From: Lewinella sp. IMCC34183
GTDB taxonomy: Bacteria; Bacteroidota; Bacteroidia; Chitinophagales; Saprospiraceae
Direction: 5' to 3'
Assembly (NCBI RefSeq): GCF_003390915.1
Contig: NZ_QMEM01000001.1
Location: 930,001 to 994,000, forward strand
Length of the DNA stretch: 64,000 nucleotides
Notes under the pieces: model-generated
What the model saw: only the letters and a program-made list of their open reading frames with translations
What the model was told of the DNA's origin: nothing
Databases searched by the model: none
In this document: in pieces, positions 1 through 64,000 of the stretch
Numbering within the stretch: the first letter of the stretch is position 1
Layout of the letters: every line of letters begins with the position of its first letter
Program-made: the position numbers and the translations under genes

Positions 1-2
1 GC

Positions 3-650
3 GCCGTGCTGTGCGCCGGAGAGGAGCGGCTAAGTATCGACGCCGGCCCCGATTTCCGTACCCAGATGCTGGGTGCACGGGTGGAACGGCTGGACGGCAT
101 CTTGCTCACCCACGAGCACAACGACCACACCGCCGGCATCGACGACGTGCGCCCCTTCTGTTTTATGCAGCAGATGGATATGCCGGTGTACTGCCTGGAC
201 CGCGTGGCCACCGAGCTGCGCGAGCGGTTCGCCTACGCCTTCACCAACTACCCGGGGGTGCCGAAACTGGACGTGCGCCCCGTCGACTTCGGTACCACCC
301 TGCCCTTCGGGGGCAAGCAGCTGCACCTGCTGCGGGTCAACCACGGAAAACTGCCGATCCTGGGGTTCCGCGTGGGCGGCCTGGCCTACCTGACGGACGT
401 AAAGACCCTGCCCGACGCTACCCTGGACGCCCTGACCGGCCTGGATACGCTGATCATTTCCTGCCTCAATTACCACGGGACGCACAGCCACCTCTCAGTG
501 GAAGAGACGCTGGCCTACGTCGCGCGGTTGCAGCCGCGGCGGGCGGTACTCTTTCACCTGAGTCACCGGCTGGGGCCGCACGCCGAGTTTAACGAGAGCC
601 TGCCCGACGGGGTCGAAGTAGGCTACGACGGGCTCCGCCTGGAGGTATAG
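3..650 (+). CDS. MBL-fold metal-dependent hydrolase, PhnP-like (5' truncated by window edge)
   Basis: Metallo-beta-lactamase-fold hydrolase resembling PhnP-type phosphodiesterases. The zinc signature THEHNDH is followed by a GID segment. Further along are HGKLPILGF, an aspartate in LTDVKTLPD, and a C-terminal NYHGTHSHLS stretch that would supply the remaining metal ligands. The frame is open to the left edge. The first internal candidate start (GTG at 6) lies only a few residues before the LSIDAGPDFR strand, so the beginning of the fold is missing and the true start is probably upstream. Substrate cannot be read from sequence; this family acts on small phosphodiesters. The next gene is on the same strand but has its own -7 box, so it is probably a separate transcript. 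Confidence 0.85.
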   Translation, partial: AVLCAGEERLSIDAGPDFRTQMLGARVERLDGILLTHEHNDHTAGIDDVRPFCFMQQMDMPVYCLDRVATELRERFAYAFTNYPGVPKLDVRPVDFGTTLPFGGKQLHLLRVNHGKLPILGFRVGGLAYLTDVKTLPDATLDALTGLDTLIISCLNYHGTHSHLSVEETLAYVARLQPRRAVLFHLSHRLGPHAEFNESLPDGVEVGYDGLRLEV

Positions 651-748
651 GCAAACCGTCCGGCGCGGGTGCGTTAACGGCCCGTTAAAGGGACAGGATG
701 GGTCCGCGTCCGGGCGTGGCGCGTCGTTTCCCAGCCGACCCCGCGTGT

Positions 749-756
749 TACCTTTG
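749..756 (+). promoter_or_regulatory. Bacteroidota -7 box (TACCTTTG) for OstA-like gene
   Basis: Exact match to TAnnTTTG, ending 8 nt before the ATG at 765. Transcription would start within a few bases of the start codon, giving a leaderless or nearly leaderless mRNA. No clear -33 TTG at the usual distance. Confidence 0.6.
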
Positions 757-764
757 CGTCCCCT

Positions 765-2621
765 ATGATCCTGCGCTTCTCTTTCCTGCTTCTTTTGCTG
801 ATGGCCACGGCCTCCGGCTACGGCCAGGTCCGCCCCGACCCGGTGGAGCGGGAGACGGTGAGCATCGACCACGCCAACGAACTGCGCTTCCTGCAGCAGG
901 GCACGGCGCAGCGGCTGATCGGGGAGGTAGAGCTGAGCCAGGACAGTATCTTCATGTACTGCGACAGCGCCGAACTGGTCAGGGAAGTACAAGTGTACGC
1001 CTACGAGAACGTGACCATCCAACAGGGCGACAGCATTGCCGCCTTCTCGGAGTACCTCGACTACAACGCCGAAACCCTGCTGGCCAAGTTGCGGACGGAC
1101 GTGGTCCTGAAACGCGGACAAACGGAGCTATTCACCGACGCGCTGGACTACGACCTGAGTACCAAGCTGGCCACCTACCACACCGGCGGGCGGGTCACCA
1201 ACGGGACGACCGAGCTGAGCAGTACCCACGGCTACTACTACGCCGAGGACCGCAACGTCTACTTTCGTGACAGCGTGGTGGTGGTGGACGACCGCTTCGA
1301 GATGCGCGCGGATACGCTGCGCTACGACCTGGGCAACGAGATTGTACACTTCCTGGGACCCACCGTCATCCGCAGCGATACCCACACCATATACTGCGAG
1401 GCCGGCTACTACGACGTGGCACTGGACCGGGCCGTCTTCCGGCAAAACGCCCAGTACCGCAGCGGCGAACGGCTGGCCGCGGCCGACTCGATCCAGTACT
1501 TCGGACAGGACGAGCGCTACGTGCTGCGGGGGGACGCCTACGTGGCCGAGGGAGAATTTCAGCGCGCGACGGCCGACCGCATCGATTACTTTCGCGCCCT
1601 CGACCGGTACCGGCTGGAGGGCAACGCGACGGTGATAGACTCCGCCCAGACGGTCAGGGGCGACACCATCGATTACAATGCCGCAACTGAATCGTACGCC
1701 GTGAGCGGCGGTCGACCGCAGGTTTCTAATCCTCCGATGCTTATGGTAGCCGACCGGATGTACTCCGACGAGGCCACCGGCCTGGGCCGCGCCATCGGAA
1801 ATATCGTTTGGCAGGACACCTCCGCCGATTTGCGGATCGAGGCGGGCGAGGCCGACTACAGCCAGACGACCGGTTACCTGAAAGCGTACGGCGGAGAGCG
1901 CGGTCGCGCCCTGCTCACCACCCTGCTCGAACAGGATACGCTTTACATGGCCGCCGACACCCTGCTTTCCGTACGGTCCGACTCCGTGGACGCCTCGGGC
2001 GACACCATCCGCTACCTAGCCGCGTACCACGACGTGCGCATCCTGAAGTCCGACATACAGGCGGTGGCCGATTCCCTGGGCTTTAACACCGTCGACAGCG
2101 TACTCACGCTCTACCAGAACCCGATCCTCTGGCAGGACACCAGCCAGCTGACGGCCGACACCATCGACCTCTATATCCGCAACGATTCGCCGGACCGGGT
2201 GGTGCTGCGAAGGAATGCACTGGTGGTTACATCGCCGGACCTGATCTTCTTCAACCAGGTACGGGGCCGGCAGATCGTGGCCTTCTTCGACAGCAGTCAG
2301 CTCGAACGCACCGAAGTGACCGGTAATGCCGAAGCGATATACTACGCCCAGGACGAGGTCGACGCCTACATAGGGGTAAATAAATCGGCCTGCAGCTCGA
2401 TGGTGCTGTACTTCGAGAACGGCGGGGTCCACCGTATCAAATTTCTCAGTGCTCCCTCCGGTCGCCTGGACCCCATGAATGCCGTGGACCACAGCACCTT
2501 CCGGTTGGACGGCTTCCGGTGGGAACCCGAACGCAAGCCAAAGACGCTGGAAGATCTTTTCGGCGAGCGGGTTAGCCGCCCGCCGGCGGACATTCTGCTC
2601 GTGGCACCCGGGGAGGGGTGA
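765..2621 (+). CDS. OstA-like (LptA/LptD N-terminal-type) envelope protein
   Basis: A 618-residue protein with an N-terminal signal peptide (hydrophobic LLLLLMATA, cleavage near SGYGQ). It is built from repeated beta-strand units of the OstA/LptA jelly-roll type, for example ADTLRYD, DTIDYNAATESY and DTIRYLAAYHD. The regular D-x-I-x-Y periodicity across the chain is typical of the OstA-like proteins common in Bacteroidota. These are thought to take part in lipopolysaccharide or outer-membrane lipid transport across the periplasm. There is no C-terminal LptD-size barrel, so this is not a full LptD. The start is placed by the -7 box just upstream and by the signal peptide. A BatE-like gene follows 13 bp later. 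Confidence 0.8.
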   Translation: MILRFSFLLLLLMATASGYGQVRPDPVERETVSIDHANELRFLQQGTAQRLIGEVELSQDSIFMYCDSAELVREVQVYAYENVTIQQGDSIAAFSEYLDYNAETLLAKLRTDVVLKRGQTELFTDALDYDLSTKLATYHTGGRVTNGTTELSSTHGYYYAEDRNVYFRDSVVVVDDRFEMRADTLRYDLGNEIVHFLGPTVIRSDTHTIYCEAGYYDVALDRAVFRQNAQYRSGERLAAADSIQYFGQDERYVLRGDAYVAEGEFQRATADRIDYFRALDRYRLEGNATVIDSAQTVRGDTIDYNAATESYAVSGGRPQVSNPPMLMVADRMYSDEATGLGRAIGNIVWQDTSADLRIEAGEADYSQTTGYLKAYGGERGRALLTTLLEQDTLYMAADTLLSVRSDSVDASGDTIRYLAAYHDVRILKSDIQAVADSLGFNTVDSVLTLYQNPILWQDTSQLTADTIDLYIRNDSPDRVVLRRNALVVTSPDLIFFNQVRGRQIVAFFDSSQLERTEVTGNAEAIYYAQDEVDAYIGVNKSACSSMVLYFENGGVHRIKFLSAPSGRLDPMNAVDHSTFRLDGFRWEPERKPKTLEDLFGERVSRPPADILLVAPGEG

Positions 2622-2622
2622 T

Positions 2623-2630
2623 TACTTTTG
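2623..2630 (+). promoter_or_regulatory. -7 box (TACTTTTG) abutting the BatE-like start
   Basis: Exact TAnnTTTG match immediately after the stop codon of the preceding gene and only 4 nt before ATG 2635. It supports the 2635 start and predicts a leaderless transcript. Confidence 0.55.
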
Positions 2631-2634
2631 CAGT

Positions 2635-3384
2635 ATGTGGAAGCTATCCGTACTCCTTTTTCTTTCGAGCCTGTCGCTTCAAGCACAGGACGACCTCTCG
2701 CTCGCCGGTGCCGAAGAACGGATGCGGGCGGGCGATTACGTACGCGCAGCCGCGATTCTCGATAGCCTAGAAGGCGGCGCCGTGAGCCCGGAATTTTTCC
2801 TCGCACTGGGCAACGCCCGCTTCGAAACCGGCGAACCCGGACGCGCCATCCTGGCGTACGAACGGGGACTGCGGCTACGCCCCGGAGATCGGGACCTGAA
2901 AAACAACCTGCGGTACGTACGGGAGTCCGCCGGGATCACCACGCCCGAGTTGCCTGACTTTTTCCTGCTACAGCTCTGGCGGCGGGTTGGGGCGTGGCTC
3001 GGCACCGACGTCGCCTACGCCCTGAGCCTGCTCTGCTGGTGGCTGGCGGTGGGCGGCGTCGTATGGTGGTTTCTGCGCCGGCAGCAGATGGAAGAGAAGC
3101 GGCGGTTTGCCCTGCTGCCCGGGGCGGGGGTCTGCGCGGTCCTTTGCCTGACGCTCTTTTTACTGGCAGGGTCGCGGTCCGCCTTCCTGCAATCGACCGA
3201 CGAAGCGGTGCTTGTGGAGGATGCCTCCCTGCGGGTAGCGCCCGCGGAAGAGGGCTCGGTGGAAGCGGAGTTGCTACAGGGCCACAAGCTGCGCATCACG
3301 GACCGCGTGAACCGCTACCTGAAGGTGCAGCTCCCCGACGGCCGCCAGGGGTATGTGACCCGGTCGGAGATCGAGATCATCTGA
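2635..3384 (+). CDS. TPR plus SH3 membrane protein, BatE-like
   Basis: A 249-residue protein. A signal sequence at residues 1-17 ends near LQAQ. A TPR-like helical pair follows at about 20-100 (ALGNARFETGEPGRAILAYERG is the clearest repeat), then two membrane segments near residues 125-145 and 158-178. The C-terminal bacterial SH3 domain at about 188-249 contains ASLRVAPAEEGSVEAELLQG and ends GYVTRSEIEII. This order matches BatE of the Bacteroides aerotolerance (Bat) clusters, although no batABCD genes are nearby. The start at 2635 is chosen because it gives a signal peptide and lies next to a -7 box. An upstream in-frame extension would run inside the OstA-like gene. Confidence 0.75.
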   Translation: MWKLSVLLFLSSLSLQAQDDLSLAGAEERMRAGDYVRAAAILDSLEGGAVSPEFFLALGNARFETGEPGRAILAYERGLRLRPGDRDLKNNLRYVRESAGITTPELPDFFLLQLWRRVGAWLGTDVAYALSLLCWWLAVGGVVWWFLRRQQMEEKRRFALLPGAGVCAVLCLTLFLLAGSRSAFLQSTDEAVLVEDASLRVAPAEEGSVEAELLQGHKLRITDRVNRYLKVQLPDGRQGYVTRSEIEII

Positions 3385-3391
3385 GCCGGCG

Positions 3392-4060
3392 TCAGAAACT
3401 GACCGAAGTGATGAGGTTGAGCTGGTCGCGCCCGCCGAAGGCGAAGAACTGGTTCATGTATCCCGCCTCGAAGCGCAGCCCAGGCCGAACCTGGTAGCCT
3501 AAGCCACCGTAGAGCCGGTTGCGGTCGAAGGGGGACTCCGTGGCGGTAACGAACACCTCATTGTAGGCGGACAAGTAGAATCGGCTCGTCTCCCGATCGG
3601 TCCCCAGCGGTACGTTGAGCGACAGGAAATAGCGGAAGCGAAAGTTGAAGTTGCCCTCCACGAAGCGTTCCTCGAACCGGTAGCGGTGCTGCAGGCCGAC
3701 GCGGCCCACGCGCTGCCGCGTGATCACTTGCTGGTACAGCCGGTGTTCCTCCACGCTGATCTTGTCGGTGGCCCCTCCCACGTAATTTTTGGACAGGATA
3801 TAGCCGTAGCCCTGCAACACGTTGAGGTTGTCGGTGAGGTCGTAGCCGATACCGGTGCGGAGCAGTAATTGCTCGAGGTCACCGACAACATTGTAGTTAC
3901 GGTACTGCACTTCGTGGTGGAGGTTCCAGCGCTCCCCGAGATCCTTATTACCGAAATAGATCATCCAGTTTCCAAGGTCCGCCGGTTGGGCGAAGGCAGT
4001 GGCCGGCAGCACGAATAGCAGGAAAAACAGGCAGCGGCAGCCGCGACGGAGAATAATCAT
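3392..4060 (-). CDS. DUF2490 outer-membrane protein
   Basis: A 222-residue protein with a signal peptide (LFFLLFVLPATAFAQP). The body is amphipathic beta-hairpins ending in an aromatic residue (NLITSVSF), the usual end of an outer-membrane barrel. Landmarks of the DUF2490 family are GNWMIYFGNKDLGERW near the N-terminus, then HHEVQYR, HRYRFEERF, FRYFLSLNVPL and RLYGGLGYQV. Function of the family is unknown. It converges with the BatE-like gene, with 7 bp between stops. Start 4060 is preferred because a minus-strand -7 box (TACATTTG, 4079-4086) would lie inside a longer reading frame from 4090. Confidence 0.8.
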   Translation of the reverse strand: MIILRRGCRCLFFLLFVLPATAFAQPADLGNWMIYFGNKDLGERWNLHHEVQYRNYNVVGDLEQLLLRTGIGYDLTDNLNVLQGYGYILSKNYVGGATDKISVEEHRLYQQVITRQRVGRVGLQHRYRFEERFVEGNFNFRFRYFLSLNVPLGTDRETSRFYLSAYNEVFVTATESPFDRNRLYGGLGYQVRPGLRFEAGYMNQFFAFGGRDQLNLITSVSF

Positions 4061-4078
4061 AAGGGGGGCGATGAGCTC

Positions 4079-4086
4079 CAAATGTA
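4079..4086 (-). promoter_or_regulatory. -7 box (TACATTTG) for DUF2490 gene
   Basis: Exact TAnnTTTG on the minus strand, 18 nt before the ATG at 4060. It decides between the two candidate starts of the DUF2490 gene. Confidence 0.5.
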
Positions 4087-4111
4087 TCAAACCCCCTATA
4101 AACCCGCGGAG

Positions 4112-4993
4112 TCAGACGCCGGCGCGGTCGAAGCGGTCGAGCTCGAGGTTCTCGATGATCGTGATCAGCTTCTGGGCGTACCGCTTGTCGGTAGCGTAGC
4201 CACAGGCCCGCAGGCCGTGCGCCCATTTCCGGTAATCGGTTCCGTAGGTGTGCAGGCGGGCGTAGCGGGGCGTGTTGAGCAGGATGCTGTGCTCCCGGAA
4301 CGAATCGCCAACGGAATCAAATACCCGAAACATATCGTAGCGGGTATCGTCGCCGTAGTTGCGGCAGGTGCAGCCGAGGCACTTGCTCCGGCACTTGATG
4401 CCGAAGTGATTGTTGGAATTCACTGCGAGCTTACTGTCGCCCGCATTGCTCTCCAACAGCGCCTGGGCCAGGGTGATACTGGCGGGTACGCCGTGGGTAC
4501 GCATCTCGCGCCGCGCGGCTTCGGCGTGGCGGTTGACGTAGTCGCGCACGCGCCGTCGCTTGGCGGCGATCACGGCGGGTGACAATCCCTTGCGCTCTCC
4601 ATAATCGGGGCTGAGCACCAGGGTCAGGTTGCTGATGTGGGGGGCGGGATCGTCGGTGCGTGCCACGTCGGTAAAGGACTCGTGGACCGGCTGGGCCGGA
4701 GCGAGGTCATGGATGACCTGAGCTTCACGCGTCGAGAAGACCGTAGCAACGACCTGTTGCCCTACCGCCGACAGCCAGCCACCGAGACCGGCTTCCGACA
4801 CGGCGGCGGCGGGGAGCGGTACCTCCGCCGGCTCGTGCACGTCGACACTTACCAATAGTCCGCGGGTGACGCAGAGGTAAACGATGAGGAGCAACAGCAC
4901 GATCTCCACGCTGTAGCGCAGGGCACCGTCGATAAGTTGGCCGGCGCGCTGGGCGACGGCGGAGAGTTGGGGGGATTCAGGGGAAGCAGGCAT
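4112..4993 (-). CDS. Membrane-anchored glucosaminidase (GH73-type)
   Basis: A 293-residue peptidoglycan hydrolase. One transmembrane segment near residues 27-47 (IVLLLLIVYLCVTRGLLV) is followed by a linker of about 100 residues. The C-terminal glucosaminidase domain spans about 140-290. The probable catalytic glutamate is E181 in QALLESNAG, followed by NNHFGIKC, a CRSKCLGCTC cysteine cluster and a YRVFDS-like segment (MFRVFDSVGDSFREHS). These are standard for the family that cleaves beta-N-acetylglucosaminyl bonds in murein. The cysteine-rich loop is conserved in Bacteroidota members and may hold disulfides. A -7 box lies at 5064-5071 with a leader of about 65 nt. Confidence 0.85.
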   Translation of the reverse strand: MPASPESPQLSAVAQRAGQLIDGALRYSVEIVLLLLIVYLCVTRGLLVSVDVHEPAEVPLPAAAVSEAGLGGWLSAVGQQVVATVFSTREAQVIHDLAPAQPVHESFTDVARTDDPAPHISNLTLVLSPDYGERKGLSPAVIAAKRRRVRDYVNRHAEAARREMRTHGVPASITLAQALLESNAGDSKLAVNSNNHFGIKCRSKCLGCTCRNYGDDTRYDMFRVFDSVGDSFREHSILLNTPRYARLHTYGTDYRKWAHGLRACGYATDKRYAQKLITIIENLELDRFDRAGV

Positions 4994-5063
4994 CCGGGAG
5001 GAATTTCTAACGTGAAGGCATCAATATGTTGGAACCTGCTGTAAGGGGGCCGTAGCCGTGACA

Positions 5064-5071
5064 CAAAGATA
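5064..5071 (-). promoter_or_regulatory. -7 box (TATCTTTG) for glucosaminidase
   Basis: Exact TAnnTTTG on the minus strand in the divergent region between the glucosaminidase and the N-acetylglucosamine kinase, 70 nt before the glucosaminidase ATG. Confidence 0.5.
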
Positions 5072-5199
5072 CACACCCTCGGTTAATAACCAACAATTTG
5101 TTTGTAAATCACACTACTTCTCGGCTTCCCGGTTGCCGAGCAGGCCGCAAGCGCTTAGTGTTAACTTTACACTACCTTCGCGGGGTCAAAATTTCCGTC

Positions 5200-6042
5200 A
5201 TGATTTTAGTTGCTGATTCCGGATCTACCAAGGCCGACTGGGTACTGATCGGCGAGGAAGGCGAGCACGTCTACGTCAATACCCGCGGCTTTAATCCGGT
5301 CGTGCACCCGGCGGAGCTGCTGCACAAAGAGGTCAATAAGCTCTCGCAGGACCTGTTGCCGAACGCCCGCGTCGAGGCCGTCCACTACTACGGTGCCGGC
5401 TGCTGGGACTCGCGCCGCAAACAGGTGATCTTCGACTGCATTAACGACGCCTGGCCCAACGCCACCGTGGACGTCATGCACGACCTGCTCGGTGCCGCCC
5501 GCGCTACCTGCGGCAACGATCCCGGTATTTCGTGCATCCTGGGAACGGGCAGCAACACCTGCCTCTACGACGGCACCGAGGTGATCGACAACGTGACCAA
5601 CCTCGGATTCATGCTGGGCGACGAGGGCAGCGGCTCCCACCTGGGCAAGGCCTTCCTCCGCGCCTACTTCTACCGGGAGCTCGACGCCGATCTCAATGCG
5701 GCCTTTGAGCGGTTCACCAGCATCGACCGCATGACGGTCATCAACAACATCTACGAATCGGAGATGCCCAATACCTACCTGGCCGGCTTTACCCGCTTCA
5801 TGGGGGAGCACCAGCAGCATCCCCTGATCCAGAAAATCGTATTCGATAGCTTCGCCGAATTCCTGGACCGCCACGTACGTAAGTACAAGGGCCACCTGGA
5901 CGTTCCTATTCACTTCATCGGCAGCATCGCCTTCCACTTCAAATCCATCCTGCTGGCCGCGCTCCACGAGCGGGACATGGTCGCCGGGCACTTCGTGCAC
6001 AAGCCGATCGAGGCCCTCGCCGATTACCACGCAGGCAAGTAG
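5200..6042 (+). CDS. BadF/BadG-type N-acetylglucosamine kinase-like ATPase
   Basis: A 280-residue sugar kinase of the ASKHA (actin-like) fold. The first phosphate loop is DSGSTKADW at residues 5-13. The second is ILGTGSNTCLYDG, followed by NLGFMLGDEGSGSHLGK, the hallmark of BadF/NagK-type N-acetylglucosamine kinases. It would phosphorylate GlcNAc salvaged from murein turnover. That fits its position divergent from a glucosaminidase and 7 bp upstream of phosphofructokinase. The start at 5200 gives the standard MILVADSGSTK beginning; earlier in-frame starts lie in promoter sequence (TACCTTCG, a one-mismatch -7 box). Exact sugar specificity is inference. Confidence 0.85.
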   Translation: MILVADSGSTKADWVLIGEEGEHVYVNTRGFNPVVHPAELLHKEVNKLSQDLLPNARVEAVHYYGAGCWDSRRKQVIFDCINDAWPNATVDVMHDLLGAARATCGNDPGISCILGTGSNTCLYDGTEVIDNVTNLGFMLGDEGSGSHLGKAFLRAYFYRELDADLNAAFERFTSIDRMTVINNIYESEMPNTYLAGFTRFMGEHQQHPLIQKIVFDSFAEFLDRHVRKYKGHLDVPIHFIGSIAFHFKSILLAALHERDMVAGHFVHKPIEALADYHAGK

Positions 6043-6049
6043 CCCCCTT

Positions 6050-7036
6050 ATGGAAAGAAAGGACATTCGCCGCATCGCCGTTTTCACTTCGGGCGGAGAC
6101 GCCCCCGGCATGAATGCCGCCCTACGGGCCGTAGTACGCACGGCCGCCTGGAACAAGTTGCACGTGTACGGTATCGAACGCGGCTACGAAGGTATGATCG
6201 ACGGGCACTTCCAGCGGCTTGAGCGCCGCGACGTGGCCAATATCATCCAGCGGGGGGGTACCATGCTGCGCACCGCCCGCTCCAAGCGTTTCATGACCCC
6301 CGAGGGACGGGCCGCCGCCTACGAGCACCTGCGGGCCTACGATATCGACGCCTGTATCGCCATCGGCGGCAACGGCACCTTCACGGGCGCCAAGGTCTTC
6401 AGCGAGGAGTACAACATCCCCTTCATCGGCATTCCCGGTACCATCGACAACGACCTCTACGGTACGGATTACACCATCGGCTTCGATACCGCGGTCAATA
6501 CCGCCATCGACGCCGTGGACAAGATCCGCGATACGGCCGACAGCCACAACCGCCTCTTCTTCGTGGAAGTGATGGGCCGCAACTCCGGCTATATCGCCCT
6601 CTACACGGCCATCGGCTCGGGGGCCAGCAGCGTGCTCATCCCCGAGGCGGAGACCGACCTGGAGGACCTTAAGTCCGTCCTCCGGAAGAACAAGGCCCGC
6701 GGCAAGCTCTTCAGCGTCGTCATCGTCGCGGAAGGCCACCCCATGGGCGGCGCCACCGGAATCGCCGAAAAGATCCAGCACGAACTTGCCAGCATGGAGC
6801 CCAAGGTCACCGTCATCGGTCACCTACAACGCGGCGGTGCCCCGACCGCCGCCGACCGCCTGCTCGCCAGCCGCCTGGGCTTCGCCGCCGTCGAACTGCT
6901 GCTGGGCGGAGAGGAGAATATCGCCGTGGGCATCGTCAACGGCGAGGTTACCGCCCACCCCTTCGACGATGCGATCAATCTTCACAAGATCCCCCGCGAC
7001 GAACTGATCCGCATGGCCAGCATCCTCGCCATTTAG
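6050..7036 (+). CDS. pfkA: 6-phosphofructokinase
   Basis: A 328-residue ATP-type phosphofructokinase that converts fructose-6-phosphate to fructose-1,6-bisphosphate. Motifs in order: SGGDAPGMNA (14-23), GGNGT (106-110), TIDNDLYGTD (131-140, containing the catalytic aspartate), EVMGRNSGYIAL and GHLQRGGAPTAADR. Length and motif order are normal for bacterial PfkA. The nucleotide-binding motif reads GGNGT where E. coli PfkA has GGDGS, so the metal-coordinating aspartate position is asparagine. The glycine after it, usual for ATP-using rather than pyrophosphate-using enzymes, is kept. It is probably cotranscribed with the N-acetylglucosamine kinase 7 bp upstream. Confidence 0.95.
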   Translation: MERKDIRRIAVFTSGGDAPGMNAALRAVVRTAAWNKLHVYGIERGYEGMIDGHFQRLERRDVANIIQRGGTMLRTARSKRFMTPEGRAAAYEHLRAYDIDACIAIGGNGTFTGAKVFSEEYNIPFIGIPGTIDNDLYGTDYTIGFDTAVNTAIDAVDKIRDTADSHNRLFFVEVMGRNSGYIALYTAIGSGASSVLIPEAETDLEDLKSVLRKNKARGKLFSVVIVAEGHPMGGATGIAEKIQHELASMEPKVTVIGHLQRGGAPTAADRLLASRLGFAAVELLLGGEENIAVGIVNGEVTAHPFDDAINLHKIPRDELIRMASILAI

Positions 7037-7147
7037 GCGCCGCCGCCGCTGCACCCGCCGGGCGCGGGGCGCGAGTTAACGTACAGTTCACACCCTGTTA
7101 TGAACTTGCATCGTTAATTCCGCTTATACCCCACCCAGACCTCCCGT

Positions 7148-8323
7148 ATGGATGCATCCCTGATTATCATGTGGACCGGCTTTATCCTGGCCGGCTACGC
7201 CGTTGTCGGTAACGACTCGATCCAGACGCTGGGTACCTTCCTCTCATCGAACGAAGACAAACCCTGGTACGTGCTGTGGGCCTTCGCCGGGACCATCCTG
7301 GCCATCACCCTACTCTACGGCTGGTCGGCCTACGACGGCGACGTCAGCTACGGACGCCTGGAGAGCTACAACTACGTCGCGGACATGGGCTGGCCCTACC
7401 TACTGCCCCCGCTGGTCCTGATGCTCCTGACGCGGACCGGCATACCGGTGTCCACCTCCTTTCTGATCCTTACGTTCTTTAAGCCGAAGGGATTGATCGA
7501 CATGACGATGAAGTCCATCCTCGGCTACGCCCTGGCCTTCTGCGCGGCGATCATCGTCTGGCAACTCGTGACGCGCTGGCTCGACAAGCGCTTCATCAAC
7601 CAGCCCATCAAGGAGCAGGAGACCCGCCTCTGGACGATCCTACAGTGGGGCTCCACTGGCTTCCTCTGGGGACAGTGGCTGATCCAGGATTTTGCCAACA
7701 TCTTCGTGTACCTGCCCCGCTCGCTCCATATCCTGGAAATTTCGGCTTCCCTCGTGGTGCTGCTCACGATGCTGGCGGTGATCTTTTACAGCAAGGGTGG
7801 CAACATCCAGAAGATCGTGAAGGCCAAGACGAATACCACCGACATCCGTTCGGCTACCATCATCGACTTTATTTACGGCATCATCCTGCTGTTCTTCAAG
7901 GAATTCAGCAACGTACCGATGTCCACCACCTGGGTTTTCCTCGGCCTGCTGGCCGGCCGGGAGATCGCGATCCGGTACCGCCTGGAACTGGACGAAGAGC
8001 CGAGCGACCGGGACCGGGCCGTTGTCCCTTACTACCTCGGGATGGCGCTAAACGTCCTCATCCTGGTACTGATCGGCTACGTGGTCTACCTGCGTGACGA
8101 CATCAACAACCTGGTGATCGTTGTGATGGCCGTCGTCATGGTGGCCCGGGCCGCGGTCGCCTACCTTGAAACGGTCCCGGGCCGCAAAAACCTGATGGCC
8201 GCCTTCCGCAACATCTTCAGTGACCTGGGCAAGGTGTCGTTCGGTCTCGCCGTCAGCATCGCCCTGGTGTACGTAATGCGCTACCTGACCACCGGCAGCT
8301 TTATGGAAATACCGGTCGGCTAG
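7148..8323 (+). CDS. Divergent PiT-family-like permease
   Basis: A 391-residue integral membrane protein with about ten hydrophobic segments. It appears to carry the two-fold repeat of inorganic phosphate transporters in degraded form. The first half has VGNDSIQTLGT and then GIPVSTSF. The second half has IQDFANIFVYLPR and then NVPMSTTWVFLGLLAGRE. In canonical PiT proteins the corresponding motifs are GANDVANxxGT and PxSTTH. The aspartate and asparagine positions are partly kept. Substrate could be phosphate or another anion. The stop overlaps that of the convergent AddB-like gene in a shared CTAG (8320-8323). No clear -7 box was found in the 111-bp upstream gap. Confidence 0.6.
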   Translation: MDASLIIMWTGFILAGYAVVGNDSIQTLGTFLSSNEDKPWYVLWAFAGTILAITLLYGWSAYDGDVSYGRLESYNYVADMGWPYLLPPLVLMLLTRTGIPVSTSFLILTFFKPKGLIDMTMKSILGYALAFCAAIIVWQLVTRWLDKRFINQPIKEQETRLWTILQWGSTGFLWGQWLIQDFANIFVYLPRSLHILEISASLVVLLTMLAVIFYSKGGNIQKIVKAKTNTTDIRSATIIDFIYGIILLFFKEFSNVPMSTTWVFLGLLAGREIAIRYRLELDEEPSDRDRAVVPYYLGMALNVLILVLIGYVVYLRDDINNLVIVVMAVVMVARAAVAYLETVPGRKNLMAAFRNIFSDLGKVSFGLAVSIALVYVMRYLTTGSFMEIPVG

Positions 8324-11136
8324 CGCACCAGCCCGATGAGGCTGCGGTAATCGTCGAAGCTGGCATCGTCGGTCTTCATTTCCAGCAGCGAGTCGTGCGG
8401 CAGGTGCACGTACAGATCGTCAAGTTCGGGACTCGTATCCGCGCAGCGAATTTCCACCAGACCTTCTCCCAATTGCTCCCAGCGCCAGTCGTGGGTATTG
8501 AGGATCTTCCGAAGGGTATCCCGCTGCACTACCGTGTGGTCGTCGGCGGAGGTGACGGTCTGGGCGCCCGCGAAGGCCAGCTCGTTGCGGGTGATCAGCA
8601 CGGCATCGCGCAGGATGTAGTACGCCGTAAACACCCGCCCGCTACCGGCCCGCTGGAGCAGGTCGGCGTAGAGCGCCAGCTGAATGTCCCTGGCGTTCAT
8701 CAGCAGGGTCCTGAACACGCTTTTGCCGCGCCATTTGAGGTCGACCACGGCGGTTTCCAATTCCCCGTCCGCGGCCGTACGCTCCAGGACCAGGTCGGCC
8801 CGGCCCCGGATCAGCTGGCCCTCCTCGCTTCCGAGCCCGCCCTCCAGCTCTTCCTCCGATCCCCGGATGGACCAGCCGTTTTGCTGGATGAAGTTGACGA
8901 GCGTCCAGGCGGATTTTTTGATGGTAAGCAGAAACTGTACCTGCTCCGGCTCCTGTCCGTACTCGAGCAGTACGGCGCCTTCCTGCTGGAGCAGGCGGCG
9001 GGAATTGAGGTCGATCCACTGGTATACCTGGTCCCGGGTGAAGGGGGCATCCGCGGCGGAAATCTCCTCCAGTAGCCGCTCGACGAAGAGGTGGCCGAGG
9101 TTGCCCCGCAGGCGGTTTTCGCTGGCGATCGACAACAGGGGAGCCTTGCGCAGCTTCAACTGGTGCCGGAATACCCACTTGTGGGGGTAGTACAGCAGGT
9201 CGTCCATCGACGAGGGGGTTTCCCGTTCCCGTGGCACGAGGGCGGCGGGGCGCTCCATACGTACGTGCGGCCGGGGCGTGGACAGCAGCTGAAGGGGCAC
9301 CGGCCGAAACTTCGGCAGCCGCAGGTCGGCGAGTAGCCCGGCGGGCGATCCGGCGGCGTCGATGTCTACGGTGATGGCGGGCAGGTCCGCCTCGCGGAAG
9401 GCTGCCTCCAGGTCCCCCATGAGGGCGTGGGGCTCCATCTCCGTACCGTCGACCCGTTGCGGGATGCACAGGATCAGTTGGTCCCGCGTAGTCAATAGGG
9501 GGCGGAGGTTTTGCCAGAGCTGCAGCCGGTTTCGTTGCTCCGGGGAGTACACCCCGCACCCGCGTTCGCGCAAGAAGGCAAGCTCGTCCGGGTAGTAGCG
9601 GCTGAAGAAGTAGGTAGGATCGTTCTCTACGAAATCCCACCAGATCAGCCGTCCGAGTTCCGGCTGCCCGCTGCCGGGGAGGCGGGCGGTGGACGCGGGT
9701 GCAAAGGTCACCGGCAAGGACCCCCGCTCGGCGGGCAGGAATTGCGTCGGTGCCGGCTGGTAAACGGTCCGGACCAGGCGTTCGATATCCAGGTAACTCA
9801 GGTCGGCCTCGGGTTGCGCGTCCAGCAGCTCGGTGGCGCGCTCGGCCTGGGCGGAGAGCACCAGCAGGCCGGTCTGCTCCTTATCTTCCTCGTAGGCCTC
9901 CAGGGCCCAATTCCGCAGGAATACGAACAGCCCGCGCACCTCCGCCTTCGGTACCCGCTCTTCGCGCTGGTAGCGCCGGCGGCGGAACCAAAAGTCGTAC
10001 TGCTCGCGTGCCTTGCGGACGCGGTTCGGGGAGATTTTCGGATTGGCGTCCATTTCCCGGAAGGTCTGCTCTACGGCGTACACCCACCGGTTGCCGAACA
10101 GCCCCGGCGTATCCGCCAGATGTACGGCCAGCCGCTGCCCCAGCCGCCGTTCCAGGGGCTTGGTGACGAGGCTGACGAACTCCATGATGCGCTGCACCTC
10201 CACCGGCTCCCAGAGGAAGGCGGTGACCAGCTTCAGGACCTGCAGACTGGGACGGGCCAGGCTCGTGGAGGATATACCCATGCTGGGAAGTCCCTCCGTG
10301 GTAAAGGCGGTGTCCAGGGTCTGATTGCGTACGGTCATCAGTACGCCCGGCCGCCATTCGGGATTGTCGCGGACCATCCGCGCCAGGTAGGCGGCAATGT
10401 GTGTCTCGCGCTCGGCGCGTAGTACCACGAGGCTGCCGTCGCCGGAGAGCGGCAGGGGCAGCGGGCGGGCGGCGGGCTGCCCGGAATCGGGGGCCAGGAG
10501 GGCCTGCAGTTTCTCCTGCCACCGGCCCAGATCGGTGCGGGTATCGGGAGCGGCGGGCGGGGGTACGTGGGTCACCCGGTCGCCGCCCGCCCGCAGGCGG
10601 TCCAGCAACCGCAGCAGGCTGGGGGGCAGCAGGTCCGCCGGTTCGTGCACCATTACGGCGAGCCGGGGGTGCCGTCGGTCCGGAAGCGCGGCCAGCAGCG
10701 CCGTGAGGCGGTCCGCTGGGCCGGGCAACAGCTCCAGTTGCTGGCCTTCATCCAGCAGCAGCGCTTCGAGGTCGTGGAGTACGGCCAGGCGCTCGGGCGT
10801 GCCGGCGGGGGCATCGTCGGCAAGCCGGTAGCCGGCTTCGAACAACTCGTCGCGGCGGCCCAGGAGGTCCTCGGCGGTCGCGGTATGGTCGGCGGCGAAG
10901 GCCGCGGCGTAGAAGGGCGTGGTCGTGGTGGCCAGTTCCCGGTGGCGATCGATCACCTGCCGGTACTGCTCGGTGCGCAGGGCCTCCCGGTTGGCGGGGT
11001 TGCGCGACAGGGCGTAGAACTGCTCGAGGTAACGAAGAAGACCGGGATAGTCCAGGTAACACTCGTCCACGGACACGGGGGCGGGTTCGGGCAGTAGGGG
11101 GCCCGCGAAACTGAGACCCAGGTAGATCTTGATCAT
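8320..11136 (-). CDS. AddB-like PD-(D/E)XK nuclease/helicase-like protein
   Basis: A 938-residue protein resembling the AddB subunit of double-strand-break repair helicase-nucleases. The N-terminal two thirds look like a UvrD-type core without readable Walker motifs, as in AddB. From about residue 675 a PD-(D/E)XK nuclease domain begins: RGNLGHLFVERLLEE supplies the helix, GRADLVLE the acidic residue, and VVDLKWRGK (near residue 800) the D-x-K. It would process DNA ends together with an AddA-type helicase, which is not in this window. It lies 15 bp downstream of the START-like gene on the same strand, so the two are probably cotranscribed. Confidence 0.75.
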   Translation of the reverse strand: MIKIYLGLSFAGPLLPEPAPVSVDECYLDYPGLLRYLEQFYALSRNPANREALRTEQYRQVIDRHRELATTTTPFYAAAFAADHTATAEDLLGRRDELFEAGYRLADDAPAGTPERLAVLHDLEALLLDEGQQLELLPGPADRLTALLAALPDRRHPRLAVMVHEPADLLPPSLLRLLDRLRAGGDRVTHVPPPAAPDTRTDLGRWQEKLQALLAPDSGQPAARPLPLPLSGDGSLVVLRAERETHIAAYLARMVRDNPEWRPGVLMTVRNQTLDTAFTTEGLPSMGISSTSLARPSLQVLKLVTAFLWEPVEVQRIMEFVSLVTKPLERRLGQRLAVHLADTPGLFGNRWVYAVEQTFREMDANPKISPNRVRKAREQYDFWFRRRRYQREERVPKAEVRGLFVFLRNWALEAYEEDKEQTGLLVLSAQAERATELLDAQPEADLSYLDIERLVRTVYQPAPTQFLPAERGSLPVTFAPASTARLPGSGQPELGRLIWWDFVENDPTYFFSRYYPDELAFLRERGCGVYSPEQRNRLQLWQNLRPLLTTRDQLILCIPQRVDGTEMEPHALMGDLEAAFREADLPAITVDIDAAGSPAGLLADLRLPKFRPVPLQLLSTPRPHVRMERPAALVPRERETPSSMDDLLYYPHKWVFRHQLKLRKAPLLSIASENRLRGNLGHLFVERLLEEISAADAPFTRDQVYQWIDLNSRRLLQQEGAVLLEYGQEPEQVQFLLTIKKSAWTLVNFIQQNGWSIRGSEEELEGGLGSEEGQLIRGRADLVLERTAADGELETAVVDLKWRGKSVFRTLLMNARDIQLALYADLLQRAGSGRVFTAYYILRDAVLITRNELAFAGAQTVTSADDHTVVQRDTLRKILNTHDWRWEQLGEGLVEIRCADTSPELDDLYVHLPHDSLLEMKTDDASFDDYRSLIGLVR

Positions 11137-11151
11137 ATAGCGGTGGTGTGG

Positions 11152-11532
11152 CTAGCCGCCCATCTCGGCGCGCATGCGGGTGAGCTGGGTTTCCCAGAGC
11201 GCCTTCTGGTCGTCCACCTCGTCGTCGTCGGCAAAGTCGGTGACGTAGACGATGGTTTCGCCGGTGACGGGGCTCTTGGTGATGTTGAACTCGAGGTACT
11301 CATCCTCGTCGTCGGCATCCTCCCAGGCGAAGCGCACCATGTCGCCCTCGCTGTCCTCGATGAGTTCCGCCGCCTCGGGGGCGCCGCTCCAAACAAAGGT
11401 GTAGGTGCTGTCGTTAATATCAACTTCATCGCAGAACCACCGCGTCAGGCACGCCGGATCGGTCAGAAACTGGTAGACAATGTTCGGGGAGGCACGAAAG
11501 ATAAACTCCGAGGTAAACTTAACTCGTTCCAT
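11152..11532 (-). CDS. START-like domain protein
   Basis: A 126-residue acidic protein of the AHSA1/START-like superfamily. It begins MERVKFTSEFIFRASPNIVYQFLTD-like, a typical first strand and helix of the helix-grip fold, and continues LTRWFCDEVD. A D/E-rich segment follows (EDADDEDEYLEF). The final helix is KALWETQLTRMRAEMGG. Bacteroidota commonly carry this small START-like family; no reaction is known. Domain assignment is clear, function is not. The gene precedes the AddB-like nuclease by 15 bp. Confidence 0.8.
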   Translation of the reverse strand: MERVKFTSEFIFRASPNIVYQFLTDPACLTRWFCDEVDINDSTYTFVWSGAPEAAELIEDSEGDMVRFAWEDADDEDEYLEFNITKSPVTGETIVYVTDFADDDEVDDQKALWETQLTRMRAEMGG

Positions 11533-11665
11533 ATCAGGCGGTTGGCAAAAGTGGTAGCGGGCAAATAAGGTAAATAAAGCGAGATTACCAAAAGTTTATC
11601 GCCTTCCAACCTATTGTTTTCTCACGTGTTAATTACTCGTTATGCCCCAGTGAGCCTCCCGGGGC

Positions 11666-11696
11666 TTGATTTACAACCGTGTAGCCCGTAATTTTG
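11666..11696 (+). promoter_or_regulatory. Complete Bacteroidota promoter for the primary sigma factor
   Basis: TTG at 11666-11668, 20-bp spacer, TAATTTTG at 11689-11696. This fits the TTG-N17-23-TAnnTTTG arrangement described for Bacteroidota and is the best full promoter I see here. The ATG is at 11724, giving a short leader of about 20 nt. Confidence 0.7.
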
Positions 11697-11723
11697 CGGC
11701 CAATTTCAGAAAACGTCCCCTAA

Positions 11724-12593
11724 ATGAGACAGCTTAAGATAACGAAGTCGATTACCAATCGCGAGAGTCAGTCGCTCGAAAAATACCTGCAAGAAATCGG
11801 TAAAGTCGATCTGCTGACCCCCGAAGAGGAAGTCGATCTCGCCAAGCGGATCAAGCAGGGTGATCAGATCGCACTCGAGAAGCTGACCAAGGCCAACCTT
11901 CGCTTCGTAGTCTCCGTAGCCAAGCAATACCAGAACCAGGGCCTCAGCCTCTCCGACCTCATTAACGAAGGAAACCTCGGCCTCATTAAGGCCGCGCAGC
12001 GCTTCGACGAGACCCGCGGTTTTAAATTTATTTCCTACGCCGTCTGGTGGATCCGGCAGTCTATCCTGCAGGCCCTCGCCGAACAGAGCCGGATCGTCCG
12101 CCTGCCCCTCAATAAAGTGGGTAGCCTGAACAAGATCAACAAGGCCTTCAGCCAGCTCGAGCAAACCTTCGAGCGTGAGCCCAGCAGCGAAGAACTCGCC
12201 GAACAGCTCGAGATCAACGCCGACGAGGTGGAAACCACCCTCGGCGTGGCCGCTCGCCACGTCAGTATGGATGCCCCCTTCGTCGAAGGCGAAGACAACA
12301 GCCTCCTCGACGTCCTGGCCAACACCGCTACCCCCGGCACCGACTCCGCCCTGGAATACAAGGAGTCGCTGCGCCGCGAGATCGACCGCAGCCTCGGCAC
12401 CCTTACCGAGCGGCAGTGTGACGTCATCAAGCTATACTACGGCATCGGCGTCGAGCACCCCATGAGCCTCGAGGATATCGGCGAGAAGTTCGGCCTCACC
12501 CGCGAGCGCGTCCGTCAGATCAAGGATAAGGCCATCAACAAACTGCGCGGTGCGAACCGCAGCAAGCTGCTTAAGAATTACCTGGGGAACTGA
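11724..12593 (+). CDS. rpoD: RNA polymerase primary sigma factor (RpoD/SigA)
   Basis: A 289-residue sigma-70 factor that lacks region 1.1, as is usual for the housekeeping sigma of Bacteroidota. Region 1.2 is [19 protein letters not shown]. Region 2 runs from [15 protein letters not shown] through [20 protein letters not shown] and [15 protein letters not shown] (the -7 element and DNA-melting surface). Region 3 includes [15 protein letters not shown]. Region 4 is [16 protein letters not shown] with the helix-turn-helix [19 protein letters not shown]. It is monocistronic: a strong promoter lies upstream and a terminator at 12633-12672 follows. Confidence 0.95.
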
Positions 12594-12632
12594 TTTGGTA
12601 CCGTAGAATTTTAGTACTGTACTACTGTAGAC

Positions 12633-12672
12633 ACCCTCCGCCGTCTTCGCGCGTCGGAGGGTTTCTATTTTT
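12633..12672 (+). terminator. Intrinsic terminator of the sigma factor gene
   Basis: Arms ACCCTCCG (12633-12640) and CGGAGGGT (12655-12662) pair perfectly over 8 bp with a 14-nt loop, followed by TTCTATTTTT. The T-tract overlaps the -7 box of the next gene. Confidence 0.8.
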
Positions 12673-12673
12673 G
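12666..12673 (+). promoter_or_regulatory. -7 box (TATTTTTG) inside the terminator T-tract
   Basis: Exact TAnnTTTG that shares its T's with the preceding terminator and lies 7 nt before the ATG at 12681. Confidence 0.5.
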
Positions 12674-12680
12674 CGCACCT

Positions 12681-13223
12681 ATGGACGCACCACGCACCAA
12701 AAAGCGCCTGACCGAGCTCGACCGCCCGTCGCCGGTTGAGTTTGCCGCCACCGAGAAGATCTCGCTCTCGCTGATCCTGGACGATATACGCTCGGCGAAC
12801 AACGTCGGTAGCCTTTTCCGTACGGCCGATGGGTTTGCGCTCCGCCATGTCTACCTCTGCGGCATCACCGCTACCCCACCCCACCGGGATATCCTCAAGA
12901 CGGCTTTGGGGGCCACGTCGACCGTTAGCTGGTCGCACCACGAAAACTGCGGCACGCTGGTCGAGGGGCTCGTGGCGGCGGGTACGCAGGTGCAGTGCCT
13001 GGAGCAAACGCACGGAAGCACCGCGCTCTCCGCCTTCCGGGTAGATACGGCACAGCCGCTCGCGCTGGTGGTAGGTAACGAAGTGAACGGGGTTGACCAA
13101 TCCGTAATCGACCGCTCCCACGGCACCATCGAGATCGAGCAATTTGGTACCAAGCACAGCCTTAACGTGGCGGTAAGCGCCGGAATCGCCCTGTGGGCAC
13201 TCAGCCGTCAGCTGCGCCCGTGA
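12681..13223 (+). CDS. SpoU/TrmH-family RNA 2'-O-methyltransferase
   Basis: A 180-residue SPOUT-class methyltransferase that would methylate ribose 2'-OH in tRNA or rRNA using S-adenosylmethionine. Motif 1 is DDIRSANNVGSLFRTADGF. Motif 2 is LVVGNEVNGVDQSVID. Motif 3, in the trefoil knot, is IEIEQFGTKHSLNVAVSAGIALW. Only the catalytic domain is present, as in the short TrmL/TrmH-like group. Exact RNA target is not determinable. The start is fixed by the -7 box 7 nt upstream. Confidence 0.9.
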   Translation: MDAPRTKKRLTELDRPSPVEFAATEKISLSLILDDIRSANNVGSLFRTADGFALRHVYLCGITATPPHRDILKTALGATSTVSWSHHENCGTLVEGLVAAGTQVQCLEQTHGSTALSAFRVDTAQPLALVVGNEVNGVDQSVIDRSHGTIEIEQFGTKHSLNVAVSAGIALWALSRQLRP

Positions 13224-13292
13224 GGTCTGGCGATTGCCGCGCGGCAGGCTATCTTCCCCTCCCAATCAACCACCCTCTAACCCACATTTCCT

Positions 13293-13718
13293 ATGCAGCC
13301 TTTCCACCTCGCCGTCCCCGTTGACGACCTCGAAGCCGCCCGCCACTTTTACGGTACCGTCCTGGGCTGCCCCGAGGGCCGCACGGACTCGGAATGGATC
13401 GACTTTGATCTCTTCGGACACCAGCTCGTCGCCCACCTAGCCCCCAAGAAGGAGGCGGCCGACCACCGCAACGAAGTCGACGGTAAGCACGTCCCCGTCC
13501 CCCATTTCGGGGTAGTACTGAAATGGGAGCAATTTGAGCAGTTCGCCGAGCGACTGCGCGGGCAGGACGTCAAATTCGAGATCGAGCCCTACGTCCGCTT
13601 CGTGGGACTGCCCGGCGAGCAAAATACCATGTTCTTTTACGATCCGGCCGGCAACGCCCTGGAATTCAAGGCCTTCAAGGACATCTCGCGCCTATTCGCG
13701 AAGCAGTTGAACGGATAA
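13293..13718 (+). CDS. VOC (glyoxalase/bleomycin resistance) family protein
   Basis: A 141-residue vicinal-oxygen-chelate protein. The first module is MQPFHLAVPVDDLEAARHFYG with a metal-binding histidine at residue 5. The second includes VPHFGVVLKWEQFEQF. The closing segment FFYDPAGNALEFKAF carries the usual C-terminal glutamate ligand. These proteins range from dioxygenases to lyases and resistance proteins, so no substrate is assigned. It converges with purM, with a 12-bp palindrome in the gap. Confidence 0.85.
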   Translation: MQPFHLAVPVDDLEAARHFYGTVLGCPEGRTDSEWIDFDLFGHQLVAHLAPKKEAADHRNEVDGKHVPVPHFGVVLKWEQFEQFAERLRGQDVKFEIEPYVRFVGLPGEQNTMFFYDPAGNALEFKAFKDISRLFAKQLNG

Positions 13719-13727
13719 ATATTACAT

Positions 13728-13739
13728 GTGAAATTTCAC
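13728..13739. repeat. 12-bp perfect palindrome between convergent genes
   Basis: GTGAAATTTCAC lies between the stops of the VOC gene and purM. It could fold as a small bidirectional hairpin or be an operator-like site; no T-tract follows. Confidence 0.4.
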
Positions 13740-13748
13740 GTTTGAAAG

Positions 13749-14924
13749 CTACTCGAAGTAAGCTTCTACCCCCTGCGGCGTGGTGACCCGAACCTCGGCC
13801 CGCTCACCGGCTTCAACGTGTCCAATCACCTGCGCGTCAATTCCGAATGACTTGGCGACATCGATGACCGTCTGCGCATCCCGCTCGCCAACGTAGGCTT
13901 CGAGGCGATGGCCCATGTTGAAGACCTGATACATCTCCCGCCAGTCGGTACCGCTTTCCTTGCGGATGAGCTCGAAGAGCGGGGGCACCGGGAACAGCTT
14001 GTCCTTGACCACCCGCACGTCCGGATCAATAAACTTGACCACCTTGGTCTGGGCACCGCCGGTGCAGTGGATCAAGCCGCTGAGGCCGGGCCCTACCCGA
14101 TCGAGCAGCTGCTTCAGCACGGGCAGGTACGTGCGGGTGGGGCTCAGGACCAGTTTGCCGACGGTGGTCTCCTGTCCGTCCACGGTGATCTTTTCGGTGA
14201 GCGAACGGCTGCCGGAGTAGATAACCTTCCGCGGCACTTCCGGGTCAAAGCTTTCCGGGTACTTGTCGGCGTACTCCTTCTTGAAGACATCGTGGCGGGC
14301 ACTGGTCAGTCCATTGCTGCCCATGCCGCCGTTGTAGGCGTCCTCGTAAGTAGCCTGCCCGTAACTGGCCAGTCCTACGATCACGTTGCCGGGCCGGATA
14401 TCGTTGACGATCACCTGATCGCGCCGCAGCCGGGCGAAGGTGGTGTAGCCGACGTCGATGGTTCGCACGATGTCGCCGACGTCGGCGGTCTCGCCACCGG
14501 TGAGGTGGAGGCCTACGCCGTGCTCGGCCATGCGGTCCTTGAACTTCTCGGCGCCCCGGATGATGGTCTTGAGCACGTCGCCGGAGATGCGGTTCTTATT
14601 CCGGCCGATGGTGCTGGAGATCAGGATGTTGTCGACCGCGCCTACGCAGCCCATGTCGTCGAGGTTCATCACCAGGCTGTCCTGGACGATGCCTTCCCAG
14701 ACGCTCAAGTCGCCTGTTTCCCGCCAGTACAGGTAGGCCAGGCTGGTCTTGGTACCGGCCGTATCGGCGTGCATCACGTTGCACCAGGCGGTGTCGCCGC
14801 CGACCACGTCGGGCAGGATCTTGCAGAAGGCATTCGGGAAAAGTCCCTTCTCCAGCCCTGCAATGGCTTCGTGTACCTCGGATTTGGTGGCGCTCACCCC
14901 GCGCTGCTCGTATTTGCTTGCCAT
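13749..14924 (-). CDS. purM: Phosphoribosylformylglycinamidine cyclo-ligase (AIR synthase)
   Basis: A 391-residue PurM, which closes the imidazole ring in purine synthesis: FGAM plus ATP to AIR. Visible family landmarks: DTAGTKTSLAYLYWRE (substrate loop), DDMGCVGA, LTGGETADVGDIVRT, HCTGGAQTKVVKF and VFNMGHRLEAYV. The length matches the roughly 390-residue Bacteroidota form. The start at 14924 (MASKYEQRGV) is chosen because a -7 box TACCTTTG ends 4 nt upstream. A longer frame from 15008 would read through that box and a perfect 25-bp hairpin. No other pur genes are adjacent. Confidence 0.92.
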   Translation of the reverse strand: MASKYEQRGVSATKSEVHEAIAGLEKGLFPNAFCKILPDVVGGDTAWCNVMHADTAGTKTSLAYLYWRETGDLSVWEGIVQDSLVMNLDDMGCVGAVDNILISSTIGRNKNRISGDVLKTIIRGAEKFKDRMAEHGVGLHLTGGETADVGDIVRTIDVGYTTFARLRRDQVIVNDIRPGNVIVGLASYGQATYEDAYNGGMGSNGLTSARHDVFKKEYADKYPESFDPEVPRKVIYSGSRSLTEKITVDGQETTVGKLVLSPTRTYLPVLKQLLDRVGPGLSGLIHCTGGAQTKVVKFIDPDVRVVKDKLFPVPPLFELIRKESGTDWREMYQVFNMGHRLEAYVGERDAQTVIDVAKSFGIDAQVIGHVEAGERAEVRVTTPQGVEAYFE

Positions 14925-14928
14925 GCGG

Positions 14929-14936
14929 CAAAGGTA
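14929..14936 (-). promoter_or_regulatory. -7 box (TACCTTTG) of purM
   Basis: Exact TAnnTTTG on the minus strand, 4 nt before the ATG, predicting a leaderless purM mRNA. The inverted repeat at 14944-14994 begins 7 bp further upstream and covers the whole -33 region. Confidence 0.6.
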
Positions 14937-14943
14937 GCACCTA

Positions 14944-14994
14944 GCCCGCAGGACCACATCGGATGTGGCCCACATCCGATGTGGTCCTGCGGGC
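14944..14994. repeat. Paired-11-mer inverted repeat, copy A (25-bp perfect arms)
   Basis: Arms 14944-14968 and 14970-14994 are perfectly complementary over 25 bp around one central base. The core is ACATCGGATGT (14956-14966), 5 nt, then ACATCCGATGT (14972-14982). The plus strand is followed by TTTTCT, so it also looks like a terminator in that direction, but no plus-strand gene ends nearby. It sits over the -33 region of the purM promoter. Confidence 0.9.
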
Positions 14995-15071
14995 TTTTCT
15001 CCCGGCACCTGCGCTCGCCCCGCCTAGGGAGCTGGCTATGAACCGGTTAGCGCCTATCGGTCCACTTTCAC

Positions 15072-15108
15072 CCCCGACATCGGATGTCGGCGACATCCGA
15101 TGTCGGGG
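15072..15108. repeat. Paired-11-mer inverted repeat, copy B (18-bp perfect arms)
   Basis: Arms 15072-15089 and 15091-15108 pair perfectly around one base. The core is the same two 11-mers (15077-15087 and 15093-15103) with the same 5-nt spacing as copy A. The outer arm bases differ from copy A but still pair. It lies 3' of the CDF transporter gene, between it and purM. Confidence 0.9.
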
Positions 15109-15137
15109 AGCGTCCGGGAGCGGGAGGGTGAGAACCC

Positions 15138-16013
15138 CTAATGGTGACCGAACGGCTCCACGTGAATAAGCACCTGCCCCAGGTTGGGCAGCCGTTCCTT
15201 GAGGTAGTCCTTGAGCCGGTGCGCCAGATCGTGGCCCTCGGTGACGGTCAGGTCGCCCCGGACCAGCGCGTGCAGGTCGATGTGGTAGCGCATGCCGGAC
15301 TTGCGCACGTAGCACTTCTCGGTTCCCAGGATGCCGGGTACGTTCTGGGCCAGCGCACGAATTTCTTCGATCAGCTCGTCGTAAACGTGCTCGTCCATGA
15401 TCTCCCCCAGGGCGGGCCGGAAGATCAGCCAGGCGTTGTACAGAATGATGCCTGACGCCGCCAGGGCCGACCAGTCATCGGCACTGGCGTAGTCCGGACC
15501 ACCGATCAGCGCCACGGTGATCCCCGCGAAGGCCGTTACCGAAGTGATCGCGTCGCTGCGGTGGTGCCACGCATCGGCGGCCAGCGAACTGCTGTCGGTA
15601 GCGCGGCTGCGCCGCATTACGAACCGGAAGGAGAGCTCTTTCCACAGGATGATGCCCCCCAGCACGTACAGCGTCCAGGAGGCCGGGACCGCGTGCGGGG
15701 TGCGGATGTTGCTAAGGCTTTCGTAGGCGATGGCCGTTGCCGAAAACACCAGAAAGGCCACCACGCCGAAGGTGATGAGCGGCTCGATCTTGCCGTGCCC
15801 GTAAGGGTGATTCTCGTCGGCCGGCCGGCGGGCGTAGCGCAACCCCATCCAGACCATGATGGAGGAAAAGATATCGGCCGTAGACTCGATGGCATCGGCC
15901 ACCAGCGCAAAGGAATTCCCGAGCACGCCCGCCACTCCCTTGATGATGGCAAGCATAAAATTGCCGCCAATACTGAAGTAGATCGTTCGGATGGCTACGT
16001 CCTCGTTGCGCAT
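15138..16013 (-). CDS. Cation diffusion facilitator (CDF) family efflux transporter
   Basis: A 291-residue CDF protein, a proton-coupled exporter of divalent metals such as zinc, cobalt or iron. Six hydrophobic segments are followed by a cytoplasmic ferredoxin-like domain at about 205-291 (IRALAQNVPGILGTEKCYVRKSG, HIDLHALV). Metal-site motifs: ADAIESTADIFSS in TM2 (E-x3-D rather than H-x3-D), the ENHPYGHGKIEPL loop, and ADAWHHRSDAITS in TM5 (H-x3-D). The ATG at 16013 lies 3 nt after a -7 box. A TTG two codons upstream falls inside that box and is less likely. Confidence 0.9.
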   Translation of the reverse strand: MRNEDVAIRTIYFSIGGNFMLAIIKGVAGVLGNSFALVADAIESTADIFSSIMVWMGLRYARRPADENHPYGHGKIEPLITFGVVAFLVFSATAIAYESLSNIRTPHAVPASWTLYVLGGIILWKELSFRFVMRRSRATDSSSLAADAWHHRSDAITSVTAFAGITVALIGGPDYASADDWSALAASGIILYNAWLIFRPALGEIMDEHVYDELIEEIRALAQNVPGILGTEKCYVRKSGMRYHIDLHALVRGDLTVTEGHDLAHRLKDYLKERLPNLGQVLIHVEPFGHH

Positions 16014-16016
16014 GCC

Positions 16017-16024
16017 CAAAGATA
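16017..16024 (-). promoter_or_regulatory. -7 box (TATCTTTG) of the CDF gene
   Basis: Exact TAnnTTTG on the minus strand, ending 3 nt before the ATG. It follows the end of the upstream permease gene by only a few bases, so the CDF gene probably has its own leaderless transcript. Confidence 0.5.
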
Positions 16025-16031
16025 CCTACCG

Positions 16032-17147
16032 TTAGTTGCGTACCCGGATACTGTTGCAGGCCAACACGGTCGTAGTGAGCAACAGGCCGGGGAAGACGGC
16101 CAGCCACCATGCACTCGTCTGATTACGCGACTCCTGCAGGATGCTGCCCCACGTAACCTGGTCGGACGGCACCCCCACCCCCAGAAAACTCAGGGTAGCC
16201 TCCGCCAGGATGCTCGTACCCACCATGAACGCAGCTACTACCACGACCGGACCGATAGCGTTGGGCAGCGCGTGGCGGAACAGCAGCCGCCACTCCCCCA
16301 CTCCCCCCACCCGCGCGGCGGCGATGTACGGCAGGTCACGGACCCGGATCAGCTCTGCCCGCAGAAAGCGGGCCACCGGCGTCCACCCCACCAGTCCAAT
16401 GATGAGGACGATCGCCGGCAGCGAGGGTTCCTGCAGGTAGGCCAGCAGGGCGATCAGCAACACCAGCGTGGGTATGCCCACCGTAAGTTCCAGCAGTAGG
16501 ACGACCCCCCGATCCAGCGGCACCCCAACCGGCCGCCGCAGCCAGGCGCTATAACGTGCCGGCAGCCGCAGCAGAATGTCCCACAGGCAAATTCCCACCC
16601 CCACGCTCAGCATAAGCAGCAGCAAAAATTCGGGCAGGCCGTTCGTCACGGCCGACAGACAGGCCAGCGCGTACGCCGTGCCGCAAACCGTACCCACTAC
16701 CCAAGCCAGGACGCTTCGCCTGGGCACCCGCAGGCCGTGATCGCCGAAAAATCCGGCCACGGCTCCCAGTGGCAACCCGAGCAGGAGCGAAACGACCACG
16801 CTCCCCAATCCCACGTACACCGCCACGCGCGTACCACTCACCAGCCCGGCGGCGATATCGCGGCCCAGGTAGTCCGTCCCCAACCAGTGCCGGCCGTCGG
16901 GGGTCATGGTCAGTGGGGGCAAGTAAGTAGCATCGTTCAGGTCGGCCGTCGTAGCGGCAAAGGGAATGGGGGGCCACACCGCCCATTCATCCTCCTGGGG
17001 CCGGTACGGCTGCTTGCTCAACACGGGAACGTGCAGGCGTTCGCCGTCGTACGCCAGCAGCGGCCGGTCGTTGGCGATGGCTCCGGAGAAGAGCGTGACC
17101 AGCAGCAAGCCCCCGAGAAACAGGTATGCCCAGCGTGGTACCTTCAT
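16032..17147 (-). CDS. Opp/Dpp-type ABC transporter permease, OppC-like
   Basis: A 371-residue inner-membrane permease of the peptide/nickel ABC family. After the N-terminal membrane helix there is a periplasmic segment with the OppC hallmark HWLGTDYLGRDIAAGLVSGTR. Further helices lead to the EAA loop (YIAAARVGGVGEWRLLFRHALPNAIGP), which contacts the ATPase. The C-terminus has LSFLGVGVPSDQVTWGSIL, also typical. The gene overlaps the upstream OppB-like gene by 4 bp (ATGA), so the two are translated together. No ATPase or solute-binding protein is adjacent, leaving the substrate open. Confidence 0.88.
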   Translation of the reverse strand: MKVPRWAYLFLGGLLLVTLFSGAIANDRPLLAYDGERLHVPVLSKQPYRPQEDEWAVWPPIPFAATTADLNDATYLPPLTMTPDGRHWLGTDYLGRDIAAGLVSGTRVAVYVGLGSVVVSLLLGLPLGAVAGFFGDHGLRVPRRSVLAWVVGTVCGTAYALACLSAVTNGLPEFLLLLMLSVGVGICLWDILLRLPARYSAWLRRPVGVPLDRGVVLLLELTVGIPTLVLLIALLAYLQEPSLPAIVLIIGLVGWTPVARFLRAELIRVRDLPYIAAARVGGVGEWRLLFRHALPNAIGPVVVVAAFMVGTSILAEATLSFLGVGVPSDQVTWGSILQESRNQTSAWWLAVFPGLLLTTTVLACNSIRVRN

Positions 17148-18466
17148 CGCGGCGGGGTTTTGCCCAGACGGATCCGGGGGTCGATGAGCGCGTAGGCTAT
17201 GTCGGCCAGCACCAGCCCCAGGATGGTCAGGGCACCGTTGATAAGGACCAGGGCCGTCACTACCGGCCAGTCCTCGGCGGTGGCGGCCGTAAACAGCAAC
17301 CGCCCCATCCCCGGCAAATTGAATATGCTTTCAATCAGTACACTCCCGGCCAGGAGCGCCGGCAACAGCCCCCCGAGCAGGGTCACCAGCGGGAAGGCCG
17401 CGTTGCGGAACACGTGTCGCCACAGCACCTGCGAGCCCGACAATCCCTTCATGAGGCCGGTCTTGACGTAGGGCTTGCCCAGTTCTTCCAGGGCGGCGGC
17501 GCGCAGGTGCCGTGCCACATAGGCAAAACTCGGGTAGGCCAGGCACAGTACCGGAAGTGCCAGGTGGTGGATATGCTCACCGAGAGCCCTCCACCAACCC
17601 ATGCCCCGGGGGATTTGGGCAAAACCCATACTGGGGAACCAGTTCATTCCGTACGCGGAATTGGTAAAAAAGGTAGACAGCAGGGTGGCGATCCAGAAGG
17701 CAGGAACACCAAATCCAAGAAAGGTGATGAACGTGGCCCAGCGGTCGAAGCGACTGCCCCGGTACCGGGCCATGTATAGCCCCAGCGGTACGGCGAGCAG
17801 GTAGACCAACAGCAGGGCCACCCCGTTCACCAGGGCCGTTCGGGGCAGGGCCACGGCAATCTTCCTGGCCACGGACTGGCCATTGATGTTGGATACCCCC
17901 AGGTCACCGTGCAGTACCCCGCGCAGATAGTAGTGGTACTGGTTACGCAATCCGTGCCAGTGCAACCGGGGCAGCAGCACGCGGTAGGGCCACGGATTGG
18001 CCACCATGGCGGCGTAGGCCTCGCGCAGGGGCCGTGCTGCGGGCAGGCCGTCGAGCGTCAGCAGCTGACGGCGTAGGTAGTCGGCGTCGCCGCGCACCAG
18101 CAGACGTCGCGCGGCGGTCTGCAGCTGCGCGTTCGTCGCCGTGCGCGCCGTGAGCAACTCCCGGTAGTACGCCTGTACCCGGGGCCAGTTACCGTAGGTC
18201 AGGGCCAACTCACGGACTGCACGGCGGCGGTCCTCCATCACGATGCGGTACAGGGTATCGGGGAGGGCGGCGTTGTTCAGTGTGAAGTAGAAGGCCGGCA
18301 GGTCGCGGTTCAGTCTTTTCGCAAGGCGCCCATAGCTTTGCTCGTAGGCGAGCAGATCGTCACCGGTCGTGCGCTCCCCCTCCACGACCATCCGCTGGCG
18401 TACGGGATCCCCCGGCGTCAGCCGGCTCAGCCCGAAGGTTACCAGACTCAACAGGAATAACCCCAA
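17144..18466 (-). CDS. Opp/Dpp-type ABC transporter permease, OppB-like, with large periplasmic insertion and unclear start
   Basis: A permease of about 440 residues. The N-terminus contains TM1 and RLTPGDPVRQRM, the OppB signature. An unusually long extracytoplasmic stretch of roughly 190 residues follows (DRRRAVRELALTYGN...), before LHWHGLRNQYHYYLRGVLHG and the helices. The EAA loop is near YVARHLRAAALEELGKPYVK. The coding frame remains hydrophobic upstream of the TTG at 18466 (reading FLRKLLYLPLG), and no ATG or GTG exists in frame before a stop codon. The true start is therefore a TTG, CTG or other rare codon, or a frameshift hides it. Confidence 0.8.
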   Translation of the reverse strand: MGLFLLSLVTFGLSRLTPGDPVRQRMVVEGERTTGDDLLAYEQSYGRLAKRLNRDLPAFYFTLNNAALPDTLYRIVMEDRRRAVRELALTYGNWPRVQAYYRELLTARTATNAQLQTAARRLLVRGDADYLRRQLLTLDGLPAARPLREAYAAMVANPWPYRVLLPRLHWHGLRNQYHYYLRGVLHGDLGVSNINGQSVARKIAVALPRTALVNGVALLLVYLLAVPLGLYMARYRGSRFDRWATFITFLGFGVPAFWIATLLSTFFTNSAYGMNWFPSMGFAQIPRGMGWWRALGEHIHHLALPVLCLAYPSFAYVARHLRAAALEELGKPYVKTGLMKGLSGSQVLWRHVFRNAAFPLVTLLGGLLPALLAGSVLIESIFNLPGMGRLLFTAATAEDWPVVTALVLINGALTILGLVLADIAYALIDPRIRLGKTPPR

Positions 18467-18595
18467 CGGCAGGTACAGAAGCTTGCGCAGGAAGTAAGTG
18501 AGTAAAAAATGGTGTTGACGCGACAGGGTAAGGTGGGGAATAGTTAATTATCAGCAAAGTAAGCACATTGTCGGCGTTCGGTGTTTTCCCACAGT

Positions 18596-19228
18596 ATGCA
18601 ATCCTTAGCTCTTTTTCCGCTTCAGCTCGTTGTATTTCCGGGCGAGACGCTTAATCTACACATTTTTGAACCCCGCTACCGAAAATTGATACAGGACGCT
18701 GAGGGTGAGGGTATTACCTTCGGCGTACCCACCGTTATGGAGGGTGACCTGCGGCCGCTGGCCACCGAGGTCCGGCTGACGGAGGTGGCCCGCCGCTACC
18801 CCGACGGCGAAAGCGATATCCGCGCGGTAGGAGAACGGGTTTTCCGGATCGATCGCTTCTACCGGGAACTGCCCGACAAGCCCTACCCGGGAGCGGACGT
18901 AACCTTCCTGCCCCGCGAGGAAACCGAGGACGTCGCCATCAATGCACGGATCGTGGTCCTCACCCGCGACATCTATCGCAAGCTGAATATTAAACGCGAA
19001 GTACCGTCGGTAGCCGCCGGCTTCCGTACCTACGACGTGGCCCACTACGTGGGCTTCACCCTGGAGCAGGAATACACCTTCCTCACCTTACTGGACGCCA
19101 CGGAGCGGCAGCGATTCCTGCTGGAGCACCTCGAGCAGGTCGATCCACGCCTCGGGGAGGGCCGCCGGCTGCAGGCGCGCGCGGAAATGAACGGGCATTT
19201 TCAGAACCTGAAGCCGCCTAATTTTTAG
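18596..19228 (+). CDS. Lon N-terminal (substrate-binding) domain protein
   Basis: A 210-residue protein consisting only of the Lon protease substrate-recognition (LAN/PUA-like) domain, without ATPase or protease parts. It opens MQSLALFPLQLVVFPGETLN and continues LHIFEPRYRKLI, the standard first strands of the family. VGERVFRIDRFYRELPDKPY follows. Stand-alone members are common in bacteria, and their role is unknown. The start at 18596 gives the conserved beginning; a GTG 15 bp upstream is possible. The stop overlaps the HIT gene stop in TTAG. Confidence 0.85.
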   Translation: MQSLALFPLQLVVFPGETLNLHIFEPRYRKLIQDAEGEGITFGVPTVMEGDLRPLATEVRLTEVARRYPDGESDIRAVGERVFRIDRFYRELPDKPYPGADVTFLPREETEDVAINARIVVLTRDIYRKLNIKREVPSVAAGFRTYDVAHYVGFTLEQEYTFLTLLDATERQRFLLEHLEQVDPRLGEGRRLQARAEMNGHFQNLKPPNF

Positions 19229-19623
19229 TGCTCCGCGATCGCCGCGGCGATCCGGTCGCGCAGCTCGGCCATCCGCGCTTCGCTGACGTCCGTGACCTTA
19301 CCGAAGCGAAAGTCACCTTCCTGCTGCACCGGTACCAGGTGCAGGTGGGCGTGCGGCACCTCCAGCCCCAGCACCCCGTTGGCGATACGCCGGCAGGAAA
19401 TGGCCTGCTTGAGTCCGCGGGCCACGCGTTTGGAGAACAGGGTCAGACCGCTGATTTCCGCGTCGGTGAGGTCGTAGTAGTAGTCCACTTCCCGTTTGGG
19501 TACGCAGAGGGTATGCCCCTCCACCATGGGCCGCACGTCCAGAAACGCAATAAACTCGTCGGTTTCCGCTACGATGTAGCCGGGCAGTTCGCGGCTGATG
19601 ATGCGTGAGAAAATGGAGGCCAT
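19225..19623 (-). CDS. HIT-family nucleotide hydrolase/transferase
   Basis: A 132-residue histidine-triad protein. It begins IFSRIISRELPGYIVAETDE and carries VEGHTLCVPKREVDYYYDL. The catalytic triad motif is HAHLHLVPV. Members hydrolyse AMP-linked substrates such as adenosine phosphoramidates. Its ATG overlaps the greA stop codon by one base (TGATG), so translation is likely coupled to greA. Confidence 0.93.
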   Translation of the reverse strand: MASIFSRIISRELPGYIVAETDEFIAFLDVRPMVEGHTLCVPKREVDYYYDLTDAEISGLTLFSKRVARGLKQAISCRRIANGVLGLEVPHAHLHLVPVQQEGDFRFGKVTDVSEARMAELRDRIAAAIAEH

Positions 19624-20096
19624 CAGAGGGATATGTCTACGATCTCGAACTGGATGGCTCCGTTGGGAGTCTTCACCTCCGCTACGTCGCCCACCTTTTT
19701 ACCGAGCAGGCCCTGCCCCATCGGACTGTTGACCGATATCTTCTTGTCCTTCAGGTTGGCCTCGCTTTCGGCTACCAGGTGGTACACCATGGTGGCTTTG
19801 TTCTTCACGTTCCGGATGGTGACCTTGCTCATGACCGTCACCTTACTGGTATCCAGCTGGCTGGAATCCAGCACGCGTGCGTTGGCCATTACCTTCTCCA
19901 GCTCGTTGATCTTCATTTCCAGTAGCCCCTGGGCGTCCTTGGCGGCATCGTATTCGGCGTTCTCCGACAGGTCTCCCTTCTCGCGGGCCTCGGCAATGGC
20001 CTGGGCTACTTCGGAGCGGCCGGTAGTTTTCAGTTCCTCGAGCTCGGACCGTAAGCGGTCGTAGCCCTCTTGCGACAGATAGTGTGTTCCTGCCAT
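19623..20096 (-). CDS. greA: Transcription elongation factor GreA
   Basis: A 157-residue GreA, which rescues backtracked RNA polymerase by stimulating transcript cleavage. The N-terminal coiled coil includes YLSQEGYDRLRSELEELK and, at its tip, EAREKGDLSENAEYDAAKD, the conserved acidic finger. The C-terminal FKBP-like domain has KKISVNSPMGQGLLGKKVGD. The start at 20096 gives the normal GreA beginning MAGTHYLSQEG. The frame stays open upstream, but that extension is not GreA-like and contains a terminator-like hairpin. It is cotranscribed with the HIT gene. Confidence 0.95.
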   Translation of the reverse strand: MAGTHYLSQEGYDRLRSELEELKTTGRSEVAQAIAEAREKGDLSENAEYDAAKDAQGLLEMKINELEKVMANARVLDSSQLDTSKVTVMSKVTIRNVKNKATMVYHLVAESEANLKDKKISVNSPMGQGLLGKKVGDVAEVKTPNGAIQFEIVDISL

Positions 20097-20207
20097 GGTG
20101 TTTATGTTTTCGTCAGCGCAGTCGACGGTACCCTTCCCGGCGTGGGAGCGGTGGTGGACTGCCTGAGGTGGATGATGGCCCCCGCAGTAGTCGGGCGGCG
20201 GGAAGGC

Positions 20208-20246
20208 AATAAAAAAAAGCGACGCCCCTACGGTTGTAGGAACGTC
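20208..20246 (-). terminator. Intrinsic terminator or attenuator in the greA leader
   Basis: Reading the minus strand, 11 bp pair between 20246-20236 and 20231-20221 with loop AACC, then GC and eight T's (20218-20211). Two of the pairs are G-U on the minus-strand RNA but would be C-A mismatches on the plus strand, so the structure belongs to the minus strand. It lies after the PorV/PorQ-like gene and within the greA leader. Confidence 0.8.
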
Positions 20247-20267
20247 TGCGGCGTTAAGGTTATACCG

Positions 20268-20275
20268 CAAATATA
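20268..20275 (-). promoter_or_regulatory. Candidate -7 box (TATATTTG) for greA
   Basis: Exact TAnnTTTG on the minus strand between the PorV/PorQ-like stop (20310) and the hairpin at 20246-20208. I see no other match between the hairpin and greA. If used, greA has a leader of about 165 nt containing the terminator. Confidence 0.45.
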
Positions 20276-20309
20276 GGGAATTTCTGGTTGCCCGTCGGGG
20301 GTTACGGCG

Positions 20310-21374
20310 TCAGAATGAGAGGCTTAGTCCCACGTTATGGGTTCCGCCGTAAATGCGGGTGCTCCGGTAGGCGTAGTCCACGCTGAATCGACGGTCGGTA
20401 TCTCCGCGCTGGAAGGGGACGCGAACGCTGGCCCCGGCACTTATGCCGTCGTAGAGGGGCGACTCGTCGGCCGAGGCACCCTCGCTTTCGTCCGCCGCAT
20501 CCAGGTCCGTGCGGTACCCAACCCGCGCCAGAAACTGCTCTCGGAAGGCGTATTCCACGCCCGCTCCCACCTGGTCGCGGCTAAAGCTATTGGCCGTAAA
20601 GTTGCCCACCAGGGTCACCCGCTGGTCCTCCAGGTGGGTCAAAAAATCGTAGCTCGCCCCGATATTCAGCATGGAAGGCATTTCAAAGCCCGCCGCACGC
20701 TGGGCATAGGTCAGCTTGTAGTCCGCGGAGTTGTCGGGGTTGTCGGCGGTGGTTGCCAGGCCCTGCCCGCCGTAGGCCATACGGGAGCCTACGTTGCGCA
20801 GGCTGAGGCCGAACTTGAAGGCATCCTCCGGGCCGGTCACGTACTGTACCCCCGCATCGATGGCAAACCCGAAGGAGCTGACGTCGCTGGTGGATTCGCT
20901 CACCCCCCGCAGGGTGATGCCCACCGATACCCGGTTCTCGAACTGGTGGCTGTAGGTCAGCCCTACGTTGATGAAACTCAGGTTGAGCAGCGCGCCCGTA
21001 CCCTCCGGCTGTTCGGTGGTGGTGATGGGAATGTCGCCGAAGTCGAGGCTCATCACGCTGAACCCGAAGGCCCCGTTCTTGCCCGCCTGGGCGGTCACCC
21101 CGATGGCCTGCATGGAGATGTCGGTGCCCTGCAGGTAGTTGGCGTAGCCCAGCATGACCTGGGTGCCGGCAAAGCGGCTTACCCCGGCGGGGTTCAGGCG
21201 CATGGCCTCCACGCCGGTCACGTAGCTCGTGCCCAGCGAATGCAGGCCTGCGGAGGGAGCCCAGGGGTTCATCAGCAACTGGGTGGCGCCCGCCTCGCCC
21301 TGCCGGTCGGGATTACCGGCAAACGCGGCCAGGGAAAATCCGGCACAGGCGAGCAACAGGTAGAACTTCTTCAT
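20310..21374 (-). CDS. PorV/PorQ-family outer-membrane barrel
   Basis: A 354-residue FadL-type barrel of the PorV/PorQ family. It has a signal peptide (LLLACAGFSLAAFAGN), then GATQLLMNPWAPSAGLHSLG and GVEAMRLNPAG, the region that marks this family. Repeated strands follow, ending in TRIYGGTHNVGLSLSF. In the T9SS, PorV shuttles cargo to the attachment complex; many paralogs exist whose partners are unknown. Here it is the last of three minus-strand genes after a TonB receptor and a giant T9SS cargo protein, so it may serve that cargo specifically. That partnership is inference from position. Confidence 0.85.
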   Translation of the reverse strand: MKKFYLLLACAGFSLAAFAGNPDRQGEAGATQLLMNPWAPSAGLHSLGTSYVTGVEAMRLNPAGVSRFAGTQVMLGYANYLQGTDISMQAIGVTAQAGKNGAFGFSVMSLDFGDIPITTTEQPEGTGALLNLSFINVGLTYSHQFENRVSVGITLRGVSESTSDVSSFGFAIDAGVQYVTGPEDAFKFGLSLRNVGSRMAYGGQGLATTADNPDNSADYKLTYAQRAAGFEMPSMLNIGASYDFLTHLEDQRVTLVGNFTANSFSRDQVGAGVEYAFREQFLARVGYRTDLDAADESEGASADESPLYDGISAGASVRVPFQRGDTDRRFSVDYAYRSTRIYGGTHNVGLSLSF

Positions 21375-21407
21375 GCGGGAGAATTTTGCGGGGACGCAGG
21401 TGCGGGG

Positions 21408-24400
21408 TTAAAGTCCGGAAGGATCAAACTGCCGTTGGACCCCGAAAAACTTGAGCGTGCGTTCCCCGAGGCCGGGAGCGTCGACGTGGATGAGGTAAAC
21501 CCCGCTGGCTACGGGAATACCCTTTTGGTTGCGCAGGTCCCATTCCAGGGCCGGAGAGATCTGGCGGTAGCCAACGGGTCGGTTGGCACCGCGCAGGACG
21601 GTAATCGTCTCGTCACGCTCGTACTGTCGGATAAACTTACCGTCGAGGGAGTAGATGGTTACCGTCGCCCGTGCCGGCAAGTTGGTGATCTTCACGTTGG
21701 TTTCGAACTGGCTGTCCTCGTAGGTACTGAACCCGTAGTAGGGGTTCGGCACCACGTTAATCATGTCGAGTGCGCGGTTGGTGAGCGACTCGTCCAATTC
21801 CGTGGTCGCCTGCCGGCCTTCCAGGCGGAAGCGGTAGGTCGGGTATCCGTTGGCTTCCGGCACCCCTTCGGCGTAGTCGAAGGCGCTGTTAACGCGCAGC
21901 TTGATCGTCACGTCGGCAGGAATGATGCCATCGGCGTACGACAACAGGTTCGTCCCCGGGGCCAGGAGCGGAAAGCCCGCCCAGGTGATCTCCTGCAGCC
22001 CCCGGATCTTGGCCGTGGAGTTTGCCACGCTGCGGGGGAACAGGCGATTGTAAAGCCGGACGCCCCCGTCGTAGGGCTGATCGGTCACGTAGAAGAAATG
22101 CTGACCACCCGCGGGGAAGTCGTACACGTTGAGCCCCAGCAGGGGAGATTTCTGGAAGATCGTGCTCGACGGGTTGAAGATCATGTCGCTGCCGTTCGCG
22201 GGTGCTACGTACTGATCGCCCAGGCGGCGGCCGTCGTAGAGACTGTTCTCGCCCCAGAATATCTCGAGCCGCTCCCCCGTCTCGACGTCGATGGCGTACC
22301 CGGGGAACCAGCCCATACCGGTAGCGTATTGCGGATCGATGTCATTGTCCACTGCCGGCAGGCCGTCCGGACCTGCTTCCCGGGTGACGCTGGGTGCATC
22401 GCGGGTATCGAACATATTCCGTGCGCCCTCCGGCTTGATCGGCTGCCCACGGTAGAAGAGGTCGTCGTAGAAGTAGTTGCTGGTCTCGACCACGGGGCAC
22501 CGGCTCCACAGGGACTTATCCGCGGTGAAAACGATATTGACGTTGTTGAGCTCCTGCAGGGTCTGGGAGCGGATAACGACGTCGTTCAGCCGGAACTCCG
22601 AGAGGTAAACGGGGGAAATAAATGGAATCCCCCCTACGATCTCGCGGTGGTCGAGCAGCCGGTAGGGTGCAATGCCCGGGTACAGATCGGACAGGCCGCG
22701 GTCCTGGTCGAGGTCGTAGAAGCGGTCCTGAAAGTCGTCGGTCGCTAAGTAGTCGAAGATGGACTGGTCGAACTCCACGGCGTCGCGGAAGCCCAGCTGA
22801 TAATTGTCCGGTACGAACAGCAGCCACGGCTCCTGATCGGTACTGTCGTACTGCACGGCCGCGCCGATGGCCCCGTTGCTGCCGGTACCCGAAGTACCCG
22901 GCTCGGGCACGTCGCCGATCCGTACCGAAAAGCCGAATTCATTGACGATCTGTTCGTTGTTGGAACTGATGGGGCGTTCACTTACCACGGTGGGGACGTT
23001 GCAGTCGTTGAGGCACCGCAGCGTCCACCGCACGGGGGCGGTGAGTTCGTCGTCGGACATGTCGCCGTCGACGAAGGTGATCTCGTATTCCCCGTCCTGC
23101 ACGTTCAGCGGATTGGCCACGAAGATGTCGATCGGACCGGCACCCTGCGCGTAGGTCAGTTCGCCCGTGGTGGATTGTCCTCCCGCGATTGCTGCCTCCA
23201 GTCCGGCCACCGTTTCGGCGTCAAGGTCCAGGAAATTGCCATTGTTTCCCCGGCCACTTAGGCGGGTAATGGTGGCCCCGTCGCCGTAGTCGGCCATCAG
23301 GTCGCGGTCCAGGATGGGCCGCGGGATAGCGGTATAGTAGGCGTTGCCGGTCAGCGGGTCGCCGATATTGCGGCTGGAGGCGATGTACTGTACCGGCTGC
23401 CCGGGGCTGTCGGGGTCGAAGGGGTCGTAGGTCTCGTAATTATTATAGGCGTAGGCAACCACGGTAAAGTAGTAGCGCCGGTGGTTGATCAGGCGGGTGT
23501 CGTTGCCGTTGGCAAAGGCATCCTGGGTGATGCTGATGCTGTGGCGGATGCCGCTGTCGTCGCCGGCTACCCGAAGCTCCGGCACGTAGTAGGTCTGGTT
23601 GAGGGGGTTACGGTCGGGCTCGTCGGCGGAGATACCGGTCCAGTTGAACAGGCGGGTGACGCCGTTGTCCAGGTCGTAGGTGGCAACCTCCCGGACGCGC
23701 TCCGGATCGCCGATGTCGGCCAGGGTAACGTCCGGTCCGGCGAACTGAAAGACCCGGTAGCCCTCGAAGCGGTAGAGGCTGTCCTCTCCCCGCGGGATGC
23801 CGAGGCCCTCCTCCTGGTATCCTTCGAGGTAGTTGTTGCTGATGGGACTGTTGGAGAACAGCAGTACGACCTCACGCTCCAGCTCCAGCAGGTCAACATC
23901 GGGAGCGTCGGGGCCGTCCAGCAGGTCGAAACAGTTGTCAAAGAGCGACTGGGCCAGGTCGTCGGCCTGCTGCAGGCGCTGAATGGAGGGAGCGGGATAG
24001 GTCTGGTCCGGGACCCATACCACGCCGATGATGAGCTCGTTCACGGCACCGGGCTGCAGCGTAAAAGGACCGGAAGCCTGGATGGTACGGCGGTCGCCGT
24101 AGGGCAGCTCCTCGGTGGTCATGTTCCAGCCGTTGACGTTTGGAGCGTCGGGGAAGGCGTAGCGGGTCGTCGGCGCGGCCCCCTCGTCGTAGCCGTCACC
24201 GCTGTTCTGCAGCGGGGTTCCGTCGCGCCAGCGGCCCTGGAGGTAATTGTAGTATTCGGCCGCCGTACTGGGGTCGGTGGTCGGCTGGGGCGGGCCACCG
24301 ACGTTGGCGTTGTTGTAGTAGACGAAGGAACTCATGCCCAGTTCCCGCTCGCCGATCTGTACCCCGTCGAGGTCGTACACGGGGGCGCGGGGCCCGCGGA

Positions 24401-25565
24401 AGTAGTCGATCCCGAGGATGGGGATTTCGTCGCAGTAGGTCGCCACGCCGCCGTCGCAGGTACAGCCGGCACCCTGGGCGCCGTCGAGTTCGTCCTCGTT
24501 GTATACGTAAGCCAGCGACCGGGTGGTATCGCTGCCGATGTAGTCGTCGGTTGCGCACCCCAGGTCGGGATCGACCCACATGGCAAAGTAAGTATCCAAA
24601 ATGTCCTCCTGCGCCCGGTTGATGAGCTTATAGCGCTGGAAGGTCATGCTGTTGATATCGTCCGAAGTGGTATAGGCGAAGGCCTGTACCTGCACCTCCA
24701 TCTGTATCTGCAGGGGGGTGTTGGACTGCCGGTGGGTGTTGCCGGCGTCGTTGTAGATCCAGAAGGTCATCTCCTCGGGAAACTGCGGAGTCTCGCCGCA
24801 GCCGCGGATCTCGATGATCGGATAATCCCCCTCGGTGGGATTGTAGAGCCCGTCGAGGTTTTCGTCCCAGAAGCCGGCCAGTCCGCCGCCCTCGCTGGGG
24901 TTGGGGAGGTCGAAACCGTTCACCTCCGAGAAGTAGGGGTTACCCACCGACGGCCAGCCAAGCACGTCGCGCGGTACGTCGTCCGGGTCGAGGGGCAGCT
25001 CGTCGTTGTCCAGCGCGGTCTGGTAGGCCAGCCGCAGCGCCCGGATGCTCTCTCCCCGGACGGTAAAGAAGCGGTCCCACCGCTGGCACGTATCCCGTTG
25101 CACGGTTCCCTGGGAGGTGAGGGGCCCCGGGTAGTAGTCGAAATTGCCGGTACCGCGCCCGTAATCCTGGGCCGCCACCTTGAGCCCGCCCCCCGGGTCA
25201 CGGCCGCCGAGCCACACGGCGCCGGCGTAGATGGAGCTTACCTCCGGCACGCCGGGGGGCACCTTCGGTACGATGTAGCGGCCGTTCTCGCCGTCCCACC
25301 AAACGTCACCGCCGGTGGTCAGGCGGGCACGCACGTTGTTGATCTCCATGTCGGTCTGCCGGGTCGCGTTGTCGCAGGCTTCCCGGAAGTCGATCTGCTG
25401 CTGCGCGGAGGGCGTCGGCCGGGCGGGTCGCTTCGGCCCCGGCCCCTTGGCGGCGGCCGGGGAGAGGGGCAATACGGCCACCAGGCTCACGAGAAGGGCT
25501 AGGGTGCAGGAAGGGAGGCGCATGGGAAAGCGGTTCTGGGGGGTGCGGACGAGAGGGAGCATCAT
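21408..25565 (-). CDS. Giant secreted protein with T9SS type A C-terminal sorting domain
   Basis: About 1385 residues from ATG 25565, which overlaps the receptor stop (ATGATG); an in-frame ATG at 25523 gives a shorter leader to the signal peptide (LALLVSLVAVLPLSPAAA). The long mature region has no enzyme motif I recognise. It is rich in D, G and aromatic residues, with segments such as VWLGGRDPGGG, IYNDAGNTHRQSNTP and FYVTDQPYDGG. The C-terminus is a T9SS type A domain: INVVPNPYYGFSTYE, ATVTIYSLDGKFIR, NQKGIPVASGVYLIHVDAPG, FFGVQRQ. It is therefore exported by T9SS and probably held at the surface. It is large enough to be the lipoprotein-like partner of the adjacent receptor. Confidence 0.8.
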   Translation of the reverse strand: MMLPLVRTPQNRFPMRLPSCTLALLVSLVAVLPLSPAAAKGPGPKRPARPTPSAQQQIDFREACDNATRQTDMEINNVRARLTTGGDVWWDGENGRYIVPKVPPGVPEVSSIYAGAVWLGGRDPGGGLKVAAQDYGRGTGNFDYYPGPLTSQGTVQRDTCQRWDRFFTVRGESIRALRLAYQTALDNDELPLDPDDVPRDVLGWPSVGNPYFSEVNGFDLPNPSEGGGLAGFWDENLDGLYNPTEGDYPIIEIRGCGETPQFPEEMTFWIYNDAGNTHRQSNTPLQIQMEVQVQAFAYTTSDDINSMTFQRYKLINRAQEDILDTYFAMWVDPDLGCATDDYIGSDTTRSLAYVYNEDELDGAQGAGCTCDGGVATYCDEIPILGIDYFRGPRAPVYDLDGVQIGERELGMSSFVYYNNANVGGPPQPTTDPSTAAEYYNYLQGRWRDGTPLQNSGDGYDEGAAPTTRYAFPDAPNVNGWNMTTEELPYGDRRTIQASGPFTLQPGAVNELIIGVVWVPDQTYPAPSIQRLQQADDLAQSLFDNCFDLLDGPDAPDVDLLELEREVVLLFSNSPISNNYLEGYQEEGLGIPRGEDSLYRFEGYRVFQFAGPDVTLADIGDPERVREVATYDLDNGVTRLFNWTGISADEPDRNPLNQTYYVPELRVAGDDSGIRHSISITQDAFANGNDTRLINHRRYYFTVVAYAYNNYETYDPFDPDSPGQPVQYIASSRNIGDPLTGNAYYTAIPRPILDRDLMADYGDGATITRLSGRGNNGNFLDLDAETVAGLEAAIAGGQSTTGELTYAQGAGPIDIFVANPLNVQDGEYEITFVDGDMSDDELTAPVRWTLRCLNDCNVPTVVSERPISSNNEQIVNEFGFSVRIGDVPEPGTSGTGSNGAIGAAVQYDSTDQEPWLLFVPDNYQLGFRDAVEFDQSIFDYLATDDFQDRFYDLDQDRGLSDLYPGIAPYRLLDHREIVGGIPFISPVYLSEFRLNDVVIRSQTLQELNNVNIVFTADKSLWSRCPVVETSNYFYDDLFYRGQPIKPEGARNMFDTRDAPSVTREAGPDGLPAVDNDIDPQYATGMGWFPGYAIDVETGERLEIFWGENSLYDGRRLGDQYVAPANGSDMIFNPSSTIFQKSPLLGLNVYDFPAGGQHFFYVTDQPYDGGVRLYNRLFPRSVANSTAKIRGLQEITWAGFPLLAPGTNLLSYADGIIPADVTIKLRVNSAFDYAEGVPEANGYPTYRFRLEGRQATTELDESLTNRALDMINVVPNPYYGFSTYEDSQFETNVKITNLPARATVTIYSLDGKFIRQYERDETITVLRGANRPVGYRQISPALEWDLRNQKGIPVASGVYLIHVDAPGLGERTLKFFGVQRQFDPSGL

Positions 25566-28500
25566 AGGCCAAAGCGGACACCGATGTACATCCGGCGCGG
25601 TAAACTGAAAAAATCGGAGTTGAGTACGCGCCACTGGTAGCTGTCGAGGTAGGAGGCGACCGGGCGGGTGCCCCCCTCGATGCTCTCCAGCTGGTCGCGC
25701 CCGAAGCTGCTCTGCAGGAAACCCGGGTCTTCCGGGGACCCCGTGGCGGAGTACACCCCGATGATGTTGCGGCGGTCGAGGATGTTGCTGACGCGGAAGT
25801 ACACGTTGAGGCCCGCCCGCCCGGCGATCTGGAAGTTCTTTTCGATCTGTCCGTTCAGGGTGAAGTTCCACGGGTTGCGGCTGCCGTTGATGGCGCCGCG
25901 CGTGCCCGAACCGCCCAGCTCCAGGGGGATGAAGGTGGCGGTGTAGGGCCGGCCGGAAACGGCAACCGTCTGCAGGTTGAAACCGGAATTGTCGAGCCAC
26001 CGGGGCGTCCCGCTGCGGCTGTCGAAGCGGTAGTCGAGGACCAGGTTGATGCGGTGCCGCTCGTCGAAACTCAGGGGAAAGAGCGTACGCAGGTTGCCCC
26101 GGTTGGTGAGGCCGCGCTGGCTGGTCGAATTGGAGCCGGTGCCGTCGGCGAATTGCAGCGTATAGTTCGCGTTGACCGTGACGTTGCTGGTGCGCCGCAG
26201 GTCGTAGGTGAAGCTGAAGCCCTTGACGGTACCGAAATCCTGATTGTCGTAGGTGGTATACTGGTTGACGATCGGCACGGGGAAGTAAGTGCGCAACTGG
26301 ATCATGTCGCGCAGTTCCTTATAGTAAGCGGCCAGGGTAATGGCCGAGGAATTGCTCACCTTGGTCTTGAAGCCCACCTCGTAATCGATCGTCCGTTCGG
26401 GCCGAAGGGCCGGGTTGTTGAAGGGACTGCCGGGCGAACCGGGCCGCTCCACGAAGTAGTAGTAGTCGAGGGCCGTGGCCAGCGTGTTGCTGGCGGGTCG
26501 CTGCACCAGCACGTCGTAGTGGGCGAAGAAGTTGGCCTCCCCGGAGATCGGGAAAGAGAAGGCCAGGCGCGGCATGATGTTGTACTGCACCTGGTAATCT
26601 TCGAAGGAGGTTTCCACCGTAAAATCCGGTGACTTGATGAAGTTATTGGATTCCCGCACCTGCTCGCTGGCGTAGCTCGGGAACACCAGCCCGGTACGGA
26701 CGCCCTCGATCTCCTGCGGTCCGTTGGTGGGCGTACCATCCGCCTGGTACCAGTTGTCGTTGAAGCGGTAGGCGCGTACCTGGTCGCTGTTCTCCGCGAC
26801 GGTGTACACCTTGAAGTCTTCCCCGATGTTGCCGGGCCGCTCCCCGCCGAAGTTGGCGTGGAAGTCCGCCGCTCCGGCGATCTCGTAGAGGCTGTAGGGG
26901 TCGCGCAGCACCTTGGTGTTGGCGTCGTACCGGTCGGCGCGGACCCCCACGCGGAAGATCATGTTGTTGATCGTGAACTTGTCCTGGAGGTAGGCCGCCG
27001 CGTACACCGGCCGGTTGGGCGCTACCGTGAACCGCTGCTCGCCGGTCACGGGGTCGATGGCGAAGAAGTCGTCAAAGGTGCCATTCACCTCGTTGCCGAG
27101 GTAGTCGTAGCCCACGTAGCCCACCAGCTGGGCAAAGGTGAGCTCCTGGGCGCTGAACTGATCGAGCGAAAGCTGGTCGGGCGACAGGCCGTCTATATTT
27201 ACGTACTGGTCAATGGGGATGTCCAGGTCCTCGCGGACCCGGCGGTAGAAGGTGCCGGCGTCGGACTGTACCGTGGGTGCCACCACGGTCGCGGGCCCTA
27301 CGTACCGCTGGTCGCCGGTGCCGAGGTCGACGTCTACGGTAGAAACTACCCGGTTGAGGGTGTCCACGGTATTGAGGTGGCGGTTGATGAGCTGCCGCCC
27401 GGCCGTCCACAGTCCACCGGGGGCCATGCTATAGCTTCGGTTGACGCGCTGCTCGAAGACCACCCCGAGCTGCACGCTGTGGCGGCTTTTGTCGGAGTTT
27501 CCTGGCACCAGCTCGAAGGTGGCGTTGCCGTTGAAGGTGTAGGTATCGTTGTCGGAAAACGCGTAGCTGTTATAAACGGAGCCCACGTTGGCGTGGAATC
27601 CCCAGCTGTCACGGTAGAGCGTCTGCGTGCGGCCGTTGACGGCGGCGAACTGGTCCAGGGTGGGAATGGGCTCCCCGTCGGCGGTTTGCTGCTGCACCCC
27701 GAGTTCGCCGTAGCGGTCGTCGGTAAAAATGAGATCCTCCCCGTAGCCCAGGAAATTGTTGTAGTTGGACAGTACCGGATTGACGGAGGTACTGGGGTCG
27801 AAGCTGCGGAGCACTTCGCGGTAGTCGGCCTGGACGGCCCGCAGCGGTACCCCGTCAGCGTCGTACTCCACCCCGAAGACGGGGATATAATCGATGTCGA
27901 AGCGGCCCACGTAGCCGTAATTGAAAAAGTTGTCGCCGTGAACCGGATCGGCGATCTCGCCCCGGTTGTTTTCGATCCCGAGCTGCAGGATGTAGCTGGA
28001 GTTCTGGATGAGGCTCCGGTTGTTGCCCTGCTCCCCGGCCGCGCCGGCCCCCGACAGCCGGTGACGGAAGCGGAAGTTGGCCCGGTAGTCCTCACCGGCC
28101 ACGGTGGGGTTGCGGGCGGCGTTGTAGGTGCGCCAGGTGATCCCCCCACCCTCGCCCGGGGTAAACTGGTTGTTGTCGCGTCCGTAAAAGCCCGAGAGCG
28201 ATACGTCGATCGCGTCGCTGATGCGCGCGTCAATCTTGCCGTTCAGGTTCAGGGAGTTGGAGGCTTCGAACGGACGCGTACGCAGGGCTTCCACGTCGTC
28301 GTTGGTGAGGAAATCGGCCGCCACGAAGGGCTGGCCGCCGCGCAGGATGACCGGGTTGGCCTCGAGGTCGGCGATCACGTCCTCCCGGGCCCGGTAGATG
28401 GGTACGGCGCTGGGGTCGTCGTCGCGTCGGTAGGTGTAGCGACCGCTGAGGCGGAAGCCCAGGATGGCCCGGTCGGCGCCCCGCTTGATGAGCGGCCCCG

Positions 28501-29260
28501 AGACGGCCACCCCTACGAGACTGTTGCCGTAGTCGTCGAGTCCCTCGCTGGTCTCGGCTTCGGCGTTGACGAAGAATTCCGAACTGGGCCCCTTGGTCGT
28601 GATGGAAATGATGCCGCCGGTCACGTCGCCGTAGCGTGCCTCGAGACCACCGGTGATGACCTGCAGCTGCTCGATCTCCGACTCGGGCAGGAGGCTGCCG
28701 CGCACCCGGACGCCGTCGACGTAGTAATCGGTGGCGTTGGCGCGTGATCCGCGGATGGTGATAGCCGACCCTTCGTCGGCCGACGCGGCGCCGGCCGTGA
28801 TGGAAGCCAGCTGGTTGATGTTTCGGGTGGGCAGGCGCTGGATCTCGCTGGCCGTGATCGTCTGGCCGGACGTAGTGTTATCGACCTCGATCAGGGGCAC
28901 GTCGTAGCCGGTGACGACCACCGTCTCCAGGTTCACGCCGCCTTCGTTGCTTACCTCCACGTCGGCCACGTTGGTCCGCCCCGGCAGCACCGGAATGTCG
29001 GTAAGCCGGGTGGGTGGATAGCCCGTATAGTTCACCTCGATGTCGTAGGTGCCGGGGTCGATGTTGGAGAAGAAGAAGTTGCCGCTGAGGTCCGTAGTCG
29101 TTCCCTGAAAAAAACTCCCCTCTTTAAACAGGGAAACCGCGGCAAAAGAAAGTGGCTCCCCACCGCCGTCCACGTCGGTAACCTTACCGGAAAGGGCGGT
29201 CTGGGCGGTCGCACACCACGCAAGAAGCAGAAAGAAAGGTAGGAGTAACGGTCTTTTCAT
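25562..29260 (-). CDS. TonB-dependent receptor with carboxypeptidase-like N-terminal domain
   Basis: A 1232-residue outer-membrane receptor. It has a signal peptide (LLLPFFLLLAWCATAQT), then a carboxypeptidase-regulatory-like domain at about 22-105 (GKVTDVDGGGEPLSFAAVSL; DLSGNFFFSNIDPGTYDIEV). The plug begins near VVVTGYDVPLIEVDNTTSGQ, with ITIRGSRANATDYYVDGVRV and YGDVTGGIISITTKGP. A 22-strand-type barrel fills the rest, ending YIGVRFGL. It would import a substrate using TonB energy. No SusD follows; instead the next gene overlaps by 4 bp and encodes a T9SS cargo protein. The ligand is unknown. Confidence 0.92.
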   Translation of the reverse strand: MKRPLLLPFFLLLAWCATAQTALSGKVTDVDGGGEPLSFAAVSLFKEGSFFQGTTTDLSGNFFFSNIDPGTYDIEVNYTGYPPTRLTDIPVLPGRTNVADVEVSNEGGVNLETVVVTGYDVPLIEVDNTTSGQTITASEIQRLPTRNINQLASITAGAASADEGSAITIRGSRANATDYYVDGVRVRGSLLPESEIEQLQVITGGLEARYGDVTGGIISITTKGPSSEFFVNAEAETSEGLDDYGNSLVGVAVSGPLIKRGADRAILGFRLSGRYTYRRDDDPSAVPIYRAREDVIADLEANPVILRGGQPFVAADFLTNDDVEALRTRPFEASNSLNLNGKIDARISDAIDVSLSGFYGRDNNQFTPGEGGGITWRTYNAARNPTVAGEDYRANFRFRHRLSGAGAAGEQGNNRSLIQNSSYILQLGIENNRGEIADPVHGDNFFNYGYVGRFDIDYIPVFGVEYDADGVPLRAVQADYREVLRSFDPSTSVNPVLSNYNNFLGYGEDLIFTDDRYGELGVQQQTADGEPIPTLDQFAAVNGRTQTLYRDSWGFHANVGSVYNSYAFSDNDTYTFNGNATFELVPGNSDKSRHSVQLGVVFEQRVNRSYSMAPGGLWTAGRQLINRHLNTVDTLNRVVSTVDVDLGTGDQRYVGPATVVAPTVQSDAGTFYRRVREDLDIPIDQYVNIDGLSPDQLSLDQFSAQELTFAQLVGYVGYDYLGNEVNGTFDDFFAIDPVTGEQRFTVAPNRPVYAAAYLQDKFTINNMIFRVGVRADRYDANTKVLRDPYSLYEIAGAADFHANFGGERPGNIGEDFKVYTVAENSDQVRAYRFNDNWYQADGTPTNGPQEIEGVRTGLVFPSYASEQVRESNNFIKSPDFTVETSFEDYQVQYNIMPRLAFSFPISGEANFFAHYDVLVQRPASNTLATALDYYYFVERPGSPGSPFNNPALRPERTIDYEVGFKTKVSNSSAITLAAYYKELRDMIQLRTYFPVPIVNQYTTYDNQDFGTVKGFSFTYDLRRTSNVTVNANYTLQFADGTGSNSTSQRGLTNRGNLRTLFPLSFDERHRINLVLDYRFDSRSGTPRWLDNSGFNLQTVAVSGRPYTATFIPLELGGSGTRGAINGSRNPWNFTLNGQIEKNFQIAGRAGLNVYFRVSNILDRRNIIGVYSATGSPEDPGFLQSSFGRDQLESIEGGTRPVASYLDSYQWRVLNSDFFSLPRRMYIGVRFGL

Positions 29261-29532
29261 GCGGTGGCGTTGCGCGGCGGGGCTTCCGCGGGATGACAGT
29301 GGCTACAAATTTGCAAAACGCACGGCGAACTTTCACCCCCATTGGGAGGGGGGTACCATATGCGACAAAAATCAGAAGCTTCCCCGCCCGGCACACCGGC
29401 GGCAGGCTGTTAGGTAAATATGCGCGGGAAAGCGGGCAAAAGCCGGTTATCTTACGAGACCGGATATCCCCGGCACCCGCGTTCCCGCACCTGATTATGG
29501 GGGACCGTCCCCTTACAAACATCGATCAAGCT

Positions 29533-32500
29533 ATGACAACACGCCTACCCATTTACCTCCTCCTCACCCTGCTCTGTTCTCCGCTGGCCGCCCAGCTCAC
29601 ACCCGCCACGGCCGTCGCCGAAATGGCGCGTGGCATCAACCTGGGCAACACCCTTGAGCCCCCGATGGAGGGCGACTGGAACAACGGCCCGGCCGAGGAA
29701 AGCTACTTCGACGCCTACGTCGACGCGGGCTTTACCAACGTCCGGATACCGGTCCGCTGGGATGAGCATACCCTCGACAGCGCCCCCTACACCGTCGACG
29801 CCGCCTGGATGGACCGGGTGGAAGAAGTGGTCGACTGGGGCCTCGACCGGGGCCTGTACATCACCCTTAACACCCACCACGAGGACTGGCTGAAGAATGG
29901 CTACGCCGACCCCGACCTCCGCGCGCGCTTCGACGCGATCTGGGAGCAGATCGTAAACCGCTTCGGCGATAAGTCCGAAAAGCTGCTCTTCGAGATCATC
30001 AACGAGCCCTTCGGGATGACCGTGGCGGAGGTGGACGAGCTCAACGCCCGTATTCTCGGCATCATCCGCGCGGATAACCCCACCCGCCTCGTCATCTTCG
30101 GCGGCAACCAGTACGCCAACGCCGAGGAACTGGTGGTGGCCGCGGTGCCGGAAGACGACTACGTGATCGGCTATTTTCACTCCTATGACCCCTGGTCGTT
30201 CGCGGGAGAGGGTACGGGTACCTGGGGCACCGCCGCCGACTACCAGGCCCTGGAGAATAAGCTTCAGCGGGTCGACAGCTGGTCTCAGGCCAACGACGTG
30301 CCCGTCCACCTCAGCGAGTTCGGCGCCGTATTGCAGGCCGATTACAACTCGCGCATGCGCTGGTACGCGGCCTACGTGGAAGCCGCCCTGCGCCACGGCT
30401 TCGCGTTCTCCGTCTGGGACGATGGAGGAATGTTCGGCATTCTCGACCGCGCGGACAACAGCTGGCCGGAAGTGAAGGACGTGCTCCTGTACACCTACAC
30501 CGATTCGCCGACCACGCTTACCGCCACGGCCTCCGACCCGGCCGATACCCTGAACCTGAGCGTGGCCCTTAGCTGGACCAACCGGGCCGACGGCAACGGA
30601 ATCACCGTAGAGCGGCGCAGGGGAGAGGAAGCGTTTGCCCCCCTGGTCGATCTGGCGGGAACGGCCGAGACGTACACGGATACTGCCGTTACCAAAGGTA
30701 CCTTTTACACCTACCGCATCGTAACGTCCCGTAACGACGGCACCGAACTGCAATCGTACCCCGCCCGCGTGCTGGTATCCGCCGGTCCCCAAGAACCCTT
30801 TGGTTCCGCCCCGGCGGTATTGCCCGGGACCCTGCAGGCGGAGGACTACGACCGGGGCGGCGAGAGTGTGGCCTACCACGACTCCGAATCCGAAAACATC
30901 CCCGGCGGCTACCGGCCCGAAGAAGGGGTGGATATCGGAGCCGCCGGTGATGGCGGCTTTGCCGTGGGTTACGTGGCCCGCGGGGAGTGGCTGGAGTTTA
31001 GTGTCATCGTCGACAGCGCGGGCAGCTACGCCGTCACCGCGGCCGTAGCGTCTGCCGTCGGAGGGGGCAGCATGCTGGTCAGCAATTCCCTGAACGCCTC
31101 CAGCGTATCGCTCCGCGTGTCCGGTGACGGCACCGGAGGTTACGAGACCTTCGAAGAAGTGACCACCCCCGGGCGGCTGAACCTCGAGGCCGGCGAGCAG
31201 GTGATCCGGATCGACTTTACGAGTGAGGAAGCCTTCAATCTTGACTCCCTGACCTTTACCCGCGTAGCCGCGGACACGAACGCCATCGTGAACTACTACG
31301 ACCTGCTGGATACCGCGGCGCAGCGCTTTACCGGCTCGCCGGTGGGGATCACCTACGGGGTTGCCGATGGGATATTGACCATCAGCGGCGACGGTACCTC
31401 CCCCAGCTACCAGACGTTTCGCTATACGCTTCCCGATTCCCTGCTTGCCGATGTGGGCAACTCCGGCAACCTGCTCTTCCTGCGGGCGCGTACCCTGAGC
31501 GGCGCACCGGTGGACCTGCGCGTCGACCTCGTCGACGAAAAAGAACTGGCCACTACCGTGGCGGGCCGCACCATCACCGTGGAGGGAACCGAATTTATGA
31601 CCTATGAGATCGATTACACCGGCGGTTACCAGGACGGTGGCTACGGCGGAACCGGCTGCGACGACGCTCCCTGCGCCGTCGACGGCAACCGTATCGTCGC
31701 GCTTACCTTCTACCTCGAAGCCCCCACCGGAGGGTTCTCCGGCACGGTGGAGATCGATTACCTGAGCTTTGGCGAGGCGCTTGACGGCGGCGGGGAAGGC
31801 CCAACCGGGATCGTCAATTACAGCGACAACCTGGACGGCGCCGGCGACCGCTTTACCGGCAGCCCGGCCGGCCTCACCTATACGCTTACCGATGGCGTGC
31901 TGACCGTCGTGGGCGACGGCACCTCCGGCCCCTACCCTAACTTTGCTTACGACCTGCGCGACGAAAACGGCGATGCCGCGCTGGCGGACGCAATCGGCTC
32001 CGGCGACCTGCTCTACATACGCGCCCGCGCGGCGGGTGACGGGCCGGTCGACCTACGCATCGACCTCGTCGACCAGAACAACTTCCACACCACCCTCGCG
32101 GGCCGCACGGTACAGGTCAGCGGAGAAGCCTTCCAGACGTACCGTTTGGATTACGCGGGCGGCTACGCCGACGGCGGGTACGGAGGAACGGCCTGCACCG
32201 AGGAAACCCAGCCCTGCCCGGTGGACGGTCGCCGCATCGCCCGCCTCGTCTTCTACGTGGACCCCGAGACGGGAGGCTTCGACGGTACGCTGGAGATCGA
32301 CCGGATCCAGTTTGGTACCGACGTGTTTACTAGCGTGCGGGAGGACTTTGCCTTTCCGGACCTGCGGGTATACCCCAATCCGGCCACCGTTGAGCTCAAC
32401 CTCGCCTACCGGGCCGTCAGCAGTGGAGACGTACGCGTACGATTGTACGACGCCACGGGCCGCACCGCGGTAGACCGTCGGGTCAGCAACCGCGCGGGGA

Positions 32501-32613
32501 GCCACGAACGATTGAGCGTCCCGCTTCGCGATCTGTCCCCGGGACTCTATTATCTGCACCTGCTCGGCGCCGACGGGCGGCAGAGCCGGGGGTATCCGGT
32601 ACGCATTCAGTAA
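29533..32613 (+). CDS. Secreted GH5 glycanase with FN3-like, CBM6-like, two tandem unknown domains and T9SS sorting domain
   Basis: A 1026-residue exported enzyme, with a signal peptide ending near LAAQ. The GH5 domain spans about 25-320. It shows GINLGNTLE, NTHHEDW, the acid/base E158 in FEIINEPFG and the nucleophile E262 in HLSEFGAV, consistent with an endo-beta-1,4-glucanase or mannanase. A fibronectin-like module (about 325-415) is followed by a CBM6-like domain starting AEDYDRGG (about 430-577). Two copies of a domain of about 170 residues (586-752 and 760-935) share VNYxDxLD, GGYxDGGYGGT, PCxVDGxRI and TGGFxGTxEID. The C-terminus is a T9SS domain (LRVYPNPATVELNLAY ... GLYYLHL). Start 29533 gives the signal peptide; upstream frame extension is not signal-like. 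Confidence 0.88.
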   Translation: MTTRLPIYLLLTLLCSPLAAQLTPATAVAEMARGINLGNTLEPPMEGDWNNGPAEESYFDAYVDAGFTNVRIPVRWDEHTLDSAPYTVDAAWMDRVEEVVDWGLDRGLYITLNTHHEDWLKNGYADPDLRARFDAIWEQIVNRFGDKSEKLLFEIINEPFGMTVAEVDELNARILGIIRADNPTRLVIFGGNQYANAEELVVAAVPEDDYVIGYFHSYDPWSFAGEGTGTWGTAADYQALENKLQRVDSWSQANDVPVHLSEFGAVLQADYNSRMRWYAAYVEAALRHGFAFSVWDDGGMFGILDRADNSWPEVKDVLLYTYTDSPTTLTATASDPADTLNLSVALSWTNRADGNGITVERRRGEEAFAPLVDLAGTAETYTDTAVTKGTFYTYRIVTSRNDGTELQSYPARVLVSAGPQEPFGSAPAVLPGTLQAEDYDRGGESVAYHDSESENIPGGYRPEEGVDIGAAGDGGFAVGYVARGEWLEFSVIVDSAGSYAVTAAVASAVGGGSMLVSNSLNASSVSLRVSGDGTGGYETFEEVTTPGRLNLEAGEQVIRIDFTSEEAFNLDSLTFTRVAADTNAIVNYYDLLDTAAQRFTGSPVGITYGVADGILTISGDGTSPSYQTFRYTLPDSLLADVGNSGNLLFLRARTLSGAPVDLRVDLVDEKELATTVAGRTITVEGTEFMTYEIDYTGGYQDGGYGGTGCDDAPCAVDGNRIVALTFYLEAPTGGFSGTVEIDYLSFGEALDGGGEGPTGIVNYSDNLDGAGDRFTGSPAGLTYTLTDGVLTVVGDGTSGPYPNFAYDLRDENGDAALADAIGSGDLLYIRARAAGDGPVDLRIDLVDQNNFHTTLAGRTVQVSGEAFQTYRLDYAGGYADGGYGGTACTEETQPCPVDGRRIARLVFYVDPETGGFDGTLEIDRIQFGTDVFTSVREDFAFPDLRVYPNPATVELNLAYRAVSSGDVRVRLYDATGRTAVDRRVSNRAGSHERLSVPLRDLSPGLYYLHLLGADGRQSRGYPVRIQ

Positions 32614-32623
32614 GCGCAATCAG

Positions 32624-32661
32624 TGCCACCGGGTTAGGGCCCGTTACCCTACCCGGTGGCA
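32624..32661 (+). terminator. Stable hairpin after the GH5 gene
   Basis: TGCCACCGGGT (32624-32634) pairs with ACCCGGTGGCA (32651-32661). AGGG/CCCT adds inner pairs after a one-base bulge. No U-tract follows, so it is probably an mRNA 3'-end stabiliser or a weak terminator. Confidence 0.5.
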
Positions 32662-32824
32662 TTGACCTATGGATTGTGTCGGATATTGGGGATAAATTTA
32701 AATTAATTGGTTACAAAGTAAACTTTTTGCGTATTCGCGTTGTTATATTAGTGTATTTTGATTTGATAATCGCGGGAAATAGTAAGTAGCAAGTATAGTA
32801 GTACCGCCCCTAAACAATAACATA

Positions 32825-33196
32825 ATGAACAACCTCATTCTTTCCTCGACCTCCATTACCGGAACCAACGTAACCAACGCAAAAGGTGAAAACCTCGGCG
32901 AGATTCACGATCTGATGATCGACACCGACAACGGTACCGTAAATTATGCCGTACTGTCCTTCGGTGGATTTCTCGGACTCGGCGACAAGTACTTTGCCGT
33001 GCCCTTCGAGGCCTTCAGTGTTAACACCACTACCGAAAAGTGGGTCCTGAACGTAACCAAGGACCGACTCGAGAACGCACCTGGTTTCGATAAGAACAAC
33101 TGGCCTGATACCAGCAATCATTCCTACTGGAATGACCTGTACAGTCACTATGGCGTGAAGCGCCGTTCCTTCGTGAACAGTAATCAACCCGCCTAA
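32825..33196 (+). CDS. PRC-barrel domain protein
   Basis: A 123-residue protein with a PRC-barrel at about 8-80: VTNAKGENLGEIHDLMIDTDNGTV is the standard beta-barrel core and KYFAVPFEAFSV closes it. The remaining 40 residues are polar (NHSYWNDLYSHYGVKRR). PRC-barrel proteins of this type are often stress-linked, but no partner is visible here. An AT-rich stretch of about 130 bp lies upstream with no exact -7 box (TATTTTG near 32755 is one base short). A strong terminator follows. Confidence 0.88.
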   Translation: MNNLILSSTSITGTNVTNAKGENLGEIHDLMIDTDNGTVNYAVLSFGGFLGLGDKYFAVPFEAFSVNTTTEKWVLNVTKDRLENAPGFDKNNWPDTSNHSYWNDLYSHYGVKRRSFVNSNQPA

Positions 33197-33239
33197 CTAC
33201 GCCGGTTGACCTAAAGCCCCTAACACCAGACCCTACAAA

Positions 33240-33274
33240 GCCCACTGCAGCCCCGCTGCAGCGGGCTTTTTTTA
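33240..33274. terminator. Terminator between PRC-barrel and amidohydrolase genes
   Basis: GCCC(A)CTGCAGC pairs with GCTGCAG(C)GGGC across 33240-33266 with one A-C mismatch and loop CCC, followed by seven T's. The T-tract runs into the stop codon of the convergent amidohydrolase gene. Confidence 0.85.
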
Positions 33275-34612
33275 TTTCACCCGCTTGCCGTGCTTCATCA
33301 CCAGGTCTACCCCCTGGAGCAGGCTGATGTGCCGGAGTACATCGCCTTTAACGGCGATGATGTCGGCGTACTTCCCGACGGATACGGTGCCGTAGTCAGC
33401 GTCGACCCCCATCATTTTGGCGGGCCAGTACGTAGCGGCCTTGATGGTATACATGGCCGGAAAGTCGAATTCGTTCGTCCAGACGTCGAGCTCGTTCCAC
33501 GTGCTCTGGCAGTGAAACTTCATCGGGATACCCGAATCCGTACCCACCATCAGCACCACGCCGGCTTCCCGCAGCTGGTTCACCTTGCGCTCGAGGGTGG
33601 GCCGGCGGATGGGGGTGAGCTGGAAATAGGGCAGCTGCCCCGGGGTCTGCAGGCTGGCCTCGATATCGGCGACGATCTCGGGGGTGAGTCCCTCCTTCCA
33701 GCAGTCGTTGTCGAGGGCTTCCGGATTGTCGCGGGTATACTCGTAATTGTACAGTCCCTCCACGGTCGGGGTCCAGTACAGCGGCCCCAGGCTCATCTGG
33801 GCGGTGCGCTCGCGGATCATCTCCATCACGTCTTCCGGATAGGCCGGTGCGGAGCTCAGGCCGGTATGCTCGAAGCAGTCTACGCCGGCCTCTAGCCCGA
33901 GGCGGATCTCCTCGGGCCGGTGGGCGTGGGCCACGACGGGCAGGTCGTGCCGGTGGGCCTCATCCACCAGGGCAAAGAAGGCCTCGCGGGGGATATCGTC
34001 CTGGTCGACCACCTTGATACAGTCCACGCCCGCCGCGGCCAGTTCCCGCACCTTGCTGCGGGCCTCCTCCACGCTCTGTATCCCCCAGCGGAAGTCTTCC
34101 GTCCCCGGGTAGGGCGCGGCCTGCAGGAAGGGGCCGCTCATGTAGAGGGTCGGCCCCGGCAGCTCACCGGCATTGATGCGGTCGCGTACGCTGATGCTCT
34201 CCTCCAGCGGGCCACCGAGGTCGCGGGCACTGGTCACGCCGGCCATCAGCAGCTGCTTGGCGCCGGCGGGCATGATGATCTCGGCCAGTTGTGGGGGGTA
34301 CATGGAGTCCCAGTGGGCGTAGTCGCTGTGGCCGTTGATCATCAGATGGACGTGCATGTCCCAGAGGCCGGGGAGGACACTCATCCCCTCCGTCGAAATC
34401 ACCTCGGCTCCCTCCGGGATCGCGACCTCGTCCTGGGTGCCCACGGCCGTGATGCGGTCGTTCTCCACCAGGATCACGCTGTTGTAGATCGGTGTCCCGC
34501 CGAAGCCATCGATCAGCGTACCGCCCACCAGGGCCTTCAGCCCGGAGGAGGATTGCGCCGTAGCGCAGGTGCAGAGGAGGAGGGCGAGCAGCAGGCAGTA
34601 CAGGTTGCGCAT
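33272..34612 (-). CDS. Secreted amidohydrolase-family (imidazolonepropionase/prolidase-like) metal hydrolase
   Basis: A 446-residue amidohydrolase with a signal peptide (LLLALLLCTCATAQS). The N-terminal strand domain includes VILVENDRITAVG. The metal site starts with LPGLWDMHVHLM (H-x-H). It continues DCIKVVDQDD (position of the bridging lysine), VVAHAHRPEEI, GVDCFEHTG and the catalytic aspartate in LMVGTDSGIP. These fit the TIM-barrel amidohydrolases that cleave amide or cyclic bonds, including Xaa-Pro dipeptidases of Bacteroidota. The start at 34612 gives the signal peptide; the in-frame extension to 34675 is not conserved-looking. Confidence 0.85.
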   Translation of the reverse strand: MRNLYCLLLALLLCTCATAQSSSGLKALVGGTLIDGFGGTPIYNSVILVENDRITAVGTQDEVAIPEGAEVISTEGMSVLPGLWDMHVHLMINGHSDYAHWDSMYPPQLAEIIMPAGAKQLLMAGVTSARDLGGPLEESISVRDRINAGELPGPTLYMSGPFLQAAPYPGTEDFRWGIQSVEEARSKVRELAAAGVDCIKVVDQDDIPREAFFALVDEAHRHDLPVVAHAHRPEEIRLGLEAGVDCFEHTGLSSAPAYPEDVMEMIRERTAQMSLGPLYWTPTVEGLYNYEYTRDNPEALDNDCWKEGLTPEIVADIEASLQTPGQLPYFQLTPIRRPTLERKVNQLREAGVVLMVGTDSGIPMKFHCQSTWNELDVWTNEFDFPAMYTIKAATYWPAKMMGVDADYGTVSVGKYADIIAVKGDVLRHISLLQGVDLVMKHGKRVK

Positions 34613-34752
34613 GGCAAAGGATTGAGGTGGAGAAAGCTTACCCGGCGACCCGGAGCCGCGCGGCGCAACGAACATAACGAATGCGGAGCATACCCGGGCG
34701 GTCGGACCGCAACCTAAGTCGGTACGGCCCGTTACATCACAAAGCCCCCACC

Positions 34753-34929
34753 ATGTTCGGACTATTCAAGAAGGACCCCGTAAAGCAATTAGAAAAGGAT
34801 TACAGTCGCCTGCTGGAGGAAGCAATGGCCCTCCAACGCGGGGGCGACATTCGCGGCTACGCCGCCAAATCTGCCGAAGCCGAAGCCGTCATGGACCGAA
34901 TCGAAGAGTTGCGCAAGAACAAAAAGTAA
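34753..34929 (+). CDS. Lacal_2735/DUF6435-type small protein
   Basis: A 58-residue helical protein starting [20 protein letters not shown] and ending in a lysine-rich tail. The MFGLFKK start plus two amphipathic helices with [16 protein letters not shown] matches the small Lacal_2735 family common in Flavobacteria and relatives. Function unknown. First of three tightly packed genes: 7 bp to the DUF2256 gene, then 2 bp to the oxidase subunit gene. Confidence 0.75.
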
Positions 34930-34936
34930 GCCCGCG

Positions 34937-35098
34937 ATGGCCCACCGTAAGCCTAACCTGCCGGAGAAAGTGTGCCCGGTCTGCAGCCGCCCGTTCACCT
35001 GGCGTAAAAAATGGGAACGGGTGTGGGACGAGGTTAAATACTGCTCCGAGCGGTGCCGCCGGCAGCGCGGGCAAGCTCCGCAGGACAAACAGGAATAA
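34937..35098 (+). CDS. DUF2256 zinc-ribbon-like small protein
   Basis: A 53-residue protein, too short for most gene finders. Reading from ATG 34937: [20 protein letters not shown], then [20 protein letters not shown]. The C-x2-C ... C-x3-C pair (CPVC, CSERC) is the expected zinc site of DUF2256, and the RKPNLP start is typical of that family. In many genomes DUF2256 genes sit near cryptochrome/photolyase or other housekeeping genes. Here it is directly ahead of a haem-copper oxidase subunit gene. No function is assigned. Confidence 0.85.
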
Positions 35099-35100
35099 GC

Positions 35101-35742
35101 ATGTACGAACGCCCCCACGAGATCGAGCGTCCGATCGACGACACCCAGGACAACTTCGCGTTTCACCCCAAGAACATCTACCTGTCGCTGCTGCTGTTCA
35201 GCCTCAGCATGCTGTTTCTGGCCATGACCGCAGCCTTCGTGTACACGCGGGTACAGAGCGACCTGCCGCCCATACAGTTGCCGGTGCTGTTCTACCTCAA
35301 TACGATCATCCTGCTCGCCAGCAGCTATACGATGGTTTCCGCCAAGCGGGCCTACCTCGCGGACAATACCAGGCAGTACCAACGCATGCTGTGGTACACC
35401 CTGTACCTCTCGCTCTTCTTTATGGCCATGCAGTTGGTGGCCTGGTACCAACTCTTCAGCCAACAGATCTACGTCAACAGCGATAATTCGGCGGGCTACC
35501 TATACGTGATATCCGCACTGCACTTCGCCCACGTGATCGGAGGACTTCCATTCCTTGGACTTTTTCTATACCGCGCCCGCAAATACATGCGCGAACCGGT
35601 GAGCGTACTGGTATACTTCAGTGATCCGGACAAGCGACTCAACCTGCGGCTGCTCACCATCTATTGGCACTTCCTCGACGGGCTTTGGATATATCTGGTT
35701 ATCTTCTTCTTGATCAACCAGTTACTGTGGCAAGCCATTTAA
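35101..35742 (+). CDS. Cytochrome c oxidase subunit III-family protein
   Basis: A 213-residue haem-copper oxidase subunit III with five membrane helices, near residues 27-52, 58-84, 94-117, 132-162 and 181-213. Family landmarks are FHPKNIYLSLLLFSLSMLF at the start, the mid-protein glutamine/histidine helix SALHFAHVIGGLPFLGLFL, and the closing YWHFLDGLWIYLVIFFL. This five-helix form is common in Bacteroidota, where subunits I and II are encoded elsewhere. No other oxidase genes are in the window. The gene follows the DUF2256 gene by 2 bp. Confidence 0.88.
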   Translation: MYERPHEIERPIDDTQDNFAFHPKNIYLSLLLFSLSMLFLAMTAAFVYTRVQSDLPPIQLPVLFYLNTIILLASSYTMVSAKRAYLADNTRQYQRMLWYTLYLSLFFMAMQLVAWYQLFSQQIYVNSDNSAGYLYVISALHFAHVIGGLPFLGLFLYRARKYMREPVSVLVYFSDPDKRLNLRLLTIYWHFLDGLWIYLVIFFLINQLLWQAI

Positions 35743-36000
35743 GTGTTATTATATTTAATTGGCTTATCAATATTAATAAATAGCCCGCTGTATTTCATTT
35801 CCTACTTATAGCGATTAATCACATTCGTCTGATTATCAGATCTTTGCAATTTTGGCACGTAATTTGTAAACTAACAGTACACGCTTGAGACCCCTATTAA
35901 TTTCTGTCGAATTTGTTAAAGAGACACGTTTTACGTTGATGGCTACATTACGACACATTGAACGACACACATAGGCATTAGCCTAACCCTATTATCCAAA
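35743..36000. other. AT-rich noncoding interval ending in a strong terminator
   Basis: About 260 bp with no credible open frame, clearly more AT-rich than the flanking genes. It contains TAATTTG and AATTTG runs around 35868-35920 that resemble degenerate -7 boxes. A well-formed terminator begins at 36001. It could be a long 3' UTR of the oxidase gene or an independent small RNA. Confidence 0.5.
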
Positions 36001-36034
36001 GCACCTAGCCTCCGGCTGGGTGCTTTTATTTTAT
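36001..36034 (+). terminator. Intrinsic terminator
   Basis: GCACCTAGCC (36001-36010) pairs with GGCTGGGTGC (36014-36023) over 10 bp with one T-G wobble and loop TCC, followed by TTTTATTTTAT. It lies at the 3' edge of prfB (opposite strand). Confidence 0.85.
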
Positions 36035-37119
36035 CGGGCTTCCCCGCTCCAACGAAGATACGCTTTAAGAAATTCTTCGATGTCTCCGTTTAAGACGGCA
36101 TCGGTCTGGCTGGTCTGCCAGTTGGTACGGTGATCCTTTACGCGCCGGTCGTCCAGTACGTAGCTGCGGATCTGGCTTCCCCATTCGTTGGAGGTCTTGC
36201 CGGCCTCTATTTCGTCCTTTGCGGCCCGCTGAGCCTCCAACTCGCGCTCGTACAGGCGGCTGCGGAGCATATTCAGGGCGCGTTCGCGGTTCTGGTGCTG
36301 GCTGCGTTCTTCTTGGCACTCCACGACGATACCGGTGGGCTCGTGGGTTACGCGGACGGCCGATTCGGTCTTGTTGACGTGCTGACCGCCCGCCCCGGAG
36401 GCGCGGAAGGTATCCCAGCGAATATCGGCGGGGTTGATCTCCACCTCGATGCTGTCGTCGACCCGCGGATGGACGAAGACGGAGGCGAAGCTCGTTTGCC
36501 GTTTTCCCTGGGCGTTGAAGGGACTGATCCGTACGAGGCGGTGCACCCCGTTCTCCCCCTTCATCATGCCGTAAGCGAATTCGCCGATGATCTCCAGGGT
36601 GGCGGATTTGATACCGGCCACGTCGCCGGCCGTCTCGCTGGCGAGGCTCACGCGGTAGTCGGCATACTTTTCGGCGTACATGGTGTACATGCGCATGAGC
36701 ATCTCGGCCCAGTCGTTGCTCTCCGTGCCCCCCGCCCCGGCGTTGATTTCCAGGATGCAGCCGAGCTCATCCTCGGGTCGGTTGAGGGTGGCGCGGAATT
36801 CCGCGTCGTCCAGTACGGCGAGCGTCTCGTCGTACCGCCGGTCGACCTCCTCCTCGGTGCCTTCGCCCTCCCGGAGGAACTCCTGAAGTACCTCGAGGTC
36901 ATCGACCCGGTCGGCTACCTGCTGGTACTGCTGCACCCATCGCTTGTGGGTCTGCAGCTCCTTCATAATCGCCTCGGCCTGGGTGGAATCGTTCCAGAAA
37001 TTCGGATCGAGGCTGCGCTGGGTCAGGTCCTCTATTTTGAAGGAGCGCGCCTCTACGTCGAGGTACCCGCGCAGGAGCGATAGGCGGGCCTGCAGTTCTT
37101 TGAGTTGATCGTTTGTCAT
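36031..37119 (-). CDS. prfB: Peptide chain release factor 2
   Basis: A 362-residue RF2 that terminates translation at UGA and UAA. The stop-codon recognition tripeptide SPF is at residues 199-201 ([16 protein letters not shown]). The catalytic GGQ is at 244-246 ([14 protein letters not shown]). The reading frame is continuous through the [10 protein letters not shown] region near residue 20, where many bacteria carry an in-frame UGA and a programmed frameshift, so that autoregulation is absent here. It is downstream of the small ribosomal cluster on the same strand, with a 10-bp hairpin (37173-37207) between. Confidence 0.96.
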
Positions 37120-37172
37120 GGCGGAGGAAAAGGACGGTAGGAAATGGAGCGGGCAGCGGGGAGCTGGCGCAC

Positions 37173-37207
37173 GGAAGCCCGGCCCGCGCTAGGCAGACCG
37201 GGCTTCC
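37173..37207 (-). repeat. 10-bp perfect hairpin between DUF4295 gene and prfB
   Basis: GGAAGCCCGG (37173-37182) and CCGGGCTTCC (37198-37207) pair perfectly around a 15-nt loop. No T-tract follows toward prfB, so read-through is likely. Confidence 0.6.
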
Positions 37208-37226
37208 GGCGGGAAGGACGGGAAAA

Positions 37227-37400
37227 TTACTTGTCCTTCATGAAGTCGTCCAGTTTGTCCTTGTGGATCATTACTTCCTTGTAGGAGTAGCTGCCCGTTT
37301 CGGGATTCTTGATGGACTGAACGACCTTTACGAAGTCGCGGCCGCTGCCGGCGTTGGCAGCGCGCTTACCTACGCGTGAGTTCTTTGATACCTTTGCCAT
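37227..37400 (-). CDS. DUF4295 small basic protein of the rpmB-rpmG cluster
   Basis: A 57-residue protein beginning MAKVSKNSRVGKRAANAGSG and ending DKLDDFMKDK, matching DUF4295. In Bacteroidota this gene is regularly placed right after rpmB and rpmG, as here, which suggests a ribosome-associated role; the function has not been established. It lies 52 bp after rpmG. Confidence 0.88.
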   Translation of the reverse strand: MAKVSKNSRVGKRAANAGSGRDFVKVVQSIKNPETGSYSYKEVMIHKDKLDDFMKDK

Positions 37401-37452
37401 GATTGGTGCATTTTTTCAACTAACGGCCCGGGGGCGGGCAGGGTTGAAAGAG

Positions 37453-37641
37453 TTACTTGATTTCCCGGTGCACCGTCATGCGGCGCAGGTTGGGGTTGTA
37501 CTTCTTGAGCTCGAGGCGACCGGGCGTGTTCTTCCGGTTCTTCTCGGTCACGTAGCGGCTGGTGCCGGCCACGTTGGTTTCCTTCTGCTCGGTGCACTCC
37601 AGAATGATCTGGTTGCGGTTGCCTTTGCTTTTCTTAGCCAT
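37453..37641 (-). CDS. rpmG: 50S ribosomal protein L33
   Basis: A 62-residue L33. It starts [20 protein letters not shown] and shows [21 protein letters not shown], the conserved core. Of the zinc-binding cysteine pairs only one cysteine (ECTE) remains, so this is a zinc-free type. It follows rpmB by 12 bp. Confidence 0.96.
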
Positions 37642-37653
37642 GGGGGATATAAA

Positions 37654-37902
37654 TTAGAGCTTGACGCCGGTTTCGATGCCCTTGTTCTCCAGCTTCTTGA
37701 TGTAGGTGTACACGCCGAGCTTGTTGATGGTGCGCATGGCACTGGTGGATACCCGCAGGGTAACGAACTTATCCAGTTCGGGAACGAAGAAGCGCTTCTT
37801 CTGGATGTTCGGCACGAAACGACGCTTGGTCTTCCGGTTGGAGTGGGATACGTTATTGCCGCTGATCGGCTTCTTTCCCGTGAGTTTGCAAACTTTGGAC
37901 AT
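37654..37902 (-). CDS. rpmB: 50S ribosomal protein L28
   Basis: An 82-residue L28. It starts [20 protein letters not shown] and continues [14 protein letters not shown] and [21 protein letters not shown]. First of the rpmB-rpmG-DUF4295 run. Upstream on the same strand is tRNA-Arg, separated by the tRNA terminator. A one-mismatch -7 box (TATTTCTG) lies in the gap. Confidence 0.96.
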
Positions 37903-37949
37903 AGCGAGATGGCGTTGCTGTCAGAAATACCCGCACCTCGGGGGTGGGG

Positions 37950-37975
37950 AAAAAAAAAGCAGACCGCAGCCTGCT
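37950..37975 (-). terminator. Terminator of tRNA-Arg
   Basis: On the minus strand AGCAGGC pairs with GTCTGCT (one G-U) around a TGCG loop at 37975-37958, followed by eight to nine T's (37958-37950). Confidence 0.75.
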
Positions 37976-37985
37976 CGAAATGTGA

Positions 37986-38062
37986 TGGTGACCGCGTCAG
38001 GATTCGAACCTGAAACCTCTTGATTCGTAGTCAAGTGCTCTATCCAGTTGAGCTACGCAGCC
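37986..38062 (-). tRNA. tRNA-Arg (anticodon ACG), CCA encoded
   Basis: Cloverleaf on the minus strand: acceptor GGCTGCG/CGCGGTC (two wobble pairs), D stem GCTC/GAGC, anticodon stem CTTGA/TCAAG with loop CTACGAA (anticodon ACG, reading CGN arginine codons after A34 deamination), five-base variable region, T stem TCAGG/CCTGA with TTCGAAT loop. Discriminator A is followed by an encoded CCA (37988-37986). Total 74 nt plus CCA. Confidence 0.95.
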
Positions 38063-38132
38063 ATGCGCCTCTTGCGAAGCGGTCGCAAAGGTACGTACAG
38101 TTTTTAATTACACCAAACCCACGGACAAGAAT

Positions 38133-38843
38133 TTATACTTGACGTTCTTCCAAGTGCCAACTGAGCAGCCCTCCGACGGCATCGATCCCCGTGTGGAGCA
38201 GCATGAGGGGCCAGAGGCTTCCGGTGCGATAAAAGAAGAAACCGAAGAGCAGAGCCATGGCCACGATCTTGACCACGGCCTGCCCGCCCTGGTACAGGTG
38301 GGCCAGACCAAAGGAGATGGCCGGCACCAGCAGGGTAACCGCGGCGGCCCACGGGGCGGTACCGAGCAGATCCTGCAAATAGGTGATGAGGAAGCCGCGG
38401 TAGACAATCTCCTCCCCCACCCCGGCGCACACGCACAAAAAGAGAAAGCTCAGGTACTGACTGCCGGTCACCGGCAGAAAACCCAGCTCGCGGAAGCGGT
38501 TGCGCGTTTCGCGCTGCCGTTCGGCGTTCCCGGCCTCGGCGTAGAGGTCCACGCCGTAGAGCAGCAGAAAGGCGCAGAGGATGCCGACGGCCACGCCGTC
38601 GTAGGGCGGACTGCCCCACCCCAGGCCGAGCTCGGCGAACGGCCGCCCCGTAACGTACCAGACGATCAGGACCAGCGCCGCCAGGCCGAGCAACAACAGA
38701 CCATTTCCGTAGTATAAGCGGATCTTGAGGGCGGCGGGCCACTGCATCCGCCGCGGGGCGGGCCGGCGGCGGGCGTTGACGAAGAGCAGCACCGGCAAAA
38801 CCACGCCGAGCAGCAGGAAGAGGATATGGAGGGCAAGGGGCAC
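38133..38843 (-). CDS. CPBP-family intramembrane metalloprotease
   Basis: A 236-residue membrane protein with about seven hydrophobic segments. The catalytic motif of the CPBP (Abi/CAAX protease) family is GVGEEIVYRGFLITYL, with a histidine in FGLAHLYQGG and a further one in LMLLHTGIDAVGG. It would cleave substrates within the membrane; bacterial members are linked to self-immunity or protein processing, but no target is apparent here. It starts with GTG at 38843. A near-match -7 box (TATTTTG) lies directly upstream, in a short region shared with the divergent helicase promoter. Confidence 0.88.
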   Translation of the reverse strand: MPLALHILFLLLGVVLPVLLFVNARRRPAPRRMQWPAALKIRLYYGNGLLLLGLAALVLIVWYVTGRPFAELGLGWGSPPYDGVAVGILCAFLLLYGVDLYAEAGNAERQRETRNRFRELGFLPVTGSQYLSFLFLCVCAGVGEEIVYRGFLITYLQDLLGTAPWAAAVTLLVPAISFGLAHLYQGGQAVVKIVAMALLFGFFFYRTGSLWPLMLLHTGIDAVGGLLSWHLEERQV

Positions 38844-38865
38844 GGCGCAAAATACGGCTCCGCGT

Positions 38866-38873
38866 TACCTTTG
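38866..38873 (+). promoter_or_regulatory. -7 box (TACCTTTG) for the SNF2 helicase
   Basis: Exact TAnnTTTG match in the 64-bp divergent region. The next in-frame starts are TTG at 38881 and TTG at 38908, so the mRNA has little or no leader. Confidence 0.5.
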
Positions 38874-38907
38874 GCGGCTTTTGCCCGCTGACCCAACGAA
38901 TCCCCCC

Positions 38908-41832
38908 TTGCCCGCCGCCCTCCTCTTCAACCTTTACGAATACCGCACGGGCGTGTGGCTGCCCAAGGCCTACGTCGTGGGCCTAGATGCGGGCGGGCGG
39001 CCCCGGGAAGTCCACCAGACGGCAACGCCCGAAGTGCTGGCCGTCTACGGTATCGACCCCGCACCCGCGCTGGCCCGCAGCCTGCAGCTCGCCGCCGACC
39101 TGCGCGATCGCTCCGTCGCCGAGCACTTCCGTAAACGCACCCGTTCCCGGCCGACCCTGGCGGGACTGATCGCCTCCGACAGCCGCGACCGAGCGGACGT
39201 CCTGCGCTACGTACACGCCCGTACGGACGAGCTGCTTACGCTCTGCCGGACGCACGGATTCTTCGTTACCGCCAACCTCGACCCCCGCGCCTCCCCCTAC
39301 GGCCACCTGCTGGCGTTCGCGGACGAGGACTGGCGGGCCCGGCTGATCTTCACACTGTCCGGGGAAGGCATGGAGTACCGGCTGCGGCTGACCGGCCCCG
39401 GAGGCGAGGAGCGGGAAGTACGTCACCTCGACCCCCGCATCCTCACCAACCGCCCGGCACCGGGCTGGGTACAGATCGGCAGCCGCCTCGGCCGCCTCAC
39501 CGGGCTCCGCGGCGACGCGCTCCGGCCCTTCCTGAGCCGCGACGTGGTACGCATCCCCCCGGAGGACGTCGGTAAGTACGTGCGGGAATTCGTGGCCCGC
39601 GCCGCCCGCCGGCTGCCCATCGAGGCCCACGGCTTTACCTACGCCGAGCAGTTGCGGCCTACGGGACTGTCCCTGCGGGCCGAGCCCCACCCCTTTGCCG
39701 GGACCTACCTTCTGCGGGCCACCGTGCATTACGGCGCGCGCGCCTTCGAGCTCGGCGATCCGGAGGAAGTAGCGGTGGATTTCCGTGACCGGGAGCCCTA
39801 CGCCGTCACCCGCACCGTACGGGACCGGGGAGCGGAGTCGGAACTGCTGGCTCCCCTGTACGCGCTGGGGTTGCGGGAAACCGGTGAGCGGCGGGCACTG
39901 AGTATCGACGAAGACCCGGCGGAATACGTAAACCTGGCCTGGATCCTGGAGCACCGCGAGGCCGTGGAGCAAATCGGTTGCCGGGTGGAGACCCCGGAGG
40001 CGGAGAGCCGTTCCTTCACGGCCGAGAGTGGTCGGATCGAGATCGCCGCCGAGGAGCGGGGCGATTGGCTGGACCTGCGGGGCACCGTGGTCGTCGGCGA
40101 TCAGCCGCTACCCTTCGCGCGACTGGTAACGTACCTGCGCAAGGGCGAACGAAAATTTCTCCTGCCCGACGGCCGCTGGTTTCTCATCCCCGAAGCGTGG
40201 TTCGCGCGCTACGGACCGGGGCTTTCCTTCGCGCAGGTGGAGGGGAACGCCGTATGCCTTACCCGGAGCCACGCCCCGCTGTTGCCGGCCATGGGCGTCA
40301 AGATCGCCGCCGCGGAGGCGGCCGCGGAAGTACCCGCCTCTACCATCCCCTACACGCCCGGCCCCGGACTGCGCGCTACCCTGCGGCCCTACCAGCTGGA
40401 GGGGGCCCGGTGGCTGGTGCAGCACTACCACGACCGGCTCGGGGCGTGCCTGGCAGATGACATGGGCCTTGGCAAGACCCTGCAGACCATCGCGGCCCTG
40501 CTGTACGCCAAGGAGCAACTGGACGCCGCGGCTCCCGCGGCGGGACCCCCGCCTGACCTGTTCAGCGCAGCCGCGGAGGACGAAAGTTTCATTCGCCCGC
40601 TGCGGGCGCTCGTGGTCCTGCCCGCGTCGCTGGTGTACAACTGGCTGACCGAGCTGGGCAAGTTTGCCCCCCGCCTGACGGTGGTGGCCAACGTGGGCAG
40701 CCGGCGCAACCGGGAAGCCCGCGTGCTGCGGCGGTACGACGTGATCCTGACCACCTACCAGACGGCGCTGCGCGATCGCGACATCCTGGAAGCCACCGAC
40801 CTGGAATACATCGTCCTCGACGAAAGCCAGCAAATAAAGAACCGCCAAAGCAAGGTATTCCGCGCGCTGAACAGTCTTTCGGCCCGCCACCGGATCAGCC
40901 TGTCCGGGACGCCGATCGAGAACTCACTGTCCGACCTGTGGGCGCAGATGCAGTTCCTCAATCCCGGGCTGCTGCGCAGCTTCCCTTTCTTTCGCAAGCA
41001 CTTCATCCAGCCCATCGAGCAGCACGACGACCCGGTACGCAAGCAGCAGCTCCGGGAGCTGGTGGCGCCCTACCTGCTGCGCCGCACGAAAGCCGAGGTG
41101 GCCCCCGACCTGCCGGACCTGGACACCCAGGTGTTTTACTGCGAGATGACCCCGCAGCAGGCGCGGCGCTACGACCGCGAGCGGGCGGCGGCCCGCAACG
41201 CCCTGCTCGGACTGCCCACCGAGGGCGCGGGGGGCGACTACAAGCTGCGGGTGATCCAGGCGCTGACGCGGCTCCGCCAGTTGGCCAACCACCCCGTGAT
41301 CGCCGACGCCGACTACGTCCACGACAGCGGCAAGTTTGCCGTCGTGTACGAAGAACTGGACACCCTGCGTCGGGCGGGGCATAAGGTACTGGTATTCAGC
41401 TCCATGGTGAAGCACCTGGCGCTGTACCGCGACCGGCTGGCGGCCGGGGGACACCCCTACGCCTGGATCACCGGCGACGTGCCGGCCGATGTGCGGGCGC
41501 GGGAGGTGGAGCGGTTCCAGGAGGACCCCACGGTGGGTACCTTCTTCATCAGCATCCGCGCCGGGGGGACGGGCCTGAACCTGACCGCGGCGGATTACGT
41601 GTTTCTGCTCGACCCCTGGTGGAATCCGACGGTGGAGGACCAGGCGATCGCCCGCGCCCACCGGATCGGCCGGCGGGGCAAGGTGTTCGCCCGCAAATTC
41701 CTGACCAAGGGCACGCTGGAGGAGAAGATCCACCTGCTGCAGCAGCGTAAAAAGCGCCTGGCGACGGAAATCATCGGCGGCGGCGAGGGGCTGGACCTGG
41801 AGCCGGGCGAGATCGATTACCTGCTCACCTGA
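38908..41832 (+). CDS. SNF2-family DEAD/DEAH-box helicase
   Basis: About 974 residues. A divergent N-terminal region of about 480 residues has no motif I recognise. The SNF2 ATPase follows: Walker A ADDMGLGKTLQT near residue 515, the Walker B DESQ box near 637 (VLDESQQIKNRQSK), SLSGTPIENSLSDLW, then the second RecA lobe with LVFSSMVKHL, ISIRAGGTGLNLT and DPWWNPTVEDQAIARAHRIG near 892-927. Such proteins translocate on DNA or remodel bound proteins. The start is uncertain: no ATG after the promoter, and TTG 38908 (PAALLFNLYEYRTG) is favoured over TTG 38881. Confidence 0.88.
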   Translation: MPAALLFNLYEYRTGVWLPKAYVVGLDAGGRPREVHQTATPEVLAVYGIDPAPALARSLQLAADLRDRSVAEHFRKRTRSRPTLAGLIASDSRDRADVLRYVHARTDELLTLCRTHGFFVTANLDPRASPYGHLLAFADEDWRARLIFTLSGEGMEYRLRLTGPGGEEREVRHLDPRILTNRPAPGWVQIGSRLGRLTGLRGDALRPFLSRDVVRIPPEDVGKYVREFVARAARRLPIEAHGFTYAEQLRPTGLSLRAEPHPFAGTYLLRATVHYGARAFELGDPEEVAVDFRDREPYAVTRTVRDRGAESELLAPLYALGLRETGERRALSIDEDPAEYVNLAWILEHREAVEQIGCRVETPEAESRSFTAESGRIEIAAEERGDWLDLRGTVVVGDQPLPFARLVTYLRKGERKFLLPDGRWFLIPEAWFARYGPGLSFAQVEGNAVCLTRSHAPLLPAMGVKIAAAEAAAEVPASTIPYTPGPGLRATLRPYQLEGARWLVQHYHDRLGACLADDMGLGKTLQTIAALLYAKEQLDAAAPAAGPPPDLFSAAAEDESFIRPLRALVVLPASLVYNWLTELGKFAPRLTVVANVGSRRNREARVLRRYDVILTTYQTALRDRDILEATDLEYIVLDESQQIKNRQSKVFRALNSLSARHRISLSGTPIENSLSDLWAQMQFLNPGLLRSFPFFRKHFIQPIEQHDDPVRKQQLRELVAPYLLRRTKAEVAPDLPDLDTQVFYCEMTPQQARRYDRERAAARNALLGLPTEGAGGDYKLRVIQALTRLRQLANHPVIADADYVHDSGKFAVVYEELDTLRRAGHKVLVFSSMVKHLALYRDRLAAGGHPYAWITGDVPADVRAREVERFQEDPTVGTFFISIRAGGTGLNLTAADYVFLLDPWWNPTVEDQAIARAHRIGRRGKVFARKFLTKGTLEEKIHLLQQRKKRLATEIIGGGEGLDLEPGEIDYLLT

Positions 41833-41872
41833 CCCCGCCGCGCGCGACGTCCCAATTACCTACCTTGCGGGA

Positions 41873-42025
41873 ATGAAGCCCGAGAACCACATCGTGGAAG
41901 AGCCCCTGGAGATCGACGATCCGCCGATTCTTGGCAATTGGAAAAATATGTATCTCGTCGTACTGGTTCTACATTCCGTGCTGATCATTTGCTTTTACCT
42001 TATTTCACGTGCCTACACGTACTAG
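41873..42025 (+). CDS. Small membrane protein preceding the Na+/solute symporter
   Basis: A 50-residue protein: an acidic N-terminus (MKPENHIVEEPLEIDDPPIL), a short linker, then one transmembrane segment (MYLVVLVLHSVLIICFYLI). Too short for routine prediction, but the codon use is like its neighbours and it ends 34 bp before the symporter ATG in the same direction. Small accessory subunits are common next to sodium/solute symporters in Bacteroidota, so a role as partner is plausible but inferred. Confidence 0.65.
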   Translation: MKPENHIVEEPLEIDDPPILGNWKNMYLVVLVLHSVLIICFYLISRAYTY

Positions 42026-42059
42026 TTTTCGCCGCCTCACCTGCGCACAACGCTGACTT

Positions 42060-43790
42060 ATGAGTACCCTCGACTGGCTGGTCATGACCGGCACCCTTGC
42101 CGGCATCGTACTCTACGGCGTGTACATGACACGGAAGGTTGACAACGTCAAGAGCTACCTGCTGGGCGACCGCGACCTCAAGTGGTGGACGATCGGGCTT
42201 TCGGTCATGGCCACCCAGGCCAGTGCCGTCACCTTCCTCAGTACGCCCGGACAGGCCTACAACGACGGCCTCGGCTTCGCCCAGTTCTACTTCGGCCTGC
42301 CGATCGCCATGGTGATCCTGTGCATCTTCGTCCTGCCCATTTATTACCGGCTGAAGGTGTACACCGCCTACGAATACCTGGAGGGGCGGTTTGATTTGCG
42401 GGTGCGGACCCTGACCGCCCTGCTCTTCCTGGTACAACGGGGCCTGGCGGCGGGCATCACCATCTACGCACCGGCCATCGTACTGTCGACGATCCTGGGC
42501 TGGTCGCTTAGCCTCACCATCGCCATCATCGGGGTGGTGGTCATCTTCTATACCGTACTGGGGGGAACGAAGGCTGTTTCGGTGACCCAGAAACAGCAGA
42601 TGATTGTCATCCTGCTGGGCATGTTTGCCGCGGGGGTTGTCGTGGTGCTGAAACTGCCGCAGAACCTGTCGTTCGGCGATGCCATGGACGTGGCGGGGCA
42701 CCTGGGCAAACTGCAGGTGGTCGACCTGGAATTCGACCTCAACGATCGCTACAACATCTGGTCGGCCCTGCTGGGGGGCACCTTCCTGTTCCTCTCGTAC
42801 TTCGGGACGGACCAGTCGCAGGTACAGCGCTATCTATCGGGCAAGAGCCTCACCGAGAGCCGGCTGGGCTTGTTGTTCAACGGCATATTCAAGGTTCCCA
42901 TGCAGTTCCTGGTGCTGCTGGTGGGCGTGCTGGTATTCGTCTTTTTCCTGTTCACCGCCCCGCCCGTACACTTCAATTCCGCGAACCTCGACAAGCTGCG
43001 GGCCTCGCCGTACGGCACCGAGCTGGCCGAGCTGGAAGCGCGCAACAAGGAGATCAACGGCCGCAATACCACGGCCACCCTGGAAATGGTTGAGGCCCTC
43101 CGTAGCGACAATGAAGCCCGGATCTCCGCGGCCCGCAGTCAGATCGAGGCCACGCTTGCCAAGCGCGACGAGGTAGCGCAGTCGGTGGACGATCTCATCG
43201 CTACTTACGATCCCGAGTTGATCACGGAAGACCGCGACTACGTCTTTATCACCTTTATCATCAACTACCTGCCGGTGGGGCTGGTGGGCTTGCTGCTTGC
43301 GGTGATCTTCTCGGCGGCCATGTCGAGTACCAGTTCGGAACTCAACGCACTGGCAACCACCAGTGTCGTCGACATCTACCGGCGCTCGCTGGTTACCGAC
43401 CGGGACGACCGCCACTACCTGGCGGCCAGTAAGTGGCTCACCGTAGGCTGGGGCGTGATCGCGCTCTGCTTTGCCGCGGTAGCCAATCTCTTTGACAACC
43501 TTATCCAGGCCGTAAACATCATCGGTTCGCTCTTTTACGGGGTAATACTGGGTATATTCGTCGTAGCCTTCTTTTTCAAGCGGGTTGGCGGTCGCGCGGT
43601 CTTCAAGGCGGCCCTGATCGGGCAGGCCTTCGTGACCGCGACCTTCGTCGCCAGCTGGATGGAGTACATTAATCTCGCCTTCCTGTGGCTCAACCTGATC
43701 GGTTGCGTACTCACCGTACTGTTCGCCCTCGCCCTGGAGGGGTCTGACGACGCGACTGACGTGACCATTCCCGAAAACGACCTGCTGTAA
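42060..43790 (+). CDS. Sodium:solute symporter (SSS family)
   Basis: A 576-residue transporter of the LeuT-fold SSS family. Landmarks: KSYLLGDRDLKWWTIGLSVMATQASAVTFLSTPGQAY near the start (sodium site and first core helix), YEYLEGRFDLRVRTLTALLFLVQRG, YFGTDQSQVQRYLSG, and AAMSSTSSELNALAT in the C-terminal core. Between membrane segments, about residues 300-385 form a hydrophilic alpha-helical insertion rich in E, A, R and D (ARNKEINGRNTTATLEMV and following) that looks like a coiled coil. Substrate cannot be read. Confidence 0.9.
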   Translation: MSTLDWLVMTGTLAGIVLYGVYMTRKVDNVKSYLLGDRDLKWWTIGLSVMATQASAVTFLSTPGQAYNDGLGFAQFYFGLPIAMVILCIFVLPIYYRLKVYTAYEYLEGRFDLRVRTLTALLFLVQRGLAAGITIYAPAIVLSTILGWSLSLTIAIIGVVVIFYTVLGGTKAVSVTQKQQMIVILLGMFAAGVVVVLKLPQNLSFGDAMDVAGHLGKLQVVDLEFDLNDRYNIWSALLGGTFLFLSYFGTDQSQVQRYLSGKSLTESRLGLLFNGIFKVPMQFLVLLVGVLVFVFFLFTAPPVHFNSANLDKLRASPYGTELAELEARNKEINGRNTTATLEMVEALRSDNEARISAARSQIEATLAKRDEVAQSVDDLIATYDPELITEDRDYVFITFIINYLPVGLVGLLLAVIFSAAMSSTSSELNALATTSVVDIYRRSLVTDRDDRHYLAASKWLTVGWGVIALCFAAVANLFDNLIQAVNIIGSLFYGVILGIFVVAFFFKRVGGRAVFKAALIGQAFVTATFVASWMEYINLAFLWLNLIGCVLTVLFALALEGSDDATDVTIPENDLL

Positions 43791-43811
43791 CTAGCAAGCA
43801 AGCTAACCGCT

Positions 43812-44927
43812 ATGAAACCCCACTGGCTCGTCGGTCTCGCCCTTCTTCCCGTCGGTTACGTTGCCCGCAAGCTGCGCAACGACCCGCAATTCGGAGCCGG
43901 CCTGACGGAAATGAAGGAGGACGACTACGAAGGCACGGTAGCCTGGAAAATGGGCCGGTTCCGCAACCTCGACAAGACCAGACTGCAGGAGGATCTTCGC
44001 AGCCTGCTCGGAGATCTGATGGGCTATCTGAAGGCCAAGAATACCCAGCCAAGCGCCCCGCTGCCGGTGGCGGTGGCCAACGGGCTGGACCGGCCCGACC
44101 CCCAACACGATTACATTACCTGGTACGGGCATTCGGCCGTCCGCCTGGAAACGGGGGGAAAGACCATCCTCATCGATCCCATGCTCGGCGAATGGGTGGC
44201 CCCCGTACCCTTCCTCGGGCACCGCTTCCCGTACAAGGAATATCACCCCCTGGAACAGCTGGGCGACATCGACCTGATACTGTTCTCCCACGACCACTAC
44301 GACCACCTGGACTACGACACCCTGATGGCACTTAAGGACAGGACGCACGCTTACCTGGTCCCCCTGGGTATCGGGGCGCACTTGCGGGCGTGGGGTGTCG
44401 ACCCGGACAAGATCACGGAGATCGACTGGTGGAAAACCGTCGAGCACGGCGGCCTCACGGTCACCGCCACGCCCGCTCGCCACTTCAGCGGCCGCAGTCC
44501 CTCTACCCGCAACAAGACCCTCTGGTGCGGATTCGTGCTTCAGACGGCCCACCACCGCATCTTCTTCGGAGGCGATAGCGGCTACGGCCGCCACTTCGCC
44601 CAGATCGGCGAACGCTTTGGGCCCTTCGACCTTACGCTGCTCGACTCAGGGCAGTACCACGACCGGTGGAAGAACGTACATATGCAGCCGGAGGAGGCGT
44701 TGCGTGCGAACCGCGAACTCGGGGGGCGGCGGCTCCTACCCATCCACTGGGGTGGTTTCAGCCTCTCGGACCACCCCTGGTACGATCCGGTCCAGCGGAT
44801 CCTGGCCGCAGACAGCAGCCAGTGCGTCATCACCCCCCTGATCGGCCAGCGGGTGGATGTCAGCGACTTCTCTACCTGCCGCCAGCGGTGGTGGGAAGAC
44901 GAGGGGCTGCTCCGCGAAAAGCAGTAA
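43812..44927 (+). CDS. UlaG/NAPE-PLD-like MBL-fold hydrolase
   Basis: A 371-residue metallo-beta-lactamase-fold protein. A signal or membrane-anchor segment opens it (LVGLALLPVGYVA), then ITWYGHSAVRLETGGKTILIDPML. The metal motif is FSHDHYDHLD, with later ligands in ATPARHFSGR, FGGDSGYG and LPIHWGGF. This layout resembles RomA/NAPE-PLD-type lipid phosphodiesterases, which often carry a membrane anchor. The substrate is unknown. It starts 21 bp after the symporter stop and probably shares its transcript. Confidence 0.85.
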   Translation: MKPHWLVGLALLPVGYVARKLRNDPQFGAGLTEMKEDDYEGTVAWKMGRFRNLDKTRLQEDLRSLLGDLMGYLKAKNTQPSAPLPVAVANGLDRPDPQHDYITWYGHSAVRLETGGKTILIDPMLGEWVAPVPFLGHRFPYKEYHPLEQLGDIDLILFSHDHYDHLDYDTLMALKDRTHAYLVPLGIGAHLRAWGVDPDKITEIDWWKTVEHGGLTVTATPARHFSGRSPSTRNKTLWCGFVLQTAHHRIFFGGDSGYGRHFAQIGERFGPFDLTLLDSGQYHDRWKNVHMQPEEALRANRELGGRRLLPIHWGGFSLSDHPWYDPVQRILAADSSQCVITPLIGQRVDVSDFSTCRQRWWEDEGLLREKQ

Positions 44928-44951
44928 TCGTACAGCGCCGCGGGGATTTCG

Positions 44952-44959
44952 TACCTTTG
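44952..44959 (+). promoter_or_regulatory. -7 box (TACCTTTG) of ffh
   Basis: Exact TAnnTTTG match 19 nt before the ffh ATG; expected leader about 14 nt. Confidence 0.6.
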
Positions 44960-44978
44960 CGCGGTAAACCGATAAGCC

Positions 44979-46313
44979 ATGTTCGACAACCTCAGCGACC
45001 GCCTGGAAGGCGCATTCAAATCCCTGACCGGCGACAACAAGATTACCGAAATCAACGTCGCCACCAGCCTCAAGGAAATCCGCCGCGCGCTCGTGGCCGC
45101 CGACGTTAATTATAAGATAGCCAAGGAATTTACCGATAAGGTAAAGGAGAAGGCCCTCGGGACCGAGAACGTGCTCAAGGCCGTCAAGCCCGGACAACTT
45201 ATGGTCAAGATTGTCCAGGACGAGCTGACCGAACTGATGGGCGGACAGTCCGTCGGGATCAATGCCAAAGGCAATCCGGCCGTGATCCTGATCGCCGGCC
45301 TGCAGGGCTCGGGTAAGACCACCTTCAGTGGCAAGCTCGCCAAGTTTCTGCAGGAGAAGCGCAAGGCCAAGGTACTCCTCACGGCCTGTGACGTGTACCG
45401 CCCGGCGGCCATCGACCAGCTCACCGTACTGGCCGGTCAGGTTGGTGCCGAGATCTACAAGGAACCGGAAAACAAGAACCCCGTCGAAATCGCCCTGAAG
45501 GCGATTGACTACGGTAAGCAGAACAAGTTTGACGTGGTCATCGTCGACACCGCCGGCCGCCTCTCGGTCGACGAAAAGATGATGCAGGAGATCAGCGACG
45601 TTCGCCAGGCTATCAACCCCAACGAGACCCTGTTCGTCGTCGATTCCATGACGGGACAGGACGCCGTCAATACCGCCAAGGTATTCAACGAGCGTATCGA
45701 TTACGACGGTGTGGTCCTGACGAAGCTCGACGGCGACACCCGCGGCGGCGCGGCCCTTTCGGTGAAGTACACCGTAGGCAAGCCCATCAAGTTCGTGAGC
45801 ACCGGCGAGAAGATGGACGCCCTGGATGTGTTCCACCCCGACCGCATGGCCCAGCGCATCCTGGGCATGGGCGACATCATCTCCTTCGTTGAGCGGGCCC
45901 AGGATCAGTTCGACGAGGAGGAGGCCAAGCGCCTCGAGAAGAAGATGAAGAAGAATCGCTTCGACTTCAACGACTTCCTGAGTCAGCTGGCGCAACTCAA
46001 GCGGATGGGCGACATGAAGAGCCTGCTCAACATGATTCCCGGTATGTCGAAAGCGATGAAGAACATCGACATCGACGACAGCGCCTTCTCCCGCGTGGAA
46101 GCCATCATCTACAGCATGACCCCCGAGGAACGCGCCAGCCCAGAGCTGCTCAACCTCAGCCGCAAGAAGCGGATCGCCCTCGGTTGCGGACAGGGCATGG
46201 ACGACGTCAACCGCTTCATCAAGCAGTTCGACCAGATGCGCAAGATGATGCACAAGCTGTCCAACAACCCCATGATGGCCCAGATGGCCGGCAACTTCAA
46301 GGCTAAGCGGTAG
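44979..46313 (+). CDS. ffh: Signal recognition particle protein Ffh
   Basis: A 444-residue SRP GTPase that binds signal peptides and 4.5S RNA for membrane targeting. The N domain starts MFDNLSDRLEGAFKSLTG. The G domain has GLQGSGKTTFSGKLAKFL (G1), DVYRPAAIDQL, VDTAGRLSVDEKMM (G3), TKLDGDTRGGAALS (G4) and a late GEKMDALDVFHPDRMAQRILGMGD. The M domain includes KRMGDMKSLLNMIPGMSKAM and the RNA-binding IALGCGQGMDDVNRFIKQF, which ends methionine-rich. It is monocistronic, with a terminator at 46371. Confidence 0.97.
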   Translation: MFDNLSDRLEGAFKSLTGDNKITEINVATSLKEIRRALVAADVNYKIAKEFTDKVKEKALGTENVLKAVKPGQLMVKIVQDELTELMGGQSVGINAKGNPAVILIAGLQGSGKTTFSGKLAKFLQEKRKAKVLLTACDVYRPAAIDQLTVLAGQVGAEIYKEPENKNPVEIALKAIDYGKQNKFDVVIVDTAGRLSVDEKMMQEISDVRQAINPNETLFVVDSMTGQDAVNTAKVFNERIDYDGVVLTKLDGDTRGGAALSVKYTVGKPIKFVSTGEKMDALDVFHPDRMAQRILGMGDIISFVERAQDQFDEEEAKRLEKKMKKNRFDFNDFLSQLAQLKRMGDMKSLLNMIPGMSKAMKNIDIDDSAFSRVEAIIYSMTPEERASPELLNLSRKKRIALGCGQGMDDVNRFIKQFDQMRKMMHKLSNNPMMAQMAGNFKAKR

Positions 46314-46370
46314 ACCCACCGCGATCGGGTGCAGGAACGTTTATTGTACCAACTTTACAGAAGATTCTTT

Positions 46371-46420
46371 AGCCCTCGTAGGAGTATGATTATCATACTG
46401 TTACGGGGGCTACTTTTTTT
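46371..46420 (+). terminator. Terminator of ffh
   Basis: AGCCCTCGTA (46371-46380) pairs with TACGGGGGCT (46402-46411). An inner palindrome AGTATGAT/ATCATACT extends the stem, and seven T's follow (46414-46420). Confidence 0.9.
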
Positions 46421-46554
46421 ACTTTGTTTCTGTTTTTCCCAAATCTGGAAATTCCCTTAGCAATTGGAAAATAATCGGTTCGGAGGTCCCGTTTTAAGGT
46501 CAGATTTCTGCAAATGTGGAGTCCGGTTATCAACGCTTTTGCAACGATAGCCAC

Positions 46555-46640
46555 GTGTTTGTTCATAGTGTCTCTCTAGTGTCGGTGCTCTCCCTATAGG
46601 CCTATTATCCTGGGGAAGAGCACCGGCTCCACTATCACCT
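46555..46640 (+). repeat. Structured repeat, copy 1
   Basis: Conserved 5' block GTTCATAGTGTCTCTCTAGT, then a variable stem GTCGGTGCTCT/AGAGCACCGGC (one wobble), then TC and CACTAT. ATAGTG (46565-46570) pairs with CACTAT as an outer stem, enclosing an asymmetric internal loop: TCTCTCTAGT opposite TC. The first 34 bases are identical to copy 2. Confidence 0.85.
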
Positions 46641-46885
46641 CAATTACCCCGCTGATCCGTCGGACGGTCGAATGTGGCTGCTCCCTACGGTGGGGATCAA
46701 CCGCTTCTCAACCAGCTGATTTCGTTTCGTGCGAGCCATGCGTAATTCGCTTTGCCGGGCCCGCAGGTGCCGAGGTATTAGCAGATCACGACTACCTTGG
46801 TCACGATCCGCATACCACCTATCCCAAGAAAATATCCGATGGCTGACGAGTGCCTAACATCTCGTTCATCGGCAACGTATGTTTT

Positions 46886-46970
46886 GTGTTTGTTCATAGT
46901 GTCTCTCTAGTGTCGGTGCCCTTCCGTATAGGATTTTTGTCCTGAATAGGGCACCGACTCCGCTATCTCC
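46886..46970 (+). repeat. Structured repeat, copy 2
   Basis: Same 5' block as copy 1, with inner stem GTCGGTGCCC/GGGCACCGAC (10 bp perfect). The outer stem ATAGTG/CGCTAT has a G-T wobble; the 3' side of the internal loop is again TC. The terminal loop differs from copy 1. GTTCAT begins 331 bp after that of copy 1. Confidence 0.85.
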
Positions 46971-47137
46971 TCCTCTGATTGTCCCTGTTCCACTTCAAGC
47001 GAAGCGATACGACGCTGTACGCCAACCCGGACAATTTCCCCGCATTATAAATTATTCGATATGCGTGAAACCGATCGCGTCGCGACACGCGTAGGTAAAA
47101 GCAATTTCGAGAAGTGTGTATGCGAACCTTTGATTCT

Positions 47138-47185
47138 GTAAGTGTCTCTCCCCCCGGCAAATTGTTCTTGCCCCATTTTACTTAC
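47138..47185 (+). repeat. Structured repeat, diverged copy
   Basis: GTAAGT (47138-47143) pairs with ACTTAC (47180-47185). Inside, GTCTCTC follows as in the main copies, then GGCAA/TTGCC. The outer stem sequence differs from copies 1-3 but still pairs; only AGTGTCTCTC is shared as sequence. Confidence 0.5.
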
Positions 47186-47223
47186 CCGGCACCCATGTAG
47201 CTTCTTTTCGTCGGGCCGATTGC

Positions 47224-47318
47224 TGTTCATAGTGTCTCTGATCGCCGATGCCGGTTTACACGCCCTGCCCACTTAGTTGGTTTGGTCGCACCTCGGAAAC
47301 CGGTATCGGCTCCACTAT
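47224..47318 (+). repeat. Structured repeat, copy 3
   Basis: 5' block CTGTTCATAGTGTCTCT, internal-loop bases GATC, then inner stem GCCGATGCCGGTTT/AAACCGGTATCGGC (14 bp, one G-T wobble), TC, and CACTAT as the outer 3' arm. GTTCAT begins 333 bp after that of copy 2. Its 3' end overlaps the stop codon of the convergent BNR-protein gene. Confidence 0.85.
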
Positions 47319-50300
47319 TCGAACTTCCAGAGGGCGCCGACACCCGCCTCCCAAAGTTTCTCGTTCAATGCCCCTACCCGCTCGTCGCGCAGCAGTTCCC
47401 CCTGCCGCTTGAGTGTCTGCCAGCGGACCTTCATTTCCTCCAGTTGCTCGCGCGTCGGTTCGTTGACGCGTGGCAGACCACTCTCGGCGTGATTGAGTAC
47501 GAAGAGGTAATTCGCGGTAAACTTGTTCTCGAAATTCTCGACGTCGTCGTAAGCCTGTGACTTGCGCTGGATCATTTTTCCATCCCACTGTTTCAAATCA
47601 CTTAGGAGGCTATCCGCCATCCGGTAGGCCTCGGGGTGCGCCTCGCGATCGAGCTTGCCGACTAGTTTTTGTAGTTGTTCCTGTACGGACATGAGGTCAT
47701 TCACCAGTTGGTGCATCTCGTTGACGGAGGCCTCTCCCGCCCGCATAAAGGCGTCGTATTCGGCGTAGTCTTCGGCGGTGAGATCGTATAGCGGGTTCTC
47801 TGCGATGGTTACCGATTCGCTCCGCGTGGTGTTCCCGTCGCTCAACGTAAGCTGGTAGGTCCCCGGAGCCACTTTGTGTCCCCGAAAGCTGCCCTCGATG
47901 TAGGCCGACGGTGCCCCCGTCAGTTCCGGATACCGCATGTCCCATACGAAGCGGTTCATACCTGCTTTGGCCGGCAGTAGCGTCTGTGCGGGCGGGCCCC
48001 CGGCGTACGTCTTCTGGTCTTCATTCCGCTGGTTCGTGATCGAGCGAACCTCCTTCCCCTCATCGTTGGTGACCGTGAGGGTCACTTCCGTGGAGTCGGT
48101 CGCTTCCGGCAAGTAGTAGTAGACCACGACGCCGCCGGCGGGATTGGTTCCGTTGAGCGGCTCCACGCCCTCGAATACCGAACCGTTGCCGTCCAGCGGG
48201 CTGCGCCCGCCCCCGATGATCGACTCGGCCGGAACGTACAGTTGCACCGTCTCGGGGACACCATCGAATTGCCGCACCATTTCAAGGTCGTCGAGCACCC
48301 AGAACGCGCGGCCGGAGGTAGCGACAATAAGGTCATCGTGGGCCACCTTTAGGTCGGTGATCGGCGTGATCGGCAGATTCTGGTTGAAACGCCGCCAGTG
48401 ATTCCCACCATCGAAAGAGACGAACAGTCCCAGCTCGGTACCGGCGAACAGCAGGTTTTCGCGTTCGGTATCCTGCCGCACCACCCGGGTGTAGGCAGTG
48501 GGGGGCAGATCGCCGGTGATTTCGGTCCAGCTTTGTCCGTAGTCGGTGGTCTTCATGAGCCGTGGGGTATGGTCGTTCCACTTGTAGCGGGTGGTCGCGA
48601 TGAAGGCCGTACCGGCGTCGTGGGGGGATACGTCGATTGCATTGACCAGGGTCTCCCCTTGTCCGGCGGGTGTGACGTCGGTCCAGGTGTCGCCGTAATC
48701 ACGCGTCAGCTGCACTTTTCCATCGTCGGTACCCACCCACAGGATGCCAGCCTCCTGGGGGGAATCGGTCACGTAGCTTATCGTTCCATAGTTCTCGGCG
48801 CCTACCGCTTCGTTGGTGTACGGGCCCCCGCCCTTACCCTGCTTGTCATCCTGATTGCGCGTGAGGTCGGGGCTGGCTTTTTCCCAGGTCTGTCCGAGGT
48901 CACGCGTGCGCAGCAGGTGTTGGGAGGCGTGGTAGAACGTGTTCGGCTCCTCGTGTCGCGACCAGATGATCGGCGCGTTCCAGTTGAAGCGGTACTTCAT
49001 GTCTCTGGCGGCCAGTCCGAGGTACTGGATCGGGGCGGCCATCACATTGGTGCTCGCACCGGCTCTGGTGTCGAGCACCTCGATCGTCCCTAGATAGCTG
49101 CCGCCGAGCACGTAACGCGGATCGTCGGGGTCGAAGGCCAGGAAGGCACTCTCCCCGCCGGCGGAAGGTTCCCAGTCGGACCCCGTAATACCGGAACCGT
49201 TCATGACCCGGCTGCTGATCTTGACGGAGGTGTTATCCTGCTGCCCGCCGTAGATGTGGTAGGGAAATTGGTTGTCGGTGTTGATGCGATAGAATTGCCC
49301 GGTCGGCATGTTATCCTGGGTGGACCAATCCTCCCCATAGTTAAAGCTAATGGCCGCGCCGCCATCGTTGGCGATACAGAGGTTGCGTGGATTGTCGGGG
49401 TTGATCCAGAGGTCGTGGTAGTCGCCGTGGGTGCCGGACAACTCTTCCCAGCTGTCTCCCCCGTCGGTCGAGCGCAGGGCATCGGCGGTCAGCACGTAAA
49501 CCACGTCGGAGTCGGTCGGGTCCACGAACACCTCCAGATAGTACCAGGCCCGCTGCACGAGGCGGTGATCCTTGCTGACCCGCGACCAGCTTTTGCCACC
49601 GTCAGTGCTGAGGAAGAGCCCGCCCTTCTCCAACTCGGAGTCGCTCTCAATGAGGGCGTAGACACGATCGGGTTCCGACTGGGCTACGGTGATGGCCATC
49701 TTACCCTTTTCCTCGGGCAGTCCATCTTTGAGCTCGGTCCAGCTATCGCCGCCGTTTGTGGATTTGTAGAGGCCGCTGCCCGCGCCGCCGCTAACTACCT
49801 GCCAGGGCAGCCGCTGGTGTTCCCACATGGCGGCGTAGAGCACGTCGGGATTGGAAAGATCCATGCTCAACTCGGCGGCACCGGTGAGGTCATTGACGTA
49901 GAGCAGTTTTTCCCAGTTATGCCCCCCGTCGGTGGACCGGTAAACCCCGCGCTCTTCGTTAGGGCCGTAAAGCTGCCCCTGGGCGGCTACGTACACTATG
50001 TCCGGATCCTCGGGGTGAATGATGATGCGGGAGATGTGCTGCGTCTCGGTCAGGCCGAGGTGCTTCCAGGTCTTGCCGGCGTCGTTAGACCGGTAGACCC
50101 CGTCGCCGTGGGACGTCATGACCCCGCGGGGGGCGTGCTCGCCCATACCGAGATAAACGACCTGGGGATTACTACGGGAGACCGCTACGGCCCCGACGGA
50201 GCCCGTACCTACATACCCGTCGGTCACGTTTGTCCAACGCTGGCCGGCGTCAGTGGTCTTCCACAATCCGCCGCCGGTCGTACCCATGTAGTAGACCAGC

Positions 50301-50470
50301 GGGTTACCCGCCACGCCGGTGGCCGTTACCGAACGGCCGCCGCGGAAGGGGCCGATGTTGCGAAACTTGACGGGAGCAAAGAACTCAGTGACTTCGGAGG
50401 AGTCGGCCGGGGCCTGCGCCAGCAAGGAAGCGGTACAGGTAAGGGCAAGCAGGTAGAGCAGGCAGCGCAT
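47315..50470 (-). CDS. Secreted BNR/VPS10-type beta-propeller protein
   Basis: A 1051-residue exported protein, with a signal peptide ending near SLLAQAP. The first 700 residues hold many Asp-box (BNR) repeats of the form S-x-D-x-G-x-x-W: [80 protein letters not shown]. This matches the sortilin/VPS10-like propellers often labelled glycosyl hydrolase in Bacteroidota. Catalysis is not demonstrated. A beta-sandwich segment (about 780-900) and a helical C-terminus ([19 protein letters not shown]) follow. No T9SS domain is evident. Confidence 0.85.
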
Positions 50471-50513
50471 ACAAGAAATACGTTTAGGTAGGGCTCAAGA
50501 TAGGAACTGCGGC

Positions 50514-50550
50514 CCCGCACATCGGATGTGCTCCACATCCGATGTGCGGG
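50514..50550. repeat. Paired-11-mer inverted repeat, copy C
   Basis: Arms 50514-50530 and 50534-50550 pair over 17 bp with loop CTC. Cores ACATCGGATGT (50519-50529) and ACATCCGATGT (50535-50545) have the standard 5-nt spacing. It is upstream of the BNR-protein gene (minus strand). Confidence 0.9.
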
Positions 50551-50607
50551 TGAGCGGGTCGAATGGTCGCCGCGCAGGAAGTGCCTTTTCGCCAGTTTCA
50601 TGAGTGC

Positions 50608-50618
50608 ACATCCGATGT
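50608..50618. repeat. Paired-11-mer family, single half-site
   Basis: ACATCCGATGT alone, without its partner, between copies C and D. Confidence 0.7.
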
Positions 50619-50724
50619 CCAAGTCTCAAGCAGCTTGGCTATAACGGCTTTATTTTACACTGAAAATCATTATACAATCGCACTCGACATCAACAATTAC
50701 GATAGCCCAATATTTTCCTAGCTC

Positions 50725-50761
50725 GCTGCACATCGGATGTCGATGACATCCGATGTGCAGC
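50725..50761. repeat. Paired-11-mer inverted repeat, copy D
   Basis: Arms 50725-50741 and 50745-50761 pair over 17 bp with loop GAT. Cores at 50730-50740 and 50746-50756, 5-nt spacing. It ends 10 bp before the -7-like box of the amidohydrolase gene, as copy A does at purM. Confidence 0.9.
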
Positions 50762-50783
50762 CCCTACCCGCTACCTTGGCCCC

Positions 50784-51620
50784 ATGATCATCGACGCCCA
50801 CCAACACTTCTGGCACTTCGACCCCGTACGCGACGCCTGGATCGATGAATCCATGGCCGCCATCCAACGCGACTTCCTGCCGCAAGACCTCCGGCCCGAG
50901 CTGGAAGCCCGCGGCATCGATGGCTGCGTGGCCGTACAGGCCGACCAGTCGCTGGCCCAGAACGACTTCCTGCTGGGCCTGGCCCGCGGCCACGATTTCG
51001 TGCGCGGCGTAGTAGGCTGGGTCGATCTGCGGAGCAAGGAAGCCGCCGCCCAGCTTAACCGCTACGCCGCGAATCCCGCCTTCGTGGGCGTCCGCCACGT
51101 CGTGCAGGCGGAAAGCGCCGGCTTCATGCTGGACCGTGATTTCCAGGCGGGCGTTTCCCTGCTGCGGGACCACGGCCTCACCTACGATATCCTCATTCAC
51201 CGTGGACAACTGCCTGAGGCCCTACTGCTGGCCCGCGCCTTCCCGGAGCAGCCCTTCGTGCTCGACCACCTCGCCAAGCCGGTAGCCGACGGCCAGCTAG
51301 ACCCGGCCTGGGAAGACGGCATCCGCGCCCTGGCCGAATGCGGAAACGTAAGCTGCAAGCTCTCCGGCCTCGTCACAGAGGCACCCGGGTACTGCTGGGA
51401 CTACGAGCAACTGCTGCCCTACGTCACCACCGTCCTGGATGCCTTCGGACCCCGCCGGCTACTCTACGGCTCCGACTGGCCGGTGTGCCGGGTGGCCGCC
51501 ACCTACGAAGCACAGCTGGAGGTATACCGCAGGGCACTCGCGTCGTTATCCGAAGCCGATCGCGTGCTGATCTTCGGAGGAAATGCCGCGCGCTTTTATG
51601 GCCTGGACGAGGGCGATTGA
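50784..51620 (+). CDS. Amidohydrolase, L-fucono/rhamnono-lactonase-like
   Basis: A 278-residue TIM-barrel hydrolase of the COG3618 lactonase group. The N-terminal metal motif is IIDAHQHFWHFDP. It continues RHVVQAES, HRGQLPEALLLA, FVLDHLAKP and LLYGSDWPVCRVAATY, with the catalytic aspartate in GSDWPV. Members open sugar-acid lactones such as L-fucono-1,4-lactone. The GH29 fucosidase 41 bp downstream and the nearby mutarotase support deoxy-sugar use. Exact lactone is inference. The upstream region holds repeat copy D next to the promoter. Confidence 0.85.
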   Translation: MIIDAHQHFWHFDPVRDAWIDESMAAIQRDFLPQDLRPELEARGIDGCVAVQADQSLAQNDFLLGLARGHDFVRGVVGWVDLRSKEAAAQLNRYAANPAFVGVRHVVQAESAGFMLDRDFQAGVSLLRDHGLTYDILIHRGQLPEALLLARAFPEQPFVLDHLAKPVADGQLDPAWEDGIRALAECGNVSCKLSGLVTEAPGYCWDYEQLLPYVTTVLDAFGPRRLLYGSDWPVCRVAATYEAQLEVYRRALASLSEADRVLIFGGNAARFYGLDEGD

Positions 51621-51661
51621 CCCGATTTTGCTAGCTTGGCGGCAGAACCACTCCCCGCCCC

Positions 51662-53122
51662 ATGAAACGCTTTCCGCTGTTACCCGCCGGCCTGGCTTGC
51701 CTGATCAGCCTCGGCACCTGCGCCCCGCCGCCCCCCGAAGCACCCGCCCCCTACGGCGCCCTGCCCACGGAGGCGCAGCTGGAGTGGCAGCAGATGGAGA
51801 CCAACGCCTTCATTCACTTCACGACAAATACCTTCACGAACAAGGAATGGGGCTACGGCGACGAGAGCCCGGAGATCTTCAATCCCACCGACCTGGACGT
51901 GGACCAGTGGATGGAGGTACTCAGCGACGCCGGCTTCAAGGGCGTGGTGCTTACCTCCAAGCACCACGACGGTTTTACGCTGTGGCCGAGCGAGTACACC
52001 GACCATTCGGTGGAAGCCAGCCCGTGGAAAAACGGCGAGGGAGATATCGTCGGAATGGTCGAGGAATCGGCCCGCAGCCACGGCATGAAATTCGGAGTGT
52101 ATCTCTCCCCCTGGGACCGCAACCGGTCCGACTACGGCGACTCCACCTACATCACCTACTACCGCAACCAGCTTACGGAACTCTTTGAAAACTACGGACC
52201 CATCTTCGAGATGTGGTTCGACGGGGCCAACGGCGGCGACGGCTACTACGGCGGGGCCGACGAGCGGCGCAGCATCGACGGACAGCACTACTACGACTGG
52301 CCCACCACCCTGGACATGGTGCGCGAACTGCAGCCGGACAGCTCGACCATCATCTTCAGCGACGCCGGTCCCGACATCCGCTGGGTAGGCAACGAACGTG
52401 GCGTCGTGGGCGACCCTAACTGGAACACCATCAACCCGGACACCCTCTATGCGGGAAAGGCCGGAATCACCGACCTACTCAACCACGGCACCCCCGGCGC
52501 CGACACCTGGATGCCGGCCGAGGTGGACGTGTCCATCCGCCCCGGTTGGTTCTACCACGCCGAAGAAGACAGTCTGGTAAAGACGCCGCAGCAACTCTTC
52601 GAGATCTACCTCACCTCTGTCGGGCGCGGCTCGCAACTCCTGCTCAATATCCCACCCGACCGCCGCGGCCGCATCCACGAGACGGACGTCGCATCGCTGC
52701 GTGGCTGGCGGCAGATGATCGACTCGACCTTCGCCGACAACCTGGCCACCGATGCCTCCGCCGATGGGGAGGCCTACCGGGGTATGCACGAAGACTACGG
52801 CCCCGCGCAGGTACTCGACGACGACCCTGAGACGTACTGGGCCACCGACGACGGAGCTACCACCGGCTCCTTCACCATTCAACTGCCTGAGGCCCGTGAA
52901 CTGGGATATGTCCTGCTCCAGGAGCCCATCCGGCTCGGGCAGCGCGTGGCCGGCTTTCGCATCAGCGCGCTGGTCGACGGGGAAATGCGCGAGATCGGCA
53001 GCGGGGAGACCATCGGCTACAAGCGTATCCTGCTGGTAGACCGCGTCTCTACCGACCGCATTACCGTCGAAGTGACCGAGTCGCTGGCCCCGCCCCTTCT
53101 TTCGCGGGTCGCGGTTTACTAA
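51662..53122 (+). CDS. GH29-type alpha-L-fucosidase lipoprotein
   Basis: A 486-residue exported enzyme with a lipobox (LISLGTC), so probably membrane-anchored. The GH29 barrel contains FIHFTTNTFTNKEWGYG, KGVVLTSKHHDGFTLWPS and KFGVYLSPWDRN. The likely nucleophile is D187 in FEMWFDGANGG. The C-terminal part (about 355-486) looks like an F5/8-type (CBM32) beta-sandwich: AQVLDDDPETYWATDDGATT, IGYKRILLVDRV. It would release alpha-L-fucose from glycans. The acid/base residue of GH29 is variable and I cannot place it. The stop overlaps that of the mutarotase gene in CTAA. Confidence 0.88.
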   Translation: MKRFPLLPAGLACLISLGTCAPPPPEAPAPYGALPTEAQLEWQQMETNAFIHFTTNTFTNKEWGYGDESPEIFNPTDLDVDQWMEVLSDAGFKGVVLTSKHHDGFTLWPSEYTDHSVEASPWKNGEGDIVGMVEESARSHGMKFGVYLSPWDRNRSDYGDSTYITYYRNQLTELFENYGPIFEMWFDGANGGDGYYGGADERRSIDGQHYYDWPTTLDMVRELQPDSSTIIFSDAGPDIRWVGNERGVVGDPNWNTINPDTLYAGKAGITDLLNHGTPGADTWMPAEVDVSIRPGWFYHAEEDSLVKTPQQLFEIYLTSVGRGSQLLLNIPPDRRGRIHETDVASLRGWRQMIDSTFADNLATDASADGEAYRGMHEDYGPAQVLDDDPETYWATDDGATTGSFTIQLPEARELGYVLLQEPIRLGQRVAGFRISALVDGEMREIGSGETIGYKRILLVDRVSTDRITVEVTESLAPPLLSRVAVY

Positions 53123-53466
53123 GGCTGCTCGTGCAGGTCGAAAATGCGCTCCATCGGCACCCACTTCTCGCCATCGGTCGCGAACGGCAATCGCTGCTGA
53201 AAGGTGTCCATCAGGTTCTCCCAGCGTTGCACCACCGGGTCGGCAGCGTCCCGTTCGGCCCGGGCAGCGGCATCGTAGGACGCATCGGTCTCCATGACCA
53301 TAAGCAGCCGGTTACCGGCCAGGTGAATTTCCAGGCCGGTGATCCCCGCCCCGCGAATACTGCGTAGCACTTCGGGCCAGACGGCACCGGCGGCGTGGTA
53401 CCGGCGGTAGGCCGATTGGGCGGCAGCGTCGTCGCGCAGGTCGCAGAGAAAGTACTGGCGGGGCAT
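53119..53466 (-). CDS. L-rhamnose/L-fucose mutarotase-like protein (RhaM family)
   Basis: A 115-residue ferredoxin-like-fold protein of the RhaM family (DUF718), which interconverts anomers of deoxy-sugars. It begins PRQYFLCDLRDDAAAQSAYR, with RRYHAAGAVWPEVLRSIR carrying the catalytic His/Trp region, and RLLMVMETDASYD and VQRWENLMDTFQ following. The neighbours (fucosidase, fuconolactonase-like) favour fucose, while the family is named for rhamnose. The start at 53466 (MPRQYFL) is chosen; upstream frame extension is not family-like. Confidence 0.85.
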   Translation of the reverse strand: MPRQYFLCDLRDDAAAQSAYRRYHAAGAVWPEVLRSIRGAGITGLEIHLAGNRLLMVMETDASYDAAARAERDAADPVVQRWENLMDTFQQRLPFATDGEKWVPMERIFDLHEQP

Positions 53467-53757
53467 AAAATTTTCTGTTTTGCACAATAAACGAACCTAT
53501 CGTATATTTGACCCGTTGACACTATTGAACAATCACCTTTAAATACGCTATTGCGTCCGGCGGTGACCACTCTTTTTAGCGTGGATCATCCCTAGCCCAA
53601 TCCCTCTTTCTGCTTTCCCTGCCCGCACGTGCGGTGCCCCCGGTTGTCCGGCCTGAGGCCTGTTTCCGGAAGTTTACGTTTGCCTTTGCGGCCTTGTTTG
53701 TTGCTCCTTGATGGGGCCGGCCGCCAGTTTTTTTTGAAACACTAACACTTGAACAAC
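53467..53757. other. Intergenic region upstream of lipoprotein gene
   Basis: About 290 bp with no gene. Two exact plus-strand -7 matches occur, TATATTTG (53503-53510) and TACGTTTG (53675-53682). The latter is nearer the lipoprotein gene and gives a leader of about 70 nt. A poly-T run (53729-53735) lies just before the gene. Confidence 0.5.
53675..53682 (+). promoter_or_regulatory. -7 box (TACGTTTG) upstream of the lipoprotein gene
   Basis: Exact TAnnTTTG match 75 nt upstream of the ATG at 53758. Confidence 0.4.
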
Positions 53758-54282
53758 ATGAAATTCTTTTACCCTACCCTTCTGGGGTTTGCCCTGTGCG
53801 TACTTTCTTCCTGCTCACCCGAGCCCCTCAACCCCGACGCGCTCGTCAGCCTTGAAGGTACCTGGGAACTGGAGTCGGCCACCGGCACCGGCCACAACGT
53901 CACCCATTACAAGGGGGAGGAAGTGCCCGCCACCTTTTCCACCCGCACCGTATCCCCGACCGATTACGCCCTCACCTTTACCCCCCAGGGCCGGGTATTC
54001 AGTACCGGTACGTTCACGGAAGAAGTGACGGGGACCTTCCAGGGCGAAACATCCACCCGGATCCGCGAGGAGAAAAAGCTCGTGGGCGCCGGCGTGTGGA
54101 AGTTGCAGGGCCGGCAGCTGTCCATGGGCACCGACCACCCGGAAGAAATCCAACTGCGAATCGTGACCCTCAGCGAGTCCGAACTCGTCATGGAATACCA
54201 AAACGTTTTCACGACCGAAAGCCGTAACGGACACCGCATCGACGAAGAACAACGGGTGATCTATATCCTCCACCGCAACTAG
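53758..54282 (+). CDS. Lipocalin-like lipoprotein
   Basis: A 174-residue protein with signal peptide and lipobox (CVLSSCSPEP). The body reads as a small beta-barrel: LEGTWELESATGTG at the start, like the first strand of the lipocalin-like families of Bacteroidota, then TDYALTFTPQGRVFSTGTF, TRIREEKKLVGAGVWKLQG and LVMEYQNVF. No catalytic residues or ligand are identifiable. It has its own promoter region and a strong terminator after it. Confidence 0.7.
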   Translation: MKFFYPTLLGFALCVLSSCSPEPLNPDALVSLEGTWELESATGTGHNVTHYKGEEVPATFSTRTVSPTDYALTFTPQGRVFSTGTFTEEVTGTFQGETSTRIREEKKLVGAGVWKLQGRQLSMGTDHPEEIQLRIVTLSESELVMEYQNVFTTESRNGHRIDEEQRVIYILHRN

Positions 54283-54305
54283 AGCATCTCTCAACAGGAG
54301 CCAGT

Positions 54306-54337
54306 ACGCCCCGCCGGATTGCTCCGGTGGGGCGTTT
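54306..54337. terminator. Bidirectional terminator
   Basis: ACGCCCCGCCGGA (54306-54318) pairs with TCCGGTGGGGCGT (54323-54335) over 13 bp with one wobble and loop TTGC, followed by TT. It lies between the lipoprotein gene and the convergent dehydrogenase gene. Confidence 0.75.
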
Positions 54338-54347
54338 GTGTCGGTGG

Positions 54348-55286
54348 TCAGTACCCGCGGTCCAGGTCGACGACGTGCGCCAACGGCTTACCGTCGCGGT
54401 AGCGCGCTAGGTTGTCCAGGAAGCCGTCTACCAGGACACGTTTCTCGTCGGCCGCGCCGCCCGCGCTGTGCTGCGTGAGCAGGGTCCGGGGCGCGGACCA
54501 CAAGGGATCATCGTCTGCCAGTGGCTCCGCGCGGGTGACGTCGAGTACCGCACCGCCGATCCGGCCGGCGTGGAGCAATTGCAGCAGGGCGGCCTCGTCG
54601 ACCAGGCTTCCCCGCCCGACGTTGACAAAAATGCAGTCGGGCGACAGCAGCTCCAGCCGGCGGGCGTCGAAGAGGTTGATGGTTTCGTCGGTTTCCGGAA
54701 GCGTAGCCACCACCAGATCGGCCTTCGGTAAGCGGACATCCAGTTCTTCGTTCGTGTGGAAGGTGGCATCGCCGGTCCGGCCCATCGTTTCCACCCGACA
54801 GCCGAATCCGGCCAGCATGGTGGCCAGCGTACCGCCGATGGAGCCGTGTCCCAGCAGGATCGCGTAGCGTCCGGAAAGCTTACCCAGTTCCGGACGGACC
54901 TCCGCGCCCCTCCATTTCCGGCGGTCCTTCAGCTCCACGAATTTCGGAATTCCCCGCAGCAGCGCCAGTACCCCCGCCACGGCCGTCTCGGCTACCGGCG
55001 TACCGAACAATCCGGCGCTGTTGGTGACCGTGAAAGCCGGCTCCGCGTCGGCCAGTCCGACGTAGGCATTGAAGCCCGCGGAACTCAGGTGCAGCCACCG
55101 CAGAACGGTATTGTTTCTTAGCCAGGCTACCGGCGGACCGCCCATGATCACTTCCGCCCGGCGGGCCGCCGCCTCGCGTTCGTCTTCCGGTAACTCCTGG
55201 CCGAAGATCAGCTCGTCGGCTGTGACGCGCTGCCGCAGGTAAGCGGCATCGGCCGCGGATAGGGAAAGATCGATGTAGAGCTTCAT
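54348..55286 (-). CDS. D-2-hydroxyacid dehydrogenase
   Basis: A 312-residue NAD(P)-dependent dehydrogenase of the D-isomer-specific family. The cofactor fold is AILLGHGSIGGTLATMLAGF, with RTGDATF after the second strand. Catalytic residues lie in FVNVGRGSLVDEAAL (arginine) and LTQHSAGGA (histidine). It would reduce or oxidise a 2-keto or 2-hydroxy acid. Its place 73 bp after the sulfatase fusion suggests use of an acid from the glycan cluster, but no substrate can be named. Confidence 0.88.
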   Translation of the reverse strand: MKLYIDLSLSAADAAYLRQRVTADELIFGQELPEDEREAAARRAEVIMGGPPVAWLRNNTVLRWLHLSSAGFNAYVGLADAEPAFTVTNSAGLFGTPVAETAVAGVLALLRGIPKFVELKDRRKWRGAEVRPELGKLSGRYAILLGHGSIGGTLATMLAGFGCRVETMGRTGDATFHTNEELDVRLPKADLVVATLPETDETINLFDARRLELLSPDCIFVNVGRGSLVDEAALLQLLHAGRIGGAVLDVTRAEPLADDDPLWSAPRTLLTQHSAGGAADEKRVLVDGFLDNLARYRDGKPLAHVVDLDRGY

Positions 55287-55359
55287 AACAGATTTGTCGG
55301 TGGGTAGCCTAACGCCGCCGGGCCGCACTTTGTCAACGCCTACCTACCATCCCAACCGG

Positions 55360-57414
55360 CTACTCCGGCAATCGCAGGGCCGTGCCCAACCCCAGGTCGA
55401 GGTCGCGCAAGCCCTCGACCACGGTGCGGGCGTTCAGGCGCGCGCCGTAGCAGGTAGTGTGGGTATGGTCCTCTCCGAAGTAGGAAGCCCACAGGGTTTC
55501 CTCGCCCAGGATGTCGTAGACCTTCGCAACACGCTCGTTTAGGTCCAGAAAAAGGGCACCCTCCTCGCGGGCCACCGTTTCCGCCCAGCCCCCATAGTTA
55601 CCGGCGGCGCGCTCGGTACGCCCGTCTACCCAGCGGTTGCGGGGTACCGGGGAGCAGACCACGGGAATGGCCCCGACGGCCTGGGCGTCGTGGATGTATT
55701 GCCGGAGGTACCACCCGTAGGTGCGCACCGTGTCGGGCCGGCCGGTAGAGCCGAGGATTTCCACGGCTACCGTATCGCCCACGCCCCGTAGCGAGCCGCG
55801 TTCTTTTCCGGTAAAGGCGGGCCCGCCGTCGTTGTGTCCGAACTGCATGAGTACCAGGTCACCCTCCCGCAGGCCGGCCCGTGCCGCTTCCCACAGGCCC
55901 TCCTGGTAGTAGGTCTTGCTGCTCCGCCCGCCCCGCGCAGCGTTGACCACCGCCAGACGGCCGTCGTCCACGTATTCGTCCAGCACCTCCCCCCAACCGC
56001 AGAGGGTAGAGTCGGAGCTTCCGTACTTGACCGTCGAGTCTCCGATGAGGAGCAGCTTCCGGCGCCCCTTCCCCACGACCGGGAAGTACGGCGACGGCTG
56101 GTGGGCTGTCTGCGCTTGCCGGGCCAGTTGGTCGGTAAGGGCGGGGCGTTCCGCCGCCAGATCGGTCGTTTCGCCGGGGTCGTTCGCCAGGTCGTACAGT
56201 TCCCAGACCGCGTCCACTGCGGTGCGTACGGCCTTGAAGTCGCCATGTAGGATAGCCTGCTGGTAGCCGCCCTCGTGGAACTCCCAGTAGAGCATTCGGT
56301 CGCCCGCCACGTGGTCCGTCACAGGTTCACCCAGCAGCACGGGCCACAGGTTGATCCCGTCGGTATCTGCCACCGGTGGGATACCGGCCGCGGCGCACAA
56401 CGTGGGCAGCACGTCGGCGAAGGACCACGGCAGGTCACTTACCTCCCCCGCAGCGACGTGCCCGGGGTAGCGTACGATCATGGGCGCGCGGATCCCGCCC
56501 TCGTACATATCCCGCTTATGCCCCCGCAGGGCGCCCGAACTGTCGAACCGCCTCTCCCACCGGCGCGCAGCTCCGTTGTCGGAGGTGAAAAAGACCACGG
56601 TATTTTCGGCCAGTCCCTCCGCCGCGAGTCGGTCGAGGATCAGTCCCACGTCCCGGTCGAGCCGCTCCACCATGGCCGCGTACGTCCGCTCGTCCGCCGT
56701 CCAGTGGGTGGAATCGGCAAAGCGACCTACCGTATCGATTTCGTAGTCGTCGTGGGGCAGCGTAAAGGGCAGGTAGAGAAAAAAGGGCTGCTCCCGGTCC
56801 CGCGACAGGAACGCCAGGGATTCGTTCAGAAAGTCGTCCTGGATATAGCGCTCCCGCCCCCCGTCGGCGTTGCCCGGCAGGTCGATGCGGAGGGTATCCC
56901 GCCAGACGTAGTCCGGGAAGTAGGTATGGGCCCGCCGCTGGTTCAGGAAGCCAAAGAAGTAGTCGAAGCCCTGCCGGTCGGGCGTACCACTGGTCCCGGG
57001 TTCGCCGAGCCCCCACTTGCCGACCATGCCGGTGCGGTAACCTGCGGACTGCAGGCGCTCGGCCACGGTGATGTCGGTTTCCCGCAGCGGCACGCGACCT
57101 GCGGCCCCGCCCAGCCCGACGACGCCCCCTACCCCGTTGTTGCCCCGCACGGTCGTGCGGCCGGTGTGCTGACCGGTCATGAGCACGGAGCGCGAGGGGG
57201 CGCAGACGGTCGACCCCGCGTAGCAGCGGGTGTAGCGCGTTCCTTCTGCGGCCAACCGGTCGAGGTGGGGCGTGCGGATAGTCCGCTGCCCGTAGCTGCC
57301 AAGGTCCCCGTAGCCGAGATCGTCGGCCAGGATGAAGAGAATATTCGGCGGGGCGGCGGCGCGCAGGTGCAGGGTAACGCACCACAAACAGAGGAAAAGG
57401 GTAGAGCGCAGCAT
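55360..57414 (-). CDS. Sulfatase fused to an SGNH (rhamnogalacturonan acetylesterase-like) esterase
   Basis: A 684-residue exported two-enzyme protein. The N-terminal S1-type sulfatase spans about 22-440: metal residues D31-D32 (ADDLGYGD), formylglycine motif CAPSR at 71-75, VGKWGLGEPG, TSDNGAARRWE. The C-terminal SGNH esterase runs from about 452: nucleophile S460 in LLIGDSTVKYG, GWGEVLDEY, NAARGGRSSKTYYQEGLW, QFGHNDGGP, and D649/H652 in EDHTHTT. The SGNH part resembles rhamnogalacturonan acetylesterases. It would remove a sulfate and an acetyl group from the same glycan. The sequence is in frame throughout. Confidence 0.88.
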   Translation of the reverse strand: MLRSTLFLCLWCVTLHLRAAAPPNILFILADDLGYGDLGSYGQRTIRTPHLDRLAAEGTRYTRCYAGSTVCAPSRSVLMTGQHTGRTTVRGNNGVGGVVGLGGAAGRVPLRETDITVAERLQSAGYRTGMVGKWGLGEPGTSGTPDRQGFDYFFGFLNQRRAHTYFPDYVWRDTLRIDLPGNADGGRERYIQDDFLNESLAFLSRDREQPFFLYLPFTLPHDDYEIDTVGRFADSTHWTADERTYAAMVERLDRDVGLILDRLAAEGLAENTVVFFTSDNGAARRWERRFDSSGALRGHKRDMYEGGIRAPMIVRYPGHVAAGEVSDLPWSFADVLPTLCAAAGIPPVADTDGINLWPVLLGEPVTDHVAGDRMLYWEFHEGGYQQAILHGDFKAVRTAVDAVWELYDLANDPGETTDLAAERPALTDQLARQAQTAHQPSPYFPVVGKGRRKLLLIGDSTVKYGSSDSTLCGWGEVLDEYVDDGRLAVVNAARGGRSSKTYYQEGLWEAARAGLREGDLVLMQFGHNDGGPAFTGKERGSLRGVGDTVAVEILGSTGRPDTVRTYGWYLRQYIHDAQAVGAIPVVCSPVPRNRWVDGRTERAAGNYGGWAETVAREEGALFLDLNERVAKVYDILGEETLWASYFGEDHTHTTCYGARLNARTVVEGLRDLDLGLGTALRLPE

Positions 57415-57416
57415 GG

Positions 57417-59540
57417 TTACCAGCTTTCGGCGGCCTCGAGGGCGGAGAGGTCGGGCTTTTGGGCGGCTATCTCGAGCGACTCCCGGTACAGGGCATCAAG
57501 GTCACCGAGCTCCATCCCGGAACCTTCACGAATGAAAACGGGTGTCTGGTGGGCCGGTGCATCGACAGTCACGTACTGCCCGCCGTCGTAGACGCGGTCG
57601 GTATCCCAGGCGTCGATCCACCGCTCGCCCGCGGGCAGGTAGACGCGCTGGCTGGTCTCGCCACTTTCCCACACGACCGACACCAGCAAGTCGGGACCGA
57701 AGAGGTAGCTCGACCAGTCGTTCCAGGCTTCCTCCTGTTCGGGGTACTGGAGGAAGAGCGGGCGGGAAATGGGCGTACCGGTATCGCGGGCGTGCTGGGC
57801 GTACTTGCGTACGTAGGGAACGAGCTGCATCCGCAATTTGGAGTACAGTCGCCAGGTGGCGATCAGGTCTTCGTCGTAGACGGGGGCGTCGGGGTTGTTC
57901 CAGAAGCCCTCGTTGTTGGTCGGACCCGTTTCCATGATGGGCGAGAAGCAGCCCAGTCCGAGCCACCGCTTCGTCGTTTCCTGGGAGTAGTCGCCCCAGT
58001 AGCCGCCGATGTCGGACCCCCAGACGGGATAGCCCATCACCGCACAGCGCTGCATGGCGATAACCGCCGACCGGAGTCCTTCGGGCTTGCCGTTGGTATC
58101 GCCCGCCCACATGCTGCCGTACTTGGCACTGCCGGTGTACTGGGCGCGGGGGAAGAGCACGAAGTCATCACCGAGGACCGGCGCCACGGCGGCGTGGGTG
58201 GCCTCCACGTACTGCCGGGGGTAGTCGTTGAAGTTCTCGCGGTAGGTGGTACCGGCATGAGTGCTCAAGTGCAGGGAATCCTGCAGTTTCTCTCCGTCGG
58301 CCCGGTCGAGCTTAAAGCCCTTGACGCCCATGCGCGCCAGCTTGCCGGGTCCGTGCTCTCCCCACCAGGCGACGGCCTCGGGATTGGTGAAGTCCATGAG
58401 TACCTGCCGGCTGTCCTTCCAGCGGTGGCTCTGCAGGTCGTAGTCGTTATCCTCGGCGTAATCCGCCATGTCGCCCATCACGAAGGGGCCGATCCAGAGC
58501 ATCAGCTCGATCCCGTGGCGGTTGAGCCAGTCGATCATCTTCTCCGGTTCCGGCAGCCGCTCCTCGTCGAATTCGTAATCGTCGAAGCCGCGAACGCCGG
58601 GTCCCCACGGCCGGTCGATCCAGAACGCAGTGACCGGGATGTCGTAGGCTTCCATCAGCAGGACGTCCTCCACAATGTCCGTATTGTAGGGCGCTTCCCG
58701 CGGCGTTCCGTCGTAGTACGTGTCCTCGTTGAAGTGCTCGTCGCGCCAGCGCCAGGGACCGAGGGCCCAGGCCGGGGGTACCAGCGAGGGACCGGTTTCC
58801 AGGGCATGCGCCCGCACGATGTCCATTACGCCCTTGCCGAGGTACAGCTGCACCTCCAGCTCGGGGCCCTCGAAGGAAACCTGTACCGCGTCGGGGGCGT
58901 CGCTGGCGAAGTCGAACACCCCGGGCCAGGTACCGTGGGCGAAGAAGCCGTAGCGGGCGGAGGAGAGGTAGAAGGGCGCGTAGGCCGAAACGGTGGGTTT
59001 GAGGTGCATTTCCACGCGTTCGCCCCGCAAATTCAGGCCGGTGGTGATGCCGTCGGCCCAGCTCTGATCCTGTCCGCCATCCACGACCCGCTCAAAGATG
59101 CCGGTGTAGTACTCGTCGGGTGCCGCGGCCAGGTTGACGTGCCACTGGTTGTGTCCCTCAAGGTCGCTGTCGGTAGACAGGTGGAGCATCATATCCTCCC
59201 CTTCGGTGGAAGACAGGTCGAGGGTGACGGTGCCAGCATCGGTCCGCCACCGGTAGGTGATGCTTTCGTCGCCGTTCACTTCGGTGAGCGGCGCGCCCGT
59301 GACCCAAGTGGTAGTGCCCCCCCGCTCGAATCCGATGCTGCCCACCGAGGCGGAGACGGGAGCGATAACGACGGAGTCACCTCCCGGATTTGCCAGGGCG
59401 ATGCGTGGAAATCCGTTCTCGGCGACCGTCACCGAGGCCCCCAACTGGTCGGCGCCGGCCGTCCGGACCGAAGAACAAGAAAAAACGAGTAATAATAGCC
59501 CGGTGAGCAGGGCGGGGCAGGTAAGAAGTGTTCGGTACAT
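57417..59540 (-). CDS. GH31-type alpha-glycosidase lipoprotein
   Basis: A 707-residue exported enzyme with lipobox (LVFSCSSV). The N-terminal beta-sandwich (to about 240) precedes the barrel: PPAWALGPWRWRDEHFNED, YDIPVTAFWIDRPWGPG and LMLWIGPFV. The nucleophile D412 sits in VKGFKLDRADGEK and the acid/base D481 in SMWAGDTNGKPEG. PVWGSDIGGYWGD, GHD-like, and the C-terminal small domain (VYLPAGERWIDAWDTDRVYDGG) follow. This fits GH31 alpha-xylosidase or alpha-glucosidase relatives. It is 2 bp upstream of the sulfatase fusion and likely cotranscribed. Confidence 0.9.
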   Translation of the reverse strand: MYRTLLTCPALLTGLLLLVFSCSSVRTAGADQLGASVTVAENGFPRIALANPGGDSVVIAPVSASVGSIGFERGGTTTWVTGAPLTEVNGDESITYRWRTDAGTVTLDLSSTEGEDMMLHLSTDSDLEGHNQWHVNLAAAPDEYYTGIFERVVDGGQDQSWADGITTGLNLRGERVEMHLKPTVSAYAPFYLSSARYGFFAHGTWPGVFDFASDAPDAVQVSFEGPELEVQLYLGKGVMDIVRAHALETGPSLVPPAWALGPWRWRDEHFNEDTYYDGTPREAPYNTDIVEDVLLMEAYDIPVTAFWIDRPWGPGVRGFDDYEFDEERLPEPEKMIDWLNRHGIELMLWIGPFVMGDMADYAEDNDYDLQSHRWKDSRQVLMDFTNPEAVAWWGEHGPGKLARMGVKGFKLDRADGEKLQDSLHLSTHAGTTYRENFNDYPRQYVEATHAAVAPVLGDDFVLFPRAQYTGSAKYGSMWAGDTNGKPEGLRSAVIAMQRCAVMGYPVWGSDIGGYWGDYSQETTKRWLGLGCFSPIMETGPTNNEGFWNNPDAPVYDEDLIATWRLYSKLRMQLVPYVRKYAQHARDTGTPISRPLFLQYPEQEEAWNDWSSYLFGPDLLVSVVWESGETSQRVYLPAGERWIDAWDTDRVYDGGQYVTVDAPAHQTPVFIREGSGMELGDLDALYRESLEIAAQKPDLSALEAAESW

Positions 59541-59589
59541 AATTTTTCGGTTTTCGTGTGAGGTGGGCTTGCCACCGATTGATGCGTGG

Positions 59590-60717
59590 TTAGCGGGCCT
59601 GCAGGCGGTAGATCTCCGATCCCGCCAGCAGGAAGGCGCCGAGGCCGTAGTCCTCGAAGTCGGGGATCTTCTCGTAGCTGAGCGGCTGCCCGTCCTTGGG
59701 TTCCTTACCGGTACTCTGTACGTAGCCGAGGAATCCGTTGTCGTGCAGGCTCTCGTTTACCAGGGCGTTCCAGCCGCGGCGGAGGGCGGGGAGGTAGCTG
59801 TCGCGGTCCAGTAGCTTATGGTTGATGCCCCAGGCCATGCCGTAGACGAACATGGCGGTACCCGAGGCTTCCGGGCCGCCGAAGTGGGTAGGATCGTGCA
59901 GGCTGACGTTCCAGAAGCCGTCTTCCCGCTGCACCTCCTTAAGCGCGCCCATCATGTCCCGGAAGTCCTGAATGTACTCCGCCCGGTGGGGATTGTCTTC
60001 GGGGAGGATTTCGAGTACGCGTGCCAGGGCCATCACTACCCAGCCGTTGCCGCGCGACCAGTAGCTGTCCTCGCCGTTCGGCTCGGTGTAGGGTGGGTCG
60101 AAGTCCGCGTCGCGCCACCAGAGCTTGTCTTCCGGATTGTAGAGGCCGTTGCCGCCCTCTACCATTTTGGTGTGGTGGTACATTTCGTACATGCGCTCGA
60201 AGTAGGCCGGCTCATCGTACAGGACGCCGAGCTGGGCGAAGACCGGCATGCCCATCTGGATGGCGTCGATCCACGTCCAGTCATCCACCCGGTCGGTGCG
60301 CATCATGCTGTCGACGGAGGCACGGATGGCCCGGGCGCGGACCGGCTGGGGGTCGATCTCGTAGAGCTCGAGGTAGGTCTGCCCGGCAGCCTGGTTGTCG
60401 GCGTTACGGGTGTAGGTTTCTCCGTCGCGCAGGTCCCACTTGTGGAAATCGGCCCAGTCGGTCGCGTAGCTGTAGTATTCGGGCTGCGGGTCGATCGCGT
60501 AGAGTGCCATCAGTCCTTCGTAGTAGACGGCCCGGGTCCAGATATTACTGGCCCGCGAACGGTTAGTCACGATTCGCTTGCCCGTATCCGGCCACTTCTC
60601 CATGAAGTAGGCGTTGGCGCGGCGCATCTGCTCCAGGGTAGTATCGGGCGGAGGTAGTTCGGCCGGGCGGTGACAGGTACAGAACAAAAGGGGCAGAAGA
60701 ACGAGGAGGTATTTCAT
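59590..60717 (-). CDS. GH105-type unsaturated rhamnogalacturonyl/ulvan hydrolase
   Basis: A 375-residue exported lipoprotein-like enzyme (LLPLLFCTCHRP). The (alpha/alpha)6 barrel markers are WTRAVYYEGLMALYAID, NADNQAAGQTYLELY, DDWTWIDAIQMGMPVFAQLG, EDSYWSRGNGWVVMALARVLE and GTAMFVYGMAWGIN. This is the GH105 pattern, enzymes that remove an unsaturated uronic acid left by a lyase from rhamnogalacturonan or ulvan. No lyase is in the window. The catalytic aspartate is probably in the NADNQ/DDWTWID region, though I cannot fix which. Confidence 0.9.
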   Translation of the reverse strand: MKYLLVLLPLLFCTCHRPAELPPPDTTLEQMRRANAYFMEKWPDTGKRIVTNRSRASNIWTRAVYYEGLMALYAIDPQPEYYSYATDWADFHKWDLRDGETYTRNADNQAAGQTYLELYEIDPQPVRARAIRASVDSMMRTDRVDDWTWIDAIQMGMPVFAQLGVLYDEPAYFERMYEMYHHTKMVEGGNGLYNPEDKLWWRDADFDPPYTEPNGEDSYWSRGNGWVVMALARVLEILPEDNPHRAEYIQDFRDMMGALKEVQREDGFWNVSLHDPTHFGGPEASGTAMFVYGMAWGINHKLLDRDSYLPALRRGWNALVNESLHDNGFLGYVQSTGKEPKDGQPLSYEKIPDFEDYGLGAFLLAGSEIYRLQAR

Positions 60718-60756
60718 GGTACAATTTTTGGTGTCTTTGGCGAACGGTGAGGGAGA

Positions 60757-63700
60757 CTAGTCGGGGCGCAGGAGCGTGGCCGCCAGCAGCCCGATCACCA
60801 CGTCATTGGCGAGGGTGCGCAGGGTAAGTGATTGCAAGGTTTTTCCGGGGTTCAGGGGTAGGTCGAGTACGGTGGCCGCCCCCCCGTCGATGCCGGTTTC
60901 GGAAAAGCCCTTGATTGACACGTATGCATCGAAGTCGGTGGGCACCTCCCCCGTTTTCAGGTGGACGCGCGGCGGCCGCGGCCGTGCGGCGCGGAAGGCG
61001 TAGCCGTCGAGGTAGTAGTCCTGCTCGATCGGCACCCAGGTATCGGGGTTACGCAGCGGCAGCCGGCTTACCGTGCCGTCGGTGTAGCGGATCGTCACCT
61101 CCCCGTTATCGAGCTGGCTCTGCATCGGATTAGTAGAGCCGGCCAGCAGGAAGTAAGCATGCTCCGCCCGACCTTCCAGCGGCACCGTAAGAGAATCGGG
61201 GTAATAGTCCCACTGCGAAGTGAAGGCGATGTTGCGCGTGTCCGGGTCGTCGGCCAGGCGGAAGGGCAGGCCGGAGGGCAGCTTAAAGACGTTATCGTCC
61301 CCCGCCGCCGCCAGTAATCCGGAATCGTCAATGTTCACCACCACGTTGGGGTAACACCAGTTGCCAATACCGGTGACCGGCAGCTGCACCGTCGGTGAGC
61401 TTGGTCGCGGCGCGTAGTACACCGGCTGGAATATGTCCGTCACCCGGGCATTGACGTAGCGGGTGGGATCAAGCAGGTCCATCCTGGACCCGGGCGGCAG
61501 GGAGCCCGACCAGTCCGTACGTGCCACCGATACCGCCCCCCCCTCCGCGCCACGTACCTGCAGAATCGTGGTCCCGTACGTGGGTCCCGTACTTTCGGCG
61601 GCCAGGTGCTCTTCCCCGCCCGGCGGCAACCGAAGGTCCCGCAGCGGCCGCTCGCTTCCCGGTCCGGCAAACAGGCTCACGTCGCGGGGTTCCGGGCTGT
61701 GGTTGGTGATCGTCCAGCCGGTAGCGGTCGCTTGCAGGTCGACCGGGGGTACGACCGTCACGGTCACGGCTTCCCACCAGCGCGCCCCGTCCTGCCCGAC
61801 GGCCACGAAGAAGGTTTGCTCTCCTACGGTAGTACCCACGGTGCCCGCCAGCGTGTCTCCCGTAACGCTGATCCGTTGCCAGACCCCCGCCGGGTCGTAT
61901 ACGTCACGAATATTCAGGTCACGTTGCGGCCAGCTGTACCCGGTACGCGTAAGTAGCTTATCCCCGAGGTTAAGTCCCCCCCACCCCACGGACCGGTAGC
62001 GGACCTCAATACGCGCCGCTCCGCCAGCGGCAAAACGTACGGATAGCAGGGGGCGGCCCACCGCCTCTGTTTCCTGCTCCCATTCCACGGGCAGGCCATT
62101 CATGATCACCGCGGCTACGGGGCCCCGGGGGGCAATATGCAACTCACAACTGTCCAGTCCGGGCAGTTCGGCGGAGAGTTCGTAGCGGTCGGTCCTGCCG
62201 GTCCGTTCAAAAGCGAAGGTGAGGTCCGGCGTCGTCAGGGCGGCGTGGTCCCACGCCGCCGGGAATCCGGGCGCGATCACCAGCCGGCCGTGCAGGAGAT
62301 CGGGGCGTATGCCGTAGAGTCCCTCGATGGTGGCTCGCGTCACCATTGCAATGGGGTCGGCGAAGTCGCGGTAGAGTTCCCCGCGAATGGCATCGTAGAA
62401 GGACAGCTGCTGAAACGACCCGGGGGAAGCACCCAGGTACATGCTCTCCATCAGCGCGCTCTTCCACAGCCGGTGGGCCGCGTCCGCCCGCCCGACCCGC
62501 CAGTAGGCCAGGGCGGTGTGCATTACCTCGGCCAGCGCGACGTTATTCACCGACCAGGTGTACGGCAGCCAGTTGGAAGTCGATATCGTATAGAGCGAGG
62601 TGTCCGGCAACCCGCGTGCGCGGATCGGGATCCGGGGGATTTCCCGGTCCACGTACCGCGTCATCCGGTAGGCTTGGAAGGGGTCCGGCACCTCACTGTC
62701 CAGGGCGTGGTACATGGTCCAGACGGCCGGCGACCGGTGCAGCATCCGCAGGCCCAGCAGGTCACGGTACTCGGCGTACATGCCGGCGTCGTCCATCCAG
62801 AGTTGCTTGTTGAGGGCAACATGAATCCGGTCGGCCTCGGTGCGGTAGGGGGCGGGGTCTTCCCCCAGCAGGGTGGCCAGTTCGGCGGCGCGGCGGTTCG
62901 CATAGTAGTGGTAGGCGGAAGCGTGGGTGACGCCGCCCCCGCTGTACTGCACCGCGTCGCTGGCCCAGATGCTGCAGTAGGCATCGTAGAGGGCATCGTT
63001 GTCGGCGTCGAAGTTGCGCTTCTCCCAGCTCAGGTGCCGCCGGATGACCGGCCACATTTCCCGGGCCATCTCCAGGTCACCGGTCCAGTCCAGGTGGCGC
63101 AGCAGCGCATCGATGTACACCTGGTTCATATCGTAGTGGTGGGCCCGCAGCCGCTCCCCGCCCGGGTAGCGGGAGATGTAGCCCTCGGTAAACACGGCCG
63201 TGCCGAGCTCCTCGACCTGCCGCGCGAGATTGCGGGAGGTATCCGGCACCACGGGCCCGTCCGGCGGGGCGGTCAGCTGGGATTTGGCGTAGGCCTCGAA
63301 GTGGGTACGCCCGCGATCGTGCCAGCCCAGGGGATCGGCCACGTAGGCACCCCGCCAGCCGACCAGCTGCTGCCGCCAGGCAATGGCACCGTGGTGGTAG
63401 GCGGGGTCCTCCCAGATGCCGTCGGCCGCGATGCCCAGGGCCCCGCCCAGCGTATTGAGGAAGGAGTCCGGGGTAGTAATGGTTACCCGATCCGCGACCA
63501 GCTTACGTGCCGTATCCGCCTGCGCAAAGAGGCCGGGCAGCAGGGAAGCCGGTGTCACCGCGTCCTCCGTCCCCATACGGATCACGCCGTACTGCCACTC
63601 CGCCCCCGGCCGGACGCGGGCGGCCAGGACCGGCAGGCTGTCGGACGATGATGACCACAGGGCGGCCGGGCTTTCCTGCTGCGTGGCATCCACCAGGCGG

Positions 63701-63999
63701 AGGATGCTGCCCGGAGGCACCGCCCCCGTCAGCGCGTTACGCGGCACCTGCGCGCCGTCGCCCCGGGCCGGATAGTGCAGGGTGAAGGTGGATTCCCGTA
63801 GCGTGAAGTCGTTGTTGCTGCAGTGTTCCGGGTCCAGGTAAAAGACCGATTCGGGGTCCGCACCGATGTCCCCCTCCCGGCTGAAGCGCTCATTGGACGC
63901 CCCGCCGAAGGCCAGGAGCAGGTCCGCCGCCGGCTGCCCGCCCTGGCTGCGGAAGCGGTAGATCAGGCCGTCCGTTTCCCGGAGGGCCAGCACTTCCAG
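60757..63999 (-). CDS. DUF4450-type large glycosidase-like protein (N-terminus beyond window edge)
   Basis: At least 1080 residues, open to the right edge. An N-terminal DUF4450-like region (FGGASNERFSREGDIG, FYLDPEHCSNNDFTL) leads to an (alpha/alpha)6 barrel: EDPAYHHGAIAWRQQLVGWR, HHYDMNQVYIDALLRHLDW, MAREMWPVIRRHLSWEKRNF, DALYDAYCSIWASDAVQYSG, STSNWLPYTWSVNN. C-terminal beta domains follow. The architecture resembles alpha-L-rhamnosidase-like enzymes of pectin and ulvan clusters. The barrel's acids (D/E near HHYDMN and SIWASDAVQ) are plausible catalytic residues. The truncated start prevents judging a signal peptide. Confidence 0.75.
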   Translation of the reverse strand: MEVLALRETDGLIYRFRSQGGQPAADLLLAFGGASNERFSREGDIGADPESVFYLDPEHCSNNDFTLRESTFTLHYPARGDGAQVPRNALTGAVPPGSILRLVDATQQESPAALWSSSSDSLPVLAARVRPGAEWQYGVIRMGTEDAVTPASLLPGLFAQADTARKLVADRVTITTPDSFLNTLGGALGIAADGIWEDPAYHHGAIAWRQQLVGWRGAYVADPLGWHDRGRTHFEAYAKSQLTAPPDGPVVPDTSRNLARQVEELGTAVFTEGYISRYPGGERLRAHHYDMNQVYIDALLRHLDWTGDLEMAREMWPVIRRHLSWEKRNFDADNDALYDAYCSIWASDAVQYSGGGVTHASAYHYYANRRAAELATLLGEDPAPYRTEADRIHVALNKQLWMDDAGMYAEYRDLLGLRMLHRSPAVWTMYHALDSEVPDPFQAYRMTRYVDREIPRIPIRARGLPDTSLYTISTSNWLPYTWSVNNVALAEVMHTALAYWRVGRADAAHRLWKSALMESMYLGASPGSFQQLSFYDAIRGELYRDFADPIAMVTRATIEGLYGIRPDLLHGRLVIAPGFPAAWDHAALTTPDLTFAFERTGRTDRYELSAELPGLDSCELHIAPRGPVAAVIMNGLPVEWEQETEAVGRPLLSVRFAAGGAARIEVRYRSVGWGGLNLGDKLLTRTGYSWPQRDLNIRDVYDPAGVWQRISVTGDTLAGTVGTTVGEQTFFVAVGQDGARWWEAVTVTVVPPVDLQATATGWTITNHSPEPRDVSLFAGPGSERPLRDLRLPPGGEEHLAAESTGPTYGTTILQVRGAEGGAVSVARTDWSGSLPPGSRMDLLDPTRYVNARVTDIFQPVYYAPRPSSPTVQLPVTGIGNWCYPNVVVNIDDSGLLAAAGDDNVFKLPSGLPFRLADDPDTRNIAFTSQWDYYPDSLTVPLEGRAEHAYFLLAGSTNPMQSQLDNGEVTIRYTDGTVSRLPLRNPDTWVPIEQDYYLDGYAFRAARPRPPRVHLKTGEVPTDFDAYVSIKGFSETGIDGGAATVLDLPLNPGKTLQSLTLRTLANDVVIGLLAATLLRPD

Positions 64000-64000
64000 T

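Follow-up and report, generated by a model that had tools for sequence, protein, structure and literature searches.

Tandem copies of a putative small RNA built on a sequence element conserved across a bacterial taxonomic family

Three copies of a structured element stand in a row beyond the ffh gene of Lewinella sp. IMCC34183, and they share a 5' block that recurs far outside this locus. The block is strictly conserved, coupled to terminators and found in ordered tandem pairs in roughly one in three genomes sampled from a large family of environmental bacteria, which we take to be Saprospiraceae. We read the copies in the window, i.e., the whole stretch of 64,000 nucleotides that was analysed, as genes for paralogous small RNAs arranged in tandem, or as such modules within a single transcript, and give this reading a probability of roughly 0.7. 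That discrete RNAs are made from these loci is what we infer. Trans-acting small RNAs are built with a conserved single-stranded stretch beside a terminator, as most members of the wider RNA family would be.

In this model each RNA would consist of two parts, the common element GUGUU(U)GUUCAUAGUGU(C/U)U(C/G)U and a hairpin behind it. For most members of the RNA family this hairpin would serve as an intrinsic terminator, with the element expected to be unpaired. The window type would carry a longer hairpin that covaries, and the 3' strand of this hairpin, CUCC(A/G)CUAY, could pair with AUAGUG of the element and partly mask it. The element itself would act as a seed for pairing around start codons and/or as a site for an RRM protein, as in the FopS/RbpB system of Bacteroides.

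The window copies and their locus in the genus

The features of the locus are given below, where R1 is a covariance model built from 11 copies without window copy 3 and searched in the genus only.

44979..46313, plus strand: ffh (SRP54 GTPase; Pfam PF00448, E 6.8e-74)
46371..46419, plus strand: hairpin with a T-run between ffh and the array, resembling a terminator, as read from the sequence
46490..46497, plus strand: CGTTTTAA, possible promoter element, judged from the sequences
46503..46523, plus strand: upstream hairpin a of copy 1, a predicted fold; relatives have a similar hairpin ahead of their first copy
46525..46552, plus strand: upstream hairpin b of copy 1, a predicted fold (GGTTATC/GATAGCC)
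46555..46635, plus strand: element copy 1, the shared block GTGTTTGTTCATAGTGTCTCT at 46555-46575 and then the hairpin (R1 E 1.3e-20, the copy itself being part of the model)
46886..46966, plus strand: element copy 2 (R1 E 1.7e-20, the copy itself being part of the model)
47219..47318, plus strand: element copy 3 (R1 E 3.2e-9, the copy being left out of the model)
47315..50470, minus strand: convergent gene of a sortilin-Vps10/BNR-repeat protein (Pfam PF15902, E 1e-31), whose stop codon is overlapped by the 3' end of copy 3

The sequence-only reading from which this work started had described three copies with a common 5' block, and as an observation it is confirmed. The core of the block, GTTCATAGTGTCTCT, occurs exactly at 46561, 46892 and 47225, at spacings of 331 and 333 bp, and no other site in the window lies within three mismatches of it. 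At that tolerance chance would give 0.60 matches, and three were reached in 3 of 100 shuffles as well; the three observed are exact. The first 34 bases are identical between copies 1 and 2, the outer stem ATAGTG/C(A/G)CTAT is present, and the inner stems of the three copies differ in sequence yet remain paired. The stretch after copy 2 has no similarity by blastn to those before and after copy 1 (best E 0.15), in line with the unrelated look of the intervening DNA that had been noted. The period of 331-333 bp holds within the window but not as a general property of the element, because in two relatives the starts of the first and second copies are 255 bp (G137) and 261 bp (G129) apart.

All three copies fold better than every one of 200 dinucleotide shuffles made for each (z = -4.3, -5.1 and -3.3). 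Covariation extends beyond the window copies: in a set of 11 copies that includes those of relatives and leaves out window copy 3, the cells changed on both sides of a pair number 9 against 3.0 in shuffles, with none of 500 shuffles as high. Other measures on the same set are less distinctive, as three pairs have a two-sided change against 1.5 in shuffles (33 of 500 reach 3), and the further pair types number 9 against 8.8 (284 of 500 as high). When the partner is shifted by 1-3 columns, pairing falls from 96.8% to 28-59%. The double changes are confined to the inner helix; the outer helix has none, and one of its six pairs is broken in 3 of the 11 copies. Since the 5' strand of the outer helix lies inside the block, which is conserved for other reasons, this helix is to be called conserved rather than demonstrated by covariation. 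Its 3' strand, CTCC(A/G)CTA(T/C), can pair with ATAGTG of the block, and on this model the element of the window type could be partly masked by its own 3' strand.

The sequence-only reading had also proposed building a covariance model, searching related genomes with it, and comparing the locus in close relatives for gain or loss of whole 330-bp units. Both checks were run, and they gave further copies in eight relatives and a locus that holds one, two or three of them. The window type, i.e., block plus hairpin, is firm in 9 of 21 Neolewinella/Lewinella genomes, with 13 matches at E 2.6e-7 or better: one copy each in G006, G123, G124, G125, G131 and G136, two in G129 and G137, and three in the genome of the window (G000). 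A marginal tenth genome, G130, has E = 0.012, and at a firm R1 E-value 12 of the 21 genomes are without the window type; weaker R1 matches are mostly of other types and arise through the block alone. The second copy of G129 was found by R1 at E 2.7e-11 and, like window copy 3, is an independent find, because neither is in the model. This series of one, two and three copies in related species is a locus at which the growth of such arrays could be studied.

In all 9 of the 9 genomes with firm R1 matches, these fall at a single locus; by tblastn, the element adjoins the same Vps10/BNR gene in 8 of 8 relatives and lies downstream of ffh in 6 of the 8, G137 among them, while ffh was not found beside it in G006 and G131 within the 3 kb examined. 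Upstream of the first copy, a similar pair of hairpins is predicted in 8 of 8 relatives (in G124 only with a longer stretch folded), with hairpin b paired through other sequence, e.g., GGTTACTG/CAGTAACC in G123. Fold prediction gives no such pair before copies 2 and 3 or before the second copy of G137. A GTTTT-type box occurs at a similar upstream place in most relatives, and no canonical promoter was recognised at window-type sites.

These positions bear on a DNA-level explanation, according to which the copies would form an integron-like cassette array, recombination sites or the ends of small mobile elements. Such an origin would account for imperfect inverted repeats separated by unrelated DNA and for a copy number that varies between species. 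It is hard to match with a conserved position beside Vps10 and, in most relatives, ffh, with related sites that are coupled to terminators, and with arrays seen in one orientation, and we consider it extremely improbable. Among the interpretations offered by the sequence-only reading, that of tandem small RNAs is supported, by terminator coupling and ordered pairs, whereas the cassette array and the mobile-element ends are left unsupported by the conserved position and the terminators of related sites.

Two specific kinds of element were considered in their own right. Integron attC sites have core sites RYYYAAC and GTTRRRY at their two ends; the copies start with GTTCATA and end with CTCC(A/G)CTAT, and do not fit these cores. 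A MITE-like element would be expected as copies scattered over unrelated sites of related genomes, which the single locus per genome and its constant Vps10 neighbour do not match.

The shared block across the taxonomic family

What is conserved across the taxonomic family is the shared foot and not the hairpin. The 15-mer GTTCATAGTGTTTGT occurs exactly in 96 of 298 family genomes, belonging to 43 of 112 family genera, and is absent as an exact match from the other 202; its reversed control pattern was found in 2 genomes, by reading of the table. In a phylum sample of 395 genomes, the 17-mer TTGTTCATAGTGTTTGT is exact in 3 of the 6 family members and in none of the 389 genomes from outside the family. 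There, exact GTTCATAGTGTTTGT occurs in three genomes (G364, G540 and G564), within 17-mers that have one mismatch; this is about the number expected by chance, and no terminator lies behind any of the three. Across the whole collection, the matches listed for the exact 15-mer come mostly from unrelated organisms, as chance predicts, and only the Neolewinella/Lewinella loci among them were used.

Within the genus, the block precedes quite different hairpins, and all 21 genomes have some site within two mismatches of the block 15-mer. The genome of the window has the exact 15-mer at one more place, on contig C2, and it carries, besides the three window copies, sites of two further types, named after loci L001 and L008, i.e., several paralogous copies around one conserved element. 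The L001 type (8 sequences aligned) is long, conserved and RNA-like and has a strong terminator, and the L008 type (17 sequences aligned) is short. At L001 itself (positions 1380-1700, from G000:C2), the region comprises a promoter box TATATTTG, the shared block, a GTTATAATTCGC/GCGAAATTATAAC stem, an AAAGGAG stretch and the strong terminator; it has no Rfam match, and its orthologues are L129, L141, L159, L160, L165, L170 and L172. The window type is best seen as a genus-specific, divergent branch with a maskable element.

A few minor observations belong to these sites. The neighbour of L008-type sites was first taken for atpZ, which was rejected, the frame tested being an ArsR-type HTH protein. 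At L237 (G124:C1:1041041-1041124, minus strand), two element matches lie 63 bp apart with look-alikes nearby, and no terminator was found behind the nearer match. The 20-mer GTGTTGTCCACAGCGTCTCT differs from the element by three mismatches and is the same in 12 of the 21 genus genomes, at G000:C54:97304-97323 and at one site in each of 11 others.

Terminators, promoter boxes and tandem pairs

Terminators, i.e., a hairpin followed by a T-run, were counted over 154 distinct sites. With the window type excluded, 88 of 109 exact-class sites have one within 75 nt; the corresponding figures are 60 of 1211 for control windows and 13 of 154 for windows of 75 nt taken upstream of the block. The sites are not independent samples, because they are drawn from related genomes, and the calling of terminators, like that of gene starts and signal-peptide scores, follows home-made rules. 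The 21 misses include some L001-type sites with a terminator farther than 75 nt away, and window copy 3, classed as "other" by the site rule, is counted as one miss among the 109. Sites with one further mismatch have a terminator in 7 of 34 cases, so that many of them are probably chance matches, and among window-type sites the figure is 1 of 11.

A location directly before terminators would also be expected if the element were a cis-acting 3'-end signal of mRNA 3' UTRs, serving in processing, stability or termination, with no separate small RNAs made. In G136 and G125, moreover, a window-type copy begins about 110 nt past the ffh stop, and the tandem pairs described below follow a same-strand AcrB-type gene in 5 of 8 cases tested. 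In the window, however, ffh has its own terminator-like hairpin and the copies start at least 136 bp beyond it; many genus sites, e.g., most L001 and L008 loci, have an upstream gene on the minus strand, according to a crude ORF caller; and arrays of several copies with one terminator per copy are ill-suited to a single 3' UTR. We therefore judge a cis-acting signal unlikely. As regards the narrower possibility, raised by the sequence-only reading, that the array is merely the 3' UTR of ffh, the same hairpin at 46371-46419 speaks against it, as do the two relatives that have the element but no ffh within 3 kb and the wider family of sites, which lie beside other genes.

The block could instead be a promoter, with the hairpins merely following the start site. 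It is the most constant part, it lies 5' of variable hairpins, and the canonical box TAnnTTTG is rare close by, the 116 sites of all types having only 17 boxes between them in the 70 nt upstream. This box, the known -7 box of Bacteroidota, does occur in 8 of 8 L001-type and 9 of 17 L008-type sequences, a good distance upstream of the block, which places the block inside the transcript in these two types. In addition, conservation spans the whole 15-21 nt, including the terminator side, and a promoter at this place would leave RNAs of about 35 nt with little but a terminator. The boxes upstream in two types, though not general, lower the promoter idea to one that we hold very improbable.

The small-RNA reading draws further support from the order of the copies. 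Among 46 distinct G-variant sites, taken from loci L281-L330 and L390-L417, 32 have the sibling variant GTTCATAGTTTTTGT upstream on the same strand, 76-555 nt away, and within 600 nt none has it downstream or on the opposite strand; 2 of the 14 sites without an upstream sibling had too little upstream sequence. Arrays of G-variant copies 108-113 bp apart are found in G014 (three copies) and G213 (four), each preceded by a T-variant copy. The neighbours of 15 hand-picked pair loci were looked up and 17 proteins were sent to Pfam: the upstream flank is an AcrB-type transporter, on the same strand as the pair, in 5 of 8 proteins tested, the downstream flank is a pyridoxamine 5'-phosphate oxidase (PdxH) in 4 of 9, and both agree in L399, L408 and L329. 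The recurrence of these flanks indicates that the pair occupies the same locus in several genera. Loci with a T-variant followed by a G-variant and an acrB-type and/or pdxH neighbour, in several genera, include L396, L399, L408, L412, L329 and L319, among others.

Possible targets, protein partners and known systems

Under the small-RNA reading, the element would serve as a start-codon seed and/or as a site for an RRM protein; both functions are putative. Read as its complement, the block includes the start-codon context ACACUAUGAAC. Complementarity to gene starts was counted for 539 called genes in 800 kb of the genome of the window, with these results: 14 and 16 8-mers at starts against shuffled means of 7.6 and 8.9 (3 and 7 of 100 shuffles as high), 5 and 6 9-mers against 2.0 and 2.3 (8 and 4 of 100), and 1 and 1 10-mers (35 and 34 of 100), with 0-2 matches in inner windows. 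In the six distinct genes with a 9-mer, each match spans the start codon, and a general preference for ATGAA confounds the comparison; the excess is weak. SusC starts, suggested by analogy with FopS, have no group complementarity in the 29 scored among the 58 matches listed (mean -0.7 kcal/mol, median shuffle fraction 0.35), and SusC targeting found no support at these starts. As a separate observation, the leader of one SusC-like gene, L354 (G000:C53:237153-240191, minus strand), has ACAAACACTA just upstream of the chosen ATG, a perfect 10-nt complement to the element, which as a single case is a lead only.

It is possible, though doubtful, that the element only binds a protein, e.g., an RRM protein, and that the RNAs are decoys that titrate it without pairing to mRNA; this is a sub-reading of the small-RNA explanation and does not exclude the rest of it. 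The very strict conservation, the internal repeat GUGUU...GUGUUUGU and the U-rich stretch before the terminator would suit a protein site, as would the single RRM_1 match in the genome of the window (L361, G000:C53:91989-92198, a small RRM with a glycine-rich tail) and the lack of clear mRNA targets. Against it may be set the start-codon context spelled by the complement and the L354 leader, one case that proves nothing. No Hfq was found in the 12 of 12 family genomes tested.

A broader proposal, which we regard as rather improbable, would make the element the mark of a main Hfq-independent regulatory RNA system of the taxonomic family, with an old tandem pair of two seed variants, often at an acrB-pdxH locus, and dispersed copies besides. 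In this proposal the window type would be self-locking, with CUCC(A/G)CUAY covering the seed AUAGUG until a protein or a signal opens it.

Among known systems, the small-RNA reading comes closest to the FopS RNAs of Bacteroides thetaiotaomicron, 14 paralogous RNAs that, according to the part of the source drawn on, associate with the RRM protein RbpB and block translation of SusC by acting close to its start codon, in a phylum without classical sRNA chaperones (PMC11697453); GibS of the same species is a companion known sRNA (PMC7366714, also drawn on in part). As far as these partial sources go, the likeness lies in multicopy paralogous RNAs, in a conserved stretch beside a terminator, and in an RRM protein that is a partner there and occurs once here. 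The taxonomic family is another one, however, and the likeness rests on the build and not on the seed sequence. The ordered tandem pairs also set the present RNAs apart, as the word "tandem" is absent from the main text of PMC11697453. The window copies differ further, having a maskable element and no terminator, and SusC targeting is unsupported here; because only 1 of 11 window-type sites has a terminator and the element is part-paired, they are not filed as FopS-like but only as relatives via the block.

Near-identical RNAs that act together are a theme in other phyla too, and the biology of the sibling sRNAs of Neisseria meningitidis is Hfq-based. These siblings (PMC5362039, drawn on in part) belong to an unrelated organism and are likened to the present RNAs by description only. 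In Bacteroidota, the part of PMC9723704 drawn on mentions the computed RNA motif Flavo-1 and describes Rfp RNAs.

Motifs of the Flavo-1 type in Rfam 15 are likewise unassigned RNA elements of the same phylum. Literature searches for small RNAs of this taxonomic family yielded nothing, and the published regulatory RNAs that they turned up with known targets come for the most part from Bacteroides. The element would give an entry point to post-transcriptional control without Hfq and to the question why paralogous RNAs stay side by side.

Collectively, these putative RNAs are a new family of a kind already known, paralogous sRNAs with a common element, distinguished here by a tandem pair of fixed order and by a variant that can be masked. 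The earlier statement that the element matches no known family holds, as no Rfam 15 family reaches its gathering score for the element in the window or at 12 loci. At permissive settings, the window stretch, L001 and four family loci had no match that came near its gathering score, and no FopS name appears among the matches at E<=1 to the four loci, the presence of FopS in the library being uncertain. The only gathering-level Rfam match in the window is a tRNA gene at 37989-38062, on the minus strand.
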